Made by a program: the position numbers and the translations under genes. A stretch of 64,000 bases of DNA from Kitasatospora sp. Root107 (GTDB lineage Bacteria > Actinomycetota > Actinomycetes > Streptomycetales > Streptomycetaceae): positions 1-64,000 of the forward strand of contig NZ_LMCT01000007.1 of the NCBI RefSeq assembly GCF_001424875.1. Direction: 5' to 3'. Shown in pieces: positions 1 through 64,000 of this stretch. The stretch's first letter is position 1. Each line of letters starts with the position of its first letter. Below the pieces are notes generated by a model. The model saw only the letters and a list, made by a program, of their open reading frames with translations, was not told the origin of the DNA and made no database searches.

Positions 1-1
1 C

Positions 2-181
2 GTCCAGGAACTCCTGAACGACCTCCTCCCACAGCGCCGCGACCGCCGCTGCCAACGAGTGAAGAAGCCGCCGAAGAACACCTTCGAAGTAAAGAAACCG
101 GACCAGTCACGCCCTCCCAGCAACGTCAGTTACTCACTCAGGGTCACCTGGCCCCCCTCCCCACCTGCGAGAACGGCCTAA
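2..181 (+). pseudogene. Transposase C-terminal end (5' part outside the window)
   Basis: An open frame enters from the window edge and stops at TAA 179-181, giving 59 residues. It is very basic and contains RRDRRCQRVKKPP and a later KKPDQSRPPSN stretch. This resembles the C-terminal tail of IS4-type DDE transposases of Streptomyces, in which a cluster of Arg and Lys precedes the end. No catalytic residue lies in the visible part, so the family is inferred from the tail alone. Whether the upstream part is intact cannot be seen. The next gene is another transposase 79 bases downstream. Confidence 0.5.
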
Positions 182-259
182 CTCACTGGCATTGCTCTGA
201 CCAGCGAGAATGAGGATTGTCTAGGCCCTTGTTCCCGCACCGTCGGAGGCACTTCTCAG

Positions 260-1636
260 GTGAGTAAGCATATCGGGTCATACCCGCGTGTGCGGGTGTC
301 GGGTGGCGGTGGCGGGGTGGTCTCGCAGGCCGGTGGGGTGCTACTGGTGGAGACGGCCCGCCGGACCGGCCTGGTGGCCGTGTTGTCGTCGGCGCTCGCG
401 CCCTGGCGCAAACCGAGGGCGGTGCACGATCCCGGCAAGATCCTGTTGGACGTCGCGTTGGCGGTCGCGCTCGGTGGTGACTGCCTGGCGGACGTCGGCG
501 TGCTGCGGGTCGAGCCGGTCGTGTTCGGGCCGGTGGCCTCCGACCCGACGGTCTCCCGCCTGGTCGATACCCTGGCCGGGTCCGGGCCCCGCGCGCTCGC
601 GGCGATCCGTCGGGCGCGGGCCGAAGTCCGCGAACACGTCTGGAAGTTGGCCGGTGACGCGGCCCCGGACGCGGGCGGCGAGGTGATCGTGGACATCGAC
701 GGAGTGCTGGTCCTGGCGCACTCCGAGGAGCAGGACGCGGCCAAGACCTGGAAGAAGACGTTCGGCCATCACCCGCTGTTCGCGTTCGTCGACCACGGCC
801 CGGACGGGGCCGGGGAACCGGTGGCGGGCCTGCTGAGGCCCGGGAACGCGGGCAGCAACACCGCCGCCGACCACATCGAAGCCGCCCGTCTGGCGCTGGC
901 CCAGGTGCCGAAGAAGTACCGGCGCGGACGGCGCACCCTGATCCGCACCGACTCCGCCGGCGGCACCCACGACTTCCTCAACTGGCTCACCACACGCGGC
1001 CGATGGCTGTCCTACTCGGTTGGGATGACCATCACCGAAGCTGTCCATCAGACCGTGCTGAAGATCCCGGCCCCGGCTTGGACGCCGGCTGTCGAGCCCG
1101 GCGGAGAGGTTCGCGACGGCGCGTGGGTCGCCGAACTCGCCAGCGACGTCCTCACGGGCTGGCCGAAGGGAATGCGGCTGATCATCCGCAAGGAACGGCC
1201 GCACCCTGGAGCGCAGTTGCGCTTCACTGATGCCGACGGCATGCGGCTCACCTGCTTCGCCACCAACACCACCCACGTCCCAATCGCGGCCCTGGAGCTG
1301 CGGCACCGCCAGCGGGCCCGCGCCGAGGACCGCATCCGCGCCGCCCGCGACACCGGACTGCGCAACCTGCCCCTCCACCGGTCCGCGCAGAACCAGGTCT
1401 GGTTGGAGATCGTCCAGCTCGCGCTCGACCTGCTCGCCTGGATGCCGATGCTCGCCCTGACCGGGCCCGCTCGTCGCTGGGAGCCCAAGCGCATGCGGCT
1501 ACGGCTGTTCTCCGCGGCCGCCCAGCTCGTCACCACCGGCCGCCGCCGCTACCTCCGCCTCGCCCGCCACTGGCCCTGGACCGACGTGATCACCACCGCG
1601 TTCGCTCGCCTGCACGCCCTGCCGGACCCCGGCTGA
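260..1636 (+). CDS. IS1380-family transposase
   Basis: This 458-residue protein has the typical length and layout of IS1380-family DDE transposases. A variable N-terminus is followed by a first acidic motif, VIVDIDGVLV (about residues 143-152), a conserved HPLFAFVDH block, the LLRPGN..SN segment typical of this family, and a second acidic site in LIRTDSAGG (about 227-235). The C-terminus is an Arg-rich domain. A GTG start at 260 is preceded by GGAGG. The frame is uninterrupted, so the enzyme may be active. I could not identify convincing terminal inverted repeats or target duplications, so element boundaries are not given. It lies next to another transposase remnant at the edge of a decaying accessory region. 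Confidence 0.85.
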   Translation: MSKHIGSYPRVRVSGGGGGVVSQAGGVLLVETARRTGLVAVLSSALAPWRKPRAVHDPGKILLDVALAVALGGDCLADVGVLRVEPVVFGPVASDPTVSRLVDTLAGSGPRALAAIRRARAEVREHVWKLAGDAAPDAGGEVIVDIDGVLVLAHSEEQDAAKTWKKTFGHHPLFAFVDHGPDGAGEPVAGLLRPGNAGSNTAADHIEAARLALAQVPKKYRRGRRTLIRTDSAGGTHDFLNWLTTRGRWLSYSVGMTITEAVHQTVLKIPAPAWTPAVEPGGEVRDGAWVAELASDVLTGWPKGMRLIIRKERPHPGAQLRFTDADGMRLTCFATNTTHVPIAALELRHRQRARAEDRIRAARDTGLRNLPLHRSAQNQVWLEIVQLALDLLAWMPMLALTGPARRWEPKRMRLRLFSAAAQLVTTGRRRYLRLARHWPWTDVITTAFARLHALPDPG

Positions 1637-1815
1637 CCAGCAACGACGTCCTGTCCCGACGAGTCATCCCCCCCAGCCGGAGCAGTGGAACCCGGCGCCC
1701 ACCCGACGCGACAGCCGGGCCGTCGGCACGCCCGCCACCAGCCAGAAAGCCGAAACGGCCCGTCGAAACAACTGACGGACCGTCACGAAAGATCGAGGCT
1801 AGATGGTTCAGGGCT

Positions 1816-2688
1816 TCACCCGGGCTCGTCGCCAATCGGGATCGCCAGCTTCTCGACGTTCAGGCCTGCATTCCGCGCGCGCGTCGACTGCCCAGTGTCG
1901 TATGTGAACAGCTTCATCGGGCTCGCGGCAAGCGGCTGGATGGCGAGCGCACGGTCGATGATCTCATCATCAGCGATCGGCAGACGAACGTGGCCCGGCG
2001 GGTCGAACACGATTTCCACGATGACCTGCGGATGAGAGTGCCATCCTTCGCCGACGCTGGGCTCCGGGTGCCGGAGAACCGCGAACGACCGCCGGCCAGA
2101 GGGGAACAACCGGTCGATGACCGCGACGCTGTATCCGGCCCGCCAGCGCTGGTTCCGGTCTTTCGACTCCTTCAACTTGTCGAGCTCGTCGATAACAACC
2201 ATGGGCACGATCAGGTTCACGGTGCCGCTGTCGACCCCGGTCAGCTCCCTAAAGTCGATCAGCTCCAGCTTGACCGGGTGCTTAATGAACATGCTGGTGT
2301 CGAACACCACGCCAAGGATGGGCTGAACGCGAGTGGTAATCGCGTGGTGTAGAGCGTCCACGACAGCTGTCAGGTCGTCACTCCGCTGCTTCAGCTCGAT
2401 GCTCACCATGTTGTTGGCCAGCCTCACTGTGTCCGGTGAGGCGAGGATCTCCAGTTTGTTGAAGATCTGCTCGTACCGGCGCGTGAAGATCAGACTGTCG
2501 ATGTCGTTCGCACTGATCAGCGGCGCGAGTTTTCCAGCAGCATCGTCGGCCCACTCCAGGTAGCTGATGAGCCGCTCGGGCGCGGTGTGCGGGCCGCTGG
2601 TGTACAGGTTGCTGACGTCCTCGCGGACTTTCCGGAGGGCGCTCAGTAGGTAGTCGCGGTCGATGCCGGGGCGGAGGGTGAGCTGCAT
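1816..2688 (-). CDS. PIN-domain protein (putative ribonuclease)
   Basis: The protein is 290 residues long. An unassigned helical N-terminal half (about 1-125) precedes a PIN domain. The PIN signature is visible: GVVFDTSMFIKHP with the first Asp, IVPMVVIDELDKL with the Glu, DDEIIDRAL with a further Asp pair, and FTYDTGQSTRA with the last Asp. These acidic residues would bind Mg2+/Mn2+ for single-strand RNA cleavage. I chose the ATG at 2688 because AAGGA sits just upstream on this strand. Longer starts at 2736 or 2832 have no such site. No small antitoxin gene abuts it, so it looks like a solitary PIN protein of an accessory region and not a standard VapBC toxin. Confidence 0.75.
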   Translation of the reverse strand: MQLTLRPGIDRDYLLSALRKVREDVSNLYTSGPHTAPERLISYLEWADDAAGKLAPLISANDIDSLIFTRRYEQIFNKLEILASPDTVRLANNMVSIELKQRSDDLTAVVDALHHAITTRVQPILGVVFDTSMFIKHPVKLELIDFRELTGVDSGTVNLIVPMVVIDELDKLKESKDRNQRWRAGYSVAVIDRLFPSGRRSFAVLRHPEPSVGEGWHSHPQVIVEIVFDPPGHVRLPIADDEIIDRALAIQPLAASPMKLFTYDTGQSTRARNAGLNVEKLAIPIGDEPG

Positions 2689-3010
2689 GCCGGGATCCTT
2701 CCAGGGCGCCGCCCAGTTGAGCAGTATGACTGCCATAGTGGGTGGCGTGGCGCGCCACGATGGCCCGAGCTCCGGTCCGTATGGCGACGTCCAAGGACGC
2801 CTTGCCCTGGCCACAACTCGTCTACCTCTCACGGGCTCTCGTTGGGGACCGCAGCTACGGGCCGGCTGCCTGTCTGTGACGGGTAGGAAGCGGGTTGACC
2901 TTTGATGGCCATGCCAGCGCGCTGCCGACCCCTCCGCTCAGCAAATCTGCTTGCGCTCAACACGTGCCGGTCGAGCCGGCTTGCAACGTCTCCGGGCGTA
3001 GCCTTCCGCC
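2689..3010. other. Intergenic region between divergent genes
   Basis: About 320 bases separate the PIN gene and the downstream small gene, which point away from each other. I see no convincing gene, repeat or hairpin. Promoters for both genes must lie here, but no hexamer pair stands out. Confidence 0.4.
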
Positions 3011-3289
3011 ATGACGCTGAGCACTGACGAGCGAAGGCTCCTCGAAAAGATCGTTCAGGCCGGGAAGCCGGTCGCCCCGTCGGACTACTTCCACGTCCTG
3101 TACCCGCCGCCGGCTGGCATGGGCGAAGAAGGCCCCGTTCGTGACGAGTGGACTGAGCAGCAGCTCGGCCTGTACCGCGTATACATCGACCTTCACGATC
3201 GTGGGCTGATCGAGGTGGCCGTACCCGCCGACGGCGCGAACCCTGACAAGGTCATCCCCACGGACGCTGGGAAGGCCGCCCTGGCGTAA
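3011..3289 (+). CDS. Small hypothetical protein
   Basis: This 92-residue cytoplasmic protein reads like a compact winged helix-turn-helix. It has a helix rich in charge at residues 1-18 (TDERRLLEKIVQAG), a central WTEQQLGLYRVYIDLHDRGLIEV segment shaped like a recognition helix followed by a beta wing, and an end TDAGKAALA resembling the terminal helix of MarR/PadR-like wings. There is no signal or membrane segment. A perfect 16-bp hairpin follows the stop, so it is probably a single-gene transcript. Function is unknown. The DNA-binding idea is inference from pattern only. Confidence 0.6.
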   Translation: MTLSTDERRLLEKIVQAGKPVAPSDYFHVLYPPPAGMGEEGPVRDEWTEQQLGLYRVYIDLHDRGLIEVAVPADGANPDKVIPTDAGKAALA

Positions 3290-3295
3290 GGCCAG

Positions 3296-3332
3296 GCCAG
3301 GGGGTGTTGCGCGACCCGCAACACCCCCTGGC
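3296..3332 (+). terminator. Strong hairpin after the small gene
   Basis: Positions 3296-3311 and 3317-3332 are perfect 16-base inverted repeats around a 5-base loop, starting 6 bases after the stop. There is no T-run, as is common for Streptomyces terminators. Confidence 0.8.
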
Positions 3333-3589
3333 AGCCCACCGGACCACCCCGTGTCGGTGACGGACCGCCAGGATTGCGGCCGCTGGCCACTCAGTTGACG
3401 GCCGTCATGCTCGGTGAACGTGAAACCCTCGGCGCTGTTGCTGCTCAGGAACTCCAGTGGCCCGCTGTACGCGATCTGCTAGTCGCAGATCTCGAACGAG
3501 ACGGGCGTACGTCGTGTCATCCGTCGGCGAGCAGGACGGCGGTGACGGTGGTCGGCTTGATGCTCAACGTTGTTCCTCGGCTCAGGAGT

Positions 3590-4105
3590 TCAGGAGTTCA
3601 GGCCAGCCGCTTCGGCCAGCTGGTGGACGTTCATGACAGGCTGCAGCGGGGACGGCTTCCAGCCCAGCACCTGCTGGATGAAGCCGCCCTTGTCGGCCTG
3701 GCCCGGCTCCCACGCCAGGTCCAAGACCGGCAGCCGGGTCCACACCACCCGCTCCTCCGTCGCCGTGTCCATCGGCGTGGAGAAGTGCGTCAGGAAGGTC
3801 TCCTTTGGCTTGAGCGGGCCCCGCACGAACGGCGCGGCCTCCCACGGCTCCCAGACCGTCCAGTCGATGGCGACGTCGCCAGGCTCGTACCGGGCCGGGT
3901 CTTGGTCGTGAAGGAGGTCGGCGACCTTGGCCACCCACCGATCCCACAGGGTGCGGGCGCCGACCTCGTCGGGGGTGTAGTTCTCGTTGAAGCCGGACCC
4001 GTCGGGCTCCCAGTACAGGTGCAGGGTGCTGGTTTTGACGACGCCGGGGTTGCGGCGGTTGGAGTAGGTCCACTGGGTGGTGGGCGGGTAGGGGCCGTTG
4101 GGCAT
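3590..4105 (-). CDS. Hypothetical protein, accessory region
   Basis: The protein is 171 residues long and starts at ATG 4105, with GGAG about 7 bases upstream; an upstream in-frame start at 4159 lacks one. It is rich in Trp, Pro and acidic residues, with no membrane segment or cysteine. The segments WTYSNRRNPG, LHLYWEPDGSGF and YTPDEVGARTLWDRWVAKV suggest a mixed beta/alpha fold. I do not recognise a family. Together with the next gene, which reads in the same direction, it looks like cargo of an integrative element whose broken integrase lies further upstream on the same strand. Confidence 0.55.
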   Translation of the reverse strand: MPNGPYPPTTQWTYSNRRNPGVVKTSTLHLYWEPDGSGFNENYTPDEVGARTLWDRWVAKVADLLHDQDPARYEPGDVAIDWTVWEPWEAAPFVRGPLKPKETFLTHFSTPMDTATEERVVWTRLPVLDLAWEPGQADKGGFIQQVLGWKPSPLQPVMNVHQLAEAAGLNS

Positions 4106-4289
4106 GGGTGTCTCCGTGCGAATTGAAGGGTGATGTGGGGCTCCGGGCGGGGTTGGCACGCGTCAGGAGCTGGCGTTGGGCCGGGAGTTAGCCGCGGCGC
4201 TGCACTCAACTCTAGCGTGGCACCGGTGGTCCACCGGGAGGGCTTTTCGCAGTGTCGAAGCGAAGGCGATGACGAGCCGGGCCTGCAGG

Positions 4290-4721
4290 TCAGGCGTTCA
4301 GGTTCGGCACGCTCGCCGGGACGATCGTGCCGCTCTCGCCCCTCGTCGCGGCGTCGAGCAGCGGCGCCCAGTCCGTGTCGCCCAGCCAGTCCTTCTCCAT
4401 CAGGTGCGCGGTCCAGGACACCAGGTCCGCCCAGGTCTTGAGCCGGTGGGCCTGGATCTCGTAGACGGTGGTCACCGTCTCGCCGTGGCACGCGTCGTGG
4501 TGGGCCCGCCACTGGGCTCGCCGGGGGTGGTCGATCAGATCGGCGGCGTTGACGACGACGATCTCAGCGCCGCCGGGAAGGGTCATCGTGTTCCGGGTCT
4601 CCCAGGCGGCTTGGGCGTCCTGGTAGTTGTTGAGGTCGGGGTTGCTGACCCATAGGGTGCCAGTTTGGTCGTCGATGGGCTTCTTGCAAGCGTTGCAGAT
4701 GATGTTCAACTCGCGGGTCAC
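4290..4721 (-). CDS. Hypothetical protein with N-terminal CxxC
   Basis: This 143-residue protein begins ELNIICNACKKPIDDQTG, a beta strand with a CxxC knuckle that looks like half of a zinc ribbon. A second possible ligand set is HHDACHG near residue 78. The rest is mostly helical (THLMEKDWLG, WAPLLDAATRG). I recognise no named family. Proteins with one N-terminal zinc knuckle and a helical body are common cargo of actinomycete integrative elements and phages. The gene reads with the neighbouring 171-residue gene and the integrase, with 184 bases between it and the former. Confidence 0.55.
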   Translation of the reverse strand: MTRELNIICNACKKPIDDQTGTLWVSNPDLNNYQDAQAAWETRNTMTLPGGAEIVVVNAADLIDHPRRAQWRAHHDACHGETVTTVYEIQAHRLKTWADLVSWTAHLMEKDWLGDTDWAPLLDAATRGESGTIVPASVPNLNA

Positions 4722-4787
4722 ACCGGTCTCCTAGCTCCGAGATGCTGGCCAGTGTGCCCCATGTCGGTGGTGACGAGCGGGGGCTGC

Positions 4788-5936
4788 CTATTCCCCCTTC
4801 TGGTTGCTGTCGCTGACCTGCTGCTTGGCGGCGACCTTGGCCATGGGGTGGTCAGCGAGCTCACCGCGATCGCGCTCGTAGCTCCGGCCGACGGTGCTGT
4901 TCTTCGACCATCGGCCGTGCTCGTTGGCTGCGGTCTCGCTGGCGCCGGCCTCAACCGCGGCCGAGCGGCCCGAGGCGCGCCAGCCGTGCGCGGTGAAGGT
5001 CCGGCCGCGCTCGTCCACCGCCTACCCGGCCTGCTCGACCAGGCGCTGGCTGATCTCGTTGACGCCACCCGGGGCCAGGGCCGTGCCGAGGTTGCCCCAC
5101 TGGTCGACCTTCCGCAGCAGGCGCCCGTCGGTGTGGCCCTTCGTCGCCAGCAGCATGGTCCAGCTGCGCCATGCGGCCAGCGGGCACAGTGCGTCGCCGC
5201 GCTCGGGCAGGTAGACCTCGGTGCCCTTGGCGGCCTGGTCGGTCTTTGAGCTGCGGAAGGTGACGATCAGTCTGGGGCGATCCTCCTGGGTGGAGGGGCG
5301 GACATCGGCGAGGTTGAGCCGGGCCAGTTCCGAGCGGCGGGTCCAGGCGGCGAACGACAGGGCGACCAGCAGTCGGTCGCGGGCGCCGGCGAAGGTGGTG
5401 GTGTCGCAGCGGGTGGCGACGTCGAGGGCCTGGTCGGCGGTGATGATCGCAGACTTGCGCTCGGTGCGGCCGGCCTCGGCCAGCTCCCGGCCGTGCGCGC
5501 GGATCAGGCGCCGGGCGTCCCGACTGCTCGGCATGTCCTCGAACCTGGCCTCGGCGTGTACTGCGCGGACGGCGGCGAGCGCCTGGTCGAGCGAGGCTAC
5601 CGAGAGAGCGCGACCGGTGCGAGCCGAGACGGTGTCGGTCAGCTCGCGGATGAACTCGGTGCAGGTCTGCGCGGTCATCGGCAGCGCGACCCGGCCCCGG
5701 GCGGTACACCAGTCGGCGGCGGCGTCCCACCACCGCTCGTAGGCGCGCAGGGTGTTCACGGGGATCGCTGCGCGGAGCTTGGCCCGGGTGCGGTCGGTGA
5801 GGTGGAAGTCGGCGTCGGTCCACGCGGAGACGTCGGCGACGATCTGGTGCTCGGTGACGAGCCGGGCGGGCAGCAGTTCGCCATCCAGCGCAACCGGCTC
5901 ACTATTCGACGGATCGTCAGCAGTCTTCCCGATCAA
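4788..5936 (-). pseudogene. Tyrosine recombinase/integrase interrupted by an in-frame TAG
   Basis: Reading from TTG 5936 (GAGGAAC 7 bases upstream) gives a tyrosine recombinase with an N-terminal SAM-like core-binding domain (NTLRAYERWWDAAADWC, about 60-76) and the start of the catalytic domain. Box I Arg is in AAWTRRSELARL and the catalytic Lys in FRSSKTDQ. The frame meets TAG at 5022-5024, directly after LVEQAG. The same frame then continues with FTAHGWRASG (the HxxR box), HGRWSKNSTVGRSYERD (His/Trp and the nucleophilic Tyr) and ends at 4788. The two halves are in phase with no indel. Without readthrough, the first product lacks HxxR and the Tyr nucleophile and cannot recombine DNA. A sequencing error or recent nonsense mutation would look the same. 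Confidence 0.8.
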
Positions 5937-5954
5937 GGTAGTTCCTCACTGTTG

Positions 5955-5978
5955 ATAAGTGGGAGTTATCACCGGTGA
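5955..5978. promoter_or_regulatory. Palindromes upstream of the integrase
   Basis: Two dyads lie in the gap between the integrase and the divergent gene: GATAA-7 bases-TTATC (5954-5970) and the perfect palindrome TCACCGGTGA (5969-5978). They could be an operator for the divergent pair. This is pattern only. Confidence 0.3.
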
Positions 5979-6151
5979 CAGCACCCGGCAGCGCCCGACA
6001 CTGACGGGCAGTGGCGCCATTTCATGCGAGGAGAGCAGCCGGAACTTCCCCCTATGATCCAGATCACATAAGGTGCGGCGGGAATTATTGCCGTTGCCCC
6101 ACCAGGCCGGGACCGAGAGGGGAAGTGTCGTCTCAATCCGCAAGGAGTCCC

Positions 6152-7091
6152 ATGACCGGCATCCACCCCCTGGCACCGCGGTCCGAAACCACCAGTTGCG
6201 TGCGCCCCGACGTCGACTTCGACCTGATGGACCGGATCGACCGGTTCTACAGGCTTGGAGGCAGCGAGACCCTCGCGCCCGGGGTGCGCGTGGACGCCGT
6301 GATCCCGGTGAACTGGGGCCTGCAAGACGGGCTGGTCGCGGTCCACTCGGACGGTCGCCACCCAGCCAAGGGGCGAGTGCCCCAACCCCGCGGCCCTTCA
6401 GGCTGGCATGCGCGAGCTCCTCAGCCACCGCGACCAGTACACCGCAGTGCCCACGATGGAGCCGACCGGCGAGTCCATTTCCAGGAGCTTCCTGGAAATG
6501 GGCCGACCGGTGCCGGACCTCGTCCAGGCGCTGAACGCTCGTCAGGCCGTTCTGACCGGTGACCGCGCCGCCCTCGAGACCTTCACCCGGGTGGGCCTCG
6601 GCCGCTGGAGCGGATGGAGCGAGCCGGTCTCCACCGCGCTGATCGGCCCCTGGGCCGACCCCTTCCTCGCCGAGGGCCAGCTGTCGCCAGACTCGCTGCA
6701 GCTCCTCAAGAGGGAGGCGAGCAGTATCCACCGGCAGCTGGCCCCGGTGTGGCGCCGCAAGATCGACCGCTCGCGGCTGCTGCTGCTCGACACCCCGCTC
6801 GGCGACGGGCTGACCCTGTACGACCTGATCAGCAATCAAAGTCGGCCTGAGGACTCACTCCTGGCTGAGGAGCTCGATGACAGCCGCGTTCCCCATGTCC
6901 TACGCAGGCTGACTCCAGAGGAGGCTGTCGTGGCGGCCCGGTGGGCCGCGGATCCAGACGCCACCTGGCCCGGTGCCTCTCTGGCGGCCGGTCACACGGA
7001 GGCATTCGGCGAGCGGGTCCGTCGCAAGCTCCGGCGTCTCGGCAACCAGCACACTGAGCGCACCGCTGCCGCAAAGAAGGCGACCCCATGA
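6152..7091 (+). pseudogene. Frameshifted hypothetical gene with C-terminal HTH-like region
   Basis: The ATG at 6152 has a perfect AAGGAG site and opens a frame reading RPDVDFDLMDRIDRFYRLGG and later VIPVNWGLQDGLVAVHSD. Coding character then passes to another frame around 6340-6400, where GECPNPAALQAGMRELLSH begins and runs to TGA 7091. The second part contains LKREASSIHRQLAPVWRR, LLLLDTPLGDGLTLYDL and a C-terminal LTPEEAVVAARWA...FGERVRRKLRRL. That end resembles the sigma-like helix-turn-helix proteins found in actinomycete mobile elements. One indel would join the halves. An alternative is two overlapping genes, but the internal ATG at 6408 has no ribosome binding site. Function unknown. Confidence 0.55.
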
Positions 7092-7390
7092 AGGAGCTCC
7101 TGCTCAATGCGCTGCCCGAGTTCCTGGGCGGGGTCCTCACCGCTCTCGCCATCTTCGCTACTCGAGCCACCCTCCGCCGATTCGGGCCCCAGCGGCAGCG
7201 GGTTCTGCAGCCCGTAGTACGACGTCACTGCCCAGGCTGTTGCAGCCATTTGGGCGGCGCTCGCATCCGAGCGGCGACCGTACTCCTTGATCAACATCGG
7301 GGTCCCGGCTCGCGAGAGACAGGGCGATGGGGAACCGGCGGAAGGGCAGGTTCACGACCGCCAGCAGTGCAGCCCGACAGGCAGAGATGA
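7088..7390 (+). CDS. Small membrane protein, probably truncated or fused
   Basis: The ATG overlaps the preceding stop (ATGA), which implies translational coupling. The first 30 residues, KELLLNALPEFLGGVLTALAIF followed by Arg-rich sequence, form one transmembrane helix with a cytoplasmic basic end, a typical tiny membrane protein of Streptomyces mobile elements. After about residue 40 the sequence becomes Arg/Gly/Pro-rich and loses coding character, while the opposite strand looks coding (see the entry at 7200-7436). I infer that the true gene ended soon after the membrane helix and that the rest is foreign sequence joined in frame. Confidence 0.4.
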   Translation: MKELLLNALPEFLGGVLTALAIFATRATLRRFGPQRQRVLQPVVRRHCPGCCSHLGGARIRAATVLLDQHRGPGSRETGRWGTGGRAGSRPPAVQPDRQR

Positions 7391-7436
7391 CAGCAAACTT
7401 CAGACTCGCCTCCCCTCGCTGATCGTAAACGCGCAT
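7200..7436 (-). pseudogene. Minus-strand gene remnant with one frameshift
   Basis: From ATG 7436 the minus strand encodes RVYDQRGEASLKFAVISACRAALLAVV and FRRFPIALSLASR. Around 7300 the sensible frame switches to one reading TPMLIKEYGRRSDASAAQ and MAATAWAVTSYYGLQNPLP. Both pieces have natural amino acid composition, unlike antisense shadows, and a single base change in length would join them. It collides with the 3' part of the plus-strand membrane gene, so one or both are debris. Family not recognised. Confidence 0.4.
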
Positions 7437-7439
7437 GAC

Positions 7440-7470
7440 GAAGGGCCCCGGTTTCAAGCCGGGGCCCTTC
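7440..7470. terminator. Hairpin between accessory ORFs
   Basis: A 12-bp perfect stem (7440-7451 with 7459-7470) closes a 7-base loop. It lies 20 bases downstream of the minus-strand gene ending at 7491 and fits as its terminator. Confidence 0.65.
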
Positions 7471-7490
7471 TGTCAACTGCCGCTCTGACG

Positions 7491-7718
7491 TTACGCCGCG
7501 TCCTCCAGCGGGTCCACGTCGTACCCGGCGCCGGCTGCTGCCCGCCGCGCCCACTCCGGCGTCGGGGGGAGACTGCCACGACGGCCGATCGCACGCGCGG
7601 TGGAGCGAGAGGCCAGCCCCTCCGCCCGCGCCCGCTCAGCGTTTACGGCCACCGACTCCTGGGCCTGCCCTGCGGCACGCCCGGTCACCCGCTGCGCCAA
7701 GTCCTCCTCCCAGTCCAT
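7491..7718 (-). CDS. Small hypothetical protein
   Basis: This 75-residue soluble protein reads DWEEDLAQRVTGRAAGQAQ near the N-terminus, continues as an Ala/Arg/Glu-rich helix and ends EWARRAAAGAGYDVDPLEDAA. A GGAGGAG run lies inside the first codons and not before them, so the start is uncertain; a TTG upstream (7742) is possible. A hairpin follows the stop. I recognise no family. It sits directly downstream of a frameshifted gene on the same strand and may have been its operon partner in a mobile element. Confidence 0.4.
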   Translation of the reverse strand: MDWEEDLAQRVTGRAAGQAQESVAVNAERARAEGLASRSTARAIGRRGSLPPTPEWARRAAAGAGYDVDPLEDAA

Positions 7719-7799
7719 CAGATGGCCCCCGCTGCCGCGCAATCGTGAGCCGCTGCCACCCGGCGTACTCCCGCAGGCCGCGCGAGTCCAGCCCGAGGT

Positions 7800-8310
7800 T
7801 CAGCACCGCTTCCCCGGCTGCACCCGCCGCTGCAGCGCGATCGCGTACTGCGCCTCGACCATCGCGTCCTCTGCCTCGGCGAGGGCCGCCTGGGCGCGGC
7901 CCATGGCCCGGACGAATGCGGCGCCGGCCGCGTCGGTGATGGCCGTTCCCGACGCCGCGGTCAGCTCGGCGAGGTCGTTGACCGCCGCCTCCGTCTCCTT
8001 GCGGGCGGTGGCCAGCTGCTCGGTCTCCGTCGGGCCACCGCGGCTGTCGTCAAGGGTGCGCTGCGCCTGGTGCTCGGCGGTGAGGGCTTCCTGCAGGGTG
8101 CCGAAGGCGGTGGCGATCGGGGCACTGCTCGTCGAGCTTCACCGTGCCGAAATCCACGACCGTGCCGGTGGCCTGCTGACCGGCGGCCGGAGCTTGGAAG
8201 CACACCTTCCAGTTAGGGTCGCACTGCCGGCGCTTCCCGCCGAGACGGACTTCGTGGCCGACGCGCTCGCCTCCGGGCCGGTTGTCGCTGTCGCGGAACG
8301 TACAAGACCG
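7800..8310 (-). pseudogene. Frameshifted helical protein gene remnant
   Basis: The minus strand from 8310 reads CTFRDSDNRPGGERVGHEV, then LGGKRRQCDPNWKVCFQ, then GTVVDFGTVKLDEQ. Near 8125 the frame shifts to one reading APIATAFGTLQEALTAEHQAQ, TETEQLATARKETEAAVNDL and MGRAQAALAEAEDAMVEAQY, and stops at 7800. The second part is an Ala/Glu-rich coiled coil. A further shift in the run of G near 7815 would extend it. There is no start codon at the 5' end, where it meets an unrelated plus-strand fragment. It has the look of a decayed phage or element gene with an N-terminal Cys/Arg-rich module and a coiled-coil tail. Confidence 0.45.
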
Positions 8311-8483
8311 CAGGCCCCGGCTCCCTCGGCCTCTGCTACTGGGAACGCGGCAAGGACAGCAGCGGTGGCTTCGACTCGATCATCGCCAACGACAATCTGA
8401 CCGGGCAGGGCGTGGTGACCATCAAGAAGACCGACAGGGTCTTCAAGACCCAGGGATGCCAGGTCTGGACAAAGGTCGGCTGA
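8289..8483 (+). pseudogene. 3' fragment of a secreted/lipoprotein gene
   Basis: The last 64 codons of a plus-strand frame read GTYKTAGPGSLGLCYWERG, DSSGGFDSIIANDN, VVTIKKTDRVF and GCQVWTKVG before TGA. This is the typical C-terminal domain of a family of Streptomyces exported proteins, with two conserved Cys and the GxYxT...CYW...F..GC.W pattern. No start, signal peptide or upstream half is present: at 8289 it joins the minus-strand remnant. It therefore marks the junction where the accessory region replaced the 5' part of a host gene. Confidence 0.6.
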
Positions 8484-8490
8484 CAGCCCT

Positions 8491-8526
8491 CGGAGGCCCG
8501 TTCCCCCACCGGGGAGCGGGCCTCCG
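8491..8526 (+). terminator. Terminator of the truncated secreted-protein gene
   Basis: A 16-bp stem with one T-G pair and a CACC loop begins 8 bases after the stop. It is the undisturbed host terminator and supports the idea that the gene's 3' end is original chromosome. Confidence 0.7.
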
Positions 8527-8623
8527 GCATCGGCGGGAGATTTCATGGCGCCGCAACACCGCCGCCAGAACGGTGCGGAACGATGAACGTCATTCGAACC
8601 ACGTTGCGAGAGAGGGGAAGACG

Positions 8624-8689
8624 TTGACCCGCCGCTGTCCGCTTCCCCGTACCGGCTGCTGTTGTCGCCGCAACTTGCTCGCCGTCTGA
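8624..8689 (+). promoter_or_regulatory. Poly-cysteine leader peptide upstream of the dioxygenase gene
   Basis: A 21-codon open frame starts at TTG 8624, after the purine-rich GAGAGGGGAAG, and reads TRRCPLPRTGCCCRRNLLAV. It holds four Cys codons, three of them consecutive, and stops 90 bases before a taurine-dioxygenase-type gene. Short Cys-rich leaders stand before sulfur-assimilation genes in actinobacteria, and polycysteine leader ORFs are reported as cysteine-responsive attenuators in mycobacteria. By analogy, ribosome stalling at the Cys triplet under cysteine shortage would raise downstream expression. Start choice and mechanism are inference. Confidence 0.6.
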
Positions 8690-8779
8690 TCCCGCGTTCA
8701 TCCGCTCCCTTGCCCGCCCGGGCCGAATTCGCCTGCCCTGGGCGGGAGTTCCGTCGCACCCTGCCGTTGGAGGACAACC

Positions 8780-9742
8780 ATGACCACCGCCGCCGCCACC
8801 GAACTCCGCCTCACCCCCGCCGCCGGCCGGATCGGGGCCGTCGTGCACGACATCGAGCTGAGCGGCTCACTCGGCCCGGAGACCGTGGCCGCGATCGAGA
8901 CCGCGCTGTACCGGCACAAGGTGCTGTTCTTCCGGGGACAGCGACACCTGGACGACGCCGGGCACGAGGCGTTCGCCCGGCTGCTCGGGCACCCGGTGGG
9001 ACACCCGACGGTGCCGAGTGCGGACGGCCGGTACATCTTCGAGCTGGACGCCACCAAGGGGGTTCGGGCCAACAACTGGCACACCGACGTGACCTTCGTG
9101 CCGTCCTACCCGAAGGCGTCCATCCTGCGTTCGCTGGAGCTGCCGGAGGCCGGCGGCTCCACGGTCTGGGCCAACACCGCCGCCGCCTACGACGACCTGC
9201 CCGCGCCGCTCAAGGTGCTGGCCGAGAGCCTGCGGGCGGTGCACACCAACGACTACGACTACGCCGCCACCCTGGCGCTCACCCCCGAGCTGGCGGAGAA
9301 CAGGGAGATCGCCGCGCTGTTCCGGCAGGTCTTCGTCTCGACCGCCTTCAAGACCGAGCACCCGGTGGTCCGGGTGCACCCGGTGACCGGTGAGAAGAGC
9401 CTGCTGCTGGGCGCCTTCGCACAGCGCGTCCAGGGCGTCTCGGGCGCCGACAGCCGGGCGCTGCTGGAGCTGTTCCAGCGGTACGTGGAGCGGCTGGAGA
9501 ACACCGTCCGCTGGGACTGGCAGGTCGGCGACGTGGTGATCTGGGACAACCGGGCCACCCAGCACTACGCCGTGAACGACTACGGCGACCAGCCCCGGCT
9601 GGTCCGCCGGATCACCCTGGACGGCGACCTGCCGGTCGGTGTCGACGGCACCCCGAGCCGGCTGATCGAGCCCACCGAACCTCCGGCCGTGGCCGGACTG
9701 GTCCCGGCCGAGCAGCTGGAGGCGGCGGCCCTGAGCGGCTGA
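8780..9742 (+). CDS. TauD/TfdA-family alpha-ketoglutarate dioxygenase
   Basis: This 320-residue Fe(II)/2-oxoglutarate oxygenase is close to E. coli TauD in length. The iron ligands are visible: the HxD motif in NNWHTDVTF (H101, D103) and the distal His in TQHYAVNDYGD (H262), followed by the Arg-rich RLVRRITLDGD that binds the 2-oxoglutarate carboxylate. The N-terminal LYRHKVLFFRGQ is the usual TauD signature. It probably hydroxylates taurine or another sulfonate to release sulfite in the cytoplasm; the exact substrate cannot be read. GGAGG precedes the ATG. It is monocistronic, flanked by terminators, and preceded by a Cys-codon leader that fits control by sulfur supply. Confidence 0.85.
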   Translation: MTTAAATELRLTPAAGRIGAVVHDIELSGSLGPETVAAIETALYRHKVLFFRGQRHLDDAGHEAFARLLGHPVGHPTVPSADGRYIFELDATKGVRANNWHTDVTFVPSYPKASILRSLELPEAGGSTVWANTAAAYDDLPAPLKVLAESLRAVHTNDYDYAATLALTPELAENREIAALFRQVFVSTAFKTEHPVVRVHPVTGEKSLLLGAFAQRVQGVSGADSRALLELFQRYVERLENTVRWDWQVGDVVIWDNRATQHYAVNDYGDQPRLVRRITLDGDLPVGVDGTPSRLIEPTEPPAVAGLVPAEQLEAAALSG

Positions 9743-9751
9743 GCATGCAAG

Positions 9752-9787
9752 AGGGGCGCCCCCGGCCCGTCGGCGGGGGGCGCCCCT
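9752..9787 (+). terminator. Terminator between convergent tauD-like and terC genes
   Basis: A perfect 12-bp stem (9752-9763 with 9776-9787) lies between two converging genes, so it may serve both. Confidence 0.75.
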
Positions 9788-9802
9788 GTGAATGATTATA
9801 CG

Positions 9803-10798
9803 TCAGGCGTCGATCTCGTCCTTCGCGTCATTCTCGGCGGCGGCCTCGGCCGCCTCCTGCTTCCTGGAGGCCATCAGGCTGGTGATGGTGGTGATCACCA
9901 GCACACCGCCGATGACGCCGAGCGAGAGCGGGATGCCGATCTCCGGCACGTGCACGCCGCTCTCGTGCAGCGCGTGCAGCACCAGCTTGATCCCGATGAA
10001 GCCGAGGATCACCGACAGGCCGTAGCTGAGGTGGACCAGCTTCTTCAGCAGGCCACCGATCAGGAAGTACAGCTGGCGCAGACCCATCAGCGCGAAGGCG
10101 TTGGCCGTGAACACGATGTACGGGTCCTGGGTCAGGCCGAAGATCGCCGGGATCGAGTCGAGCGCGAACAGCACGTCGGTGGTGCCGATCGCCAGCATCA
10201 CGATCAGCATCGGCGTCATCAGCCGCTTGCCGTTCTGCTTGATCGTCAGCTTCGTGCCGTGGTACTTGTCCGTCGACGGGAAGCGCTGCTCGATCGACTT
10301 GAGCAGGCGGTTCTCCTCGAACTCCTCCTCCTCGTCGCTGCCCATCGCCTCCTTGACCAGCTTGTACGCCGTCCAGACCAGGAAGGCGCCGAAGATGTAG
10401 AAGACCCAGGAGAACTCGGAGACCAGCGCGGCGCCACCGGCGATGAAGACCGCCCGGAGCACCAGCGCGATGAGCACGCCGACCATCAGCACACGCTGCT
10501 GGTAGATCCGGGGCACCGCGAACTTGCCCATGATCAGGATGAACACGAAGAGGTTGTCGACACTCAGCGACTTCTCCGTGATGTACCCGGCGAAGAACTC
10601 ACCGGCCGGCTGCGAACCGCCGTGCCACCAGAGGAAACCACCGAAGATCAGCGCCAGCGCGACCCAGACCGCGGTCCAGATCCCGGCCTCCTTGATGGAG
10701 ACCTCGTGCGGCTTTCGACCACCGATGAAGAAGTCGGCCACGACCAGGGCGATCAATACCCCGATCGTGCCGACCCAGAGAGTTACGGAAACGTCCAC
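9803..10798 (-). CDS. TerC-family integral membrane protein (probable Mn2+ exporter)
   Basis: This 331-residue protein has seven or more hydrophobic helices. The N-terminal TM ends in DFFIGGRKPHEVS, and SLSVDNLFVFILIMG is the TerC hallmark with its intramembrane Asp. An acidic cytoplasmic loop (SDEEEEFEEN) follows, then the second repeat, TDVLFALDSIPAIFGLTQDPY, with paired Asp residues. TerC/Alx-type proteins export manganese, in part to metallate secreted enzymes. The GTG start has GGAGGAG 7 bases upstream. The 5' leader contains a probable yybP-ykoY manganese riboswitch, which fits the predicted transport role. It converges with the tauD-like gene. Confidence 0.9.
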   Translation of the reverse strand: MDVSVTLWVGTIGVLIALVVADFFIGGRKPHEVSIKEAGIWTAVWVALALIFGGFLWWHGGSQPAGEFFAGYITEKSLSVDNLFVFILIMGKFAVPRIYQQRVLMVGVLIALVLRAVFIAGGAALVSEFSWVFYIFGAFLVWTAYKLVKEAMGSDEEEEFEENRLLKSIEQRFPSTDKYHGTKLTIKQNGKRLMTPMLIVMLAIGTTDVLFALDSIPAIFGLTQDPYIVFTANAFALMGLRQLYFLIGGLLKKLVHLSYGLSVILGFIGIKLVLHALHESGVHVPEIGIPLSLGVIGGVLVITTITSLMASRKQEAAEAAAENDAKDEIDA

Positions 10799-10842
10799 TA
10801 GCTGCTCCTCCGGCAGGTAGGCGAGACAGACATCGTCACTGC

Positions 10843-10956
10843 CGGAGGTCTCTTCCGCCCGTCGGCCATGCTCGGCCGGATCGGACCAGCGCCCCGGGGC
10901 ACCCGGTCAGGGGCGCCCGTGATGACGGGAACGCTGCGGGGGAATACTCCCCTCCG
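10843..10956 (-). promoter_or_regulatory. Candidate yybP-ykoY manganese riboswitch
   Basis: On the minus strand the leader of terC starts CGGAGG-GGAGTAT and ends AGAGACCTCCG. CGGAGG and CCTCCG pair as P1, and GGGGAGUA and GAGACC are the conserved joining segments of the yybP-ykoY class, about 114 nt apart, with GC-rich hairpins between. The GTCATCACGGG segment resembles the second conserved loop. The element ends about 45 bases before the start codon, so it could mask the ribosome binding site or terminate transcription. The class senses Mn2+ and often precedes TerC-type exporters. Confidence 0.65.
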
Positions 10957-11036
10957 CTACCGCCGAGACTAACAGAAAACCCAAGAGAAGGTAAAGAAGG
11001 TAAAGGGAGCCCCTCGGATGAGCCGGCGGGCACGCC

Positions 11037-11615
11037 TCAGAGGTACGGCTCGATCGCGGGCAGCATGTCCTGGAACGTCCGTGCCTTCGCCGGGGCGCCG
11101 ATCGCCTGCATGCCCCAACCGCCGGAGCCGTCCCGGTAGACCTTGGCCATGATCTGCCCGGTGTGCGGACCGCCGCCGGTCAGCTCGTAGCGGGCCAGCT
11201 CCTGGTCGGTGCCGTCGTCCACCAGCCGGCAGTGCGCCTGCTGGACCTCGGCGAAGCTCTGCCCGGTGTACGAGCTGACCGTGAACACCACCTGGGTGAT
11301 GTGCGCCGGCACCTGGGCGAGATCGACCAGAATCGACTCGTCGTCCTCCGACCCCGCCCCGCCGATCAGGTTGTCGCCGGTATGCCGGACCGAGCCGTCG
11401 TTGCTGACGAGGTGTTGGAAGAACACCACGTCCGACGGGGTCTTCTCGGCGTACAGCAGGGCCGAGGCGTCCAGGTCGATCTGCCTGGTCCGGGAGCCGA
11501 ACAGCCCGCGCTTGGGCGCGGCCTTCCAGCCCAGGCCCATCCGGACCACTGTGAGCGACTCCCCCGAACTCTTCTGAAGACTGACCCGCTGTCCCTTGGC
11601 CAGATTCACCGACAC
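11037..11615 (-). CDS. TerD-family stress protein
   Basis: This is a 192-residue cytoplasmic TerD/CABP-type protein. It begins SVNLAKGQRVSLQK and has the core motifs VVRMGLGWKA, IDLDASALLY, VVFFQHLVSNDGSVRHTGDN and DDESILVDL, which supply the Ca2+-binding acidic residues, then IMAKVYRDGSGGWGMQAIG near the C-terminus. TerD proteins bind calcium and act in tellurite, phage and oxidative stress responses, usually beside TerC-type membrane proteins; here terC is the next gene on the same strand. The start is GTG with a GAGGG site about 9 bases upstream. Confidence 0.9.
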   Translation of the reverse strand: MSVNLAKGQRVSLQKSSGESLTVVRMGLGWKAAPKRGLFGSRTRQIDLDASALLYAEKTPSDVVFFQHLVSNDGSVRHTGDNLIGGAGSEDDESILVDLAQVPAHITQVVFTVSSYTGQSFAEVQQAHCRLVDDGTDQELARYELTGGGPHTGQIMAKVYRDGSGGWGMQAIGAPAKARTFQDMLPAIEPYL

Positions 11616-11766
11616 GGTACTGCCCTCTCTCCTCAGCCCCGGCCCTCACCCGGACCGGCACAACGGCGGAACACCCCCTTGCCGTCCCCCGGCTGAGGCC
11701 CCCTGCACGGGCTTTGCCCACCGACCACCCTAGAGCCTGCGTGCACCGACCCAGTGCAAAGGACTA

Positions 11767-11800
11767 CCCCGTGGCGCGGATCACGACTCGCGCCACGGGG
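11767..11800 (-). terminator. Terminator of uvrB
   Basis: A perfect 12-bp stem with a 10-base loop starts 16 bases beyond the uvrB stop on the minus strand. Confidence 0.75.
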
Positions 11801-11815
11801 CGTCCACGCACTGTG

Positions 11816-13906
11816 CTAGGCCATGCCCGCTTCGCGCATCTGGCGGAGCTCCTTCTTGAGCTCGCCGATCTCGTCGCGCAGCCGGGCCGCCAGCTCGAAC
11901 TGGAGGTCGGCCGCGGCCGCGTGCATCCGGTCGGTGAACTGCTGGATCAGGTCGGCCAGCTCGGCAGCGGGCAGGCTCTTGGCGGGCTTGCGGCCGGCAC
12001 CCAGGGCCGGGACCGCAGCCTTGCCCTTGCCGCCCTGCCGGTACCCGGTGGCGAGCAGCTCCTCGGTGTCCATGTCCTCCCGGGAGAGGGTGTCCAGGAT
12101 GTCGCCGATCTTCTTCCGGAGCGGCTGCGGGTCGATCCCGTGCTTGGTGTTGTACTCCTGCTGGACGATCCGGCGCCGGTTGGTCTCGCCGATTGCGAGC
12201 TCCATCGAGGGCGTGATCCGGTCCGCGTACATGTGCACCTGGCCCGAGACGTTACGGGCGGCGCGGCCGATGGTCTGGATCAGCGAGGTGCCGGAGCGCA
12301 GGAAGCCCTCCTTGTCCGCGTCCAGGATCGCGACCAGCGAGACCTCGGGCAGGTCGAGGCCCTCCCGGAGCAGGTTGATCCCCACCAGCACGTCGAACTT
12401 ACCGGCCCGCAGCTCGCGCAGCAGCTCGATCCGGCGCAGCGTGTCGACGTCGCTGTGCAGGTACTGGACCCGGATGTCCAGACCGAGCAGGTAGTCCGTC
12501 AGGTCCTCGGACATCTTCTTGGTGAGGGTGGTGACCAGGATCCGCTCGTCCTTCTCGATCCGCTTGCGGATCTCGTGCACCAGGTCGTCGATCTGACCCT
12601 CCGTCGGCTTGACGATCACCTCGGGGTCGATCAGGCCGGTCGGGCGGATGATCTGCTGCACCGTGCCCTCGCCCCGGGCCAGCTCGAACTTGCCCGGAGT
12701 GGCCGACAGGTAGACCGTCTGCCCGACCCGCTCCAGGAACTCCTCCCACTTGAGCGGGCGGTTGTCCAGCGCGGAGGGCAGCCGGAAGCCGTGCTCCACC
12801 AGCGAGCGCTTGCGGGAGGCGTCGCCCTCGTACATCGCACCGATCTGCGGAACGGTCACGTGCGACTCGTCGATCACCAGGAGGAAGTCCTCCGGGAAGT
12901 AGTCCATCAGCGTGTTCGGCGGGGAGCCGGGCGAGCGGCCGTCGAAGTGCATCGAGTAGTTCTCGATACCGGAGCAGCTGCCGATCTGACGGAGCATCTC
13001 CAGGTCGTACGTGGTGCGCATGCGCAGCCGCTGGGCCTCCAGCAGCTTGCCCTGCTTCTCCAGCACGGCCAGCCGCTCCTCCAGCTCCTTCTCGATGTCG
13101 TTGACCGAGCGCTCCAGCCGCTCCGGGCCCGCCACGTAGTGCGAGGCCGGGAAGACGTAGATCGACTCGTCCTGGCTGATGATCTCGCCGGTCAGCGGGT
13201 GCAGCGTGTAGAGCGCCTCGATCTCGTCGCCGAACATCTCGATCCGGACCGCGAGCTCCTCGTAGACCGGGAAGATCTCGATCGTGTCGCCCCGGACCCG
13301 GAAGGTGCCCCGGCTGAACGCGACGTCGTTGCGGGTGTACTGCATGTCGACGAAGCGGCGCAGCAGCGCGTCCCGGTCGACCTCCTCGCCGACGTGCAGC
13401 TGGGCCATCCGGTCGACGTACTCCTGCGGGGTGCCGAGGCCGTAGATGCAGGAGACCGAGGCGACCACGATCACGTCGCGGCGGGTGAGCAGGCTGTTGG
13501 TCGCGGAGTGGCGCAGCCGCTCGACCTCCTCGTTGATCGAGGAGTCCTTCTCGATGTAGGTGTCCGTCTGGGGGACGTACGCCTCGGGCTGGTAGTAGTC
13601 GTAGTACGAGACGAAGTACTCGACCGCGTTGTTCGGCAGCAGCTCGCGGAACTCGTTGGCGAGCTGGGCGGCCAGCGTCTTGTTCGGCGCCATCACCAGG
13701 GTGGGGCGTTGCAGCTTCTCGATCATCCAGGCGGTGGTCGCCGACTTGCCGGTGCCGGTGGCACCGAGCAGGACGACGTCCTTCTCACCTGCGCGGATAC
13801 GGCGCTCCAGCTCGGCGATGGCCGCCGGCTGGTCACCGCTGGGCTGGTAGGGGCTGACGACCTCGAAGGGCGCCACGGACCGCTCGATACTCGTGATGGG
13901 ACGCAC
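11816..13906 (-). CDS. uvrB: Excinuclease ABC subunit B
   Basis: UvrB loads damaged DNA from UvrA and recruits UvrC for nucleotide excision repair. The 696-residue protein begins [20 protein letters not shown] and holds Walker A GATGTGKS, the beta-hairpin sequence [20 protein letters not shown], the DEAD-like box VIDESHV, helicase motif VI (QTIGRAARN), and the C-terminal UVR domain ([20 protein letters not shown]) for UvrC contact. I chose GTG 13906, which matches the usual actinobacterial N-terminus; a TTG ten codons upstream would add SVRSRTVDL. It appears monocistronic with its own terminator. Length and motifs are complete. Confidence 0.97.
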
Positions 13907-13986
13907 GAGGTCAACGGTACGACTCCGCACTGACAACCCGGGTCTGCTTCGGCGGAGCTGCGCTGCCGGCAGGGCACTCGGTCGCC

Positions 13987-15099
13987 CTATCCGGGGAGCA
14001 GGCGGGTGGCGAGGTTGCGGGCGCGGAGGCCCCGGGCGGTCCGGGGGACGAGCAGTGCGGCGGCACGCAGGACGTTGCGCTGGCGGGGGTCGACGAGGCG
14101 GCGGTGGGTGGTCTCGTAGCGGCGCAGGGCGGCGGCCGGGTCGGGGTCGGCGGCCAGGGCCGCGGCGAGGGTGTGAGCACCGGCCAGGGCCAGGCTGGAG
14201 CCGTCGCCGAACAGTGAGACGGCTGACGCGGCGTCACCGAGCAGGCCGATCCGGCCGTGTGACCAGGTGTCCAGGCGGACCTGGGCGACCGCGTCGAAGT
14301 AGAGCTCCTCGGCGGTGCGGGCCCGGTCGAGCAGCTCGGGCAGCCGCCAGGCGCCGGTGCGCTCGTCCTCGGCGTACGCCGCGCCGAGCAGGCGACGCTG
14401 CCCGGCCGGGTCGCGGTGGTCAAGGCCCGCGACCTCCGGGTGCCGGAAGACGAAGAAGCCGAGCGACTGCCCCCGGCCGGGGTGGACCGCGGCGGCCCGG
14501 CCGGGGGCGTTGTACATCCGCACGCCCTCGGCCGGATCGTCCGGACCGGACAGCAACGGCACGGTGGCGACGTACATCCCGAGGTGCCGGACGTGGACCC
14601 GCTCCGGGCCGAAGGCCAGCCTGCGGACCCGGGAGTGCAGGCCGTCGGCGCCGATCACCAGGTCGAAGCGGCGGGGCGGGGCGTGCTCGAAGGTGACGTC
14701 CACCCCGTCGGTGTCCGGCGCCAGGGCGGTGATGGTGTCGCCGAACAGGAACTCGGCGTGCTCCCGGGCGGCTTCGGACAGGATGGCGGCGAGGTCACCT
14801 CGCGGCAGTTCGACCTCACCACCGCCCCGGCGGCCGCCGGTGGCGACCCGGCCGACCTGGCGGCCCGCGGCGTCGACGAAGCGCAGGCTGGTCACGCCCG
14901 TCCCGGCGGCCCGGAGCCGTGGGAGGACGCCCATCTGATCGGCCACCCGGACCGCCGGGCCGCGCACGTCCACCGGGCTGCCGCCCGGGCGCACCACCGG
15001 GGCGGGCTCCACCACAGTCGGCCGGAAGCCGTGCCGCGCCAGCCAGTACGCCAGCGTCGGCCCGGCGATCCCGGCGCCGGAGATCAGCACTGTCCGCAT
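13987..15099 (-). CDS. FAD-dependent monooxygenase (TetX/PHBH-like)
   Basis: This 370-residue flavoprotein hydroxylase starts [19 protein letters not shown], the Rossmann GxGxxG motif. The DG motif is [13 protein letters not shown] (about 150-162) and the second FAD motif [20 protein letters not shown] is about 280-299. It uses NAD(P)H and O2 to hydroxylate a small aromatic or inactivate a drug; the substrate is unknown. ATG 15099 has GGGGGAG six bases upstream and is preferred over ATG 15114, which lies at the edge of an operator. It is divergent from a TetR gene, and two matching operators lie between them, so repression by that TetR is likely. Confidence 0.88.
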
Positions 15100-15117
15100 G
15101 TTCCACTCCCCCATCGA

Positions 15118-15132
15118 CTGACCATCGGTCAG
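15118..15132. promoter_or_regulatory. TetR operator copy 1
   Basis: CTGACC-ATC-GGTCAG is a perfect dyad of 6-base arms around a 3-base centre, located between the divergent monooxygenase and TetR genes. A second copy lies 31 bases away. Confidence 0.8.
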
Positions 15133-15148
15133 TCATGACCGTAGACTC

Positions 15149-15163
15149 CTGACCGTCGGTCAG
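15149..15163. promoter_or_regulatory. TetR operator copy 2
   Basis: CTGACC-GTC-GGTCAG repeats the first dyad with the same arms. The centre-to-centre distance of 31 bp is close to three helical turns, so two TetR dimers could bind the same face of the DNA and control both divergent genes. Confidence 0.8.
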
Positions 15164-15183
15164 GCAAGGGCTAGACTCCGGCC

Positions 15184-15912
15184 ATGACCGACCCCTCCCC
15201 GGACACCCGGACCCGGATCCTGCGCACCGCACTCGCCGAGTTCTCAGCCCGCGGCTACCACGCGACCTCGGTCCGGGAGATCGCCGAGCTGGTGGGGGTG
15301 ACCAAGGCCGCCGTGCTCTACCACTTCCCGGCCAAGGCGGACCTGCTCGCGGCACTGACCGAGCCGATGCTGGACGACCTGGAGGCCACGCTGGCGGCGG
15401 CGGAGTTGCGAGCCGACCCGGACGAGGCCCGCTGGGCGACGCTGGAGGGCATGCTGCAGGTCTGGCTGACGCACCGTTACCTGCTCAGGGTGAACCTGCA
15501 CGACCTGGCGCTGGCCGCGCCGGGGCCGGGTTTCGACCGGTTCAAGGGCGCCATGCTGAAGGCCGGAGCGCTGGTCGCTGGCCCCGCCCCGGACTTCGCC
15601 GGACAGGTCAGGGCGACCCAGGCGATCGCCATGCTGGCCGACCCGGTGGTGCTGTTCGCGGACGCGCCCACGGCCGCCCTTCAGGCCGCCGTACTGGACG
15701 GGGTGCGCCGCCTGCTCGGCCTGGCGACCCCGACATCGGCCGCGCCGCCCGCCGCCCGGCGCGGCCGGGGCCGTCCCAGCGCGGTCAGCCCGGAGATGGC
15801 CGCCACTGCCCACCGGCTGTTCGAGGCCGGCCGGACCGCCGAGGAGGTCGCGGCGGAGCTCGGCGTCTCCCGCGCCACTGTCTACCGGCGGCTCAGCGCC
15901 ACCGAGCAATAG
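15184..15912 (+). CDS. TetR-family regulator with an extra C-terminal resolvase-type HTH
   Basis: The 242-residue protein has a standard TetR DNA-binding domain at residues 8-55 (TRILRTALAEFSARGYHA, ELVGVTKAAVLYHFPAKADL) and a helical ligand domain to about residue 185. It then has an unusual tail, GRGRPSAVSPEMAATAHRLFE...TAEEVAAELGVSRATVYRRL, which is the helix-turn-helix of serine recombinases (Hin/resolvase type). A single polypeptide thus carries two DNA-binding modules. It is divergent from the flavin monooxygenase, with two identical-arm operators between, so it most likely represses both genes. The ATG is close to operator copy 2. Confidence 0.9.
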   Translation: MTDPSPDTRTRILRTALAEFSARGYHATSVREIAELVGVTKAAVLYHFPAKADLLAALTEPMLDDLEATLAAAELRADPDEARWATLEGMLQVWLTHRYLLRVNLHDLALAAPGPGFDRFKGAMLKAGALVAGPAPDFAGQVRATQAIAMLADPVVLFADAPTAALQAAVLDGVRRLLGLATPTSAAPPAARRGRGRPSAVSPEMAATAHRLFEAGRTAEEVAAELGVSRATVYRRLSATEQ

Positions 15913-15930
15913 TGAGACTTTTATGCGCCA

Positions 15931-17064
15931 TTATTGAGACGCTTGCTGCGGAGCTCTGTGTTCGGCGCTGTCCCGGGCGAGCGCGACCAGGCGGGAGATC
16001 GCCCGGAGGTACTTCTTGCGGTAGCCGCCCTTGAGGAGCTCCTCGGGGAAGACCTGGTCGAACGGGAGGCCGGAGGCGGTGATGGGCAGCTCGCGGTCGT
16101 ACATCCGGTCGGCCAGCACCACCAGGCGCAGCGCGGTGGACTGGTCGTCGACCTGGTGGACGCCGCGCAGGAAGACCGCCTGGACGTCGTCCAGCATCGC
16201 GCCGTACCGGCTCGGGTGGACGGCCTTGAGGTGGTCGAGCAGGGCGTCGAAGCCGTCCAGCGAGGCGCCCGGGGTGCGGGCCGCCCGCTCGTCCACGGCG
16301 TCGGCGGTGTACGGCGGCGGGGCGGCCGGGAGGCCGCGGTGGCGGTAGTCCTGGCCGTCGATCCGGAGCGGGCGGAAGTGGGCCGACAGGCCCTGGATCT
16401 CGCGCAGGAAGTCGGCGGAGGCGAACCGGCCCTCGCCGAGCTTCTCGGGCAGCGTGTTGGAGGTGGCGCAGAGCTTGACGCCGTTCTCGACCAGGCGGCC
16501 GAGCAGGGTGGAGACCAACACGGTGTCGCCCGGGTCGTCGAGCTCGAACTCGTCGATGCAGAGCAGCCGGTGGCCCGAGAGGGTCTGCACGGCCTGCTGG
16601 AAGCCGAGGGCGCCGACCAGGTTGGTCAGCTCGACGAAGGTGCCGAAGGCCTTCGGCCCGGGGGTGGCGTGCCAGAGCGAGGCCAGCAGGTGGGTCTTGC
16701 CGACGCCGTAGCCGCCGTCCAGGTAGACCCCGGACGGGCCGGCCGGCTCGGGGGCCGAGCGGCGGAACCAGCCGCGCTTGGCGGGGGTGGCCGCGGCGGT
16801 GATGCTCGCGGCGAACTCCTCCAGGACCTGGACCGCCTCGTACTGGCTGGGCTGGGTCGGGTCCGGCAGGTAACTGCCGAAGCTGACACCGGCGAACCGC
16901 GGCGGCGGGACCATCTCGGCGACCAGGCGCTCGGCCGGGACCACCGGCCGGCGGTCGGTGAGCGCGATCGGGGTCGCGGACGGCGTCGCGGTCGCTATGG
17001 CATCGGGGCGGGAGGCTGCTGGCACGTTAGTAGAGGGTACCGGCCGTGGAAGACTCGAACTCAT
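15931..17064 (-). CDS. zapE: Cell division protein ZapE (AFG1-like ATPase)
   Basis: This 377-residue P-loop ATPase of the AFG1/LACE1 family is close to the usual 350-380. Walker A is in YLDGGYGVGKTHLLASLW, Walker B in HRLLCIDEFELDD, and the ATPase core is preceded by an N-terminal Pro/Ala-rich segment and AEMVPPPRFAGVSFGSY. In E. coli, ZapE associates with the Z ring. The C-terminal Gln/His end is unremarkable. The likely ATG at 17064 overlaps in opposite orientation the ATG of the next gene at 17063, leaving no leader for either. It converges on the TetR gene with 18 bases between stops. Confidence 0.88.
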   Translation of the reverse strand: MSSSLPRPVPSTNVPAASRPDAIATATPSATPIALTDRRPVVPAERLVAEMVPPPRFAGVSFGSYLPDPTQPSQYEAVQVLEEFAASITAAATPAKRGWFRRSAPEPAGPSGVYLDGGYGVGKTHLLASLWHATPGPKAFGTFVELTNLVGALGFQQAVQTLSGHRLLCIDEFELDDPGDTVLVSTLLGRLVENGVKLCATSNTLPEKLGEGRFASADFLREIQGLSAHFRPLRIDGQDYRHRGLPAAPPPYTADAVDERAARTPGASLDGFDALLDHLKAVHPSRYGAMLDDVQAVFLRGVHQVDDQSTALRLVVLADRMYDRELPITASGLPFDQVFPEELLKGGYRKKYLRAISRLVALARDSAEHRAPQQASQ

Positions 17065-17845
17065 GCAGCAGCTGATCAGCCCGTCCGGCAACCGACACGA
17101 CGATCTCCACTCCCTGGAGGCGCTCGCCGAGGTCTACGCGTACCCCGACCAGGTGAACCACGGCCGTCCGTGGCTGCGGGCCAACATGGTGTCGGGGCTG
17201 GACGGCGGGGCGAGGCTGGACGGCCTCTCCGAGGGGCTGTCCGGGGACGCCGACAAGCGGATCTTCGGGGTGCTGCGGGCGCTCAGCGACGTGGTGCTGG
17301 TGGGGGCGGAGACGGTCCGGGCCGAGGGGTACCGGCCGGCCAGGGCTCGGGCCGAGTTCGCGGCGGCGCGCAGAGTGGCCGGGCAGTCGCCCGCCCCGGC
17401 GATCGCGGTGGTCAGCCGGAGCCTCGGACTGGCACTGACCACGCCGTTGTTCACCGATCCGGTGGTCCGGACGGTGGTGATCACCACCGAGGACTCCCCC
17501 GCCGAGGCCCGCCGGGAGGTGGCGAAGGTGGCCGACCTGATCGTTGCGGGCGAGGGCTCGGTGGACCTGCCGACGGCCCTCGCGGCGCTCGCCGAGCGGG
17601 GCTGGACCAGGCAGTTGACGGAGGGTGGGCCCCGGCTGCTCGGGCAGCTGACGGCGGCCGGACTGCTGGACGAACTCTGTCTCTCGCTGGCCCCGTTGCT
17701 CACCGGGGGCGACGCGCCACGAATCCTCCATAATGCGGAAATGTCTGACACGCAGTCGATGCGGCTGGTCTCATTGATCGAGCAGAAAGGTTTCCTCTTC
17801 ACCCGCTACCTGCGTCCGGCCGAGCCATCCCCCCTTCCCCTGTGA
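17063..17845 (+). CDS. Pyrimidine reductase family protein (RibD C-terminal/DHFR-like)
   Basis: This 260-residue protein belongs to the RibD reductase fold. WLRANMVSGLDGGARLDG (about 33-50) supplies the substrate loop, LSDVVLVGAETVRAEGYRPAR is the NADPH-binding signature, and LTEGGPRLLGQLTAAGLLDELCLSLAP ends the fold. It lacks the deaminase domain of full RibD, so it is a stand-alone NADPH-dependent reductase, possibly for riboflavin or a related pteridine; the substrate is unknown. The start codon overlaps the divergent zapE start, so the mRNA is probably leaderless or a downstream start is used. Confidence 0.82.
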   Translation: MQQLISPSGNRHDDLHSLEALAEVYAYPDQVNHGRPWLRANMVSGLDGGARLDGLSEGLSGDADKRIFGVLRALSDVVLVGAETVRAEGYRPARARAEFAAARRVAGQSPAPAIAVVSRSLGLALTTPLFTDPVVRTVVITTEDSPAEARREVAKVADLIVAGEGSVDLPTALAALAERGWTRQLTEGGPRLLGQLTAAGLLDELCLSLAPLLTGGDAPRILHNAEMSDTQSMRLVSLIEQKGFLFTRYLRPAEPSPLPL

Positions 17846-17956
17846 TCTGACTCGCACGTGGCCCATGTGGCGCGTGCGCAGCGTGAGGAAAGCATCCTCC
17901 GGGCACTATGGGAAGGGACACCGGACCCGGGGGCCTGCAACTGCGAAGGGACTCAC

Positions 17957-18415
17957 GTGTTCAAGACCGTACTGATGATCGAAAAGGCGCTCTCCGACGC
18001 CGATGTGGAGCTGGTCACCACGCTCCACGGCGAGGAGAAGGTCTCCTTCGTCGTCCTGATGCAACCGCGCGGCAAGCAGGACGAGTTGCTCCGCGCACTC
18101 GACGACGTGGCACTCGGCCATCTCGACAAGGCGGTGCACGAGCACGACGAGAGCGAACAGCCGACCCTGGCGAGCGAGTCACTCGAGCACAGCCTGCGCC
18201 ACCTGCGCGAGGCCGGTGCCGAGGCGGTCGGCGAAGTGGTCGAGGAGCACCCGCTGGACAAGGTGCGGGCCGTGGTCGAGGAGACCGGGGCGGACGAGGT
18301 GCTGGTGCTGACCTCGCCGCACTTCGTGGAGGAGTTCTTCCACCGCGACTGGGCCTCCCGGGCCCGCCACAAGGTGGGTGTCCCGGTGCTCAAGCTGTTC
18401 GCCAGCGACTCCTGA
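17957..18415 (+). CDS. Conserved actinobacterial protein, universal-stress-like fold
   Basis: The 152-residue soluble protein starts FKTVLMIEKALSDADVELV and has VSFVVLMQPRGKQDELLRALDDVALG, a charged linker, and ADEVLVLTSPHFVEEFFHRDWASRARHKVGVPVLKLFA. Alternating beta/alpha segments recall universal stress proteins. Homologues in Streptomyces are sometimes labelled indole-3-glycerol phosphate synthase, but the catalytic pattern of TrpC is absent, so I do not accept that name. GTG 17957 follows AAGGGA at good spacing; an upstream in-frame ATG at 17858 has none. It precedes murC, separated by a strong hairpin. Confidence 0.75.
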   Translation: MFKTVLMIEKALSDADVELVTTLHGEEKVSFVVLMQPRGKQDELLRALDDVALGHLDKAVHEHDESEQPTLASESLEHSLRHLREAGAEAVGEVVEEHPLDKVRAVVEETGADEVLVLTSPHFVEEFFHRDWASRARHKVGVPVLKLFASDS

Positions 18416-18435
18416 GCCGCACCGTCGGTAGTGCA

Positions 18436-18470
18436 GAATCGTCCTTGCGGAACGCCCGCAAGGACGATTC
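18436..18470 (+). terminator. Hairpin between the stress-like gene and murC
   Basis: A perfect 14-bp stem (18436-18449 with 18457-18470) and 7-base loop start 20 bases after the stop and end 37 bases before murC. It may terminate the upstream gene or act in the murC leader. Confidence 0.65.
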
Positions 18471-18507
18471 GTCCTTGCCCCCGAATCCCTCAGGTACGGA
18501 GACCTCC

Positions 18508-19911
18508 TTGAACGACGCCGCCCACGACCTGCACGCCCCGCACTTCATCGGCATCGGTGGCGCGGGCATGTCCGGACTGGCGAAGATCCTCGCGGTGCGC
18601 GGCGCCCGGGTCTCCGGCAGCGACGCCAAGGAGTCCGAGACCGTGCTTGCGCTGCGGGCGCTCGGCGCGCAGGTCGCGGTCGGCCACGCCGCCGAGAACG
18701 TCCCGGCCGGGGTGAGCAGCGTGGTGGTCTCCAGCGCGATCCGGGCCGACAACCCGGAGCTGGCCGCCGCCCGCGAGCGCGGCATCCCGGTGGTGCACCG
18801 CTCGGACGCGCTGGCCGCGCTGATGGGCGGTCGCCGGGCGCTGGCGGTGGCCGGTACGCACGGCAAGACCACCACCACCTCGATGCTCGCGGTCAGCCTG
18901 GCCGAGCTGGGCCTGGCACCCTCGTACGCGATCGGCGGCGACCTGGACGTGCCGGGCTCGAACGCCCACCACGGAGCCGGCGAGATCTTCGTGGCGGAGG
19001 CGGACGAAAGCGACCGCAGCTTCCACAAGTACGCGCCCGAGGTGGCGATCATCCTCAACGTGGAGCTGGACCACCACGCCAACTACGCCTCGATGGACGA
19101 GATCCACGACTCCTTCGAGACCTTCGTCGGCCGGATCGTGCCGGGCGGCACCCTGGTGATCTCCGCCGACCAGGAGGGCGCCCGGGAGCTGACCGGCCGG
19201 GTGCGTGACCTGGCAGGCCTGCGGGTGGTGACCTACGGCGCGGCCGAGGACGCCGACGTCCGGGTGCTCGCGGTCCGCCCGCACGGGATGACCAGCGAGG
19301 TCACCGTGCTGATCGACGGCGACGAGCTGACCTTCACCGTCTCGGTGCCGGGCCGGCACTACGCGCACAACGCGGTGGCCGCACTGGCCGCCGGCGTCGC
19401 GCTGGGCGTCCCGGCCGCCGAGCTGGCCAAGGCACTCGGCGCCTACACCGGGGTCCGGCGGCGGCTGCAGCTCAAGGGCGAGGCCGGCGGCGTCCAGGTG
19501 ATCGACTCGTACGCGCACCACCCGACCGAGATGGTGGCCGACCTGGAGGCGATCCGGGAGGCCACCGAGGGCCGGGTGCTGGTGGTCTTCCAGCCGCACC
19601 TGTTCAGCCGGACCCAGCAGCTGGCCGAGGAGATGGGCCAGGCACTGGCGCTGGCCGACGCCTCGGTGGTGCTGGACATCTACCCCGCCCGGGAGGACCC
19701 GGTCCCCGGCGTCACCAGCGAGCTGATCATCGACGCGGCCCGCCGGGCCGGGGCCGACGTCCGGGCCGAGCACGTTTTCGCCGCCGCCCCCGGGGTGCTG
19801 GCCGGGCTGGCCCGTCCCGGCGATCTGCTGCTCACCATGGGCGCCGGTGACGTGACCAACCTGGGGCCGGAAATCGTTGCGTGCCTCGCGGGCGTTGCAC
19901 CCTCTGCCTGA
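18508..19911 (+). CDS. murC: UDP-N-acetylmuramate--L-alanine ligase
   Basis: MurC adds L-Ala to UDP-MurNAc with ATP, the first step of the peptidoglycan stem peptide. The 467-residue protein has the N-terminal nucleotide-sugar Rossmann motif FIGIGGAGMSGLAKIL, the ATP loop AVAGTHGKTTTTSMLAV, Mg2+/substrate residues in VAEADESDRSF and NVELDHHANY, and the C-terminal TGVRRRLQLKG and DSYAHHPTEM motifs. The TTG start at 18508 follows GGAG. The gene stands apart from a division/wall cluster and next to msrB, an order seen in Streptomyces chromosomes. There are 19 bases to msrB, so co-transcription is likely. Confidence 0.93.
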   Translation: MNDAAHDLHAPHFIGIGGAGMSGLAKILAVRGARVSGSDAKESETVLALRALGAQVAVGHAAENVPAGVSSVVVSSAIRADNPELAAARERGIPVVHRSDALAALMGGRRALAVAGTHGKTTTTSMLAVSLAELGLAPSYAIGGDLDVPGSNAHHGAGEIFVAEADESDRSFHKYAPEVAIILNVELDHHANYASMDEIHDSFETFVGRIVPGGTLVISADQEGARELTGRVRDLAGLRVVTYGAAEDADVRVLAVRPHGMTSEVTVLIDGDELTFTVSVPGRHYAHNAVAALAAGVALGVPAAELAKALGAYTGVRRRLQLKGEAGGVQVIDSYAHHPTEMVADLEAIREATEGRVLVVFQPHLFSRTQQLAEEMGQALALADASVVLDIYPAREDPVPGVTSELIIDAARRAGADVRAEHVFAAAPGVLAGLARPGDLLLTMGAGDVTNLGPEIVACLAGVAPSA

Positions 19912-19930
19912 CCATCCGGAGGAGTGAGCC

Positions 19931-20335
19931 GTGAGTTACGAGATCGAGAAGACCGACGCCGAGTGGCGCGAGCAGCTCAGCCCCGCCGAGTACCACGTAC
20001 TGCGCGAGGCCGGGACGGAGCGTCCGTTCGTCGGTGAGTACACCGACACCAAGACGGTCGGCGTGTACAGCTGCCGGGCCTGCGGATCCGAGCTGTTCAG
20101 CAGCGAGACCAAGTTCGACAGCCACTGCGGCTGGCCGTCCTACTACTCGCCGCTGGCCGAGGACCGGGTCCAGTACATCGAGGACACCACGCTCGGCACC
20201 CGCCGGGTCGAGGTCCGCTGTGCCCGCTGCGGCGGTCACCTGGGCCATGTCTTCGAGGGCGAGGGCTACGGCACCCCGACCGACCAGCGATACTGCATCA
20301 ACAGCATCTCGCTGACGCTGCGTCCGGCGGAGTAG
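19931..20335 (+). CDS. msrB: Peptide-methionine (R)-S-oxide reductase
   Basis: MsrB repairs methionine-R-sulfoxide in proteins. The 134-residue protein contains the zinc-binding pairs SCRACGSELF and RCARCGGHLGHVF, the substrate motif HCGWPSYY, and the catalytic Cys in DQRYCINSISL. All family landmarks are present. A GTG start follows GGAGGAG. It is 19 bases behind murC and probably in its transcript. Confidence 0.95.
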   Translation: MSYEIEKTDAEWREQLSPAEYHVLREAGTERPFVGEYTDTKTVGVYSCRACGSELFSSETKFDSHCGWPSYYSPLAEDRVQYIEDTTLGTRRVEVRCARCGGHLGHVFEGEGYGTPTDQRYCINSISLTLRPAE

Positions 20336-20345
20336 TCCGCCCGAG

Positions 20346-20373
20346 GGCTCGGGGCGTACGCCGCCCCGGGCCT
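20346..20373 (+). terminator. Imperfect hairpin after msrB
   Basis: A GC-rich imperfect stem (GGGCTCGGGGCG against CGCCCCGGGCC with a bulge) follows the msrB stop by about 10 bases. It is a likely weak terminator. Confidence 0.4.
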
Positions 20374-20433
20374 TCTGCGTACCCGCACCCCGTGCCAGAC
20401 TTGATCAACAGTCAGATGGGGGAAGGGACGGTC

Positions 20434-22689
20434 ATGGCCAGGCAGCGGAGCCACGGGGTACTGGCCATGATCGCCGAGGCGCAGCGCCAGCAGGCCCGCG
20501 AACAGGAGGCCAGGCACCGGGCCGCGGCCGCCGCACAGCGGCAGTCGGAGCGGGACCGGCGGGAGGCGCAGCGGGCCGCCGCCCAGGGTGAGCGCGCTGC
20601 CCTGCGGGCGTACCAGCAGGGGCGGGAGGCCGATGCCGCCCGCCGGACGGCGGAGCTGGACGACCAGGTGACCCGGCTCCGGGCGGTGCTGGCCACCGGC
20701 CTGGCCGGCCGGCCGTTCCGGCTGACGGAGCCCCAGCTTCCCTTCCGGCCCCCGCCGTTCGACCCCGGGCCGCTCGGCCTGCCGGTGCCGATGCCGGACC
20801 AGGGCCGCTATCTGGTGCCGCCGCCGACCGGCCTGCAGGCCCTGAATCCGGTCGCCCGGCAGCAGTACGACCAGCAGGCGGCCCAGGCCAGGGCGCACTT
20901 CGAGCAGGACTGGTACCGGGCCAGGCAGGCGGAGGACGAGCGGCTGCGCCGGCTGGCGGACTACCGGGCGCAGTACGACGCCTGGGTGGCGGAGAACCAC
21001 CGGCTGGCCGCCGACCGGGCCCGGCAGGCGGCCCGGCTCACCACCGACCTGGCCACCGGTACGCCCGACGCGGTGGTGGAGCTCTTCGAGACGGTGCTGC
21101 GGGCCGGGGAGGACTGGCCGGCCGACTTCCCGTGCGACGGCGTCGTCGGCTGGGACCGGCCGGGCCGCCAACTGGTGGTGGACTGGGAGCTGCCGGGCCC
21201 CGACTGCATCCCGGCGGTGTCCCGGGTGCGCTACGTGAAGAGCGACGACCGCGAGGCGGAGGTCGCCAGGCCGGCTGCCGAACGCAAGGCGCTCTACCGT
21301 GAGCTGCTGGCCCAGTGCGCGCTGCGGCTGCTCGCCGAGCTGTTCCGGGCCGATCAGGGCGGGCTGCTCGGCTCGGTGGTGTTCAACGGCTATGTCGAGG
21401 GCACCGATCCGGCCAGCGGGCGAGACGAGCAGCGGTACCTGGTCGCGGTGACGGTCCGTCGGGAGGACTTCCTGGCGGTCGCGCTGGACCGGGTGGCCCC
21501 GGTCGACTGCCTGCTGGACGGGCTGCGCGGCCGGCTGTCGGCCCGGCCGGAGAAGCTGGAGCCGGTGCCCACCACCCGGCTGGCCGCCGAGGCCGACACG
21601 TACGACGCCCACCAGGAGGCCGCCGGGGACGATCCCGACCTGTTCGAGATGGACCCGATCGACTTCGAGCACCTGATCGCCGAGCTGTTCCGGCGGCGCG
21701 GCTTCCGTACCAGGACCACCGCCCGCAGCGGGGACCAGGGCGTCGACGTGATCGCCGAGGACCCGGACCCGGTGACGGGCGGTCAGATCGTCATCCAGGC
21801 GAAGCGCTACCGCCGGACGGTCGACCCCACCGCCGTGCGCGATCTGGACGCCACCCGGGTCCACCACGGCGCCACCAAGGGCATCCTGGTCACCACCTCC
21901 GGCTTCGGCCCCGACTCGTACCGCTGGGTCGAGGGCAAACCGCTGACCCTGGTGGACGGGCCGATGCTGGTCGGGCTGCTGCGGGAGCACGGCCTGGCCG
22001 GCCGCCTCGGCGGCACCCCGGCCGGGCCCGGCCAGTCCCCGGGGTCGGCCGATCCGACCGTGCTGCTGCCGGTGGACGGCTTCGGGCGGTCGGGGCAGGA
22101 GCCGACCGTGCTGCTTCCGCTGCCGGTCGAGCCGGTGCCCGAGCCGGTCGTGCCGGAGCCGGTCGAGCTGCTGCCCGGGCAGAACGCGCCGCTGTCGGAG
22201 CGGGCGGCGGCCGAGCTCTCGGTGCGCTTCGACTCCGCCGGGCCCGAGCCCGACCTGACCCTGCTGCTGCTCACGGCGGACGGCACGGTCCGCGACGACC
22301 AGGACTTCGTCTTCTACCACCAACCCACCGCCGCCGACGGCGCGGTGACACTGGGTCCGAAGGAGCAGACCGGCCCGGACGGGCACGGCGAGAGCGCCAC
22401 GGTGCGGTTGGCAGCACTGCCGACGGCGGTGGAACGGGTGGCGGTCTCGGTCACCATGGACGCCGACGGCACGGCGACCTGCGGCGAACTCCGCGCGGCC
22501 CGGCTGTCGGTGAGCGCGGCGGACGGCGCGGCCTGGACGTTCCGGCCGCCGGCCGACCCGGAGGTCTCGGCGATGCTGGTCGCCGAGTTCTACCGGCACC
22601 GGGGCGGCTGGAAGCTCCGCGCCGTCGGCCAGGGCTGGTCCGGCGGCCTGGCGGGCCTGGCCCGCGCCCACGGGGTGGACGTCGGCTGA
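20434..22689 (+). CDS. Coiled-coil / Mrr-type restriction endonuclease / TerD fusion protein
   Basis: The protein has 751 residues in four parts. Residues 1-90 are a Gln/Arg/Ala/Glu-rich coiled coil. Residues 100-400 are a mixed region with a second coiled coil (YRARQAEDERLRRLADY) and a beta-rich section. Residues 405-520 are an Mrr-like PD-(D/E)XK nuclease: DFEHLIAELFRRRGFRT, GDQGVDVIAE (catalytic Asp near 435), and VIQAKRYRR (QxK near 455-457). Residues 596-751 are a TerD domain: LSVRFDSAGPE, FVFYHQ, and LVAEFYRHRGGWKLRAVG with GLAGLARAHGVDV. A Pro/Val-rich linker joins the last two. ATG 20434 follows GGAAGGGA; an upstream ATG is weaker. It would cut DNA in response to a Ter-type stress signal, which is inference. 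No partner methylase is present. Confidence 0.8.
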   Translation: MARQRSHGVLAMIAEAQRQQAREQEARHRAAAAAQRQSERDRREAQRAAAQGERAALRAYQQGREADAARRTAELDDQVTRLRAVLATGLAGRPFRLTEPQLPFRPPPFDPGPLGLPVPMPDQGRYLVPPPTGLQALNPVARQQYDQQAAQARAHFEQDWYRARQAEDERLRRLADYRAQYDAWVAENHRLAADRARQAARLTTDLATGTPDAVVELFETVLRAGEDWPADFPCDGVVGWDRPGRQLVVDWELPGPDCIPAVSRVRYVKSDDREAEVARPAAERKALYRELLAQCALRLLAELFRADQGGLLGSVVFNGYVEGTDPASGRDEQRYLVAVTVRREDFLAVALDRVAPVDCLLDGLRGRLSARPEKLEPVPTTRLAAEADTYDAHQEAAGDDPDLFEMDPIDFEHLIAELFRRRGFRTRTTARSGDQGVDVIAEDPDPVTGGQIVIQAKRYRRTVDPTAVRDLDATRVHHGATKGILVTTSGFGPDSYRWVEGKPLTLVDGPMLVGLLREHGLAGRLGGTPAGPGQSPGSADPTVLLPVDGFGRSGQEPTVLLPLPVEPVPEPVVPEPVELLPGQNAPLSERAAAELSVRFDSAGPEPDLTLLLLTADGTVRDDQDFVFYHQPTAADGAVTLGPKEQTGPDGHGESATVRLAALPTAVERVAVSVTMDADGTATCGELRAARLSVSAADGAAWTFRPPADPEVSAMLVAEFYRHRGGWKLRAVGQGWSGGLAGLARAHGVDVG

Positions 22690-22706
22690 CCCGCCGGGGC
22701 CGGGCC

Positions 22707-23621
22707 TCAGATCCCCTTGGCGTACGCCCACTCGCTCGCGCAGCGCCGGTAGCCGAGCCAGTCGTTGACGGCCAGCATCGGCGCGTTGGTGGCGTCGTTG
22801 TTGGTGTACGCGTCGGTGCAGCCCCGGGCCAGCGCGCGGTGCAGCGAGTCGGTCTTGGCCAGCTTGGCCAGGCCGCGGCCCCGGTAGGCCGCGACGGTGG
22901 TGGTGAAGGCGGACCAGTAGCGGGTGGCGCCGTCCGAGTGCACCGCGCTGAACGCGACCGGGCGGCCGTCCGCCACCACGACGGTGGTCAGTTCGCGGTC
23001 GAGGTCGGGGCGCTCCCAGACCTCCTCCAGCCACTCCTCGTAGCCCAGGTCGGACATGTCGACGTCACCAGGCTCGTCCTGGGTGCCCTCGACGTCGACC
23101 CGGTAGAGCGGGCGCGGGTCCTCCAGGTAGTCGGCGGCGGTGCGCAGCTCGACCCCGGCGGGCAGCTCCGGCACCGGGGGCAGACCCGCCGTCAGGTCCA
23201 GGTGGGCGAAGTGGGCGCTGCGGCCGCGCTCGAAGCCGTGCTTCTCGGCGAAGGCGACGGCCGTGGGTTCGTCGTCCACCCAGGCCCGGATCAGGGTGAC
23301 CCCGTGCTCGGCCAGGTGCTGCTCGGCGACGGCCAGCATCGCGGTGGCCACGCCCCGGCCCCGGGCCTCGGGGTTGACGCTCAGGTTGGCGAAGCCCTGG
23401 CCCTTGGTGCTGCTGAACGCGTGCACGCCGACCCGCCCGGAGCCGACCACCACTCCGTCCAACTCGCCCACCAGCAGCCGGTAGTGCTGCTCGGGGGTGG
23501 CACTGGTGACCAGGTGGCGGACGGCCTCCGGGGTCATCAGCAGGTGCGGGCGGCCGGCGCTGTAGGAGGCGGCAGCGGCCTCGGCGTCGGAGGGGCGGAA
23601 GTCACGGATGATCATCGTCAT
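22707..23621 (-). CDS. GNAT acetyltransferase, tandem domains
   Basis: The 304-residue protein has two GNAT folds. The N-terminal one has FANLSVNPEARGRGVATAML with the acetyl-CoA loop RGRGVA and then FAEKHGFERGRS. The C-terminal one has FTTTVAAYRGRGLAKLAKTDSL with YRGRGLA and ends NDWLGYRRCASEWAYAKG. The architecture resembles mycothiol synthase (MshD), which is also a tandem GNAT, but the sequence around the motifs is not enough to assign that function. The start is ATG 23621; two Met codons follow closely, and the ribosome binding site is weak. It is convergent with the nuclease-TerD gene and divergent from the DUF692 gene. Confidence 0.8.
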   Translation of the reverse strand: MTMIIRDFRPSDAEAAAASYSAGRPHLLMTPEAVRHLVTSATPEQHYRLLVGELDGVVVGSGRVGVHAFSSTKGQGFANLSVNPEARGRGVATAMLAVAEQHLAEHGVTLIRAWVDDEPTAVAFAEKHGFERGRSAHFAHLDLTAGLPPVPELPAGVELRTAADYLEDPRPLYRVDVEGTQDEPGDVDMSDLGYEEWLEEVWERPDLDRELTTVVVADGRPVAFSAVHSDGATRYWSAFTTTVAAYRGRGLAKLAKTDSLHRALARGCTDAYTNNDATNAPMLAVNDWLGYRRCASEWAYAKGI

Positions 23622-23842
23622 AGGCGGCTCACGGTAATGTGCCGTCCGCCCCCCGGCCACTGAATATTCGGGTGACCTGAAGAAAGCTCAAGTTCAGCTC
23701 TGAGAATGCCTTTCCCTGGTTGGCAGCGAACGCCCGGGGATACACCCTCTAGCAACGGGACGGCGCGCGAGGACGCCGCCGGTTCCGTCCGAAACCTCAC
23801 CTCCGCCGGACTCTCCGGCGAGCCCTCCGAAGGGGGCGTCAG

Positions 23843-24679
23843 ATGACATCTGCTGCACTCGGAGTCGGCATCGGCTGGCGCTCCGAGATCGACACCGTGG
23901 TGGAACGGCTGCCCGGCCTGGACTGGGTCGAGGTGGTCGCCGAGAATCTCTGCCCGGACGACCTCAGGGAGGGCCTACTGCCCGAGTCGCTCCGGGTCCT
24001 GCGCGAGCGTGGCGTCCAGCTGGTCCCGCACGGGGTCGCGCTCGGCCTCGGCGGGGCCGAGCTCCCGGACCGGGCCCGGCTGGAGCGGCTCGCGCTGACT
24101 GCCGGCGCGCTCGGCGCGCCGCTGGTCACCGAGCACCTGGCGTTCGTCCGGGCGGGCGGCCGGGAGGCCGGGCACCTGCTGCCGGTGCCGCGCTCCCGGG
24201 ACGCGCTGCGGGTGATCGCGGAGAACGTCCGGATCGCCCAGCAGGAGCTGCCGGTGCCGCTCGCGCTGGAGAACATCGCGGCCCACTTCAGCTGGCCCGA
24301 GGACGAGTTGACCGAGGGCGAGTTCCTGGCCGAGCTGGTCGAACGGACCGGCGTCCGGCTGCTGATCGACGTGGCCAACCTGCACACCAACCGGGTCAAC
24401 CTCGGCCTGGACGTGGCTGCCGAGCTGGACCGCCTCCCGCTGGAGGCGCTCGCCTACGTGCACGTCGCGGGCGGCGTCGAGCGGGACGGCGTCTGGCACG
24501 ACACCCACGCCCACCCGGTCACCGAACCGGTGCTGGCCGTACTGGCCGAACTGCGCGCCCGGGCCGTGCCGCCCGGCGTACTGCTGGAGCGGGACGACAA
24601 CTTCCCGCCGCCCGCCGAGCTGGCGGGCGAACTGGACGCGATCCGCCGGGTCCTGGAAGGGGCGCCGCACCATGTCTGA
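23843..24679 (+). CDS. DUF692 / MNIO-type multinuclear iron oxygenase
   Basis: This 278-residue TIM-barrel enzyme belongs to the DUF692 family, whose members MbnB and TglH modify Cys residues of peptides with two or three iron atoms. The expected metal ligands are visible: H63 ([10 protein letters not shown]), E97/H98 (VTEHLAF), E143 (ALENIAAHF), D176, N179 and H181 ([12 protein letters not shown]), H207 (YVHVAGG), D220, H222, H224 (HDTHAHPV) and E249 (LLERDDNFP). Start ATG 23843 follows GAAGGGGG. It overlaps the next gene by 8 bases, and three paralogous membrane proteins follow, one with a Cys-rich tail that is the obvious candidate substrate. The reaction here is inferred. Confidence 0.85.
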
Positions 24680-25085
24680 GCACGACGAGTACCTGATCAG
24701 GACCGGCGATCCGGACCTGGTGATGGCCCGCGCCGCACTGGCCGGGCGGCAGAGCGAACTGCTCACCGCCCTGGTGGCCGGGGGGCCGGTCCCGGCCGGG
24801 TTCGACGAGCGGCAGGTCCGGATCCAGATCCACGGCCTGGCCGCCAAGCGCCGCGACACCGTGGCCCGGGTCGACCCCGCACTGGAGCTGATCCTCGGTC
24901 ACGAGTACGGCCCGCTGTTCCTGCGCTACGCCGCCACCCACCCGATGGCCGACGGCTACCGGGCCGACGCCCGCCGCTTCGCCGGCTGGGCCCTCACCGC
25001 CGAACCCACCGCCGACTGGCGCGCCGCCCTGGCACGCCACCTCCGCCCGAAGGACCCGTCCCACCGCCCCTGGTGGCGCCGGTAG
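24672..25085 (+). CDS. SCO6045-like partner protein of the DUF692 enzyme
   Basis: The 137-residue soluble protein overlaps the DUF692 stop (ATGTCTGA), so the two are translationally coupled. Motifs are [66 protein letters not shown], and a basic end HRPWWRR. The pattern PxGFD...L..KR...DGYRADA..FAxWL recalls the small helical proteins that accompany DUF692 enzymes in actinobacteria (S. coelicolor SCO6045 type) and the DUF2063/MbnC-like partners that bind leader peptides elsewhere. I infer a substrate-recognition or enzyme-stabilising role. It has no cysteine, so it is not itself a modified peptide. Confidence 0.7.
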
Positions 25086-25149
25086 CCGCCTGGGCCGTGG
25101 AACGTGAACGAGACGCAACAACCGAGCACCGAGATACGGGGGAAAGTCC

Positions 25150-26190
25150 ATGTGGTACACCGAGTTCGCCTTCGCGGCCGGCGCCCAACTGCTGACCGGC
25201 GTCAACGCGTCGTCCGCCCTGCGCCGCCTGCGGCACGTGCCGCAGCCCCAGGGTCTGCCCGGCCGGGGCCTGCCGCTGCTGGAGACCGCCTTCCTGGCCG
25301 GCGGCCCGGCCCGGGTGGCCGACACCGTGGTGGTCCGGATGCAGCAGGAGGGCCGGCTGATCGTCTCCCGCTCCGGCCAGGTCACCGTGACCGACCGGAA
25401 CGCCCGGGACGCCGTCGAGGCGGTGCTGATCACCGCAGCCGGCTCGTACGGACGGGCCGAACTGTCCACGCTGCGGCGCACCGTGAGCCGCAGTGAGCAC
25501 GTCCAGCGGATCGGGGACGGCCTGGCCGCCCGAGGTCTGATGCGGCGTCCGGAGCTGTACCGGAAGGCGGTGAACGCCCGGAAGCTGCTCTGGTTCGCCC
25601 AGGTCGCGGTGGTCGTCCTCGGGGTGGTGTCCGCTTTCCAGTGGTTCGGGGCCTCCGTCAAGGAGCAGGGCACCGAGATCGCGCCGTTCTTCCCGTTCCT
25701 CGGGCTGCTGCTGGTCGGCCTGTTCTGGCTGGCCGCCACCCGCCCCGAGCGGAGCCGGATCACCCCGGCTGGGGTCAGGCAGCTGGAGCTGATGCGGAAC
25801 GGCTCCCGCCCGTGGGTGCCGGGCGACCAGGCGCTGGTCGGCGGCGCTGTGGTGCTCGGCGCCCTGGCGTTGGAGGGCGTGGTCACGCTGGAGGACGAAG
25901 AACTGCAGGCGGCCCTGACGGCCCGTCCGGTCTTGGGCTCGTCCTCCAGCAGCTCCAGCAGCTCCAGCGGTGACTCCGGCAGCTCGGCCACCTGGTGCTC
26001 CTCGGGCGACCCGGGCAGCTCCGGCGACTCCGGCTCCTCGTCCGGCTGCGGTTCCTCCTCCAGCTGCGGTTCCTCGAGCAGCAACAGCTGCGGCTCGTCC
26101 AGCAGTTCCTCCAGCTGCGGCTCCTCCAGCAGCTCCAGCTGCAGCTCGTCGAGCAGCAGCTGCGGGGGCGGCAGCAGCTGCGGCAGCTGA
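25150..26190 (+). CDS. TIGR04222-like membrane protein with a Ser/Gly/Cys-rich tail (candidate modified substrate)
   Basis: The 346-residue protein has a cytoplasmic N-terminal domain (about 35-140: LPLLETAFLAGGPARVADTV, QQEGRLIVSRSGQVTVTD, a winged-helix-like pattern), then two transmembrane helices (about 147-165 and 180-197), a short conserved segment (DQALVGGAVVLGALALEGVV), and an extreme low-complexity tail at 261-346. The tail is almost only Ser and Gly with eight Cys at 283, 300, 306, 314, 323, 331, 338 and 344. Proteins of this type are annotated as TIGR04222 and neighbour DUF692 genes. I infer that the tail is acted on by the upstream enzyme. ATG 25150 follows GGGGGAAAG. Confidence 0.8.
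   Translation: MWYTEFAFAAGAQLLTGVNASSALRRLRHVPQPQGLPGRGLPLLETAFLAGGPARVADTVVVRMQQEGRLIVSRSGQVTVTDRNARDAVEAVLITAAGSYGRAELSTLRRTVSRSEHVQRIGDGLAARGLMRRPELYRKAVNARKLLWFAQVAVVVLGVVSAFQWFGASVKEQGTEIAPFFPFLGLLLVGLFWLAATRPERSRITPAGVRQLELMRNGSRPWVPGDQALVGGAVVLGALALEGVVTLEDEELQAALTARPVLGSSSSSSSSSSGDSGSSATWCSSGDPGSSGDSGSSSGCGSSSSCGSSSSNSCGSSSSSSSCGSSSSSSCSSSSSSCGGGSSCGS
25936..26190 (+). repeat. Low-complexity coding repeat for the Cys/Ser tail
   Basis: The last 85 codons are built from degenerate AGC/TCC/TCG serine codons broken by TGC and GGC. TGC occurs every 6-9 codons in the distal half. The unit is not an exact tandem repeat, so length changes by slippage are plausible but the codon mix suggests selection on the protein. 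Confidence 0.7.
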
Positions 26191-26220
26191 CCAGGTGACA
26201 CCCACGGGGGGATGATCCAC

Positions 26221-27126
26221 ATGCAGTACGTCGAACTCGCCGTCGCAGCCGGGCTGGTGGCTGTCACCGGCCTCTGGTCCACGGCCGCGAACCACCGGCT
26301 GAAGCACCCGAAGAACCCGCAGCGGACGCCGCACAACGGGCTGCCACTGCTGGAGGCGGCCTACCTGGCCGGCGGCCCGGCCCGGGTCGCGGACACCGTG
26401 CTCGCCCGGATGGAGCAGGAGGGCCGGCTGATCGTCCCGCGCACGGGTCAGGCCACCCTGACCGACCGTACCTCGCACGATCCGGTCGAGGCCGATCTGA
26501 TCCGGGTGGTCGGCCCGACCGGACGGGCCCACCCGGCCACCCTGCGACGGGCGGTGCTGACCAGTCGCCACCTACGCCTGATCGACCGGCGGTTGACCGA
26601 CCGGGGCCTGCTCCACCGGCCCCGGCAGCAGCGGGCAGCGGTCCGGGCGAACCTCCTGCTGCTGGGCGCAGTCGGCCTCGGGGCCGCACTCGGGGCGGTC
26701 GCCGTCACCCGGCGGCTGCTCGCCCCCGGCGACGGCCTGCTGCCGCTGCTCGCCTTCCTGGTCCTGCTGCCCGCCGGACTGCTCTGGCAGCGCCGGACCT
26801 CCCCCGGCCGAGGGCGGATCACCCGGGCCGGCCACGAGCAGCTGGAGCACCTGCGCACCGGCACCGCCCGCCCGGCCCCTCACCCGGCCCCCAGCCAGGC
26901 CGCAGCCGGCCGCAGGGCCGCGCCCCCCAGCACCGCGCCACTCGGCTCGGCGCCGAACGCGGGCGAGCAACTCGGTGTGGCCATCGCCGAGTTGGTCCTG
27001 TACGGCACCCTGGCGGAGGACCCCGCCGACTGGTCGGCGGACCTGGACGGGACGACCTACGGCGACAGCGGCTCATCGGACTCCGGGGGCTTCGACAGCT
27101 GCGGCTCCGGCGGGGGCGGCGACTGA
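26221..27126 (+). CDS. TIGR04222-like membrane protein, second paralogue
   Basis: The 301-residue protein repeats the architecture of the upstream gene: LPLLEAAYLAGGPARVADTVL, MEQEGRLIVPRTGQATLTD and a winged-helix-like domain, then two hydrophobic helices (VRANLLLLGAVGLGAALGAV and LPLLAFLVLLPAGLL), and EQLGVAIAELVLYGTLAEDP. Its tail is much shorter, YGDSGSSDSGGFDSCGSGGGGD, with a single Cys. I prefer the ATG at 26221, nine bases after a run of six G; the ATG at 26212 abuts that run. Thirty bases separate it from the previous gene, so one operon is likely. It may be a second, minimal substrate of the DUF692 enzyme or a structural partner. Confidence 0.75.
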   Translation: MQYVELAVAAGLVAVTGLWSTAANHRLKHPKNPQRTPHNGLPLLEAAYLAGGPARVADTVLARMEQEGRLIVPRTGQATLTDRTSHDPVEADLIRVVGPTGRAHPATLRRAVLTSRHLRLIDRRLTDRGLLHRPRQQRAAVRANLLLLGAVGLGAALGAVAVTRRLLAPGDGLLPLLAFLVLLPAGLLWQRRTSPGRGRITRAGHEQLEHLRTGTARPAPHPAPSQAAAGRRAAPPSTAPLGSAPNAGEQLGVAIAELVLYGTLAEDPADWSADLDGTTYGDSGSSDSGGFDSCGSGGGGD

Positions 27127-27206
27127 CGCGGCCACCCGGGCCTGGGCCCGTCCACGGACCGGACGGACAGTCACAGTTCGGTACCGCAGTCCAGGAATCC
27201 TTTCCA

Positions 27207-27230
27207 TTGACACAGGTACCGGTCTAGAAC
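27207..27230 (+). promoter_or_regulatory. Candidate promoter before the third membrane paralogue
   Basis: TTGACA at 27207-27212 and TAGAAC at 27225-27230, six bases before ATG 27237, suggest a leaderless transcript. The 12-base spacer is shorter than the usual 17, so confidence is low. Confidence 0.3.
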
Positions 27231-27236
27231 AAGGCC

Positions 27237-28034
27237 ATGTGGTTGCTCCTGCTCGCCCCTGCCCTGCTCGCGGCCGTACTCTCCTGCTTGCGGCTGGTCC
27301 GGGCCGCAGCCACCGCGGACTCGCTGACCGGGCCGGCCCGGTCGCACCCCGTGGACCCGGTCGGGGTCGGCCTCTACGAGACCGCCTATCTGGCCGGCGG
27401 CCCGGTCCGGGTGGTCGAGCTGGCCCTGGTGCTGATGACCGGCCGGGGGCGGCTGCACCTGGCGCACACCGGCTGGACCTCGGTGGTCGATCCGCACGGC
27501 CGGAGCCGCCTGGAGCGGGCCCTGATCACCGCGATCGGCCCCGAGGGGCAGAGCCGCACCGGCGAGCTCCGGGACCGGCTGGCGGCTCACCCGATCGTGC
27601 TGGAGATCGGCGGACGGCTGGTCCAGGCCGGTCTGGCCACCCCGCCGATGGTCCGGGAGCGAACCCTGCTGGCGGTCCGTCAGGTCCGGCGGGCCCTGCT
27701 GCTGTCGGTCGCGCTGCTCGGCGCCGCGCTGGCCGTGGCCGCCCCCGGCACCGGTGACGCCGGGTCGGCGGTGGCCTGGTTCTCGCTGCCGATCATCCTG
27801 ACCAGCGGCACCCTGCTGATGGCCCGGGTGGACGTCCACCCGTACACCCGCTGGGCCACCCCGGCCGGCCAGGACCTGCTGAACGCCGCCCGCCTCCCGC
27901 ACCAGGCCGGCGACCCCACCGAGCCGCCCCCCGGCCTGCCCGACGCGGCCGAACGCGAACTCCTCACCGCCGTCGCCGTGGTGGGCCCGGCCGCCCTGCC
28001 GGACGCCCGGCTGCGGGCGGCCCTGCGCAACTGA
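27237..28034 (+). CDS. TIGR04222-like membrane protein, third paralogue without Cys tail
   Basis: This 265-residue protein opens with a membrane helix (LLLLAPALLAAVLSCLRLV), then GLYETAYLAGGPVRVVELALV and MTGRGRLHLAHTGWTSVVD, a degenerate version of the shared N-terminal domain. Two further helices follow (LLLSVALLGAALAVAAPG and WFSLPIILTSGTLLMARV), then RELLTAVAVVGPAALPD, matching the conserved segment of its two paralogues. It ends there, so the Ser/Gly/Cys tail is missing. It may be a tail-free scaffold or a relic of duplication. The ATG has only AAGG nearby, and a TTGACA and a TAGAAC lie just upstream, suggesting a separate promoter. Confidence 0.72.
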   Translation: MWLLLLAPALLAAVLSCLRLVRAAATADSLTGPARSHPVDPVGVGLYETAYLAGGPVRVVELALVLMTGRGRLHLAHTGWTSVVDPHGRSRLERALITAIGPEGQSRTGELRDRLAAHPIVLEIGGRLVQAGLATPPMVRERTLLAVRQVRRALLLSVALLGAALAVAAPGTGDAGSAVAWFSLPIILTSGTLLMARVDVHPYTRWATPAGQDLLNAARLPHQAGDPTEPPPGLPDAAERELLTAVAVVGPAALPDARLRAALRN

Positions 28035-28483
28035 ACGACGCCCCGCACACGCCTCGAACCGGCCGGGCCGGGCCCACCGGCGGTCAGCCGGGCCGCCCGG
28101 ACCGACTGGTTCCGGCCAGTCGGCGGCACCGGCGGCGGGAGCAGGACGGGACGGCGGGCGAGTGCCGGGGCGCCCGGTCACCGAGGGTGGGCGCCCGGTG
28201 GGGGCGGGGTGTCCGGTGGGGGTGGGCGAGAGCGGTGGGACGGGTTCCGCAAAGGCCGACAACCGCCGGTCGGTTCATGTCACCGGTCTGGGCCGAGCGC
28301 ACATGCCCTCCTACGATGTGAGGCGCCGTCGGGCCCGATCACCGAAGGCGACGGCCGACGCCGGGCACCGCCGGGCGCACCTACCCCGGCCCCGTCCCGT
28401 TCGGCCGCGGCCCGCCCCGGATCCCGGAGCGGACCCGCAGCGCAGGCTGCACGCCCGTCCTCACCACTCCAGGGGGTACGCCC
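28035..28483. other. Intergenic region upstream of the secreted repeat protein
   Basis: About 450 very GC-rich bases with G-run-rich stretches (28160-28240) and no frame of natural composition. Short imperfect inverted GC repeats near 28085-28135 could terminate the membrane-protein operon. The promoter of the secreted protein must lie near 28300-28440, but I cannot point to it. Confidence 0.4.
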
Positions 28484-29590
28484 ATGCACGCCCGCACCGT
28501 CGCACCGTCGATCAGACCCGTCCGCGCCGTTCTGCTCGTCCTGGCCATGCTGGCCGCACTGCTCGCCGCCGCCCTGCCGACGGCCGGGGTCGCCCGGGCC
28601 GCCGTACCGGACCGCTGGGGCTTCGCGTTCCTCGACAACCCGACCCCGCCGGCCGGGTACGTCCCCGATCTCACCCGGCAGTGGGGCAGTTGGCCCTCCC
28701 CGGCCGCCAATCCGGTGAAGGTGGACCAGCTCGGAGTCGGCAAGTACCTGGTGCACTTCCCGCTGATCGCCGGCCCAGGCGGCATCGCCCACGTGACCGC
28801 GGTCGGCCGCACCGGTGACTGGTGCCAGCTCAAGGGCTGGTCCACCGCGGGCACCGGGCAGGACGTCGCGGTGAACTGCTACAGACTCGGCGGCGCACCG
28901 GTCAACAGCCTGTTCACCGTGCTCTACACGACCAGCAGCGGGGTGCCCTCACCGGCCGGTGGCAGCTACGGCTACACCTACTCGGCGGTCAGCGGCGCGG
29001 TCCTCGCCCAGTACAACTCCGCCGGCGCGGTCAACACGGTGAGCCACGGCTCGACCGGCATCTGGAAGGCCTGGCTGCCCGGCCTCGGGCTGTCCACCCA
29101 GGCCGGCAACATCGAGGTCACCGCGATGGACCCGTTCCAGGGCGCACACTGCAAGGTGGCCGACTGGGTGCCTGGAGCGACCGGCCAGACCATCGTGGTG
29201 ACCTGCTTCAACGCGGCCAACGTCCCGTACGACACCCAGTGGACGCTGAGTTACTCGCTCAAGCGCGCGGTGCACGGGCCGGCGTTCCCGCCGAAGTCGT
29301 TCGGCTACCTGTGGTTCAACGGCGGGGTGCCCGCGGCCACCAACTTCAACTCCAGCGGCGCGGTCAACACGCTCGCCGGCGCATCCCCGTACACCGTCAC
29401 GCTGCCCGGGGTCGCCGTCGTCCCGGACACCGCGCACGCCACGGCCTACGGCTCCGGCCCGGGCTGGTGCGGGCTCACCACACCCTGGACCCGCAGCGCG
29501 GGCACCGTGAAGCTCTCCACGATCTGCTTCAACACCGCCGGATCGCCGGTCGCGGCCCCGTTCCTGACCGCCTACAGCTCGGCGTTCTGA
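28484..29590 (+). CDS. Secreted three-repeat cysteine-paired protein
   Basis: The 368-residue protein has a long signal peptide (RPVRAVLLVLAMLAALLAAA, cleavage probably near ARA-AVP at 39-40). The mature part consists of three repeats of about 105 residues. Each repeat begins with an aromatic/Gly strand (WGFAFLDNP, YGYTYSAVSG, FGYLWFNGG), has a YNSAGAVNT/FNSSGAVNT motif in the second and third, and carries one cysteine pair: 114/132, 223/241 and 329/348. The near-identical pair spacing suggests one disulfide per beta-rich domain. I recognise no enzyme motif; an extracellular binding or structural role is inference. GGGGG precedes the ATG. Confidence 0.75.
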   Translation: MHARTVAPSIRPVRAVLLVLAMLAALLAAALPTAGVARAAVPDRWGFAFLDNPTPPAGYVPDLTRQWGSWPSPAANPVKVDQLGVGKYLVHFPLIAGPGGIAHVTAVGRTGDWCQLKGWSTAGTGQDVAVNCYRLGGAPVNSLFTVLYTTSSGVPSPAGGSYGYTYSAVSGAVLAQYNSAGAVNTVSHGSTGIWKAWLPGLGLSTQAGNIEVTAMDPFQGAHCKVADWVPGATGQTIVVTCFNAANVPYDTQWTLSYSLKRAVHGPAFPPKSFGYLWFNGGVPAATNFNSSGAVNTLAGASPYTVTLPGVAVVPDTAHATAYGSGPGWCGLTTPWTRSAGTVKLSTICFNTAGSPVAAPFLTAYSSAF

Positions 29591-29636
29591 CGCACCGTGG
29601 GCCGGGCCCGGTCACCCGGGCCCGGCCGCACGCCGG

Positions 29637-30350
29637 TCAGGCCAGGCCGTTGAGCAGGTCCGCGATCGGCTTGCGACGGCCGGTGTAGAACGGGACCTCC
29701 TCGCGGACGTGCAGCCGGGCCCGGGACGGGCGCAGGTCGCGCATCAGGTCGACGATCCGGTGCAGCTCGTCCGCCTCGAAGGCGAGCAGCCACTCGTAGT
29801 CGCCGAGCGCGAACGAGGCCACCGTGTTGGCCCGCACGTCGGGGTAGCCCCGGGCCATCTTGCCGTGCTCGGCGAGCATCGCGCGCCGCTCGTCGTCCGG
29901 CAGCAGGTACCACTCGTAGGAGCGCACGAACGGGTACACGCAGATGTACTCGCGCGGCTCCTCGTCGGCGAGGAACGCCGGGATGTGCGACTTGTTGAAC
30001 TCGGCCGGGCGGTGCAGCGCCATGTTCGACCAGACCGGCTCCAGCCGACGGCCGAGGGCGGTGCGACGGAAGCGGTTGTACGCCTCCTGGAGGTCGTCCG
30101 AGTCCTCGGCGTGCCACCAGATCATCAGGTCCGCGTCGGCCCGCAGGCCGGAGACGTCGTAACTGCCGCGCACCGTGACGTCCTTGGCGGCGAGCTGCGC
30201 GAACAGCTCGTCGACCTCGGCGGCCAGCGCGGTCCGGTCCTCGGGCAGCTCGGCCTTGAGCTTGAACACCGACCACATGGTGTAGCGGATGACCTGGTTG
30301 AGGTCGCGGGCCTTCTTCTTCGCGGGCTGCTGTTCAGCGGACTCAGTCAT
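29637..30350 (-). CDS. hemQ: Coproheme decarboxylase / chlorite-dismutase-like HemQ
   Basis: HemQ converts coproheme to haem b using H2O2, the last step of the coproporphyrin-dependent pathway of Gram-positive bacteria. The 237-residue protein contains [50 protein letters not shown], the haem-ligand region [23 protein letters not shown], and a C-terminal [12 protein letters not shown]. The ATG at 30350 overlaps the hemG stop (ATGA), so the two are coupled and form an operon. Length and motifs are complete. Confidence 0.93.
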
Positions 30351-31744
30351 GCGCCCATTCTCCCTTCCCTGACGGGCGCACCGGCGCCCGGGGTCAACAC
30401 CTCGTTGACGGCGCGCCGGGCACTGGCGACACAGGCCGGGATGCCGACCCCGTCGTAGGCCGCGCCACAGACGGCCAGACCGGTCCCGGCCACCGCCGCC
30501 CGGATCCTGGCCACCCGGTCCAGATGCCCGACCGGATACTGCGGCAGACCGCCGGCCCAGCGGGTCACCGCACTGTCGTACGGCTTCGCGTGCAGGCCGA
30601 CCGCGTCGGCCAGGTCGGCCAGCGAGCGGGTCACCAGCTCCTGGTCCGAGAGACCGAGCGCGGCCTCCTCCCGGTGCCGACCGAGCGAGGTACGGAGCAG
30701 GAAGCTGTCCGGCGCCGAACGCTCCAGCCAGCCCCACTTGTTGGAGGAGAAGGTGGACGCCTTGATCTGCCGGCCGTCCACCGGCGGCACCAGGAAGCCG
30801 CTGCCGGTGAGCCCGGCGTCCAGGTCGGCCCGGCGGAACGCCATCGTCACCAGGGCCATTCCGGCGTACTCCACCGTGCCCAACTCGGCGGCCGCAGCCG
30901 GGACTTCGGCCGCCAGCAGCTTCGCCGCCTGCGGGGCCGGCACCGCCAGGATCACCGCGTCGGCATGTAGCACCTCGCCGTTGCTGACGATCCGCCAGCC
31001 CTCGGGGGTGCGGCGCAGCTCCTGGACCGGACTGTCGGTGCGCAGCTCGGCCCCGTTCTTCCGGCAGGCCGCCGCGACCGCCTCCGGGAGAGTGCCAAGA
31101 CCGCCGCGCAGGCCCTGGAAGACCGGGCCGCTACTGCTCGGACGGGCGATCAGTTCGCGCACCCCGGCGGCCAGCGAACCGCCCCGCTGCGCGATCGGCA
31201 GCAGCGCCGGGACGGCCGCGCGCAGCGAGATCTCGTCCGCATGCCCCGCGTACACCCCGCCGAGCAGCGGCTCCACCAGCCGGTCCACCACCTCACGGCC
31301 CAGCTTCGCCGCCACGTACGCCCCGATCGAGACGTCCGCCGCGACCTCGGCCTCGCCCTCCTGCCCGGCCCGCGCCACGCCCTCGGCGGTGAGCACCCCG
31401 GACTCCGCAAGCGCCGTCAGATCCCCCGGCACTCCCATCAACTGCCCACCGGGCAGCGGCCGCAGGGCACCCCTGGTCCAGATCGCCGCCTTCGCCGTAC
31501 TCGGCGGCTCCAGCTCCCCCGCCAGCCCGACCTCCCGGGCCAGCTCCACCGCCTCCGGCCGCCGCGCGAGCATCGACTCGGCCCCGAGGTCCACCCGGAC
31601 CCCACCGACCTCGCCGCCCTGCAACTTCCCGCCCAGCCGCCCGCTCGCCTCCAGCAGGGTGACCTTCGCCGCCCCACTCGCCAGCCACGCCGCGGTCAGC
31701 CCCGCGATACCGCCACCGATCACCACGACCCGCGTCTCTGCCAT
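30347..31744 (-). CDS. hemG: Coproporphyrinogen III / protoporphyrinogen oxidase
   Basis: This 465-residue FAD enzyme oxidises coproporphyrinogen III in the actinobacterial haem pathway (also called HemY). The N-terminal [18 protein letters not shown] is the FAD Rossmann motif, [14 protein letters not shown] follows, and [19 protein letters not shown] is the family signature. The C-terminus has [29 protein letters not shown], the second FAD contact. It is translationally coupled to hemQ. The gene is widely named hemG or hemY in Streptomyces; it is not the E. coli flavodoxin-type HemG. Confidence 0.92.
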
Positions 31745-31778
31745 GTCCCGCAGTCTCGCAGAGCCGTCGCAAAACCCA

Positions 31779-32363
31779 TCAATCAGGGCGCCGCCCGGTC
31801 AGCAGAGCATCAAGATCCACGGTGACCGGAAACGGCACCGGCCGCTTCAGCTCGCCCCGGAAGATCCCCACCGGGACGTAGCCGCCGGTCGGCACGTCGA
31901 GCTCGTAGACATGGACCACCGGCAGGTCACCCTCCCGCTCGACCAGCCAGTAGTGACCGATGCCCGCCTCGGCATACTTGCGGAGCTTCACCGTACGGTC
32001 CCGGTCCGCCGACTCCGGCGACACCACCTCGGCCACCAACAGGACGTCGGACGGCGCGAACCAGGTGCGGTCCGGGTCGAACTCCGCAGACGTGACCAGC
32101 AGGTCCGGCTCCGGCCGGTTCCGCCTGTCGAGGCGGATCGTCATCTCCCGCTCGACGCTGATCCCCTGCGGTGCCATGGCCCCAAGGGTGACGGTCAGAG
32201 CCGTGACAACCCGCCCGTGCCAGGCACGCTGGGGAGACATCATGAAGATCAGTGCTCCGTCGATCAGTTCGGTGTGCCGGGGTGCCTCGGTCAGGCGGTC
32301 GAGGTCATCCGCGAACCAACCCTCTTCGCGCGGTGGATACATCCAGTCGGGCAGCACGCTCAT
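31779..32363 (-). CDS. Uma2-family endonuclease-like protein
   Basis: The 194-residue protein carries the Uma2 (PF05685) PD-(D/E)XK-like signature: RHTELIDGALIFMMSP, the metal site RNRPEPDLLVTSAEF, and VLLVAEVVSPESADRD followed by KLRKYAEAGIGHYWLVERE. Such proteins occur in multiple copies in actinobacterial and cyanobacterial genomes; their substrate and role are unclear. It lies 34 bases upstream of hemG on the same strand and could share its transcript, although no functional link to haem synthesis is evident. Confidence 0.88.
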   Translation of the reverse strand: MSVLPDWMYPPREEGWFADDLDRLTEAPRHTELIDGALIFMMSPQRAWHGRVVTALTVTLGAMAPQGISVEREMTIRLDRRNRPEPDLLVTSAEFDPDRTWFAPSDVLLVAEVVSPESADRDRTVKLRKYAEAGIGHYWLVEREGDLPVVHVYELDVPTGGYVPVGIFRGELKRPVPFPVTVDLDALLTGRRPD

Positions 32364-32557
32364 GGGTTCAGCGTGTCACAGGACCGGCAGGCCGCTCCAG
32401 CTCCCGCGCGCAGGACGCCGCTGAGCGGACAGGGTGCGCCGCCTGCTGACCGCAACGCGACCGGCCCGTGACCGAGTTGCGATCACCGGAGCGGATCCCG
32501 GTCGGGCCGCCGTGCGTCCAAGGCAGGACGACAGCGGTTCAGGGAGGGATTCGGACC

Positions 32558-33538
32558 ATGACAGGCACGGGGTACGGAAGACGGCGGGCGGCTCTGGCGG
32601 TGGCGGGGGCGGCCACTGCGGCGGCGGTGCTGCTGAGCGGGTGCGGGGCGGGCCGGGACAGCGGCGGGAGGGCCACGGCGGCGGACGCGGTCGCGCCGCA
32701 GGCGCAGACCCAGAAGATGGCCGAGGGTGCAGCTGCGGCAGCCCCGGGAGCAGGCGGCGCCTCTGCCGCGCCGGTGGGGACGACGGAGGCCACCGCCCCC
32801 CGGTTGATCGCGTACACGGCCCAGCTCACGCTGCGCAGCAAGGAGCTGACCAGGACGCTGGAGCAGGCCCGCACGCTGGTCACGGCCGCCGGCGGCTACG
32901 TCGCGGGCGAGCAGCTCGGCGGCGGCAAGGGCGGGGACGGGAAGACGGGGGACGGCGGCGGCGCGACCGACGCGCGGCTGACGCTCAAGGTGCCGTCGGC
33001 GGCCTACCAGCAGAGTCTGGACCGGCTGGCCGGGCTGGGCGAGGTGCTGTCGCGGAGCAGCCAGGCGGACGACCTGACCCAGCAGGTGGCCGACGTGGAC
33101 AGCCGGCTCAAGACCCAGCAGGCCAGCGTGGACCGGGTCAGGAAGCTGATGGCGGAGGCGAAGACGCTGGCCGAGGTGGTCTCACTGGAGAGCGAACTGA
33201 GTCGCCGCGAGGCCGAGTTGGAGTCGCTGCAGCAGCGTCAGCAGGGGCTTGCGGCGCGTACCTCGCTGTCCACCATCACGCTCCAGGTGTACGCCGAGTC
33301 CGCTCCGGTGGCGACGGTCAAGGAGACCAAGGACGGCTTCTGGGAGTCGGTCGGCAACGCGCTGGGCGGCGGCTGGGACGTCCTGGTGGCGATCGTCCGC
33401 GGCCTGCTGATCGCGATCGCGGCGTTCGCGCCGTTCCTGCTGGTGCTGGCCCCGGTCGGCGGGCTGCTCTGGTGGCTGCGCCGCCGCGCCGGATCCCGGC
33501 CCGCCACCGAGCAGGAGGCGCAGGACCCCCAGGAGTGA
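32558..33538 (+). CDS. DUF4349-domain lipoprotein
   Basis: The 326-residue protein has a lipoprotein signal (RRRAALAVAG... with the lipobox LLSGC), then an Ala-rich linker. The DUF4349 domain follows: RLIAYTAQLTLRSKELTRTL, ARTLVTAAGGYVAGEQLGGG, LTLKVPSAAYQQSLDRLAGLG and a long coiled coil (DLTQQVADVDSRLKTQQASV...SRREAELESLQQRQ). It ends with one transmembrane helix and a basic cytoplasmic tail (LLWWLRRRAGSR). A lipid anchor at one end and a membrane helix at the other would form an extracellular loop. The role is unknown. GGGAGG precedes the ATG. Confidence 0.85.
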   Translation: MTGTGYGRRRAALAVAGAATAAAVLLSGCGAGRDSGGRATAADAVAPQAQTQKMAEGAAAAAPGAGGASAAPVGTTEATAPRLIAYTAQLTLRSKELTRTLEQARTLVTAAGGYVAGEQLGGGKGGDGKTGDGGGATDARLTLKVPSAAYQQSLDRLAGLGEVLSRSSQADDLTQQVADVDSRLKTQQASVDRVRKLMAEAKTLAEVVSLESELSRREAELESLQQRQQGLAARTSLSTITLQVYAESAPVATVKETKDGFWESVGNALGGGWDVLVAIVRGLLIAIAAFAPFLLVLAPVGGLLWWLRRRAGSRPATEQEAQDPQE

Positions 33539-33544
33539 CCGAAG

Positions 33545-33585
33545 CCCGGCCGACGGTCCGTCAGAGTGACGGGCCGTCGGCCGGG
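33545..33585. terminator. Bidirectional terminator between the lipoprotein gene and hemE
   Basis: A 12-bp perfect stem (33545-33556 with 33574-33585) encloses an inner CCGTCA/TGACGG stem. It lies between convergent stops. Confidence 0.8.
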
Positions 33586-33593
33586 CCGGTGGA

Positions 33594-34679
33594 TCAGCGC
33601 GCGCTGGTCTCCTGGACGAACGCGACCAGGCGGCTGAGCGCGTCCGGGTCCATGCTCGGCATCACGCCGTGGCCGAGGTTGAAGATGTGGCCGGTGTCGC
33701 TCACCGCAGCGGCGGCGTCCAGCACCTCGCGGGCCTTCGCCTCCACCACGGAGGTGGGGGCGAACAGCACCGCCGGGTCGAGGTTGCCCTGCAGCGCCTT
33801 GCCGGGGCCGACCCGCTCGGCGGCCACGTCCAGCGGCACCCGCCAGTCGACGCCGACCACGTCGGCACCGGCCTGGCCGAGCAGGCCGAGCAGCTCGCCG
33901 GTGCCGACCCCGAAGTGGATCCGCGGCACGCCGTACCCGGCGACCGCGTCGAACACCTTGGTGCTGGCGGGCATCACCGAGCGGCGGTAGTCCTCGGGCG
34001 CGAGCGCGCCGACCCAGGAGTCGAACAGCTGGACCGCCGAGGCGCCCGCCTCGATCTGGATCTTCAGGAACATCGAGGTGATGTCGGCGAGCCGGTCGAC
34101 CAGCGCGGCCCACAGCTCGGGGGCGCCGTACATCATCGCCTTGGTCTTCTCGTGGCTCTTCGACGGGCCGCCCTCGACCAGGTAGCTGGCCAGTGTGAAC
34201 GGGGCACCGGCGAAGCCGATCAGCGGGGTCGATCCGAGCTCGTCCACCAGCAGGCCGACCGCCTCGGTGATGTACGGCATGTCGGCCGGCTCCAGCGGGC
34301 GCAGCCGCTCCAGGTCCGCGAAGCTGCGGATCGGGTCGGCGATCACCGGGCCGACGCCGGGCTTGATGTCCACGTCGATGCCGACCGCCTTGAGCGGCAC
34401 CACGATGTCGCTGAAGAAGATCGCCGCGTCCACCTTGTGCCGGCGGACCGGCTGCAGGGTGATCTCCTTGACCAGCTCGGGCCGCATGCAGGAGTCGAGC
34501 ATCGGGATGCCCTCGCGCACCTTCAGGTACTCGGGGAGGGAGCGGCCGGCCTGGCGCATGAACCAGACCGGGGTGTGCGGCACCGGCTCCCGACGGGCGG
34601 CACGCAGGAAGGCGGAGTCGTACGCGGCGCCACGGCGTGCGGCGGGCTGACCGGACTGGGCTGCGGTTGTCTCACTCAC
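33594..34679 (-). CDS. hemE: Uroporphyrinogen decarboxylase
   Basis: HemE decarboxylates uroporphyrinogen III to coproporphyrinogen III, feeding the HemG/HemQ pair encoded 3-5 kb away on the same strand. The 361-residue protein has the N-terminal signature [43 protein letters not shown] with the catalytic Asp, [35 protein letters not shown], and the closing [18 protein letters not shown]. The GTG start at 34679 gives the usual N-terminus; its ribosome binding site is weak. No gene precedes it on this strand for 2 kb. Confidence 0.96.
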
Positions 34680-34850
34680 GCCCAAATCTTCGCACGCGTC
34701 CCCGGCCCGGCCGCCACCAGCCGGTCGTGGCTTCCTCCAGGACCGGCTGGTGGCTCCGAGGCCCCCCAACTACCGGTCGATCCAAGGCACGATCGGACAA
34801 CCGTCACGCGACACCGGCCGAAATTACTCGGAATGCGGGCCCGGCCGACC

Positions 34851-34863
34851 TAGGCTCTCGGTC
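34851..34863 (+). promoter_or_regulatory. Leaderless promoter of the DUF3000 gene
   Basis: TAGGCT (34851-34856) stands 7 bases before ATG 34864, the spacing of leaderless actinobacterial transcripts, and there is no ribosome binding site. A clear -35 hexamer is not visible. Confidence 0.5.
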
Positions 34864-35514
34864 ATGGCAGCGGTCGGCGGGCACCCCGCACAAGGTGGCG
34901 GAACAGGTAAGGAGTCGGCGCCGATCGAGTTCCGCGATGCGGTCGAGGCGCTGGCGGGCGCGAGGTTGCGCCCCGAGATCGAGCTCTCCCCCGCTCCGGC
35001 ACCACGGCGGATGGCCCCGTTCACGTACGCGGTCACCGCGACGGTCGAGGTGGACGGCGAGGAGCTGGCCGACGGCCGGCTGGTGCTGCTCTACGACCCG
35101 GCCGGACAGGACGCCTGGAACGGCGAGTTCCGGCTGGTCTCGATGACCAGGGCCGAACTGGAACCGGAGATGGCGGGCGACCCGATGCTCTCGGACGTCG
35201 GCTGGGCCTGGCTGACCGACGCACTGGGCGCGCACGGCGCCGGGTACGTCGAACCGAGCGGCACCGTGACCCGGTGCGCCTCCCAGTACTTCGGCGGCCT
35301 CGGCGACCGGGAGCCCTCCACCGAGATCGAGATCCGGGCCTCCTGGACACCGTCCGACGGCCGGTTCGACCGGCACCTGGCCGCCTGGGCCGACCTGCTC
35401 TGCGTCTGCGCGGGTCTGCCGCCGACCACACCGGCGCCGCTCTCGCTGCCCGACGTGCCGTCACTCGGCGGAGTGGTCCCGATGCCCGCGCGGCGCCGTC
35501 CGCGCTCCCACTGA
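34864..35514 (+). CDS. DUF3000 domain-containing protein
   Basis: The 216-residue cytoplasmic protein has the DUF3000 core: IEFRDAVEALAGARLRPEIEL, PFTYAVTATVEVDGEELADGRLVLLYDP, WNGEFRLVSMTRAELEPEM, and DVGWAWLTDALGAHGAGYVE with TVTRCASQYFGGLG. The family is restricted to actinobacteria and has no known activity. It lies divergent from hemE, as in S. coelicolor around SCO6030-SCO6031. The ATG is probably the first base of the mRNA. Confidence 0.85.
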   Translation: MAAVGGHPAQGGGTGKESAPIEFRDAVEALAGARLRPEIELSPAPAPRRMAPFTYAVTATVEVDGEELADGRLVLLYDPAGQDAWNGEFRLVSMTRAELEPEMAGDPMLSDVGWAWLTDALGAHGAGYVEPSGTVTRCASQYFGGLGDREPSTEIEIRASWTPSDGRFDRHLAAWADLLCVCAGLPPTTPAPLSLPDVPSLGGVVPMPARRRPRSH

Positions 35515-35845
35515 CACCTCGCGCTCTCCCCTCCAGGAGTGTTTCGGCCGCGGACCGGCCGAACACCACCCTCAGGACTGACAGGGCGTGACTTGTGCTG
35601 CGCGGACTGTCAATTGGCTGCCCGAAGCCGGTCATCCGAGCACCGAACGCGACCGATTTCGTTCGATTTCAGGGCATGTCGCATCAGTCACCTGCGCGAT
35701 TTGTCCGTATTGTTACTCACCAGATCGTGATCTTTCGCTAAAGCCGGGCACTGATGATGCCGAAGGTGTCTGTGACCCTTTCCAAACGCGGAACGCTCCG
35801 ACCGCCCCCATCGGGGTTCCGTCCGCCACTCCCCCAGGAGGCACG
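35515..35845 (+). other. Long leader/promoter region of the response regulator
   Basis: About 330 bases, noticeably more AT-rich than flanking genes (for example 35650-35760, with TTTGTCCGTATTGTTACTC). No gene-like frame is visible in it: an open frame through it exists but has poor composition. It probably holds regulated promoters of the response regulator. Confidence 0.45.
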
Positions 35846-36562
35846 GTGTCGGTCCTTCTCGAACACCCCGCAAGCGTGGTCGCCTACCGTCCGACGAAGC
35901 CCACCGCCATGGTGGTCATCGCTGATCCCCGCGTCCGAAACACCGTCACCCGGCACCTCTGGGCGCTCGGTGTCCGGGACGTCATCGAGGTCTCCTCCAT
36001 CGCCGAGGCCCGCCCCCGGGTCTCGACCCCGCGTGACATCTGCGTCGCCGACGTCCACCTCCCGGACGGCTCCGGCCTGACCATCCTGGCCGAGACCAGG
36101 GCCGCAGGCTGGCCCAACGGCCTGGCCCTCTCGGCCGCCGACGACATCGGCGCCGTGCGCAGCGCGCTCGCCGGTGGCGTCAAGGGCTACGTCGTCACCG
36201 GTACCCGGACCAACGTGGCCATGCCCGGCCGCCCCGGGCTGCCGATCGGCGCCGGTGGCCTGGCCGGCCGGATGCGGCGTCCCGGCATGCCGGGGATGCC
36301 CGGTGCGGCCGGAGCTCCGGGCGCGCCCGGTGCCCCCGGGGCGCCCGGAGTCCAGCCGACCACCTACCGGGAGCTCTCCGGCCGCGAGGTCGAGGTGCTC
36401 CGGCTGGTCGCCGAAGGCCAGTCCAACAAGGCGATCGGCGTCGCCATGGGCCTCTCCGCGCTCACCGTGAAGAGCCACCTGGCCCGGATCGCCCGCAAGC
36501 TGGGCACCGGCGACCGGGCCGGCATGGTGGCGGTGGCGCTGCGCACCGGCATCATCCACTGA
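35846..36562 (+). CDS. NarL/FixJ-type response regulator with a collagen-like linker
   Basis: The 238-residue protein has a receiver domain (residues 20-120) with phospho-acceptor D69 in ICVADVHLPDGSG and Lys113 in GGVKGYV. The usual acidic pair near the N-terminus is reduced to one Asp (IADPRV, D27). Residues 143-170 form a linker of Gly-Met-Pro and Gly-Ala-Pro triplets. The LuxR-type helix-turn-helix is at 176-238 (LSGREVEVLRLVAEGQSNKAI, LTVKSHLARIARKL). The start is GTG 35846, after AGGAGG. No histidine kinase gene is adjacent, so it is an orphan regulator. The gene order matches the S. coelicolor SCO6029 neighbourhood. Confidence 0.88.
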   Translation: MSVLLEHPASVVAYRPTKPTAMVVIADPRVRNTVTRHLWALGVRDVIEVSSIAEARPRVSTPRDICVADVHLPDGSGLTILAETRAAGWPNGLALSAADDIGAVRSALAGGVKGYVVTGTRTNVAMPGRPGLPIGAGGLAGRMRRPGMPGMPGAAGAPGAPGAPGAPGVQPTTYRELSGREVEVLRLVAEGQSNKAIGVAMGLSALTVKSHLARIARKLGTGDRAGMVAVALRTGIIH

Positions 36563-36620
36563 GCCCTGGTCAGCCGACACTCCGTCAGCCGACCCACGGC
36601 CCGGAAGCATCGCAGGTGGT

Positions 36621-36647
36621 GGCCCGGAGGAACGTTTCCTCCGGGCC
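36621..36647 (+). terminator. Terminator of the response regulator gene
   Basis: A perfect 12-bp stem (36621-36632 with 36636-36647) and 3-base loop, followed by CCTGCCTTTT. Confidence 0.85.
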
Positions 36648-36673
36648 CCTGCCTTTTGGCACGCGGCCAAGCG

Positions 36674-36768
36674 TCTACGGTCCAGGGCAGGTCACTGCAA
36701 AAGTGCCTGACCATCTACGTACGGATCACCTTTTCCGAGGTCGGCGTCACAGTTCCCCGAGCTCCTGG
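36674..36768. repeat. Intergenic repeat, copy A (left arm deleted)
   Basis: This 95-bp segment matches copy B at 59652-59776. The shared right part of 78 bases has six mismatches, and both start TCTACGGTCCAGGG. Copy A lacks about 32 bases including the left inverted arm. It lies between the response regulator terminator and the rnd promoter. Confidence 0.75.
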
Positions 36769-36847
36769 TGGTGCAACCTTGTGCCCTGGCATATGTCCGG
36801 AAGCGGGCTGACCAGTCCGCGGACCTTCCGGTGTGCGGGTACCGTCG

Positions 36848-36859
36848 TACCCTTGGTGG
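36848..36859 (+). promoter_or_regulatory. Leaderless promoter of rnd
   Basis: TACCCT (36848-36853) is followed by six bases and the GTG start at 36860, with no ribosome binding site. This fits a leaderless transcript. Confidence 0.5.
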
Positions 36860-38110
36860 GTGACCGACGCCGTAGCCATCCCAGAAGAGACAGCCCCGGT
36901 CCCGCTCCTCGAACCGAGGGAGGGGCTCCCGCCCGTCGTGGTGGACGAGATCGCGCTGGCCGCGACCATCGCCGCCTTCGCGGCGGGCAGCGGCCCGGTT
37001 GCTGTCGACGCCGAGCGGGCCTCCGGCTACCGCTACGGCCAGCGTGCCTATCTCATCCAGCTCCGCCGGGCCGGTGCCGGCACCGCGCTGATCGACCCGA
37101 TCGCCTGCCCCGACCTCTCCGGTCTCGGTGACGCACTGGCCGACACCGAGTGGGTGGTGCACGCCGCGTCCCAGGACCTGCCCTGCCTGGCCGAGGTGGG
37201 CATGAAGCCCCGGGTGCTGTTCGACACCGAGCTGGCCGGGCGGATCGCGGGCTTCCCCCGGGTCGGCCTGGGCCCGATGACCGAGAACGTGCTCGGCCTC
37301 TCGCTCGCCAAGGAGCACTCGGCGGTGGACTGGTCCACCCGCCCGCTGCCCGAGCCGTGGCTGCGCTACGCCGCCCTGGACGTCGAGGTGCTGGTCGAGC
37401 TGCGCGACGCACTCGAACAGGAGCTGGACGCCCAGGGCAAGCTCGACTGGGCGAAGGAGGAGTTCGCGTCGATCGTCGCGGCCCCCAAGCCCGCTCCCCG
37501 GACCGACCCGTGGCGCCGTACCTCCCAGCTGCACAAGGTCCGCCGCCGCCGCCAGCTGGCCGCGGTCCGCGAGCTCTGGCTGGCCCGCGACCGGATCGCC
37601 CGCGAGCGGGACGTCTCGCCCGGGCGGGTGCTCTCCGACGTGGCGATCGTGAACGCCGCGCTGGCGATGCCGCTGAACACCCCCGCGCTGCAGGCCGTCC
37701 AGGGCTTCGGCCCCCGGGTGAACCGCCGTCAGCTCGACCAGTGGATGGCCGCGTTGCAGATCGCCCGGGAGATCCCCGAGGCCGAGCTGCCGCCGTCCAC
37801 CGCGCCGCACGAGGGTCCGCCGCCGCCGCGCGCCTGGGCCGAGAAGGACCCGATCGCCGCGGCCCGGCTCTCCGGGGCGCGGGCGGCGGTCTCCGAGCTC
37901 GCCGAGCAGCACAGCCTGCCGGCCGAGAACCTGATCACCCCGGACCTGGTCCGCCGGGTCTCCTGGGAGCCGCCGGTCGCGCCTGACGCCGCGTCTGTCG
38001 GCGCAGCGCTGCGGAAGCTCGGCGCTCGCCAGTGGCAGGTCGACCTGGTCGGGCCGGTGATCGCGGAGGCGTTCGTGAACGCACGGGTGCCGGTGGCTCC
38101 GCCGGAGTAA
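36860..38110 (+). CDS. rnd: Ribonuclease D
   Basis: This 416-residue 3'-5' exoribonuclease of the DEDD superfamily acts on structured RNAs. Exonuclease motifs are visible: PVAVDAERASGYRYGQRAYLIQL (DE), WVVHAASQDLPCLAEVG (third acidic site), and HSAVDWSTRPLPEPWLRYAALDVEVLVEL (final D with the upstream Tyr). An HRDC domain follows at about 220-300 (VRELWLARDRIARERDVSPGR). A second HRDC-like helical region forms the C-terminus. The GTG at 36860 is preferred over 36833 because it sits six bases behind a -10-like TACCCT. Confidence 0.92.
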   Translation: MTDAVAIPEETAPVPLLEPREGLPPVVVDEIALAATIAAFAAGSGPVAVDAERASGYRYGQRAYLIQLRRAGAGTALIDPIACPDLSGLGDALADTEWVVHAASQDLPCLAEVGMKPRVLFDTELAGRIAGFPRVGLGPMTENVLGLSLAKEHSAVDWSTRPLPEPWLRYAALDVEVLVELRDALEQELDAQGKLDWAKEEFASIVAAPKPAPRTDPWRRTSQLHKVRRRRQLAAVRELWLARDRIARERDVSPGRVLSDVAIVNAALAMPLNTPALQAVQGFGPRVNRRQLDQWMAALQIAREIPEAELPPSTAPHEGPPPPRAWAEKDPIAAARLSGARAAVSELAEQHSLPAENLITPDLVRRVSWEPPVAPDAASVGAALRKLGARQWQVDLVGPVIAEAFVNARVPVAPPE

Positions 38111-38124
38111 GCAGGACGCTTACC

Positions 38125-38179
38125 GAAGGGCAGCACGTGCAAGTGGCTCACCGAGTCCGACTTGCGGGTGCTGCCCTTC
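38125..38179 (+). terminator. Terminator of rnd
   Basis: Outer arms 38125-38136 and 38168-38179 pair perfectly over 12 bases, with an inner GCAAGT/ACTTGC stem. CGTTTTCG follows. Confidence 0.8.
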
Positions 38180-38297
38180 CGTTTTCGCGCCCCGCAGCGG
38201 AGCCGCAAGTGTTACAGCCCCGCGCCCCTGTTGGTGTCACCGCACACGCGGTGAGGTGGTGACAGGGGACACATGGGGTGGCGGCTATGGGCAAGGT

Positions 38298-38316
38298 AGT
38301 TACCGGCGGGTAGCAT
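38298..38316 (+). promoter_or_regulatory. Candidate operator/promoter of fadAB
   Basis: GTTACCGGCGGGTAGC is a near-palindrome (TTACC and GGTAG arms) and overlaps a possible -10, TAGCAT, at 38311-38316. It lies about 75 bases before fadA. TACCxGCGGGTA motifs precede fatty-acid degradation genes in actinobacteria, so a TetR-type repressor site is likely. Confidence 0.5.
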
Positions 38317-38392
38317 GGCGGTTGAAGCAGAGCCGCTCCGTCATGGGACGTGGTCTGCCACCCAACGTCATGTCCCCTGGGAGGAGAGCCCC

Positions 38393-39610
38393 GTGCCTCG
38401 TACCTCGAGGGATGTCGTCTTCGTTGACGGCGTCCGTACCCCGTTCGGCAAGGCCGGCCCGAAGGGCATCTACCACGAGACCCGCGCCGACGACCTGGTC
38501 GTCAAGTGCATCCGTGAGCTGGTGCGCCGTAACCCGAGCCTGCCGACCGACCGGATCGACGAGGTCGCCATCGCGGCCACGACCCAGATCGGCGACCAGG
38601 GCCTGACCATCGGCCGGACCGCCGCTCTGCTGGCCGGTCTGCCGAAGTCCGTCCCCGGTTACTCCATCGACCGGATGTGTGCCGGTGCGCTGACCGCCGT
38701 CACCGCGACCGCGGGCGGCATCGCCTTCGGCGCGTACGACATCGTGGTCGCCGGTGGCGTCGAGCACATGGGCCGGCACCCGATGGGCGAGGGCGTGGAC
38801 CCGAACCCGCGCTTCGTCTCGGAGAAGCTGGTCGACGAGTCCGCCCTGTTCATGGGGATGACCGCGGAGAACCTGCACGACCGGTTCCCGCACATCACCA
38901 AGGAGCGTTGCGACGCGTACGCGGTCCGCTCGCAGGAGAAGGCCGCCAAGGCGTACGCCAACGGCGACATCCAGCCGGACCTGGTGCCGATCACGATCCG
39001 CAACACCAACCCCGAGGCCGGCGAGACCGGCTGGGGCCTGGCCACCACGGACGAGCCGATGCGCCCGGGCACCAGCATGGAGTCGCTGGCCGGTCTGAAG
39101 ACCCCGTTCCGCCCGCACGGCAACATCACCGCGGGCAACTCGGCCGGTCTGAACGACGGTGCGACCGCCTCGCTGCTCGCGGCCGAGGACGTCGCCGAGG
39201 AGCTCGGTCTCCCGGTCAAGATGCGCCTGGTGAGCTACGCCTTCGCGGGCGTCGAGCCCGAGGTGATGGGCATCGGCCCCGTCCCGGCGACCGAGAAGGC
39301 GCTGGCCAAGGCCGGTCTGACGATCGACGACATCCAGGCCTTCGAGGTCAACGAGGCGTTCGCCGTCCAGGTGATCGCGTTCCTCGACCACTACGGCATC
39401 GCCGACGACGACCCGCGCGTGAACCCGTACGGTGGCGCGATCGCCTTCGGCCACCCGCTGGCCTCCTCGGGCGTGCGCCTGATGAACCAGCTGGCCCGCA
39501 GCTTCGAGCAGCGCACCGACGTCCGCTACGGCCTGACCACCATGTGTGTCGGCTTCGGCATGGGCGCCACCGTCATCTGGGAGAACCCGCACTTCGAGGG
39601 TGGTAAGTGA
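38393..39610 (+). CDS. fadA: Acetyl-CoA acyltransferase (thiolase)
   Basis: This thiolase cleaves 3-ketoacyl-CoA in beta-oxidation. The 405-residue protein has the acyl-enzyme Cys in SIDRMCAGALTAVTATAGG (C96), VNEAFAVQVIAF, the catalytic His in YGGAIAFGHPLASSGVRLM, and the C-terminal active-site Cys in TTMCVGFGMGATVIWE. The GTG at 38393 follows GGAGGAG; an upstream ATG at 38315 lies in the promoter. Its stop overlaps the fadB start, so the two genes form one operon encoding the two parts of a trifunctional-type complex. Confidence 0.95.
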   Translation: MPRTSRDVVFVDGVRTPFGKAGPKGIYHETRADDLVVKCIRELVRRNPSLPTDRIDEVAIAATTQIGDQGLTIGRTAALLAGLPKSVPGYSIDRMCAGALTAVTATAGGIAFGAYDIVVAGGVEHMGRHPMGEGVDPNPRFVSEKLVDESALFMGMTAENLHDRFPHITKERCDAYAVRSQEKAAKAYANGDIQPDLVPITIRNTNPEAGETGWGLATTDEPMRPGTSMESLAGLKTPFRPHGNITAGNSAGLNDGATASLLAAEDVAEELGLPVKMRLVSYAFAGVEPEVMGIGPVPATEKALAKAGLTIDDIQAFEVNEAFAVQVIAFLDHYGIADDDPRVNPYGGAIAFGHPLASSGVRLMNQLARSFEQRTDVRYGLTTMCVGFGMGATVIWENPHFEGGK

Positions 39611-41739
39611 AGATGAGCACCACTGAGCTGCTGAAGCGCGCCGCCGAGCTGTTCCCCGGCGAGGTCGTCACCACCGCGCACGTACGTCACCTGGACCTGC
39701 CGCTCGGCGCGGGCCGGCTGGCGCTGATCACCCTGGACAACGGCTTCGACCACACCAAGCCGACCACCTTCGGCCCGGGTTCGCTGGCCAAGTTGTCCGA
39801 GGCGCTGGACCAGGTCGAGGCCGAGGCCGCCGCCGGTGACATCGTCGCCGTGGCGATCACCGGCAAGCCGTTCATCTTCGCGGTCGGCGCCGACCTCAAG
39901 GGTGTCGAGGTGCTCAAGGAGCACAGCGACGCGCTGGCCATCGGCAAGGGCGGCCACGATGTCTTCAAGCGGATCGCCGCGCTGCCCGTCCCGAGCTTCG
40001 CCTTCTACAACGGCGCGGCGATGGGCGGCGGCGTCGAGGTCGGCCTGCACGCGAGCTACCGCACCGTCAGCTCCGGTGTCCCGGCGTTCTCGCTGCCCGA
40101 GGTCTTCCTCGGTCTGGTCCCCGGCTGGGGCGGCTGCACCATCCTGCCGAACCTGATCGGCCCCTCGAAGGCGATCAAGGTCATCATCGAGAACTCGATG
40201 AGCCAGAACAAGCAGCTCAAGGGCCAGGACGTCTTCGAGCTCGGCATCGCGGACGCGATCTTCGAGCCGGCCGACTTCCTGGAGCAGTCGATCCTGTGGG
40301 CCGCCAAGGTGCTCACCGGCGCGACCGTGGTCGAGCGCGAGGAGATCGACCGGGGCAAGGCCTGGGACGACGCCGTCGCCTGGGGCCGCCTGATCGCCGA
40401 CTCCAAGGTGCACGGGGCCGCTCCGGCCGCGTACAAGGCGCTGGACATCATCCAGCAGGTCAAGGACCAGGACCTGCAGGCGGGCTTCGACGCCGAGGAT
40501 GTCGCGCTGGCCGACCTCATCATGAGCGGCGAGCTGCGCGCGGGCCTGTACGCCTTCAACCTGGTGCAGCGTCGCGCCAAGCGTCCGTTCGGTGCGCCGG
40601 ACAAGTCGCTGGCCCGTCCGGTCACCAAGGTCGGTGTCGTGGGTGCCGGTCTGATGGCCTCTCAGCTGGCGCTGCTGTTCGCCCGCCGCCTCCAGGTGCC
40701 GGTGGTCCTCACCGACATCGACCAGGAGCGGGTCGACAAGGGTGTCGGCTACGTGCACGCCGAGATCGACAAGCTGCTGGCCAAGGGCCGGGTCAACCCG
40801 GACAACGCCAACCGCCTCAAGGGCCTGGTCACCGGTTCGCTGGACAAGGCCGCGGCCTTCGGCGACGCCGACTTCGTGATCGAGGCGGTGTTCGAGGAGA
40901 TGGGCGTCAAGCAGACCGTCTTCGCGGACCTGGAGGCCGTGGTCTCGCCGACCTGTGTGCTGGCGACCAACACCTCCTCCCTCTCGGTCACCGAGATGGC
41001 CTCGAAGCTGCAGCACCCCGAGCGGGTCGTCGGCTTCCACTTCTTCAACCCGGTCGCCATCCTGCCGCTGCTGGAGATCGTCCGCGGCGAGCAGACCGAC
41101 GACGCCTCGCTGGCCACCGCCTTCGGCGTGGCCAAGAAGCTCAAGAAGACCGCCGTGCTGGTCAAGGACGCCCCGGCGTTCGTGGTCAACCGGATCCTGA
41201 CCCGCTTCATGGGCGAGATCCAGGCGATCATCGACGAGGGCACCCCGATCGAGACGGTCGAGAAGGGCGTGCTCCCGCTCGGCCTGCCGATGTCCCCGAT
41301 CGTGCTCCTCGAGCTGGTCGGCCCGGCCATCGCGCAGCACGTCTCGGAGACCCTCAACCGGGCCTTCCCGGAGCGCTTCGGTGTCTCCGAGAACCTCGGC
41401 AAGGTGGTCAAGGCCGGCAAGCGCGGCTTCTACATCTGGGTGGACGGCCAGCAGGTCCTCGACCCCGAGGTGCTGGCGCTGCTGACCTTCGGCGACACCG
41501 TGCTGACCGAGCAGCAGGTCCTGGACCGCTCGCTCGACGCGGTGGCCCAGGAGATCGGCCTGATGCTGGACGAGGGTGTCGTGGGCGAGGCCCAGGACAT
41601 CGACCTCTGCATGATCACCGGTGCGGGCTGGCCCTTCCACCTCGGCGGGATCACCCCGTACCTGGACCGGTCGGGCGTCTCGGAGCGAGTGAACGGCAAG
41701 AAGTTCCTCGCCCCCGGCCTGGCCTCCGTCCCGGAGTAG
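39607..41739 (+). CDS. fadB: Enoyl-CoA hydratase / 3-hydroxyacyl-CoA dehydrogenase
   Basis: FadB hydrates trans-enoyl-CoA and oxidises L-3-hydroxyacyl-CoA with NAD+. The 710-residue protein has an N-terminal crotonase domain (VAITGKPFIFAVGADLKG, YNGAAMGGGVEVGLHASY and PEVFLGLVPGWGG, with catalytic Glu residues). From about residue 339 comes the dehydrogenase, with NAD motif VGVVGAGLMASQLALLFAR, then FVIEAVFEEMGVKQ, LATNTSSLSVTEMA and the catalytic His in VVGFHFFNPVAILPLLEI. The GTG at 39607 overlaps the fadA stop; ATG 39613 is an alternative. A strong terminator follows. Confidence 0.95.
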   Translation: MKMSTTELLKRAAELFPGEVVTTAHVRHLDLPLGAGRLALITLDNGFDHTKPTTFGPGSLAKLSEALDQVEAEAAAGDIVAVAITGKPFIFAVGADLKGVEVLKEHSDALAIGKGGHDVFKRIAALPVPSFAFYNGAAMGGGVEVGLHASYRTVSSGVPAFSLPEVFLGLVPGWGGCTILPNLIGPSKAIKVIIENSMSQNKQLKGQDVFELGIADAIFEPADFLEQSILWAAKVLTGATVVEREEIDRGKAWDDAVAWGRLIADSKVHGAAPAAYKALDIIQQVKDQDLQAGFDAEDVALADLIMSGELRAGLYAFNLVQRRAKRPFGAPDKSLARPVTKVGVVGAGLMASQLALLFARRLQVPVVLTDIDQERVDKGVGYVHAEIDKLLAKGRVNPDNANRLKGLVTGSLDKAAAFGDADFVIEAVFEEMGVKQTVFADLEAVVSPTCVLATNTSSLSVTEMASKLQHPERVVGFHFFNPVAILPLLEIVRGEQTDDASLATAFGVAKKLKKTAVLVKDAPAFVVNRILTRFMGEIQAIIDEGTPIETVEKGVLPLGLPMSPIVLLELVGPAIAQHVSETLNRAFPERFGVSENLGKVVKAGKRGFYIWVDGQQVLDPEVLALLTFGDTVLTEQQVLDRSLDAVAQEIGLMLDEGVVGEAQDIDLCMITGAGWPFHLGGITPYLDRSGVSERVNGKKFLAPGLASVPE

Positions 41740-41755
41740 TCGGACCGTCGGTACG

Positions 41756-41802
41756 AAGGCCGGTGGCCCGGACCCCCACAAGGGGTCCGGGCCACCGGCC
41801 TT
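41756..41802. terminator. Bidirectional terminator, 21-bp stem
   Basis: Perfect 21-base arms (41756-41776 and 41782-41802) around a CACAA loop, with TTT at the 3' end. It lies between convergent fadB and the membrane glycosyltransferase gene. Confidence 0.92.
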
Positions 41803-41821
41803 TCGGCGTCCTGACGGGACG

Positions 41822-43339
41822 TTACTTCTTGAGGCGGTAGATCACCGTGTCCGCGTTCACCGCGACCACCTCGTAGCGGGTCTCCAGCAGGCTCTCTATC
41901 CGGGGGATGTGCACCGGCTGGTACGGGGCCAGGCCCGAGTCGTCCACCACGATCTCCGGGAAGCCCTTGTCGGCCAGCTCCTGGTCGAAGGTCTGCCAGG
42001 CGTTCGCCATGCTGAACTGCTCGCCGACGTCCTTGCCGTCCTTGCCGCCGCTGAAGTTGGTCAGGAAGCCGGCGGTCAGATAGCGGGTGACGGGGCGTCG
42101 GTCGGACAGCCAGTACAGCTCCGGGTGCATGCCCCAGACCAGCACGGTGTCCTTGGCCGTGGTCTGCTCGGCGATCGTGCTGGCCACCTCGCTGGAGTGG
42201 TCGAGCCGCTGGCCCGGCCAGAACACCGCCAGGCCCCAGAACGCGGTCGCCGCGACCGTGCTGTACACCAGCACCGGACGCCAGCGGATCGACGAGGTGG
42301 TCACCGCGCCGACCCCGAGCAGCACCAGCGGGGGCATCAGCTGGAGGTAGTAGTGGCCGAAGAAGTGGAAGCCGGTGCTGACCGCCACCACCGAGGAGAG
42401 CAGCCAGACCCAGAGGTCGGAGGAGGCGCCGTGCTCCTCGCCCCGGACGGTCGGCAGCGCGCCGTGACGGAGCCTCAGCCAGAGCCGGTGGCCCAGCGGG
42501 GCCAGGAAGCCCAGGCAGGCGGCCAGCAGGATCGCCGAGTTGCCCAGCGCCCGGCCGGACATCTGCAGCCAGGCGCCGCCCATCGAGGCGTAGTCGCCGC
42601 TGCCGGTGACCACCCAGAACAGGAAGCCCTTGGGCTTGGTGAGGATCACCGCGACCAGCGCTATCGGCAGCGCGAAGCCGAAGCAGACCTTGAACAGCGC
42701 GGGCTGCCAGCGCACCCCGCGCAGCCGGAGGTCCTGGAACAGCATCCAGAGCACCGGCAGCATCACCGCGCCGCCGGTCTGCTTGGTCAGTGAACAGAGC
42801 GCCACCGCGATCCCGGCGGCCAGCCAGCGGCGGCGCTCGGCGTAGCGGAAGGCGGCCACCATCGCGGGCAGCATGAAGACCTCGAAGGTCGCCGCCTGGG
42901 TGTCCTCGGGGGACAGCCCGATCGAGACCAGCAGGTAGAGCCCGCCGGCTACCGCGCCCGCCCGGTTGCCCCAGCGGCCGCGGGCGATGGACGCCAGCAG
43001 GATCGCGGTGGCCAGGTGGGCGACGATCGCCAGGGTGCGCAGCGGCCAGAGCGAGGTGGAGCCGAACAGCGCGAAACACGCCTCGTACAGCCAGGGCAGC
43101 AGCGGGGGCTTGCGGTCCACCACGGTGTCGTACAGCACGCCGCCGTCGGCCAGCATCCGCGCCTGGGTGGCCAGATAGCCCTCGTCGGGGCTCCACACCG
43201 GGCGGAGGAACGACGGGAGGTGGGTGACGGTGGCGAGGACTGCCAGCACCGGCACGACTCTGGTCCAGTACCCCGTCCGGACGCGCTCGGGCAGCCGCCC
43301 GGTCAGGGCGGCGAGTGGTCGTGAGACGGCGTTGGGCAC
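41822..43339 (-). CDS. GT39/PMT-type polytopic membrane glycosyltransferase
   Basis: The 505-residue protein has about ten transmembrane helices. The first extracytoplasmic loop holds WSPDEGYLATQARML and VVDRKPPLLPWLYE, with the acidic DE pair of the GT-C superfamily (PMT/ArnT type) that binds a polyprenyl-phosphate sugar. A soluble C-terminal part (about 395-505: VLVWGMHPELYWLSDRRPVTRYL, YEVVAVNADTVIYRL) is extracytoplasmic. The acceptor is unknown: a wall polymer or secreted protein. The start is GTG 43339 with a weak ribosome binding site. It has no close operon partner. Confidence 0.8.
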   Translation of the reverse strand: MPNAVSRPLAALTGRLPERVRTGYWTRVVPVLAVLATVTHLPSFLRPVWSPDEGYLATQARMLADGGVLYDTVVDRKPPLLPWLYEACFALFGSTSLWPLRTLAIVAHLATAILLASIARGRWGNRAGAVAGGLYLLVSIGLSPEDTQAATFEVFMLPAMVAAFRYAERRRWLAAGIAVALCSLTKQTGGAVMLPVLWMLFQDLRLRGVRWQPALFKVCFGFALPIALVAVILTKPKGFLFWVVTGSGDYASMGGAWLQMSGRALGNSAILLAACLGFLAPLGHRLWLRLRHGALPTVRGEEHGASSDLWVWLLSSVVAVSTGFHFFGHYYLQLMPPLVLLGVGAVTTSSIRWRPVLVYSTVAATAFWGLAVFWPGQRLDHSSEVASTIAEQTTAKDTVLVWGMHPELYWLSDRRPVTRYLTAGFLTNFSGGKDGKDVGEQFSMANAWQTFDQELADKGFPEIVVDDSGLAPYQPVHIPRIESLLETRYEVVAVNADTVIYRLKK

Positions 43340-43463
43340 GTTGACAACCTACCGGGCGGGGCCGTGGGCCAACGCCCGGGTCCGGCCATTCGATGTGACG
43401 ATCGGACAGAAGTGTGACGGGCCGTCGGCTACGGGCGCGAGCGGTTTGTTACCGGGAAACCGT

Positions 43464-43502
43464 CAGGGGCGCGGAGCCGCAGTTCACGGCCCCGCGCCCC
43501 TG
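43464..43502 (-). terminator. Terminator of dxs
   Basis: Eleven-base perfect arms CAGGGGCGCGG and CCGCGCCCCTG, just downstream of the dxs stop. The arms belong to the CCAGGGGC...GCCCCTGG hairpin type that also forms the ends of repeat copy B. Confidence 0.75.
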
Positions 43503-43517
43503 GGTGGACCAGGTGTC

Positions 43518-45410
43518 TCAGACCCGGGCTGCGGCCGTACGGGCCACCAGCTTGGCGACCTTCTCGGCGATGGCCGGGGCGGTGAGGCCGATCTCGTTCA
43601 GGATCTGCTCCCGGGTGGCGTGGTCCAGGAACTCCTGGGGGATGCCGAAGTCCCGCAGCGGCAGGTCCACCCCGGCGTCCCGCAGGGCCTGGGCGATCGT
43701 CGAACCGACGCCGCCCGCGCGGCCGTTGTCCTCGACCGTGACGACCACCCGGTGCTCGGCGGCCAGGCCGGGCAGGGCCGGGTCGACCGGCTTGACCCAG
43801 CGCGGGTCGACCACGGTGGAGGTGATGCCCTGGGCGGCCAGCAGGTCGGCCACCTCCAGGCACATCGGGGCCATCGCGCCGACCGAGACGATCAGCACCT
43901 CGCCCTCACCCTCGGGTGCGGCGCGCAGCACGTCCATGCCACCGATCCGGCCGACCGCCGGGACGGCGGGACCGACGGTGCCCTTGGAGTACCGGACCAC
44001 GGTCGGGGCGTCGTCCACCTCGACCGCCTCGCGCAGCTGGGCGCGGAGCTGGTCGGCGTCACGCGGAGCGGCCAGCCGCAGGCCGGGGACGACCTGCAGG
44101 ATCGACATGTCCCACATGCCGTTGTGCGACGCACCGTCAGTCCCGGTGACGCCCGCGCGGTCGAGCACGAAGGTGACGCCGAGCCTGTGCAGCGCGACGT
44201 CCATCAGGACCTGGTCGAAGGCCCGGTTCAGGAAGGTCGCGTAGACCGCGAAGACCGGGTGCAGGCCGTTGGTGGCCAGGCCGGCCGCGCTGGTGACGGC
44301 GTGCTGCTCGGCGATGCCGACGTCGAAGGTCCGCTCCGGGAAGGCCTTGGCGAACGGGGCCAGGCCGACCGGGTGCAGCATCGCGGCGGTGATGCCGACG
44401 ATGTCCTTGCGCTCCCGGCCGAGGGCGACCATCTCCTCGGCGAAGACCGAGGTCCAGTCCTTGCTCGACGAGGTCTTGATCGGCAGGCCGGTCTCCGGGT
44501 GGATCACGCCGACCGCGTGGAAGCGGTCCTCGTCGTTGTTCTCGGCGGCGTGGTAGCCGCGGCCCTTCTCGGTCAGGCAGTGCACGATCACCGGGCCGCC
44601 GAAGCCGCGCGCCTTGGTGAGGGCGGACTCCAGCGCGGTCAGGTCGTGGCCGTCGATCGGGCCGATGTACTTCAGGCCGAGGTCCTCGAACATGCCCTGC
44701 GGGGCGATGAAGTCCTTGAGGCCCTTCTTGGCGCCGTGCAGCGTCTCGAACAGCTGCTGGCCGACCACGGGGGTGCGCTGCAGCGCCTCCTTGCCCCAGG
44801 ACAGGAAGCGCTCGTAGCCCTGGGTGGTGCGCAGGGTGGCGAGGTGGTTGGCCAGGCCGCCGATGGTGGGCGAGTAGGAACGCTCGTTGTCGTTCACCAC
44901 GATCACCAGCGGGCGGTCCTTGGCGTCGGCGATGTTGTTCAGCGCCTCCCAGGCCATCCCGCCGGTCAACGCGCCGTCGCCGATCACCGCGACCACCGGG
45001 CGGTCGTGGTGGCCCTGCAGCTGGTTGGCCTTGGCCAGGCCGTCCGCGTAGCCGAGCACGGTGGAGGCGTGCGAGTTCTCGATCACGTCGTGCTCGGACT
45101 CGGCGCGGGACGGGTAGCCGGACAGGCCGCCCTTCATCCGCAGCCGGGAGAAGTCCTGACGGCCCGTGAGCAGCTTGTGCACGTAGCTCTGGTGGCCGGT
45201 GTCGAAGAGGATCCGGTCGCGCGGCGAGTCGAAGACCCGGTGCAGCGCGATGGTCAGCTCGACCACGCCCAGGTTCGGGCCCAGGTGGCCGCCCGTCTTG
45301 GAGACCTCCTCGACCAGGAAGGTGCGGATCTCCTCGGCCAGCTCGGCCAGCTGCGCCGGGGTGAGCCGGTCGAGATCGCGCGGTCCCCGAATGCGGGTCA
45401 GCAGCGCCAC
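43518..45410 (-). CDS. dxs: 1-deoxy-D-xylulose-5-phosphate synthase
   Basis: Dxs condenses pyruvate and glyceraldehyde-3-phosphate with thiamine diphosphate, the first step of the MEP isoprenoid pathway. The 630-residue protein starts [20 protein letters not shown] and contains [33 protein letters not shown], the thiamine-diphosphate motif [19 protein letters not shown], and the transketolase pyrimidine domain [18 protein letters not shown]. The GTG at 45410 follows GAGGAGG; a longer frame to 45644 has poor composition. It appears monocistronic. Confidence 0.95.
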
Positions 45411-45583
45411 CCGTTCCTCCTCGTTCAAGTTTCTCGGGCCGCGGACGGCCTGGCGGGCCTCGCTGCCCCTGGTGTCGAGCCGCCCCGGCCGTCGGTCGGT
45501 CGGGCTCGACTGCCCGAGTCTAATGTCCGCCTGCCGGACAGCGCGCAGCGCGCCTGGGGTTGACCGGTGTTGACCGACATGAC

Positions 45584-45624
45584 GAGGCTCGGCACCCGAT
45601 TGATTGGTTCGGGTGCCGAGCCTC
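45584..45624 (-). terminator. Terminator of the xylFGH operon
   Basis: Perfect 16-base arms (45584-45599 and 45609-45624) around a 9-base AT-rich loop, 17 bases beyond the xylH stop. Confidence 0.9.
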
Positions 45625-45640
45625 ACATGGACCAAAGAGG

Positions 45641-46897
45641 TCAACCTCGGCCGGAGGACTTCTGGGTCCGGCGGGAGACCGAGTCGAGCACCACGGCGGC
45701 GAGCAGCACCGCGCCGGTGATCATGTACTGGATCGACTGGTTGACGTGCACCAGGTCGAGGCCGGTGATGATCGACTGGATCACCAGGATGCCGAGCAGC
45801 GCCGACCAGGTCTTGCCCCGGCCGCCGAACAGGCTGGTGCCGCCGATGACGGCTGCGGCGATCGAGTTCATCAGCACGTTGCCGCTGCCGAGCGCCTTGT
45901 CGGCGGAACCCTGCTGGCTCATGATGAACAGCCCGCCGAGCGCGGCCATGCCGGCCGAGATCATGAAGACCGAGATCCGCACCCAGGCCACGTTGATACC
46001 GGCCCGGCGGGCCGCCTCGATGCCACCGCCGACGGCGAAGATCTGCCGGCCGTAGGAGGTCCGACGGAGCACGAAGTCGGTGATCACCACGATGCCGAGG
46101 AAGATCACCAGCGGCAGCGGCAGGCCCTGGCTCTGGTTCAGGGTGTACGCGGCGGCGATCGCGATCAGGCCGATCACGCCGGTGCGCAGGGCGATCTCGC
46201 TGACCGGGCGGGCGGGCAGCCCGGCGGCCGTACGGCGGCGGCGGTCCAGCAGCTGGCCGGCCAGGAAGAGGCCGACGCCGGCCAGCGCGAAGATCCAGGT
46301 GGCGGCGATGTCGCCCTCACCGATGAAGTAGTGGTCGAGGTCGGCGATCACGCCGTTGTTGAGCACGTTGGCGGTGCCCTTGTCCCCGAGCACGAACTGC
46401 TGCAGACCGCTCCAGGCCAGCAGACCGGCCAGCGTGACCACGAAGGCCGGCACGCCGATCTTGGCGAAGAAGAAGCCGTGCAGGGCGCCCATCGCGACAC
46501 CGGCGGCCAGCGCGATCAGGATCGACAGCCACTCGTTCACGCCGGAGCGGGCCGACAGCACACCGGCGATGGCCGCCGAGACACCGGCGATCGAGCCGAG
46601 CGAGAGGTCGATCTCACCGAGCAGCAGGACGAACACGATGCCGACCGCGATCAGGCCGGGGCCCGCGATCCAGAGCGTGATGTTGGTGAGGTTGTCGGCG
46701 TTCAGGAAGTCGCCGGTCAGGCCCTGGAAGATGGCCGCGATCAGGACCAGGCCGAGCACGACCGGGACGGAGCCCAGTTCGCCGGTCTTCATCTTCCGCT
46801 TGAACTCGCCGAGGTAGCCGGCGAAGCCCTCCTCACGGATCATCAGGCGGGGGTCGATCGCGGGCGCGGGCGCCTCGGTGGTCTGGCTGGTGCTCAC
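45641..46897 (-). CDS. xylH: Sugar ABC transporter permease XylH
   Basis: The 418-residue permease of the RbsC/XylH family has about eleven hydrophobic helices. Hallmarks are [23 protein letters not shown] (transport signature), [47 protein letters not shown] (the cytoplasmic EAA-like loop), and [22 protein letters not shown]. It would form a homodimeric channel for xylose or a related pentose. It overlaps the ATPase gene by 4 bases and is the last gene of the operon before a strong terminator. Gene order matches SCO6009-SCO6011 of S. coelicolor. Confidence 0.9.
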
Positions 46898-47673
46898 TTC
46901 GCTTCCTCCGCGATGCGTGCCTGACGCCGGGTCACGGCGTTCTCGGTGGCTCCGGTGATGGCGGAGATGATCTCTTCGTGGGTGGTACCTGCCACCGGGA
47001 AGGACCCGTTGTTGCGGCCCAGGCGGAGCACCGCGACGGTGTCCGCGACGGCCTTGACGTCCGCCATGTTGTGGCTGATCAGGATGACCCCGAGGCCCCG
47101 CTCGCGGAGCCGCTCGACCAGGTCGAGGACCTGGGCGGTCTGCTCCACGCCGAGCGCGGCGGTGGGCTCGTCCAGGATGACGATCTTCGGGTCGCCGACC
47201 AGGGCGCGGGCGATCGCGACCACCTGGCGCTGGCCGCCGGAGAGCGCTGCGATCGGGATCCGGACGCTGGGGATGCGGATCGACAGGGTGTCGAGCAGCT
47301 CCTTGGCGCGCTTCTCCATCCCGACCTCGTCGAGCGTGCCGAACTTCTTCAGCTCGCGGCCGAGGAAGAGGTTGCCGACCACGTCGAGGTTGTCGCAGAG
47401 CGCGAGGTCCTGGTAGACCGTCGCGACGCCCAGGCCCTGGGCGTCCTGCGGGCGGTTGATCCGGACCTCACGGCCCTCCCACTCGATCACACCCTCGTCG
47501 ATCGGGTGGACGCCGGCGATGGTCTTCACCAGCGTCGACTTGCCGGCGCCGTTGTCGCCGACCAGCGCGACCACCTCTCCGGCGTGGACCTCCAAGTGGA
47601 CATCGGTGAGCGCCTGGACGGCACCGAATCGCTTGGAGACTCCGCGCAACGCCAGTACGGGTGCGCCTGTCAC
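46894..47673 (-). CDS. xylG: Sugar ABC transporter ATP-binding protein XylG (single domain)
   Basis: The 259-residue protein carries one nucleotide-binding domain: Walker A VGDNGAGKSTLVKTI, Q-loop in YQDLALCDNL, signature LSGGQRQVVAIARAL, Walker B KIVILDEPTAALG, H-loop VILISHNMADV. E. coli XylG and RbsA have two fused domains of about 500 residues, so this half-length form presumably works as a homodimer. I favour GTG 47673, nine bases after AAGGAG; ATG 47682 or 47691 lie too close to that site. It overlaps xylH. Confidence 0.9.
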   Translation of the reverse strand: MTGAPVLALRGVSKRFGAVQALTDVHLEVHAGEVVALVGDNGAGKSTLVKTIAGVHPIDEGVIEWEGREVRINRPQDAQGLGVATVYQDLALCDNLDVVGNLFLGRELKKFGTLDEVGMEKRAKELLDTLSIRIPSVRIPIAALSGGQRQVVAIARALVGDPKIVILDEPTAALGVEQTAQVLDLVERLRERGLGVILISHNMADVKAVADTVAVLRLGRNNGSFPVAGTTHEEIISAITGATENAVTRRQARIAEEAK

Positions 47674-47802
47674 GTGAACCATCTCCTTCATTCCGTGCCA
47701 CCGCTCCTGACGAGGGGTGAGACGGCCTGCCGCGCGCCGACCCGGGGCGCGAAGGGTAGTGCGAGAACGATGAGGGGGCGGCGGTGTGTGAACACGCCGC
47801 GG

Positions 47803-47832
47803 GGGCCGACGCTCCGTCAGGAGCGCCGGCCC
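47803..47832 (-). terminator. Intercistronic hairpin between xylF and xylG
   Basis: Thirteen-base arms with one mismatch just after the xylF stop. Such hairpins often protect the 3' end of the more abundant binding-protein mRNA, with partial read-through to the transporter genes. Confidence 0.6.
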
Positions 47833-47841
47833 GTGCCGGGA

Positions 47842-48936
47842 CTACTTCAGGCCGGCCGCGGTGCAGGCGGCGGCGTAGTCGGCGGTGCAGATGTCGGCGG
47901 CCTTGTAGAGGCCGTCGGCGATCACGGTGTCCTGGATGTTCGCCTTGGTGACGACCTTCGGGGACAGCAGCTTGGCCGGGATGCCCTTGTCGGTCGGGCT
48001 GTCCACGGTCGCCGAGGCGACGGACTTGATGTCCTTGCCCTGGAGCAGGTTGACCGCGAGCTCGGCGGCCGAGTCGGCGAGCGGCTTGTACGCCTTGTAG
48101 ATGGTGTAAGCCTGGTCGCCCGCGACGATCCGCTGGATGGCGTCCACGCCGGCGTCCTGGCCACCGACCGGGACGTTGATCCCCTGGGCCTTCAGCTGGG
48201 TGATGATCGCGGCGGCCATGCCGTCGTTGGCGGAGTAGACGGCCTGGAAGCCGTCCTTGCCCAGGCTGGTGATCGCGGTGCCGATCTTCTGGCCGGCCAC
48301 GGTGGGCTTCCACTCACCGGAGGCCTCGTAGACGATCTTCTTGACCTTGCCCTCGAGGGCCTTCTTCGCGCCGGACTTGAAGTACGCGGCGTTCGGGTCG
48401 GCCTCGTCACCGTTGATCATCACGACGTTGGCGTCGGCGGCCTTGGCACCCAGCGCGGTGACCAGCGCCTCGCCCTGGAGCTCGCCGACCTTCTCGTTGT
48501 CGAACGAGACGTAGGCGGAGACCGGGCCGGTGGCCAGGCGGTCGTACGCGACGACCTTGACACCCTTGGCCGCCGCCTCCTTGACCCAGGACGCGGTCGA
48601 GGTCGCGTCGAAGGCGTCCAGGATGATCACCTTGACGCCCTGCGCGATCAGGGTGTCGAACTGCTGCTTCTGCTTCGACGCCGAGCCCTCGGCGTTGCTG
48701 TACTTGACGTTGCAGTCAGGGCACAGCGCCTTGACCTTCGCCTCGATGAACGGCTTGTCGAAGGACTCGTACCGGGTGGACGAAGCGTTCTCCGGGAGCA
48801 GCAGGCCGATCGACTTGGTGTCACCGGACGCGGCGCTGTCCTTCTTGTCGTCACCGGCCTTGCCACAGGCGGCCATCGAGATGGCCATGGTGACCGCGGC
48901 GGTACCGATGACTGCGCGTCGCATCATTGCGTTCAT
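47842..48936 (-). CDS. xylF: Sugar-binding lipoprotein XylF
   Basis: The 364-residue periplasmic-type binding protein of the ribose/xylose family is anchored as a lipoprotein: signal RRAVIGTAAVTMAISMAAC with the lipobox Cys. Core motifs are IGLLLPENASSTRYESFDKP, SKQKQQFDTLIAQGVKVIILDAFD, VVAYDRLATGPVSAYVSFDNEKVG, NVVMINGDEADPNAAYFKSGAK and PVGGQDAGVDAIQRIVAGDQAYTIYK. ATG 48936 has GGGAGG upstream. It is the first gene of the transporter operon. The xylose specificity is inferred from family resemblance and position beside rok7B7. Confidence 0.9.
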   Translation of the reverse strand: MNAMMRRAVIGTAAVTMAISMAACGKAGDDKKDSAASGDTKSIGLLLPENASSTRYESFDKPFIEAKVKALCPDCNVKYSNAEGSASKQKQQFDTLIAQGVKVIILDAFDATSTASWVKEAAAKGVKVVAYDRLATGPVSAYVSFDNEKVGELQGEALVTALGAKAADANVVMINGDEADPNAAYFKSGAKKALEGKVKKIVYEASGEWKPTVAGQKIGTAITSLGKDGFQAVYSANDGMAAAIITQLKAQGINVPVGGQDAGVDAIQRIVAGDQAYTIYKAYKPLADSAAELAVNLLQGKDIKSVASATVDSPTDKGIPAKLLSPKVVTKANIQDTVIADGLYKAADICTADYAAACTAAGLK

Positions 48937-49071
48937 GGTGGGGGTGCCTCCCTGACGGAGCCGCAACATTGCGGCGAGGTGAGGTGGAGTCAACCCCTGG
49001 GGCTCGCTTGTCGTCAATAAGTAAAACCAGCCTAACGCCGATCCGAACCCTTTCGTTATCTTCCTGAAGGC

Positions 49072-49099
49072 GAAGCCGAGACCAAACGGCCTCGGCTTC
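49072..49099. terminator. Hairpin after the ROK regulator gene
   Basis: Nine-base arms GAAGCCGAG and CTCGGCTTC around a 10-base loop between rok7B7 and xylF. On the plus strand it is followed by CCTTTTT. It may separate the regulator from the transporter transcript. Confidence 0.6.
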
Positions 49100-49133
49100 A
49101 CCTTTTTCGGACGCTGGAGAGCGATTTCCGGTG

Positions 49134-50327
49134 TCAGGCACCGACCACTGAGGTCTGCCGGATTGCGCCGGATTCACCCATCTCGCTCATCACCAGGGCA
49201 AGCGCCCCGAGGACCTCGGCCCGGCTACCCAGCGTGCCCGGAACGACCGACAGCTGCCGGGCCGCGGACGGGATGGCGTACCGCGCCACCGAGTCCCGGA
49301 TCGGGGAAAGTACCAGCTCACCGGCCTCGGCGAGGTCTCCACCGAGGATCACCCGACGGGGGTTGAGCAGGTTGCACAGGGTGGCCACCCCGCTGCCGAT
49401 CTGGCGGCCGGCGTCCGCGATCACCCGGCGGCAGCCCAGGTCACCCTGCTGGGCCAGCTGCACCACCTTGGTCAGGGTGAGCTCTCCTGGGTGGTTGGCG
49501 TTCAAGAGATTGAGCAGGTAGCGGGAGCCGACGAAGGTCTCCAGGCAGCCCCGGTTGCCGCAGCGGCAGACCGGACCGGCCTCGTCCAGCGTGATGTGGC
49601 CGATCTCGCCCGCCGTGCCGCCGGGGCCGCGGTAGATCTGACCGTTTATCACCAGACCGGCGCCGACGCCGCTGGCCACCTTGATGTACGCCAGGTCGCT
49701 CAGCCCCCGGCCCGCGCCCCAGACCAGCTCGCCGAGCGCGCCGAGGTTGGCGTCGTTGTCGACGTGCACGGCCATGCCCAGGCGCTGCGCGAGCTCCCGT
49801 CCCGGTGCGATGCCCGTCCAGCCCGGCAGGATCGCGGTGGAGCCGAGCGCGCCGGTCTCCTGGTCGATCGGGCCCGGCACGCCGAGGCCGACCCCGACCA
49901 CCTTGTCCGCCTTGAACCCGGCCTGCGCCAGCAGTCGCTCGACCAGCGCCTCGGCGCGGTCGAAGCCCTGCTGGGCCGAGACGTCCACGTCGATCGGCTC
50001 ACTCTCCTCGGCGAGCACCCGGTGTGCCAGGTTGCCCACCGCCACCCGCAGGTGGGTGTGGCCGAAGTCGATCCCGACCACGATCCCGGCGTCCCCGCTG
50101 AGCGAGACCGAGCGCGCCCGGCGGCCACCTGACGAGGTGTCGGCCACCACGACGGTGCCGGCCTCCCGCAGCTCCCGGACGATGTTGGACACCGTGGCCG
50201 CTGAGAGTCCGGTGGACCGGGCGATCTCCGCCTGGGTCAGCGAGCCCGCCATCCGGACCGCCCGCAGCACCCGTTCGAGATTGGCCCGGTGCAGAGAGGA
50301 CTGCGATCCCGGTGTGTCCATCGACAT
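49134..50327 (-). CDS. rok7B7: ROK-family regulator of the xyl operon
   Basis: The 397-residue protein has an N-terminal winged helix-turn-helix (residues 14-70: VLRAVRMAGSLTQAEIARSTG, LSAATVSNIVRELREAG) and a ROK kinase-like domain: GIVVGIDFGHTHLRVAVG, GVGLGVPGPIDQETG, VDNDANLGALGELVWGAG, and the zinc motif CRCGNRGCLE. A sugar-phosphate or sugar would modulate DNA binding. It precedes xylFGH on the same strand, the arrangement of Rok7B7 (SCO6008), which is known to control xylose transport and carbon catabolite responses. ATG 50327 follows GGAAGGG. Confidence 0.88.
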   Translation of the reverse strand: MSMDTPGSQSSLHRANLERVLRAVRMAGSLTQAEIARSTGLSAATVSNIVRELREAGTVVVADTSSGGRRARSVSLSGDAGIVVGIDFGHTHLRVAVGNLAHRVLAEESEPIDVDVSAQQGFDRAEALVERLLAQAGFKADKVVGVGLGVPGPIDQETGALGSTAILPGWTGIAPGRELAQRLGMAVHVDNDANLGALGELVWGAGRGLSDLAYIKVASGVGAGLVINGQIYRGPGGTAGEIGHITLDEAGPVCRCGNRGCLETFVGSRYLLNLLNANHPGELTLTKVVQLAQQGDLGCRRVIADAGRQIGSGVATLCNLLNPRRVILGGDLAEAGELVLSPIRDSVARYAIPSAARQLSVVPGTLGSRAEVLGALALVMSEMGESGAIRQTSVVGA

Positions 50328-50593
50328 GATTCACCCTTCCTGGGCACGGGAACTCGTCCGTCCCCGCGCCGGCCGCGCCGTTGCGGCGGTGTGCCACATG
50401 CTCACCTTCAACTTCTGAACTCTATGGTCGGCACCCCGTTCGCGCTCGCGTCAAGGGCGAAACCGGTGCCGAACGGAGATCGAATGCGAATCGTTGCCGG
50501 GACCTGGCCCGCACACCTGATATGCCCCGGGCGCTCCGGACCTGCCGCGTGGGAGGATGCCAGGCATCCATGCCTGACGAAGGAGTCCTGCGA

Positions 50594-53185
50594 GTGCCTG
50601 GCACCAACTTGACCCGTGAGGAGGCCCGCACCCGGGCCGCGCTCCTGCACGTGGAGTCGTACGACATCGAGCTCGATCTGAGCTCGGCCCGCGACGGCGG
50701 CACCTTCCGTTCCACCACGGTGGTCCGGTTCGCTGCCACCGCTCCGGGCTCCGCGAGCTTCATCGACCTGGTCGCGCCGAGCGTGTCCGAGCTGGTGCTG
50801 AACGGCGTGGCGCTGCCGCTCGACAGCTTCGCCGACAGCCGGATCGCCCTGCCGGGACTGGCCGCCGAGAACGAGCTCAAGGTCGTCGCCGACTGCGCGT
50901 ACACCAACACCGGCGAGGGCCTGCACCGCTTCGTCGACCCGGTCGACGGCGAGACCTACCTCTACACCCAGTTCGAGGTACCGGACGCCCGCCGGGTGTT
51001 CGCCTCCTTCGAGCAGCCCGACCTGAAGGCCGCCTTCACCTTCACCGTGACCGCCCCCAAGGGCTGGGTCGTGGTCTCCAACTCCCCCTCCCCGGCCCCG
51101 GCCGGCGACGGGGACACCCAGGTCTGGCGGTTCACCCCGACCGGCCGGATCTCCACCTACATCACCGCGCTGATCGCCGGCCCGTACGTCGGCGTCTTCG
51201 ACGAGTACCGCAGCGGTGACCAGGTCGTCCCGCTCGGGGTCTACTGCCGCCCGTCGCTGCGCGAGTTCCTGGACGCCGACGCGATCTTCGACATCACCCG
51301 GCAGGGCTTCGACTTCTTCCAGGAGAAGTTCGACTGCGCCTACCCGTTCGAGAAGTACGACCAGCTCTTCGTGCCGGAGTTCAACGCCGGTGCGATGGAG
51401 AACGCGGGCGCCGTCACCTTCCGGGACCAGTACGTCTTCCGGTCCAAGGTCACCGACGCCGCGTACGAGTCGCGGGCCGCCACCATCCTGCACGAGCTGG
51501 CCCACATGTGGTTCGGCAACCTGGTCACCATGGAGTGGTGGAACGACCTCTGGCTGAACGAGTCGTTCGCCACCTACGCCGAGGCGGTCTGCCTGGCCGA
51601 GGCGCCCGGCTCCAAGTGGCCGGACTCCTGGACCACCTTCGCCAACGAGATGAAGACCTGGGCGTACCGGCAGGACCAGCTGCCGTCCACCCACCCGATC
51701 ATGGCCGAGATCAACGATCTCGAGGACGTCATGGTCAACTTCGACGGCATCACCTACGCCAAGGGCGCCTCGGTGCTCAAGCAGCTGGTGGCGTACGTCG
51801 GCCAGGACGAGTTCTTCAAGGGCGTGCAGGCCTACTTCAAGGCGCACGCCTGGGGCAACACCCGGCTCAGCGACCTGCTCGGCGCGCTGGAGAAGACCAG
51901 CGGCCGCGACCTGAAGACCTGGTCGAAGGCCTGGCTCGAGACGGCCGGCATCAACGTGCTGCGTCCCTCGGTCACGCTGGCCGAGGACGGCACGGTCGCC
52001 GCCTTCTCGGTGCTCCAGGAGGCCCCCGCGCTGCCCGCCGGCGCCAAGGGCGAGGCCGTGCTCCGGCCGCACCGGATCGCCATCGGCTGCTACGACCTCA
52101 AGGACGGCCAGCTGGTGCGCACCCAGCGGATCGAGCTGGACGTGGACGGCGCCGAGACCCCGGTGCCGCAGCTGACCGGCCGTCAGCGCCCCGCCGTGCT
52201 GCTGCTCAACGACGACGACCTGTCGTACGCCAAGGTCCGCCTGGACGAGTCCTCGCTGGCCGTGGTCACCGAGCACCTCGGCGCCTTCACCGCCACGCTC
52301 CCCCGCGCGCTGTGCTGGGCCTCGGCCTGGGACATGACCCGCGACGGCGAGCTGGCCACCCGCGACTACCTGGCGCTGGCGCTCTCCGGCCTGGCCAGGG
52401 AGAGCGAGATCGGCGTGGTCCAGTCGATCCAGCGGCAGGTCAAGCTGGCGCTCGACGTCTACACCGACCCGGCCTGGCGCGAGCAGGGCCTGCTGCGCTG
52501 GTCCACCGCCGCCGAGGAGCGGCTGCGCGCCGCCGCCCCCGGCAGCGACCACCAGCTGGCCTGGGCCCGCACGCTGGCCGCCGCCGCCCGGACGGAGGGT
52601 CAGCTCGATCTGCTGGCCGGTCTGCTGGACGGCACCCAGGTGATCGAGGGCCTGGCCGTCGACACCGAGCTGCGCTGGGTGCTGCTCGCCCGGCTGGCGG
52701 CCACCGGCCGCGCCGACGCGAAGGCGATCGACGCCGAGCTGGAGCGGGACAACACCGCGGCCGGCCAGGAGCACGCGGCCTCCTGCCGCGCGGCCCGGCC
52801 GACCGCCGAGGCCAAGGCCGAGGCCTGGGCCTCGGTGGTGGAGTCGGACGAGCTGACCAACTACGTCCAGGAGGCCGTGATCAGCGGCTTCGGTCAGCCC
52901 GACCAGCAGGAGCTGCTGGCCCCCTACACGGCGAAGTACTTCGCCGCGATCAAGGGCATCTACGAGACCCGCAGCCACGAGATCTCGCAGCAGATCGTGG
53001 TCGGCCTCTACCCGGCCCGCCAGGTCGGGCAGGCCACCCTGGACGTCACCGACGCCTGGCTGGCCTCCGCCGAACCGGCCCCGGCGCTGCGCCGGATGGT
53101 GGTCGAGGCCCGCGCGGCCGTCGAGCGCGCGATCCGGGCCCAGGCCGCGGACCGGGCGGCCGGCGCCCGGGAGCTCGGTCACTGA
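50594..53185 (+). CDS. pepN: Aminopeptidase N (M1 family)
   Basis: This 863-residue zinc aminopeptidase removes N-terminal residues from peptides in the cytoplasm. The N-terminal beta domain starts NLTREEARTRAALLHVESYD. The substrate motif is FNAGAMENAGAVTF (GAMEN, about 266), the zinc site is HELAH (H300, E301, H304) with the third ligand in LWLNESFATYAEA (E323), and a large helical ERAP1-like C-terminal domain follows. The GTG at 50594 comes eight bases after AAGGAG. A strong terminator closes it. It lies divergent from rok7B7, with no obvious functional link. Confidence 0.95.
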   Translation: MPGTNLTREEARTRAALLHVESYDIELDLSSARDGGTFRSTTVVRFAATAPGSASFIDLVAPSVSELVLNGVALPLDSFADSRIALPGLAAENELKVVADCAYTNTGEGLHRFVDPVDGETYLYTQFEVPDARRVFASFEQPDLKAAFTFTVTAPKGWVVVSNSPSPAPAGDGDTQVWRFTPTGRISTYITALIAGPYVGVFDEYRSGDQVVPLGVYCRPSLREFLDADAIFDITRQGFDFFQEKFDCAYPFEKYDQLFVPEFNAGAMENAGAVTFRDQYVFRSKVTDAAYESRAATILHELAHMWFGNLVTMEWWNDLWLNESFATYAEAVCLAEAPGSKWPDSWTTFANEMKTWAYRQDQLPSTHPIMAEINDLEDVMVNFDGITYAKGASVLKQLVAYVGQDEFFKGVQAYFKAHAWGNTRLSDLLGALEKTSGRDLKTWSKAWLETAGINVLRPSVTLAEDGTVAAFSVLQEAPALPAGAKGEAVLRPHRIAIGCYDLKDGQLVRTQRIELDVDGAETPVPQLTGRQRPAVLLLNDDDLSYAKVRLDESSLAVVTEHLGAFTATLPRALCWASAWDMTRDGELATRDYLALALSGLARESEIGVVQSIQRQVKLALDVYTDPAWREQGLLRWSTAAEERLRAAAPGSDHQLAWARTLAAAARTEGQLDLLAGLLDGTQVIEGLAVDTELRWVLLARLAATGRADAKAIDAELERDNTAAGQEHAASCRAARPTAEAKAEAWASVVESDELTNYVQEAVISGFGQPDQQELLAPYTAKYFAAIKGIYETRSHEISQQIVVGLYPARQVGQATLDVTDAWLASAEPAPALRRMVVEARAAVERAIRAQAADRAAGARELGH

Positions 53186-53204
53186 CCGAGCTTCAGTGAA
53201 CGCA

Positions 53205-53247
53205 CGAAGGACCGCCGTCCGGCTCGGAGCCGGACGGCGGTCCTTCG
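53205..53247. terminator. Bidirectional terminator after pepN
   Basis: Perfect 20-base arms (53205-53224 and 53228-53247) and a 3-base loop between convergent pepN and the small membrane protein gene. Confidence 0.9.
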
Positions 53248-53260
53248 GTCGTTCAGGCCG

Positions 53261-53491
53261 TTACTTCTTGCCCTTGCCCAGCGAGGGCAGCATGACCAGG
53301 CCGGCGATGATCGCGAACAGCACCAGCGGGGTCGCCACGAACAGGGCCAGGGTCTCGACCGTGCTCAGGCCGTTGCCCGGGTCGTCACCGTCGTCCGGGG
53401 TGACCGCCAGGGCGGCGGGCGACGTCATCAGCATCATCAGCGTCGCCACCGCGGAGACCGCGCCGACTCGCAAAGCGTTCCTCTTGTCCAC
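53261..53491 (-). CDS. Small secreted/membrane protein
   Basis: The 76-residue protein has an N-terminal signal helix (ALRVGAVSAVATLMMLMTSPAALA), a short acidic extracellular segment (TPDDGDDPGNG), a second membrane helix (LALFVATPLVLFAIIAGLVML) and a basic end, LPSLGKGKK. Orientation would place the acidic loop outside. It is conserved-looking, with no enzyme motif. It lies directly downstream of malQ on the same strand with 21 bases between, and could be co-transcribed. Confidence 0.7.
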   Translation of the reverse strand: MDKRNALRVGAVSAVATLMMLMTSPAALAVTPDDGDDPGNGLSTVETLALFVATPLVLFAIIAGLVMLPSLGKGKK

Positions 53492-53512
53492 GTTTCATAA
53501 GGTAGCGGCCGC

Positions 53513-55582
53513 TTACCGGTCGCCGCTCCCCGGGGTGCGCCTTCCGAGCACGCTGCTGAGCCGCCTGGTCCCGTCCGCCGCCGCCAGCGCCTCCAGGGTG
53601 ACCGGGCGTCCGGTCCGGTCGGCCACCGGCAGGCGCCAGTTGGGGTACTGATCCCAGGTGCCGGGCAGGTTCTGCGGGCGCGGATCGCCGACCGTGTCGG
53701 GCAGCCAGACCCCGACCAGCTCGGCGGGGGTGGCCAGCAGGAAGGCGTACAGCGCCTCGGCGGTCAGCTCCGCGCCCTCGGGCAGCAGCCCGGCCCGGGT
53801 CAGTTCGGTCCGCCAGTCGGCCAGTTCGGCGGCCGCCTCGGCCTGCTCATCGGCCAGCGGACGGGCCAAGAGCCGGGCCGCGGTGCTCGGCAGGTCGTGG
53901 GTGGTCAGGGTGGCCAGGCAGGCGGCCCGCCAGCGCTCCGGCGGGAGGATCTCGCCGTCCGCCCGCCAGTCCCGCTCGAACCAGAGCACCGAGGTGCCGA
54001 GCACCCCACGCGCCGTCAACTCCTCCCGCACGCCGGGCTCCACCGTGCCCAGGTCCTCGCCGATCACGTACCCGCCCGCCCGGTGCGCCTCCAGCGCCAG
54101 CACCCCGAGCATCGCCTCCGCGTCGTAGCGGACGTACGCGCCCTGGGTCGGTGGGTGCCCGGCCGGCACCCACCAGAGCCGGAACAGGCCCATCACGTGG
54201 TCGATCCGCAGCGCCCCGGTGTGCCGCAACGCCGCTCGCAGCAGCTCCGCGTACGGGGCGTACCCGGCGGCGGCCAGCGCGTCCGGGCGCCACGGCGGCA
54301 GGCCCCAGTCCTGGCCGTGCGCGTTGAAGGCGTCCGGCGGGGCGCCCACCGAGATGCCCTCGGCCAGCACCTCCTGGAGCACCCAGGCGTCCGCACCGTC
54401 CGGGTGCGCGCCGACCGCCAGGTCGTGGATCAGGCCGACCGGCATCCCGGCGTCCTTGGCCGCCTGCTGGGCCGCGCCGAGCTGCTGGTCCGTCAGCCAG
54501 GCCAGCCAGCGGTGGAACTCCACCCGGTCGGCCAGGTCCTGGGTGGCCTTGGTGACGTGCGGACTGTCGGGGTGGCGCAGGCCCTTGGGCCAGTGCCGCC
54601 AGTTGTCGCCGTGCTGCTCGGCCAGCGCCGACCAGACCGCGTACTGCTCCAGCCACTTCCCTTCGCGCTCGACGAACGCCCGGTAGGCCGCCTCCCGGCC
54701 GGGGCCGCGCGCCACCCGGTGCAGGATCTCCAGCGCCTCGAGCTTGACCGCGCGGACCGCGTCCCGGTCCACCAGGCCGTCGTGGGCCAGCACCTCCTGG
54801 CTCAACCTGCGCCCGCGCTCCGGGAGTTCGCCCAGATCGGCGTACGGGTACTCGGGCACCGCCTCGATCCGCAGGTGCACCGGGTCGGCGAACCGGCGGG
54901 AGGACGGGCGGTACGGCGACGGGTCGGAGGGCGCGCCCGGCAGCGCCGCGTGCAGCGGGTTGATCTGCAGGAAGCCCGCCCCGAGCCCGTGCCCGGCCCA
55001 CTGCGCCAGCTCGGCCAGGTCACCCAGGTCGCCCATCCCCCAGGAGCGCTCCGAGAGCACCGAGTAGAGCTGGGCCAGGAAACCCCAGGAGCGCTGCTCG
55101 ATCTCCGGCAGCCGCTGCGGCGCGACGATCAGCGGGGCCGACTCGGTGCGGTCCTCCGTACGGACCGTCAGGCGGTGGCGGCCGAGCGGGAGGTCGGCGG
55201 GCAGCCAGTGCGACCGGCCGGCCGGCAGGCCCCAGGTACCACCGTCCTCCAGCTCGACGGACAGCCGGGCCTCGGCCGGCACGTCCAGCGCCGTCCGCCG
55301 GCCGGCCCGGACCACGATGCACGGCGGCAGCAGCCGGGCCGCCTGCTCGGCCCGGTGCCGCTCGATCGCGGCCCGCACCGCCGCCGGGCTCCCCGCGTCC
55401 ACCCCGAGCGTGGCCAGCACCGCCACCAGCGTGTGCGGCGCCACCTGCACCGGACCCGACCCCGGGTCGTACGTACTGTCCACCCCATGGGCGTGCGCCA
55501 GCGCCACCAGCTCCGGGGAGGGCGGCGGATCCTCGGCGGGAGCCTGCGGACTACTGGTTGCACGATCGAGGTATGCGGCCAC
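53513..55582 (-). CDS. malQ: 4-alpha-glucanotransferase
   Basis: This 689-residue GH77 enzyme transfers maltooligosaccharide segments in cytoplasmic glycogen/maltodextrin metabolism. The N-terminus (ALAHAHGVDSTYDPGSG) resembles the start typical of actinobacterial MalQ. The catalytic barrel contains WGFLAQLYSVLSERSWGMGDL, LQINPLHAALPG, HTGALRIDHVMGLFRLWWVP (nucleophile Asp), GYVIGEDLGTVEPGVREEL (acid/base Glu), and LATLTTHDLPSTAARL (third Asp). A GTG start follows AGGAG. The C-terminal domain ends LPVADRTGRPVTLEAL. Confidence 0.94.
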   Translation of the reverse strand: MAAYLDRATSSPQAPAEDPPPSPELVALAHAHGVDSTYDPGSGPVQVAPHTLVAVLATLGVDAGSPAAVRAAIERHRAEQAARLLPPCIVVRAGRRTALDVPAEARLSVELEDGGTWGLPAGRSHWLPADLPLGRHRLTVRTEDRTESAPLIVAPQRLPEIEQRSWGFLAQLYSVLSERSWGMGDLGDLAELAQWAGHGLGAGFLQINPLHAALPGAPSDPSPYRPSSRRFADPVHLRIEAVPEYPYADLGELPERGRRLSQEVLAHDGLVDRDAVRAVKLEALEILHRVARGPGREAAYRAFVEREGKWLEQYAVWSALAEQHGDNWRHWPKGLRHPDSPHVTKATQDLADRVEFHRWLAWLTDQQLGAAQQAAKDAGMPVGLIHDLAVGAHPDGADAWVLQEVLAEGISVGAPPDAFNAHGQDWGLPPWRPDALAAAGYAPYAELLRAALRHTGALRIDHVMGLFRLWWVPAGHPPTQGAYVRYDAEAMLGVLALEAHRAGGYVIGEDLGTVEPGVREELTARGVLGTSVLWFERDWRADGEILPPERWRAACLATLTTHDLPSTAARLLARPLADEQAEAAAELADWRTELTRAGLLPEGAELTAEALYAFLLATPAELVGVWLPDTVGDPRPQNLPGTWDQYPNWRLPVADRTGRPVTLEALAAADGTRRLSSVLGRRTPGSGDR

Positions 55583-55845
55583 TCTTGGGCTCCTGCGGTC
55601 AGTGAAGCCGTACGGGACTCCCCAGTCCTACCCGCGCCCACCCCACCCGACCCCGGCACCCACACGGCGGAGTCACCCGAACGGATGGGCAGCACTGCGC
55701 ACCACGGCGGAGCCGGACCTGCCGCGCATGGGTGATTTCAGGGCATAAAGGTCATTGCTCGCACGGGCGTTGACTTCGGAACGGCTTGCTGGTGGGCTGT
55801 CCGCCGGGGGCTTGGACCGGACGTTTTCAGGTTGAGGAGGGTCCT

Positions 55846-58800
55846 GTGCAGGCTCGGGTTTCGGTGGCCGCCGGTCGGCGGTTGCGGCAGCAGATCGAGC
55901 AGAGCGCGGCCCTCCGTGAGGTGCTCTGGCATCCGGCGGCGCTGGCCGCCCGGCGGGCCACAGCGCGGACGGCGCGGCAGTTGGCGCCGAAGACGGCGGA
56001 CCGGCTGATCGCGGATCTCAAGGGCACCGAACCGCTGCTCGCGTCAGTGCGGGCGGAGCGCAGGCGGGGACGTCGGCGGGCCACTCTGCAGTTGGCCGCG
56101 ACGCTCTCGGCCGCCGCCGTGGTCGGTGGGTTGCTGGTCGGGATCCCGGGCACGGCCTTTGCCGAGACGCCGGCCGGACGGACCGTCAGCAGTGCGCCCC
56201 GGACGCCGCTCGGCACGCTGGCCGACCCGCAGGTGTACCCCAGGCCGCAGCAGTTGACCGTGGCCGGAAAGCCCGTCAGTGTGCCGCCCGCAGTGAATCT
56301 GGTGAGCGCGGACCAGGCCGACGGGCCTGCCCTGGATGTCGTCCGGGAGCTGCTCGGGGCGGCCGGGGCGACCACCGTCACACCGCTGCCCGACCTGCCC
56401 GCCGAGCCCGCGCCGGGCAGCCTGACCGTGTACGTCGGCGGGCCCCGGGAGACGGCGGGCGGGGCGGTCGACCGGGCGCTGCGCAGCCTCGCGACGGCGG
56501 CCGGACAGCAGCTCTCGTTCGACGGACTGCCCGCCGGGGGGTACCTGCTGGCGGCCGGTCAGCTGCCGACCACCGGCGGCAGCTACGGCGCGGTGGTGCT
56601 GGCCGGGGTGGACGCCGCCGGGACGTTCAACGCCGCGCAGAGCCTTCGGCAGCTGCTCGCCCCCGTCCAGCCCGGTCAGGGACAGGGCCCCGGCGCGTTC
56701 GGCTTTCCGGGCGTCGTGGTCCGGGACTGGCCCAGCGGCGCAGCCGTCCGGGGCCTCGCCGAGTCGTTCCACGGCACGCCCTGGAGCGCCGAACAGCGGC
56801 TGGCCCAGCTCGACTTCCTCGGCCGGACCAAGCAGAACTTCTACCTCTACGCCCCCGGCGGCGACCCGTACCGGCTGTCCCGCTGGCGCGAGGCCTACCC
56901 CGCCGCGCAGGCCGCCGAGCTGCGGGAGCTCGCCGACCGGGCCCGGCAGAACCACGTCACGCTCGGGTACTCGATCGACCCGGGCCAGTCGTTCTGCTAC
57001 AGCTCCGCCAAGGACCTGGACGCGCTGCTCGGCAAGCTGGACGGGCTGCGCAAGCTGGGCTTCGAGGCGTTCCAGCTGGAGTTCCTGGACGTCAGTTACG
57101 ACGAGTGGCACTGCTCCACCGACCGCCGCAGCTTCGGTACCGGACCCGAGGCGGCCGCCAAGGCGCAGGCCGCCCTGGTCGGCAAGGTCAGGGAGCGGCT
57201 GACCAAGGGGAAGATCCCGCTCACGGTGGTGCCGACGGACTATCAGAAGGCGGCCGCCTCGCCGTACCGGACGGCGCTGGCCGCCGGGCTGCCGAAGGAC
57301 GTCCAGGTGGCCTGGAGCGGCGGGTCGGCGATCCCGGCGAAGATCACGGGCAGTCAGTTCGCCGAGGCGGCCAAGGCCGCCGGGCACGGGCTGGTCACCC
57401 TGGACAGCTACCCCGTCAACGACTCCGCGCCTGACCGGCTCTACCTCGGCGCGTACCAGGGACGCGACGCCGAACTGGCCACCGGTTCGGCCGCCCTGGT
57501 GACCGCCGCGATGGCCCAGCCGGTGCTCTCCCGGATCCCGCTGGCCACCGCCGCCGACTTCGCCTGGAACCCGGCCGGCTACCAGCCCGCCGAGTCCTGG
57601 CGGGCCGCGCTGCGGCCACTGGCCGGGACGAGTGCGGGCCTGGCCGCGGTCACCGCGCTGGCGGGCCACAGCTCCTCCTCCCCGCTGGCCAGGACCGAGT
57701 CCGGCTATCTGACCCCGCTGGCCGAACGGTTCTGGGCCGCGCTGGAGCCGACCGGCGGCAGCACGCCCGACCCGGCCCGGCTGACCGAGGCCGCCGCCCC
57801 GCTGCGGGACGCCTTCGCCACCATGGCCGGGGCCCGGCAGGCGCTGGCCGCCGAGGCGCTCGGCGCGGAGGCCGACCCGTGGCTCACCCAGCTGGCCGGC
57901 TACGGCCGGGCCGGGGTCGCGGCGGTCGACATGCTGCTGGCCCAGCGCGGTGGCGACGGCACGGCCGCCTGGCAGCACCGGGTCACCCTGCGCAGCGAGC
58001 GCGACCAGCTGGCGCAGGGCAGCGCGGTGGTCGGCGCCGGTGTGCTGGACCCCTTCCTGGACCGGGCGTCGAAGGCGGCCGACAGCTGGTCCGGCGTCAC
58101 CCCCGGTGCCGTGGGCGCCACCACCACGCTGGGCACCGCGCACGACCACCGGCCCGCGCTGATGACCGACGACTCCGCCGACACCTTCTACTGGACCTCC
58201 GCACCGCCGCAGCCCGGCGACGCGATCGGCCTCGACCTCGGCCCCGGCCGCCCGCTGGGCACCGTGACGGTGCTGATGGGCAGTTGGGGCGACGGCCCGG
58301 ACGCCCGCAGCGCGGCCGGCGACTTCCTGCACGAAGGCGTGCTGGAGTACACCACCGGCGAGGGCGGCTGGAAGGAACTGGCCGAGATCCGCGGCCGGCA
58401 GAACCTCACCGCGACGGCGCCCGCCGGGGTGGTCGCCAAGGCCGTCCGGCTGCGTGCCACCAGCGCCCAGAAGACGGCCGTCGCGGTCCGCGAGTTCAGC
58501 ATTGCGGCCCCCGGCGAGACCCCCGCCACGGTGACCGGCGGCCCGGACGCCGCCCCCGGCTCCCCGGCCGCCGCCGTACTGGACGGCAGCCCGGACACCG
58601 CCTACCGCGCCGCGAGCTCCCCCGACGGCAACGACGCTCCGCTCACCGTCGAACTCGGCGCGCCCCGGCCGCTGGACCGGGTCACCGTGCTGACCGACCC
58701 GACCGTCCGGGCCACCGGCACGGTGGAGGTCCAGCAGGCCGACGGCAGCTGGGTGGCGGTCGGCGCCGTCGGCCCCGGCTGGAACGAGCTGTCCGCCCAG

Positions 58801-59613
58801 GGCCGCCCGGTCGGCGCGATCCGGCTGCGCTGGGCGCCCGGCGGCGAGCCGCCCGTGGTGAACCAGATCATCCCCTGGTACGCCGACACCCCCGCCGCGC
58901 GGCTCGGCCTGACCTCCCCCGTACTGGACGTGATCACCGGCGCCACCGTCCCGGCGCAGACCAGGGCCGTGGTCGAGTCCGGCCGCCCCGATGTGATCAC
59001 CGGCGAGCTGAAGGCCGAGGTCCCGCTGGTGGCCAAGGGGCTGACGATCGCTCCGGTCCCCGTCCTGGCCGTGCCGCGCGGCGGCCGGGTCGTCGCGCCA
59101 CTCCAGGTCACCGCGGCCGCCGGCACCCCCACCGGCACCTACCAGGTGCCGGTCAGCTTCACCGCGGGCGGGCTGACGGTCCGCCAGGTCCTGCAGGTCC
59201 GGGTGGTCCCGCCGACCACCGGGCCCGACCTGGCGCCCGGCGCAGCGGCCTCGTCCTCCGGGGACGAGTCCGCCAAGACTCCCGCCGACGCCGTGAAGGA
59301 TCGCGACCCGAAGACCCGCTGGACCGGCCCGACGAAGGACGACGCCTGGGTCCAGCTCCGGCTGCCGGCCGCCACCCGGCTCGGCTCGGCGGTGCTCTCC
59401 TGGCAGCCCGCCTACGCCTCCGCCTACCGGCTGGAGACCTCCCCCGACGGTCTGCACTGGACCACCGTCGCCACCGTCGAGGACGGGCGGGGCGGTACCG
59501 AGACGATCCGCTTCGACGCTCCCGACGCCCAGTACCTGCGGGTCCAGGGCGTCACCCGGGCCACGCCGTACGGGTACTCGCTCACCGGGATCGAGGTCTA
59601 CGCCGCCGGCTGA
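55846..59613 (+). CDS. Large secreted GH84-like beta-N-acetylglucosaminidase with carbohydrate-binding domains
   Basis: The protein has 1255 residues. A basic helical N-terminus of about 77 residues precedes a membrane/signal helix (LAATLSAAAVVGGLLVGIPG) and AFAETPAG. Residues 120-300 are the N-terminal hexosaminidase domain (YPRPQQLTV, GYLLAAGQ). The GH84 barrel is at about 305-600: GLAESFHGTPWSAEQRLAQL, FYLYAPGGDPYR, FQLEFLDVSYDEWHC. In GH84 enzymes two adjacent Asp form the active site (FDD); here Leu414-Asp415 replace them. Then follow a discoidin-like domain (750-885), another at about 905-1010, a NEW3-like beta domain (1020-1125) and an F5/8-type domain (1130-1255). The GTG has GGAGG six bases upstream. 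Confidence 0.82.
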   Translation: MQARVSVAAGRRLRQQIEQSAALREVLWHPAALAARRATARTARQLAPKTADRLIADLKGTEPLLASVRAERRRGRRRATLQLAATLSAAAVVGGLLVGIPGTAFAETPAGRTVSSAPRTPLGTLADPQVYPRPQQLTVAGKPVSVPPAVNLVSADQADGPALDVVRELLGAAGATTVTPLPDLPAEPAPGSLTVYVGGPRETAGGAVDRALRSLATAAGQQLSFDGLPAGGYLLAAGQLPTTGGSYGAVVLAGVDAAGTFNAAQSLRQLLAPVQPGQGQGPGAFGFPGVVVRDWPSGAAVRGLAESFHGTPWSAEQRLAQLDFLGRTKQNFYLYAPGGDPYRLSRWREAYPAAQAAELRELADRARQNHVTLGYSIDPGQSFCYSSAKDLDALLGKLDGLRKLGFEAFQLEFLDVSYDEWHCSTDRRSFGTGPEAAAKAQAALVGKVRERLTKGKIPLTVVPTDYQKAAASPYRTALAAGLPKDVQVAWSGGSAIPAKITGSQFAEAAKAAGHGLVTLDSYPVNDSAPDRLYLGAYQGRDAELATGSAALVTAAMAQPVLSRIPLATAADFAWNPAGYQPAESWRAALRPLAGTSAGLAAVTALAGHSSSSPLARTESGYLTPLAERFWAALEPTGGSTPDPARLTEAAAPLRDAFATMAGARQALAAEALGAEADPWLTQLAGYGRAGVAAVDMLLAQRGGDGTAAWQHRVTLRSERDQLAQGSAVVGAGVLDPFLDRASKAADSWSGVTPGAVGATTTLGTAHDHRPALMTDDSADTFYWTSAPPQPGDAIGLDLGPGRPLGTVTVLMGSWGDGPDARSAAGDFLHEGVLEYTTGEGGWKELAEIRGRQNLTATAPAGVVAKAVRLRATSAQKTAVAVREFSIAAPGETPATVTGGPDAAPGSPAAAVLDGSPDTAYRAASSPDGNDAPLTVELGAPRPLDRVTVLTDPTVRATGTVEVQQADGSWVAVGAVGPGWNELSAQGRPVGAIRLRWAPGGEPPVVNQIIPWYADTPAARLGLTSPVLDVITGATVPAQTRAVVESGRPDVITGELKAEVPLVAKGLTIAPVPVLAVPRGGRVVAPLQVTAAAGTPTGTYQVPVSFTAGGLTVRQVLQVRVVPPTTGPDLAPGAAASSSGDESAKTPADAVKDRDPKTRWTGPTKDDAWVQLRLPAATRLGSAVLSWQPAYASAYRLETSPDGLHWTTVATVEDGRGGTETIRFDAPDAQYLRVQGVTRATPYGYSLTGIEVYAAG

Positions 59614-59651
59614 GGGCGCTCGGGATGCGACTTTTTGCAGGCGTCCGAGCA

Positions 59652-59776
59652 TCTACGGTCCAGGGGCTCGGGGAACTGCGAGGAGATCTGGCGCCTGGGT
59701 CACTGCGAATGTGCCTGACCATTTACGTACGGATCACCTTGTCCGAGGTCGGCGTCGCAGTTCCCCGAGCCCCTGG
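59652..59776. repeat. Intergenic repeat, copy B (complete, 22-bp terminal inverted repeats)
   Basis: A 125-bp element in which 59660-59681 and 59755-59776 are perfect 22-base inverted repeats of the CCAGGGGCTCGGGGAACTGC type. The core contains GTGCCTGACCATTTACGTAC. The right part is shared with copy A at 36674-36768. It is flanked by the GH84 gene and the convergent HNH gene. Confidence 0.8.
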
Positions 59777-59851
59777 CGTGTGCCACCTGGGCGCAGTGCC
59801 CGAACCAAAACGGCGGGGGCGTACCGAGGATTGGCTGGCAGGCCCTGTCTG

Positions 59852-60460
59852 TCAGGCGGAGAGCGGTTCGTGCTCGCCGCGGTGGGTCCGGCCGTGTGGA
59901 GCCGGGAATGCGGCTCCGTGGTCGGTATGGTCGTGGTGTTCGTACTCGCGGAACTGCTCGGTCGCGCCGTACGGCTCCAGGTAGGGCCGCCAGCGCGGGT
60001 CCTTGATGCCGGTGCCGATGATCCGCCAGGCCAGCCCGCTGGGCGGGGCGGGCGGACGTTTCATCCGCCAGCCGAGATCGGCGAGGTGGCGGTCGGCCTT
60101 GGTGTGGTTGCAGCGGCGGCAGGCCGCCACCACGTTGTCCCACCGGTGCTGGCCACCCCTACTGCGCGGGATGACGTGGTCGACGCTGGTTGCGGCGGCC
60201 CCGCAGTAGACGCAGCGGCCCTGGTCACGAGCGAACAGGGCGCGGCGGGTGAGCGGGACGGGCCCGCAGAAGGGGACCCGGACGAAGCGGGTCAGTCGGA
60301 CGACGGACGGCGCCGAGACGGCGCTGGTGGCGCTGTGCAGAGTGATTCCGGAATCCTCCAGGCTGACCGCCTTGTGGTTGAGGACCAGGATGAGAGCGCG
60401 GCGCATCGAGACGACACCGAGTGGTTCGTACGACGCGTTGAGGACCAGGACATGCGGCAC
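59852..60460 (-). CDS. HNH endonuclease
   Basis: The 202-residue protein starts PHVLVLNASYEPLGVVSMRRAL. The HNH motif is CVYCGAAATSVDHVIPRSRGG followed by WDNVVAACRRCNHTKADR, with two CxxC zinc knuckles around the HNH core, like the conserved stand-alone HNH proteins of actinobacteria. The C-terminus is His/Asp-rich (EHHDHTDHG), perhaps a metal-binding tail. The start GTG 60460 follows AAGGAGG. It is likely a chromosomal housekeeping or DNA-repair type nuclease and not a homing enzyme, since no intron or intein is near. Confidence 0.88.
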   Translation of the reverse strand: MPHVLVLNASYEPLGVVSMRRALILVLNHKAVSLEDSGITLHSATSAVSAPSVVRLTRFVRVPFCGPVPLTRRALFARDQGRCVYCGAAATSVDHVIPRSRGGQHRWDNVVAACRRCNHTKADRHLADLGWRMKRPPAPPSGLAWRIIGTGIKDPRWRPYLEPYGATEQFREYEHHDHTDHGAAFPAPHGRTHRGEHEPLSA

Positions 60461-60798
60461 GGAGGCCTCCTTGGACGCCTGCGGCGCGTGGCTCGCGCCG
60501 GGACGAGCGGGTGACCGCGTGGGGTTGTCTCCCCGACGCGATCTCCACCAGTGTCGCCTTACGCCGTTGTAGGGCGCCACCAATCCTGCGAAACGGAGCT
60601 GATGTGGGTTCCGTCATATCCGATATGCCCAGCGGGTGGCCACGATGCACCATTCGTCGCTGGTAACCGGCCCCTTCGGCCCATTCCGGGGGCCTGACGG
60701 GTCGTCCGTCCGGGTGGTGCGCGGCCGCTAGGGTGGCAGTTCGTCCTGATCAGTGGCCCGCAGGCGGCCAGTGGTCCCCAGCAGGAAGGACTCCGCTC
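60461..60798. other. Divergent intergenic region, HNH to MscS
   Basis: The 338 bases hold a near-perfect AT-rich dyad CATATCCGATATG at 60615-60627, unusual in this GC context and placed as a possible operator or -10 for the HNH gene. TAGGGT near 60728 could be the -10 of the MscS gene. No coding frame. Confidence 0.4.
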
Positions 60799-61920
60799 GT
60801 GTCCAGCTCCGGCGCTTTCGGCCTCCTCGCCGACGCCTCGTCCTCGCCCTCCCCTTCGTCCGGGCCGTCCGACGATCCGCTGTCCAAGCTGCCGACCTCG
60901 CCGTCCGAGGCCGCCGAGGCGACCAGGCAGGCCGCGGGCTGGCTGAGCAGCAGCTGGCAGGGCTGGCTGGAGAACGGGCTGCGGATCCTGCTGATCGTGG
61001 TGCTGGCCCTGGTGCTGCGGGCGGTGCTGCAGAAGCTGATCAGCAAGTTCATAGCGCGGATGGTCCGGCCCCCGGAGAGCGAGGCCGAGCTCGGCCGGCT
61101 CGGCGGGCTGCTGGCGAACAGCGGGGTGGTGAACACCGAGCGGCGGCAGCAGCGGTCGGCGGCGATAGGTTCGGTGCTCCGCAGCGTCACCTCGTTCACC
61201 ATTCTGGGTACCGCCGGGCTGATGGTGCTCTCCGCCCTCGGGGTGAATCTGGCGCCGCTGCTGGCCAGCGCCGGTGTGGCCGGTGTGGCGATCGGTTTCG
61301 GCGCGCGGAATCTGGTGACGGACTTCCTGTCCGGGGTCTTCATGATCATGGAGGACCAGTACGGCGTCGGCGACGAGATCGACACCGGGGTGGCGACCGG
61401 CACGGTGCTGGAGGTCGGCCTGCGGGTGACCAAGCTGCGCGGGGCGAACGGCGAGATCTGGTACATCCGCAACGGCGAGGTGAAGCGGATCGCCAACATG
61501 AGCCAGGGCTGGGCGACCGCCTCGGTGGACGTCCAGGTCGGCTACAAGGAGGACCTGGTCCGGGTCGAGGAGCTGATCAAGGAGACTGCGGAGCGGCTGG
61601 CCAAGGAGACCCCGTACGACGAGCTGATCTGGGGTCAGGTCAAGGTGCTCGGGGTGGAGTCGGTGGCCTTCGACTCGATGGTGCTGCGGGTCGAGGCCCG
61701 TACCTCGCCCGGCAAGGCGCTGCTGGTCGCGCGCACCCTGCGGCAGCGGCTGAAGGCCGCCTTCGACGAGGCGGGCGTGAAGCTCAAGGAGGACGCGCCG
61801 GCCGCCGTCACCGTGGCGGCGGCCGCCGAACCCGCCGGGGCGGCACCCTCGGCGCTGGCCGATCCCGGCTCCCCCGCCTCCCAGATCGCCAAGCCCATCC
61901 CGGCCCAGCCGGGCGAGTAG
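60799..61920 (+). CDS. Mechanosensitive ion channel, MscS family
   Basis: The 373-residue protein opens with a Ser/Pro-rich cytoplasmic or periplasmic tail. Three hydrophobic helices follow: ILLIVVLALVLRAVLQKL; FTILGTAGLMVLSALGV; and the pore helix LASAGVAGVAIGFGARNLVTDFLSG, rich in Gly and Ala as in MscS TM3. The beta domain has EDQYGVGDEIDTGVATGTVLEVGLRVTKLRG and the conserved IRNGEVKRIANMSQGWA. The C-terminal cytoplasmic cage is alpha/beta. It would release solutes on hypo-osmotic shock. GTG 60799 follows GGAAGGA. A weak GC hairpin follows. Confidence 0.9.
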   Translation: MSSSGAFGLLADASSSPSPSSGPSDDPLSKLPTSPSEAAEATRQAAGWLSSSWQGWLENGLRILLIVVLALVLRAVLQKLISKFIARMVRPPESEAELGRLGGLLANSGVVNTERRQQRSAAIGSVLRSVTSFTILGTAGLMVLSALGVNLAPLLASAGVAGVAIGFGARNLVTDFLSGVFMIMEDQYGVGDEIDTGVATGTVLEVGLRVTKLRGANGEIWYIRNGEVKRIANMSQGWATASVDVQVGYKEDLVRVEELIKETAERLAKETPYDELIWGQVKVLGVESVAFDSMVLRVEARTSPGKALLVARTLRQRLKAAFDEAGVKLKEDAPAAVTVAAAAEPAGAAPSALADPGSPASQIAKPIPAQPGE

Positions 61921-61933
61921 CGCCCCGATCCGG

Positions 61934-61961
61934 ACCCCGTCCCCGAGCTTGGGGGCGGGGT
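61934..61961 (+). terminator. Terminator of the MscS gene
   Basis: Eleven-base arms with one T-G pair and a GAGCTT loop, 13 bases after the stop. Confidence 0.6.
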
Positions 61962-62054
61962 TCCGTGCTGTCCGCACGTAACGCTTCGGCATCCTCCCGA
62001 GGGGGGCCCATTGACACCCTCGCACCCTGCGCCCTACCGTCCTTCTCAGCGATT

Positions 62055-62065
62055 GGAAAGTTTCC
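62055..62065. promoter_or_regulatory. Candidate ROK operator
   Basis: GGAAAGTTTCC (arms GGAAA and TTTCC), extended to TTGGAAAGTTTCCTAAC, lies about 65 bases before the second ROK gene. Palindromes of this GGAAA-N-TTTCC form precede sugar-uptake genes in Streptomyces. Autoregulation is inferred. Confidence 0.5.
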
Positions 62066-62129
62066 TAACTATTCATGGAGCGCCACCCCGACCAGCACGT
62101 CCGGGTGGTGAGAGGGGAGGATCTGGGCT

Positions 62130-63317
62130 GTGACCGACAACACCCGTACCCCCATCGCCGGTACTCCGAGCCTGCTCCGGGCGATCAACGACCGGGCCGC
62201 GCTCGAGCTGCTGCTCGCCCACGGTCCGCTCTCCCGGACCCAGATCGGCAGCCTGACCGGGCTCTCCAAGCCCACCGCCTCCCAGCTGCTCGGCCGGCTG
62301 GAGAGCGCCGGTCTTGTCCTGCCGGTCGGCACCACGGCCGGCGGCCCCGGGCCGAACGCCCAGCTGTACCAGGTCAACCCGGCCGCCGGGTACGTGGCCG
62401 GGCTGGATGTGACGACCACTCATGTCCGCACCGCTGTCGCCGACATCACCGGCAGCACACTGGCCGAGGCGCTCACCCCCACCAAGGGCTGGCCCGCCGC
62501 CGAGACCGTGCAGCGGACCGCCGAGGCGCTGGCCGCGACCGTCCGGGAGGCCGGTCTGACGCCGGGTGACCTGCACGGGATCGTGGTCGGGGTGCCCGGC
62601 GCGCTCGACCCGGTGAGCGGCAAGCTGCGGTACGCCGCGCACCTGCCCGGCTGGCACTCGCCCAAGCTGATGACCGAGCTGGAGACCTCGTTCGGCGCGC
62701 CGGTCACCATCGAGAACGACGTCAACCTGGCCGCCGTGGCCGAGCAGGCCTTCGGCGCGGCGCAGGGCAGCGAGGACTTCGTGCTGCTCTGGGCCGAGGA
62801 GGGCCTCGGCGCCGCGATCGTGCTGGCCGGCCGGCTGCACCGCGGTTTCACCGGCGGCGCGGGCGAGGTCGGCTACATGCCGGTGCCCGGCGCCCCCGTG
62901 GTGCACAACGTCCGGCGCAAGAACTCCGGCGGCTTCCAGGAGCTGGCCGGTGCCGAGGCGGTGCTGTCGCTGGCCCGGCGGCACGGCCTCGGCGGTAGTA
63001 CCAGCGAGGCGGTCGTGGCCCGTGCTCTGGAGACGCCGGGGGCCGGCGACGAGTTCCTCGACGAGCTGGCCGAGCGGCTCGCGGTCGGCCTGGCGTCGAT
63101 CGTCGCCGTGGTCGACCCCGAGCTGGTGGTGCTCTCCGGTGGCACCGCCACGGCCGGCGGCGACCGGCTGCGCGCGCTGGTCCAGGACGCGCTCGCGCGG
63201 ATCTCGATCCCCCGGCCCGAGGTCCGCAGCAGCACCGTCCCCGGCTCCCCCGTCCTGCACGGCGCCCTGCAGCGCGCCCTCGCCTCGGCCCGTGAGTCGG
63301 TGTTCTCCACCCACTGA
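62130..63317 (+). CDS. ROK-family transcriptional regulator
   Basis: The 395-residue protein has an N-terminal helix-turn-helix (residues 12-70: LLRAINDRAALELLLAHGPL, QIGSLTGLSKPTASQLLGRL) and a ROK domain: GYVAGLDVTTTHVRTAVADI, GIVVGVPGALDPVSG, IENDVNLAAVAEQAFG, GGAGEVGYMPV. The region that in most ROK proteins carries CxCGxxGCxE has no Cys here (VRRKNSGGFQELAG), so the structural zinc site is lost. GTG follows GGGAGG. It lies immediately upstream of a sugar-binding lipoprotein gene in the same direction and probably regulates that transporter. Confidence 0.87.
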   Translation: MTDNTRTPIAGTPSLLRAINDRAALELLLAHGPLSRTQIGSLTGLSKPTASQLLGRLESAGLVLPVGTTAGGPGPNAQLYQVNPAAGYVAGLDVTTTHVRTAVADITGSTLAEALTPTKGWPAAETVQRTAEALAATVREAGLTPGDLHGIVVGVPGALDPVSGKLRYAAHLPGWHSPKLMTELETSFGAPVTIENDVNLAAVAEQAFGAAQGSEDFVLLWAEEGLGAAIVLAGRLHRGFTGGAGEVGYMPVPGAPVVHNVRRKNSGGFQELAGAEAVLSLARRHGLGGSTSEAVVARALETPGAGDEFLDELAERLAVGLASIVAVVDPELVVLSGGTATAGGDRLRALVQDALARISIPRPEVRSSTVPGSPVLHGALQRALASARESVFSTH

Positions 63318-63427
63318 CTCCCGGGCACGCCGCCCATGACCCACCGTCACCTCGCAGCCCGTCACCCTGTAGCCCGCCCACCGCCCGTGCGATTCCGCCT
63401 GCCCCCATGTCCCAGGAGGACCCTCCG

Positions 63428-64000
63428 ATGCATTCCGCCCGCAGACCCTCCCGCCTGCTCGCCGCCGTCACCGGCAGCGCCGTCCTGGCCCTGCTCGCCA
63501 CCGCCTGCACCGGCACCAACTCGGCCGGTGGCCAGGACGACTCGGCCGCCGGCAAGGACGTGACCATCACCTTCTGGCACGGCTGGAGCCAGGACAGCGA
63601 GACCAAGGCGATCGAGGAGAACGTGGCCGCCTTCCAGAAGGCGCACCCGAACATCCACGTCAAGATCGTCCCGAAGATCGAGGACGAGAAGAGCGAGCAG
63701 GCCCTACGGGCCGGCGGCGAAGACGCACCGGACGTGGTCTCCTCGTTCACCACCGACAACGTCGGCAAGTTCTGCTCGGCGAAGGTCTGGGCCGACCTGA
63801 ACCCGTTCCTGAAGAAGGACGGCATCGACCCGGCCAAGACCTTCCCCGCCCCGATGCTCAAGTACAGCCAGTTCCAGGGCAACCAGTGCTCGCTGCCGCT
63901 GCTCGGCGACGCGTACGGCCTGTACTACAACAAGACCGCCTTCGCCGCCGCCGGGATCACCGCGCCGCCGAAGACCTTCAGCGAGTTCGAGGCCGCGGCC
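63428..64000 (+). CDS. ABC transporter extracellular sugar-binding lipoprotein (partial)
   Basis: The first 191 codons are seen; the gene runs off the window. A lipoprotein signal (RRPSRLLAAVTGSAVLALLA) ends at the lipobox TAC. The mature part begins with VTITFWHGWSQDSETKAIEEN, the start of family 1 solute-binding proteins (MalE/NgcE type), and continues VAAFQKAHPNIHVKIVP, APDVVSSFTTDNVGKF and LPLLGDAYGLYYNKTAFAAAGI. The ligand is an oligosaccharide, not determined. AGGAGG precedes the ATG. Two permease genes would be expected next. It is 110 bases downstream of the ROK regulator. Confidence 0.88.
   Translation, partial: MHSARRPSRLLAAVTGSAVLALLATACTGTNSAGGQDDSAAGKDVTITFWHGWSQDSETKAIEENVAAFQKAHPNIHVKIVPKIEDEKSEQALRAGGEDAPDVVSSFTTDNVGKFCSAKVWADLNPFLKKDGIDPAKTFPAPMLKYSQFQGNQCSLPLLGDAYGLYYNKTAFAAAGITAPPKTFSEFEAAA

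Follow-up and report, generated by a model that had tools for sequence, protein, structure and literature searches.

Results

Organization of the operon

Within the window, by which we mean the whole 64,000-nucleotide stretch of Kitasatospora sp. Root107 DNA that was analysed, we confirmed five co-directional open reading frames, here called M, P, T1, T2 and T3 (Table 1). An earlier reading made from the letters of this DNA (the sequence-only reading) had described them as a DUF692/MNIO enzyme, a partner and three TIGR04222-like membrane proteins, and both the open reading frames and the family matches bear this description out. The start codon of P lies 8 nt upstream of the end of M, and the two genes overlap. 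The Cys pattern was also as described: T1 has eight Cys, all of them within its last 90 residues, T2 has a single tail Cys, and the only Cys of T3 lies in its first membrane helix and none in a tail. The closest relatives come from Kitasatospora, and no second PF05114 gene or further TIGR04222 gene was found in the Root107 genome. Genes similar in appearance to the downstream haem genes of Table 1 flank TIGR04222 loci in relatives.

Table 1. Features of the operon and of its surroundings, in positions of the window.
Feature	Position	Strand	Basis or remark
Single protein with an Mrr-type restriction endonuclease domain and a TerD domain	20392..22689	+	
Conserved element AANCTCARRTNNNNCTCTGA, operator-like, 20 bp	23684..23703	+	140 nt upstream of the M start codon
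M, MNIO (DUF692) enzyme, 278 aa	23843..24679	+	PF05114, 1.1e-77
P, PME-type 2 partner protein, 137 aa	24672..25085	+	DUF2063-matching orthologues; structural model
T1, TIGR04222 membrane protein with an eight-Cys Ser/Gly tail, 346 aa	25150..26190	+	TIGR04222, 98 bits; model
Ser/Gly/Cys tail of T1, WC motif then spaced Cys; proposed MNIO target	25921..26187	+	tail statistics
T2, TIGR04222 paralogue with one tail Cys	26212..27126	+	87.9 bits; 43% identical to T1
T3, TIGR04222 paralogue without a tail	27237..28034	+	127.8 bits
368-aa protein with an N-terminal signal-like segment	28484..29590	+	no Pfam/NCBIfam match
Chlorite-dismutase-family (HemQ-like) and amine-oxidoreductase-family (protoporphyrinogen-oxidase-like) proteins	29637..31744	-	downstream

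The enzyme and its partner

In a profile search M scored 261.4 bits against PF05114, whose gathering score is 25, and it thus belongs to the MNIO superfamily, whose further marks are the binding of two or three irons and the oxidation of a peptide. Its best NCBIfam match was BufB (NF050167), at 185.8 bits and below the curated score of 310; HvfB (NF003818), at 148.6 bits, also fell below its curated score of 360. Among proteins of known structure, its relatives in the PDB include TglH (3.2e-25), 3BWW (4.8e-21) and MbnB. The sequence-only reading had credited the enzyme with a full set of candidate iron ligands and had held that their loss in orthologues would speak against its proposal. The candidate metal ligands (H63, H98, H111, E143, N144, D176, N179, H181, H207, D220, H222, H224, E249 and D251), assigned by conservation and not mapped on coordinates, are kept in 183-186 of 186 M homologues, including those of the clade without Cys tails described below.

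P itself gave no Pfam match, but DUF2063 was matched by 7 of 46 P orthologues (best value 4.7e-6). When its structural model (pLDDT 89) was searched with VIA-align, the top two rows were MbnC (Z 5.9) and TglI (Z 5.1), both known MNIO partners, although these Z values are modest. Judged by its orthologues and this model, P is a PME-type 2 partner, that is, an MNIO-linked protein that has no DUF2063 match of its own and a DUF2063/TglI/MbnC-like structure.

Predicted topology of the TIGR04222 proteins

All three T proteins pass the curated cut-off of 43 bits for TIGR04222, a family that carries the NCBIfam name near_uncomplex. The sequence-only reading had given the T proteins two membrane helices and a winged-helix-like domain; the number of helices needs correction, and the domain could not be tied to a known fold. 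The T1 model has long helices at residues 2-28, 134-167 and 180-196 and only short ones after the last of these (TM3), which points to three membrane helices in the T proteins, the first of them N-terminal. The folded domain between TM1 and TM2 matched no known fold; Foldseek and VIA-align searches with the T1 model returned only unrelated long-helix matches, and we rejected them. A weak collinear likeness to GPP34/GOLPH3 (PF05719; hhalign probability 40%, 72 columns), together with a PF05719 match in one of 87 T-family members (0.0038), may be taken as a lead only.

We then looked at the distribution of positive charge. In the Cys-tailed proteins of loci with the order M-P-T, Lys and Arg together account for 0.014 per residue at the N-terminus, 0.242 after TM1, 0.300 before TM2, 0.048 in the TM2-TM3 loop and 0.268 after TM3, and the side on which the tail lies is the richer one in 98 of 98 such proteins and in 22 of 22 with the order T-M-P. 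By the positive-inside rule, this distribution would make the folded domain as well as the tail cytoplasmic. The tail had been proposed to sit at the surface or at the inner face; the charges favour the second placing and not the first. We consequently favour the cytoplasmic side for the T1 tail, contrary to Antoine et al. 2025 (PMC12452194), who predict extracytoplasmic TIGR04222 tails from model topology; here one prediction stands against another. T1 has a hydrophobic stretch after TM3 that could pass for a fourth helix, and a simple hydropathy count gives four segments in half of the Cys-tailed T proteins. The aligned stretch is polar in Streptomyces orthologues, however, and the T1 model gives it a helix of 10 residues.

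Composition of the Cys tail

Across 95 distinct tails of the M-P-T order, Gly comes directly after 697 of 832 Cys (84%), only 4 of 737 neighbouring pairs have their Cys within 3 residues of each other, and a WC[AGS] motif is present near the tail start in 87. An earlier set of 70 tails gave a 7-fold enrichment of Gly versus Ser after Cys over the tail background. Since the tail repeats may spread by slippage, these counts are not independent events. Such spaced Cys are unlike close-pair metal or thiol-redox motifs. Isolated Cys-Gly sites of this kind recall methanobactin cores, and they also recall the EGKCG repeats that PMC12452194 gives for oxazolin-type precursors. The draft contigs L091, L097 and L139 break off in the region of the T1 gene or of its low-complexity tail. 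Cys tails may therefore be under-counted in databases.

Distribution in Streptomycetaceae

The sequence-only reading had asked how far the cluster is conserved. It recurs at ~180 related loci, so the pattern is not a product of chance, and Streptomycetaceae commonly arrange the genes as M-P-T(Cys)-T(no Cys) (50 of 80 related loci). A second layout, T(Cys)-M-P, has a shorter tail and occurs in separate clades. T1 is 43% identical to T2 and 27% identical to T3, and within our sample a third T, placed between the one with and the one without a Cys tail, was seen only in Root107 and in its nearest relative, L249, whose M is 98% identical. T2 is for this reason most simply explained as a recent copy of T1, and it is probably a local duplicate.

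From 150 Streptomycetaceae genomes we took an even sample, in which 102 M loci were left after removal of those at contig ends: 75 with a Cys-tailed T, 18 with a Cys-less T only and 9 with M-P alone. A Cys-tailed T was present at 75 of 93 loci with M adjoining versus 0 of 15 T loci in genomes that lack this MNIO (Fisher p 1.2e-9, a value that ignores kinship). The T proteins at all 15 of the latter loci are Cys-less, and a Cys-less T is also the second T at most M-P-T(Cys) loci. In the clade that holds the Root107 operon and other Kitasatospora-type sequences, the Cys tail is present at all 37 loci.

A clade without Cys tails

According to the sequence-only reading, orthologous clusters without a Cys-rich partner would argue against its proposal. 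Such clusters do occur: no Cys-tailed T was found at 27 of the 102 M loci, where the M ligands and purifying selection are retained. A supported Streptomyces clade holds 16 of the 27, 14 of them with a Cys-less T and 2 with M-P alone; in this clade the metal ligands of M are kept and its dN/dS is 0.126, compared with 0.20 to 0.24 in the Cys-tailed groups. A fuller search found no further T above the cut-off in ten genomes that have M and no Cys-tailed T; the same holds for six genomes of the clade that have a Cys-less T only. A weak extra TIGR04222 match in L358 was discarded, as it does not resemble a T protein. Six genomes without a Cys-tailed T were scanned for Cys-Gly repeat DNA, which was no more frequent than in the reversed control, and no Cys-rich open reading frame was found near the M-P pairs that lack such a T, apart from a marginal stretch in L103 that lies upstream, is unlike the T tails and was likewise rejected. 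Given the retained ligands, the low dN/dS and the failure to find a further T, M must serve a purpose in this clade that is independent of a TIGR04222 Cys tail. The Cys tail is thus probably a substrate of M, but it cannot, on these comparisons, be the sole reason why M is kept across the family.

At many loci of this clade (L132, L133, L144, L258, L259 and others) P is followed by a gene for a DUF4142 membrane protein, which occupies the position of the Cys-tailed T, and then by the Cys-less T. In L147 a protein that looks DUF4142-like is encoded upstream of a Cys-less T without the MNIO.

The upstream element

The core of AANCTCARRTNNNNCTCTGA precedes 157 of 186 M genes with fixed internal spacing and is absent from the T-M-P layout. 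In the 8.2 Mb of its own genome the element has 1 match; the 150 genomes gave 105 matches, and a reversed control pattern gave 0. Of these 105, 88 are near M or T genes, 76 by M and 12 by T genes without an adjoining M, so that the element also precedes Cys-less T genes in the absence of the MNIO; one remaining match lies upstream of a further T-like gene (L347). The element looks like a site for an activator or a repressor. A simple scan found neither a sigma-70-like promoter nor a terminator, and a search of the literature for variants of the element sequence returned nothing. SCO6045, a putative M orthologue that we set aside, is among the genes changed in a redox/haem regulon study (PMC4991794). 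In L341, L342, L343 and L345 the element adjoins a gene that reads like glyoxylate carboligase, near 2.9-3.1 kb in the motif orientation; downstream of this gene the DNA is rich in hairpins and shows no obvious gene, and a small RNA unit may lie there.

Discussion

Antoine et al. 2025 (PMC12452194) name TIGR04222 proteins with PME-type 2 partners as probable MNIO substrates and report that C-proximal Cys are missing from more than a quarter of the TIGR04222 proteins. Because they already give the tail-as-substrate reading, the Root107 operon is a member of a published kind. It shares with those clusters the MNIO, the PME-type 2 partner, a Ser/Gly Cys-tailed membrane protein and the lack of a signal peptide precursor. 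It differs by the order M-P-T(Cys)-T, by one additional T copy poor in Cys and by a tail predicted to be inside. What we add is the predicted membrane side, the statistics that tie Cys tails to M, the clade without such tails and the shared element; the last two go unmentioned in the passages of their paper used here. Among other known systems, bufferins (BufA with BufBC) likewise combine an MNIO with a partner and a proposed Cys-derived modification, but their substrate is a secreted peptide, whereas the one proposed here is a membrane protein. Methanobactin MbnBC and pearlin TglHI are two-protein MNIO holoenzymes whose partners, MbnC and TglI, P resembles; their substrates are small peptides and not a membrane protein of 346 residues.

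Our main reading, to which we give a probability of roughly 0.55 as a whole, is that M pairs with P in the cytoplasm to give an MNIO holoenzyme like MbnBC and TglHI, whose substrate would be the C-terminal tail of T1. T1 would be a three-helix protein with its N-terminus outside and its folded domain and tail in the cytoplasm, where M may oxidise the tail Cys of the S-C-G units; the products could be thiooxazole or oxazolone-thioamide groups like those of bufferins and oxazolins. The result would be a group of soft-metal ligands anchored in the membrane at its inner face, which may buffer copper or a similar metal, or take part in redox sensing. T3 would be the family's older core form, free of tail Cys, and may partner T1, and the dedicated promoter element would serve a putative regulator in co-regulating the gene set. 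Read as the MNIO target, the tail proposed by the sequence-only reading gains from the occurrence of Cys tails only beside M, from the S-C-G pattern and from the likeness of P to MbnC and TglI, and it loses from the 27 loci without a Cys-tailed T. More tentatively, and with clearly less confidence than in the main reading, the tail, modified at many Cys, could stay anchored at the inner face as a metal or redox device, while the element is common to other TIGR04222 genes and M and P have switched to a target without Cys in the Streptomyces clade.

The placing predicted in PMC12452194 leads to a different outcome, in which modification takes place in the cytoplasm or as the protein inserts, and the tail ends outside, as a bufferin-like metal chelator at the surface or on the periplasmic side. 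The hydrophobic stretch after TM3 of T1 and the four hydropathy segments in half of the Cys proteins would suit it, but we regard it as unlikely in view of the positive charges that adjoin the tail in every protein of both layouts and of the polar residues and short modelled helix at the stretch in question. It is about equally doubtful that M acts on another co-kept protein, be it T3, the DUF4142 protein or an unlinked one, and that the Cys tail stays unmodified and serves as a thiol or metal buffer. Such a target would account for the persistence of M and P under purifying selection without a Cys tail and for the DUF4142 gene between P and the Cys-less T in the Cys-less clade, and Asp, Asn and Phe are further residues on which known MNIOs work (PMC12452194). 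It fits poorly with the lack, in our sample, of any Cys tail without this MNIO, with spaced S-C-G repeats that lack the close Cys pairs of the usual metal or thiol-redox motifs, and with M-P pairs that stand alone at some loci. That the tail is a neutral low-complexity extension without specific chemistry seems very improbable: its Ser/Gly repeats do change fast in length and order among species, but the number and spacing of Cys, the Gly that follows and the WC motif persist through these changes, and the presence of the tail tracks M.

If the tail is modified as the main reading proposes, an MNIO works here on a full-size membrane protein and not on a peptide destined for cleavage and export. 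The membrane side of the tail decides whether the envelope or the cytoplasm would be shielded from metals, the element offers a handle on when the operon switches on, and the Cys-less clade is a natural test for a second substrate of M.
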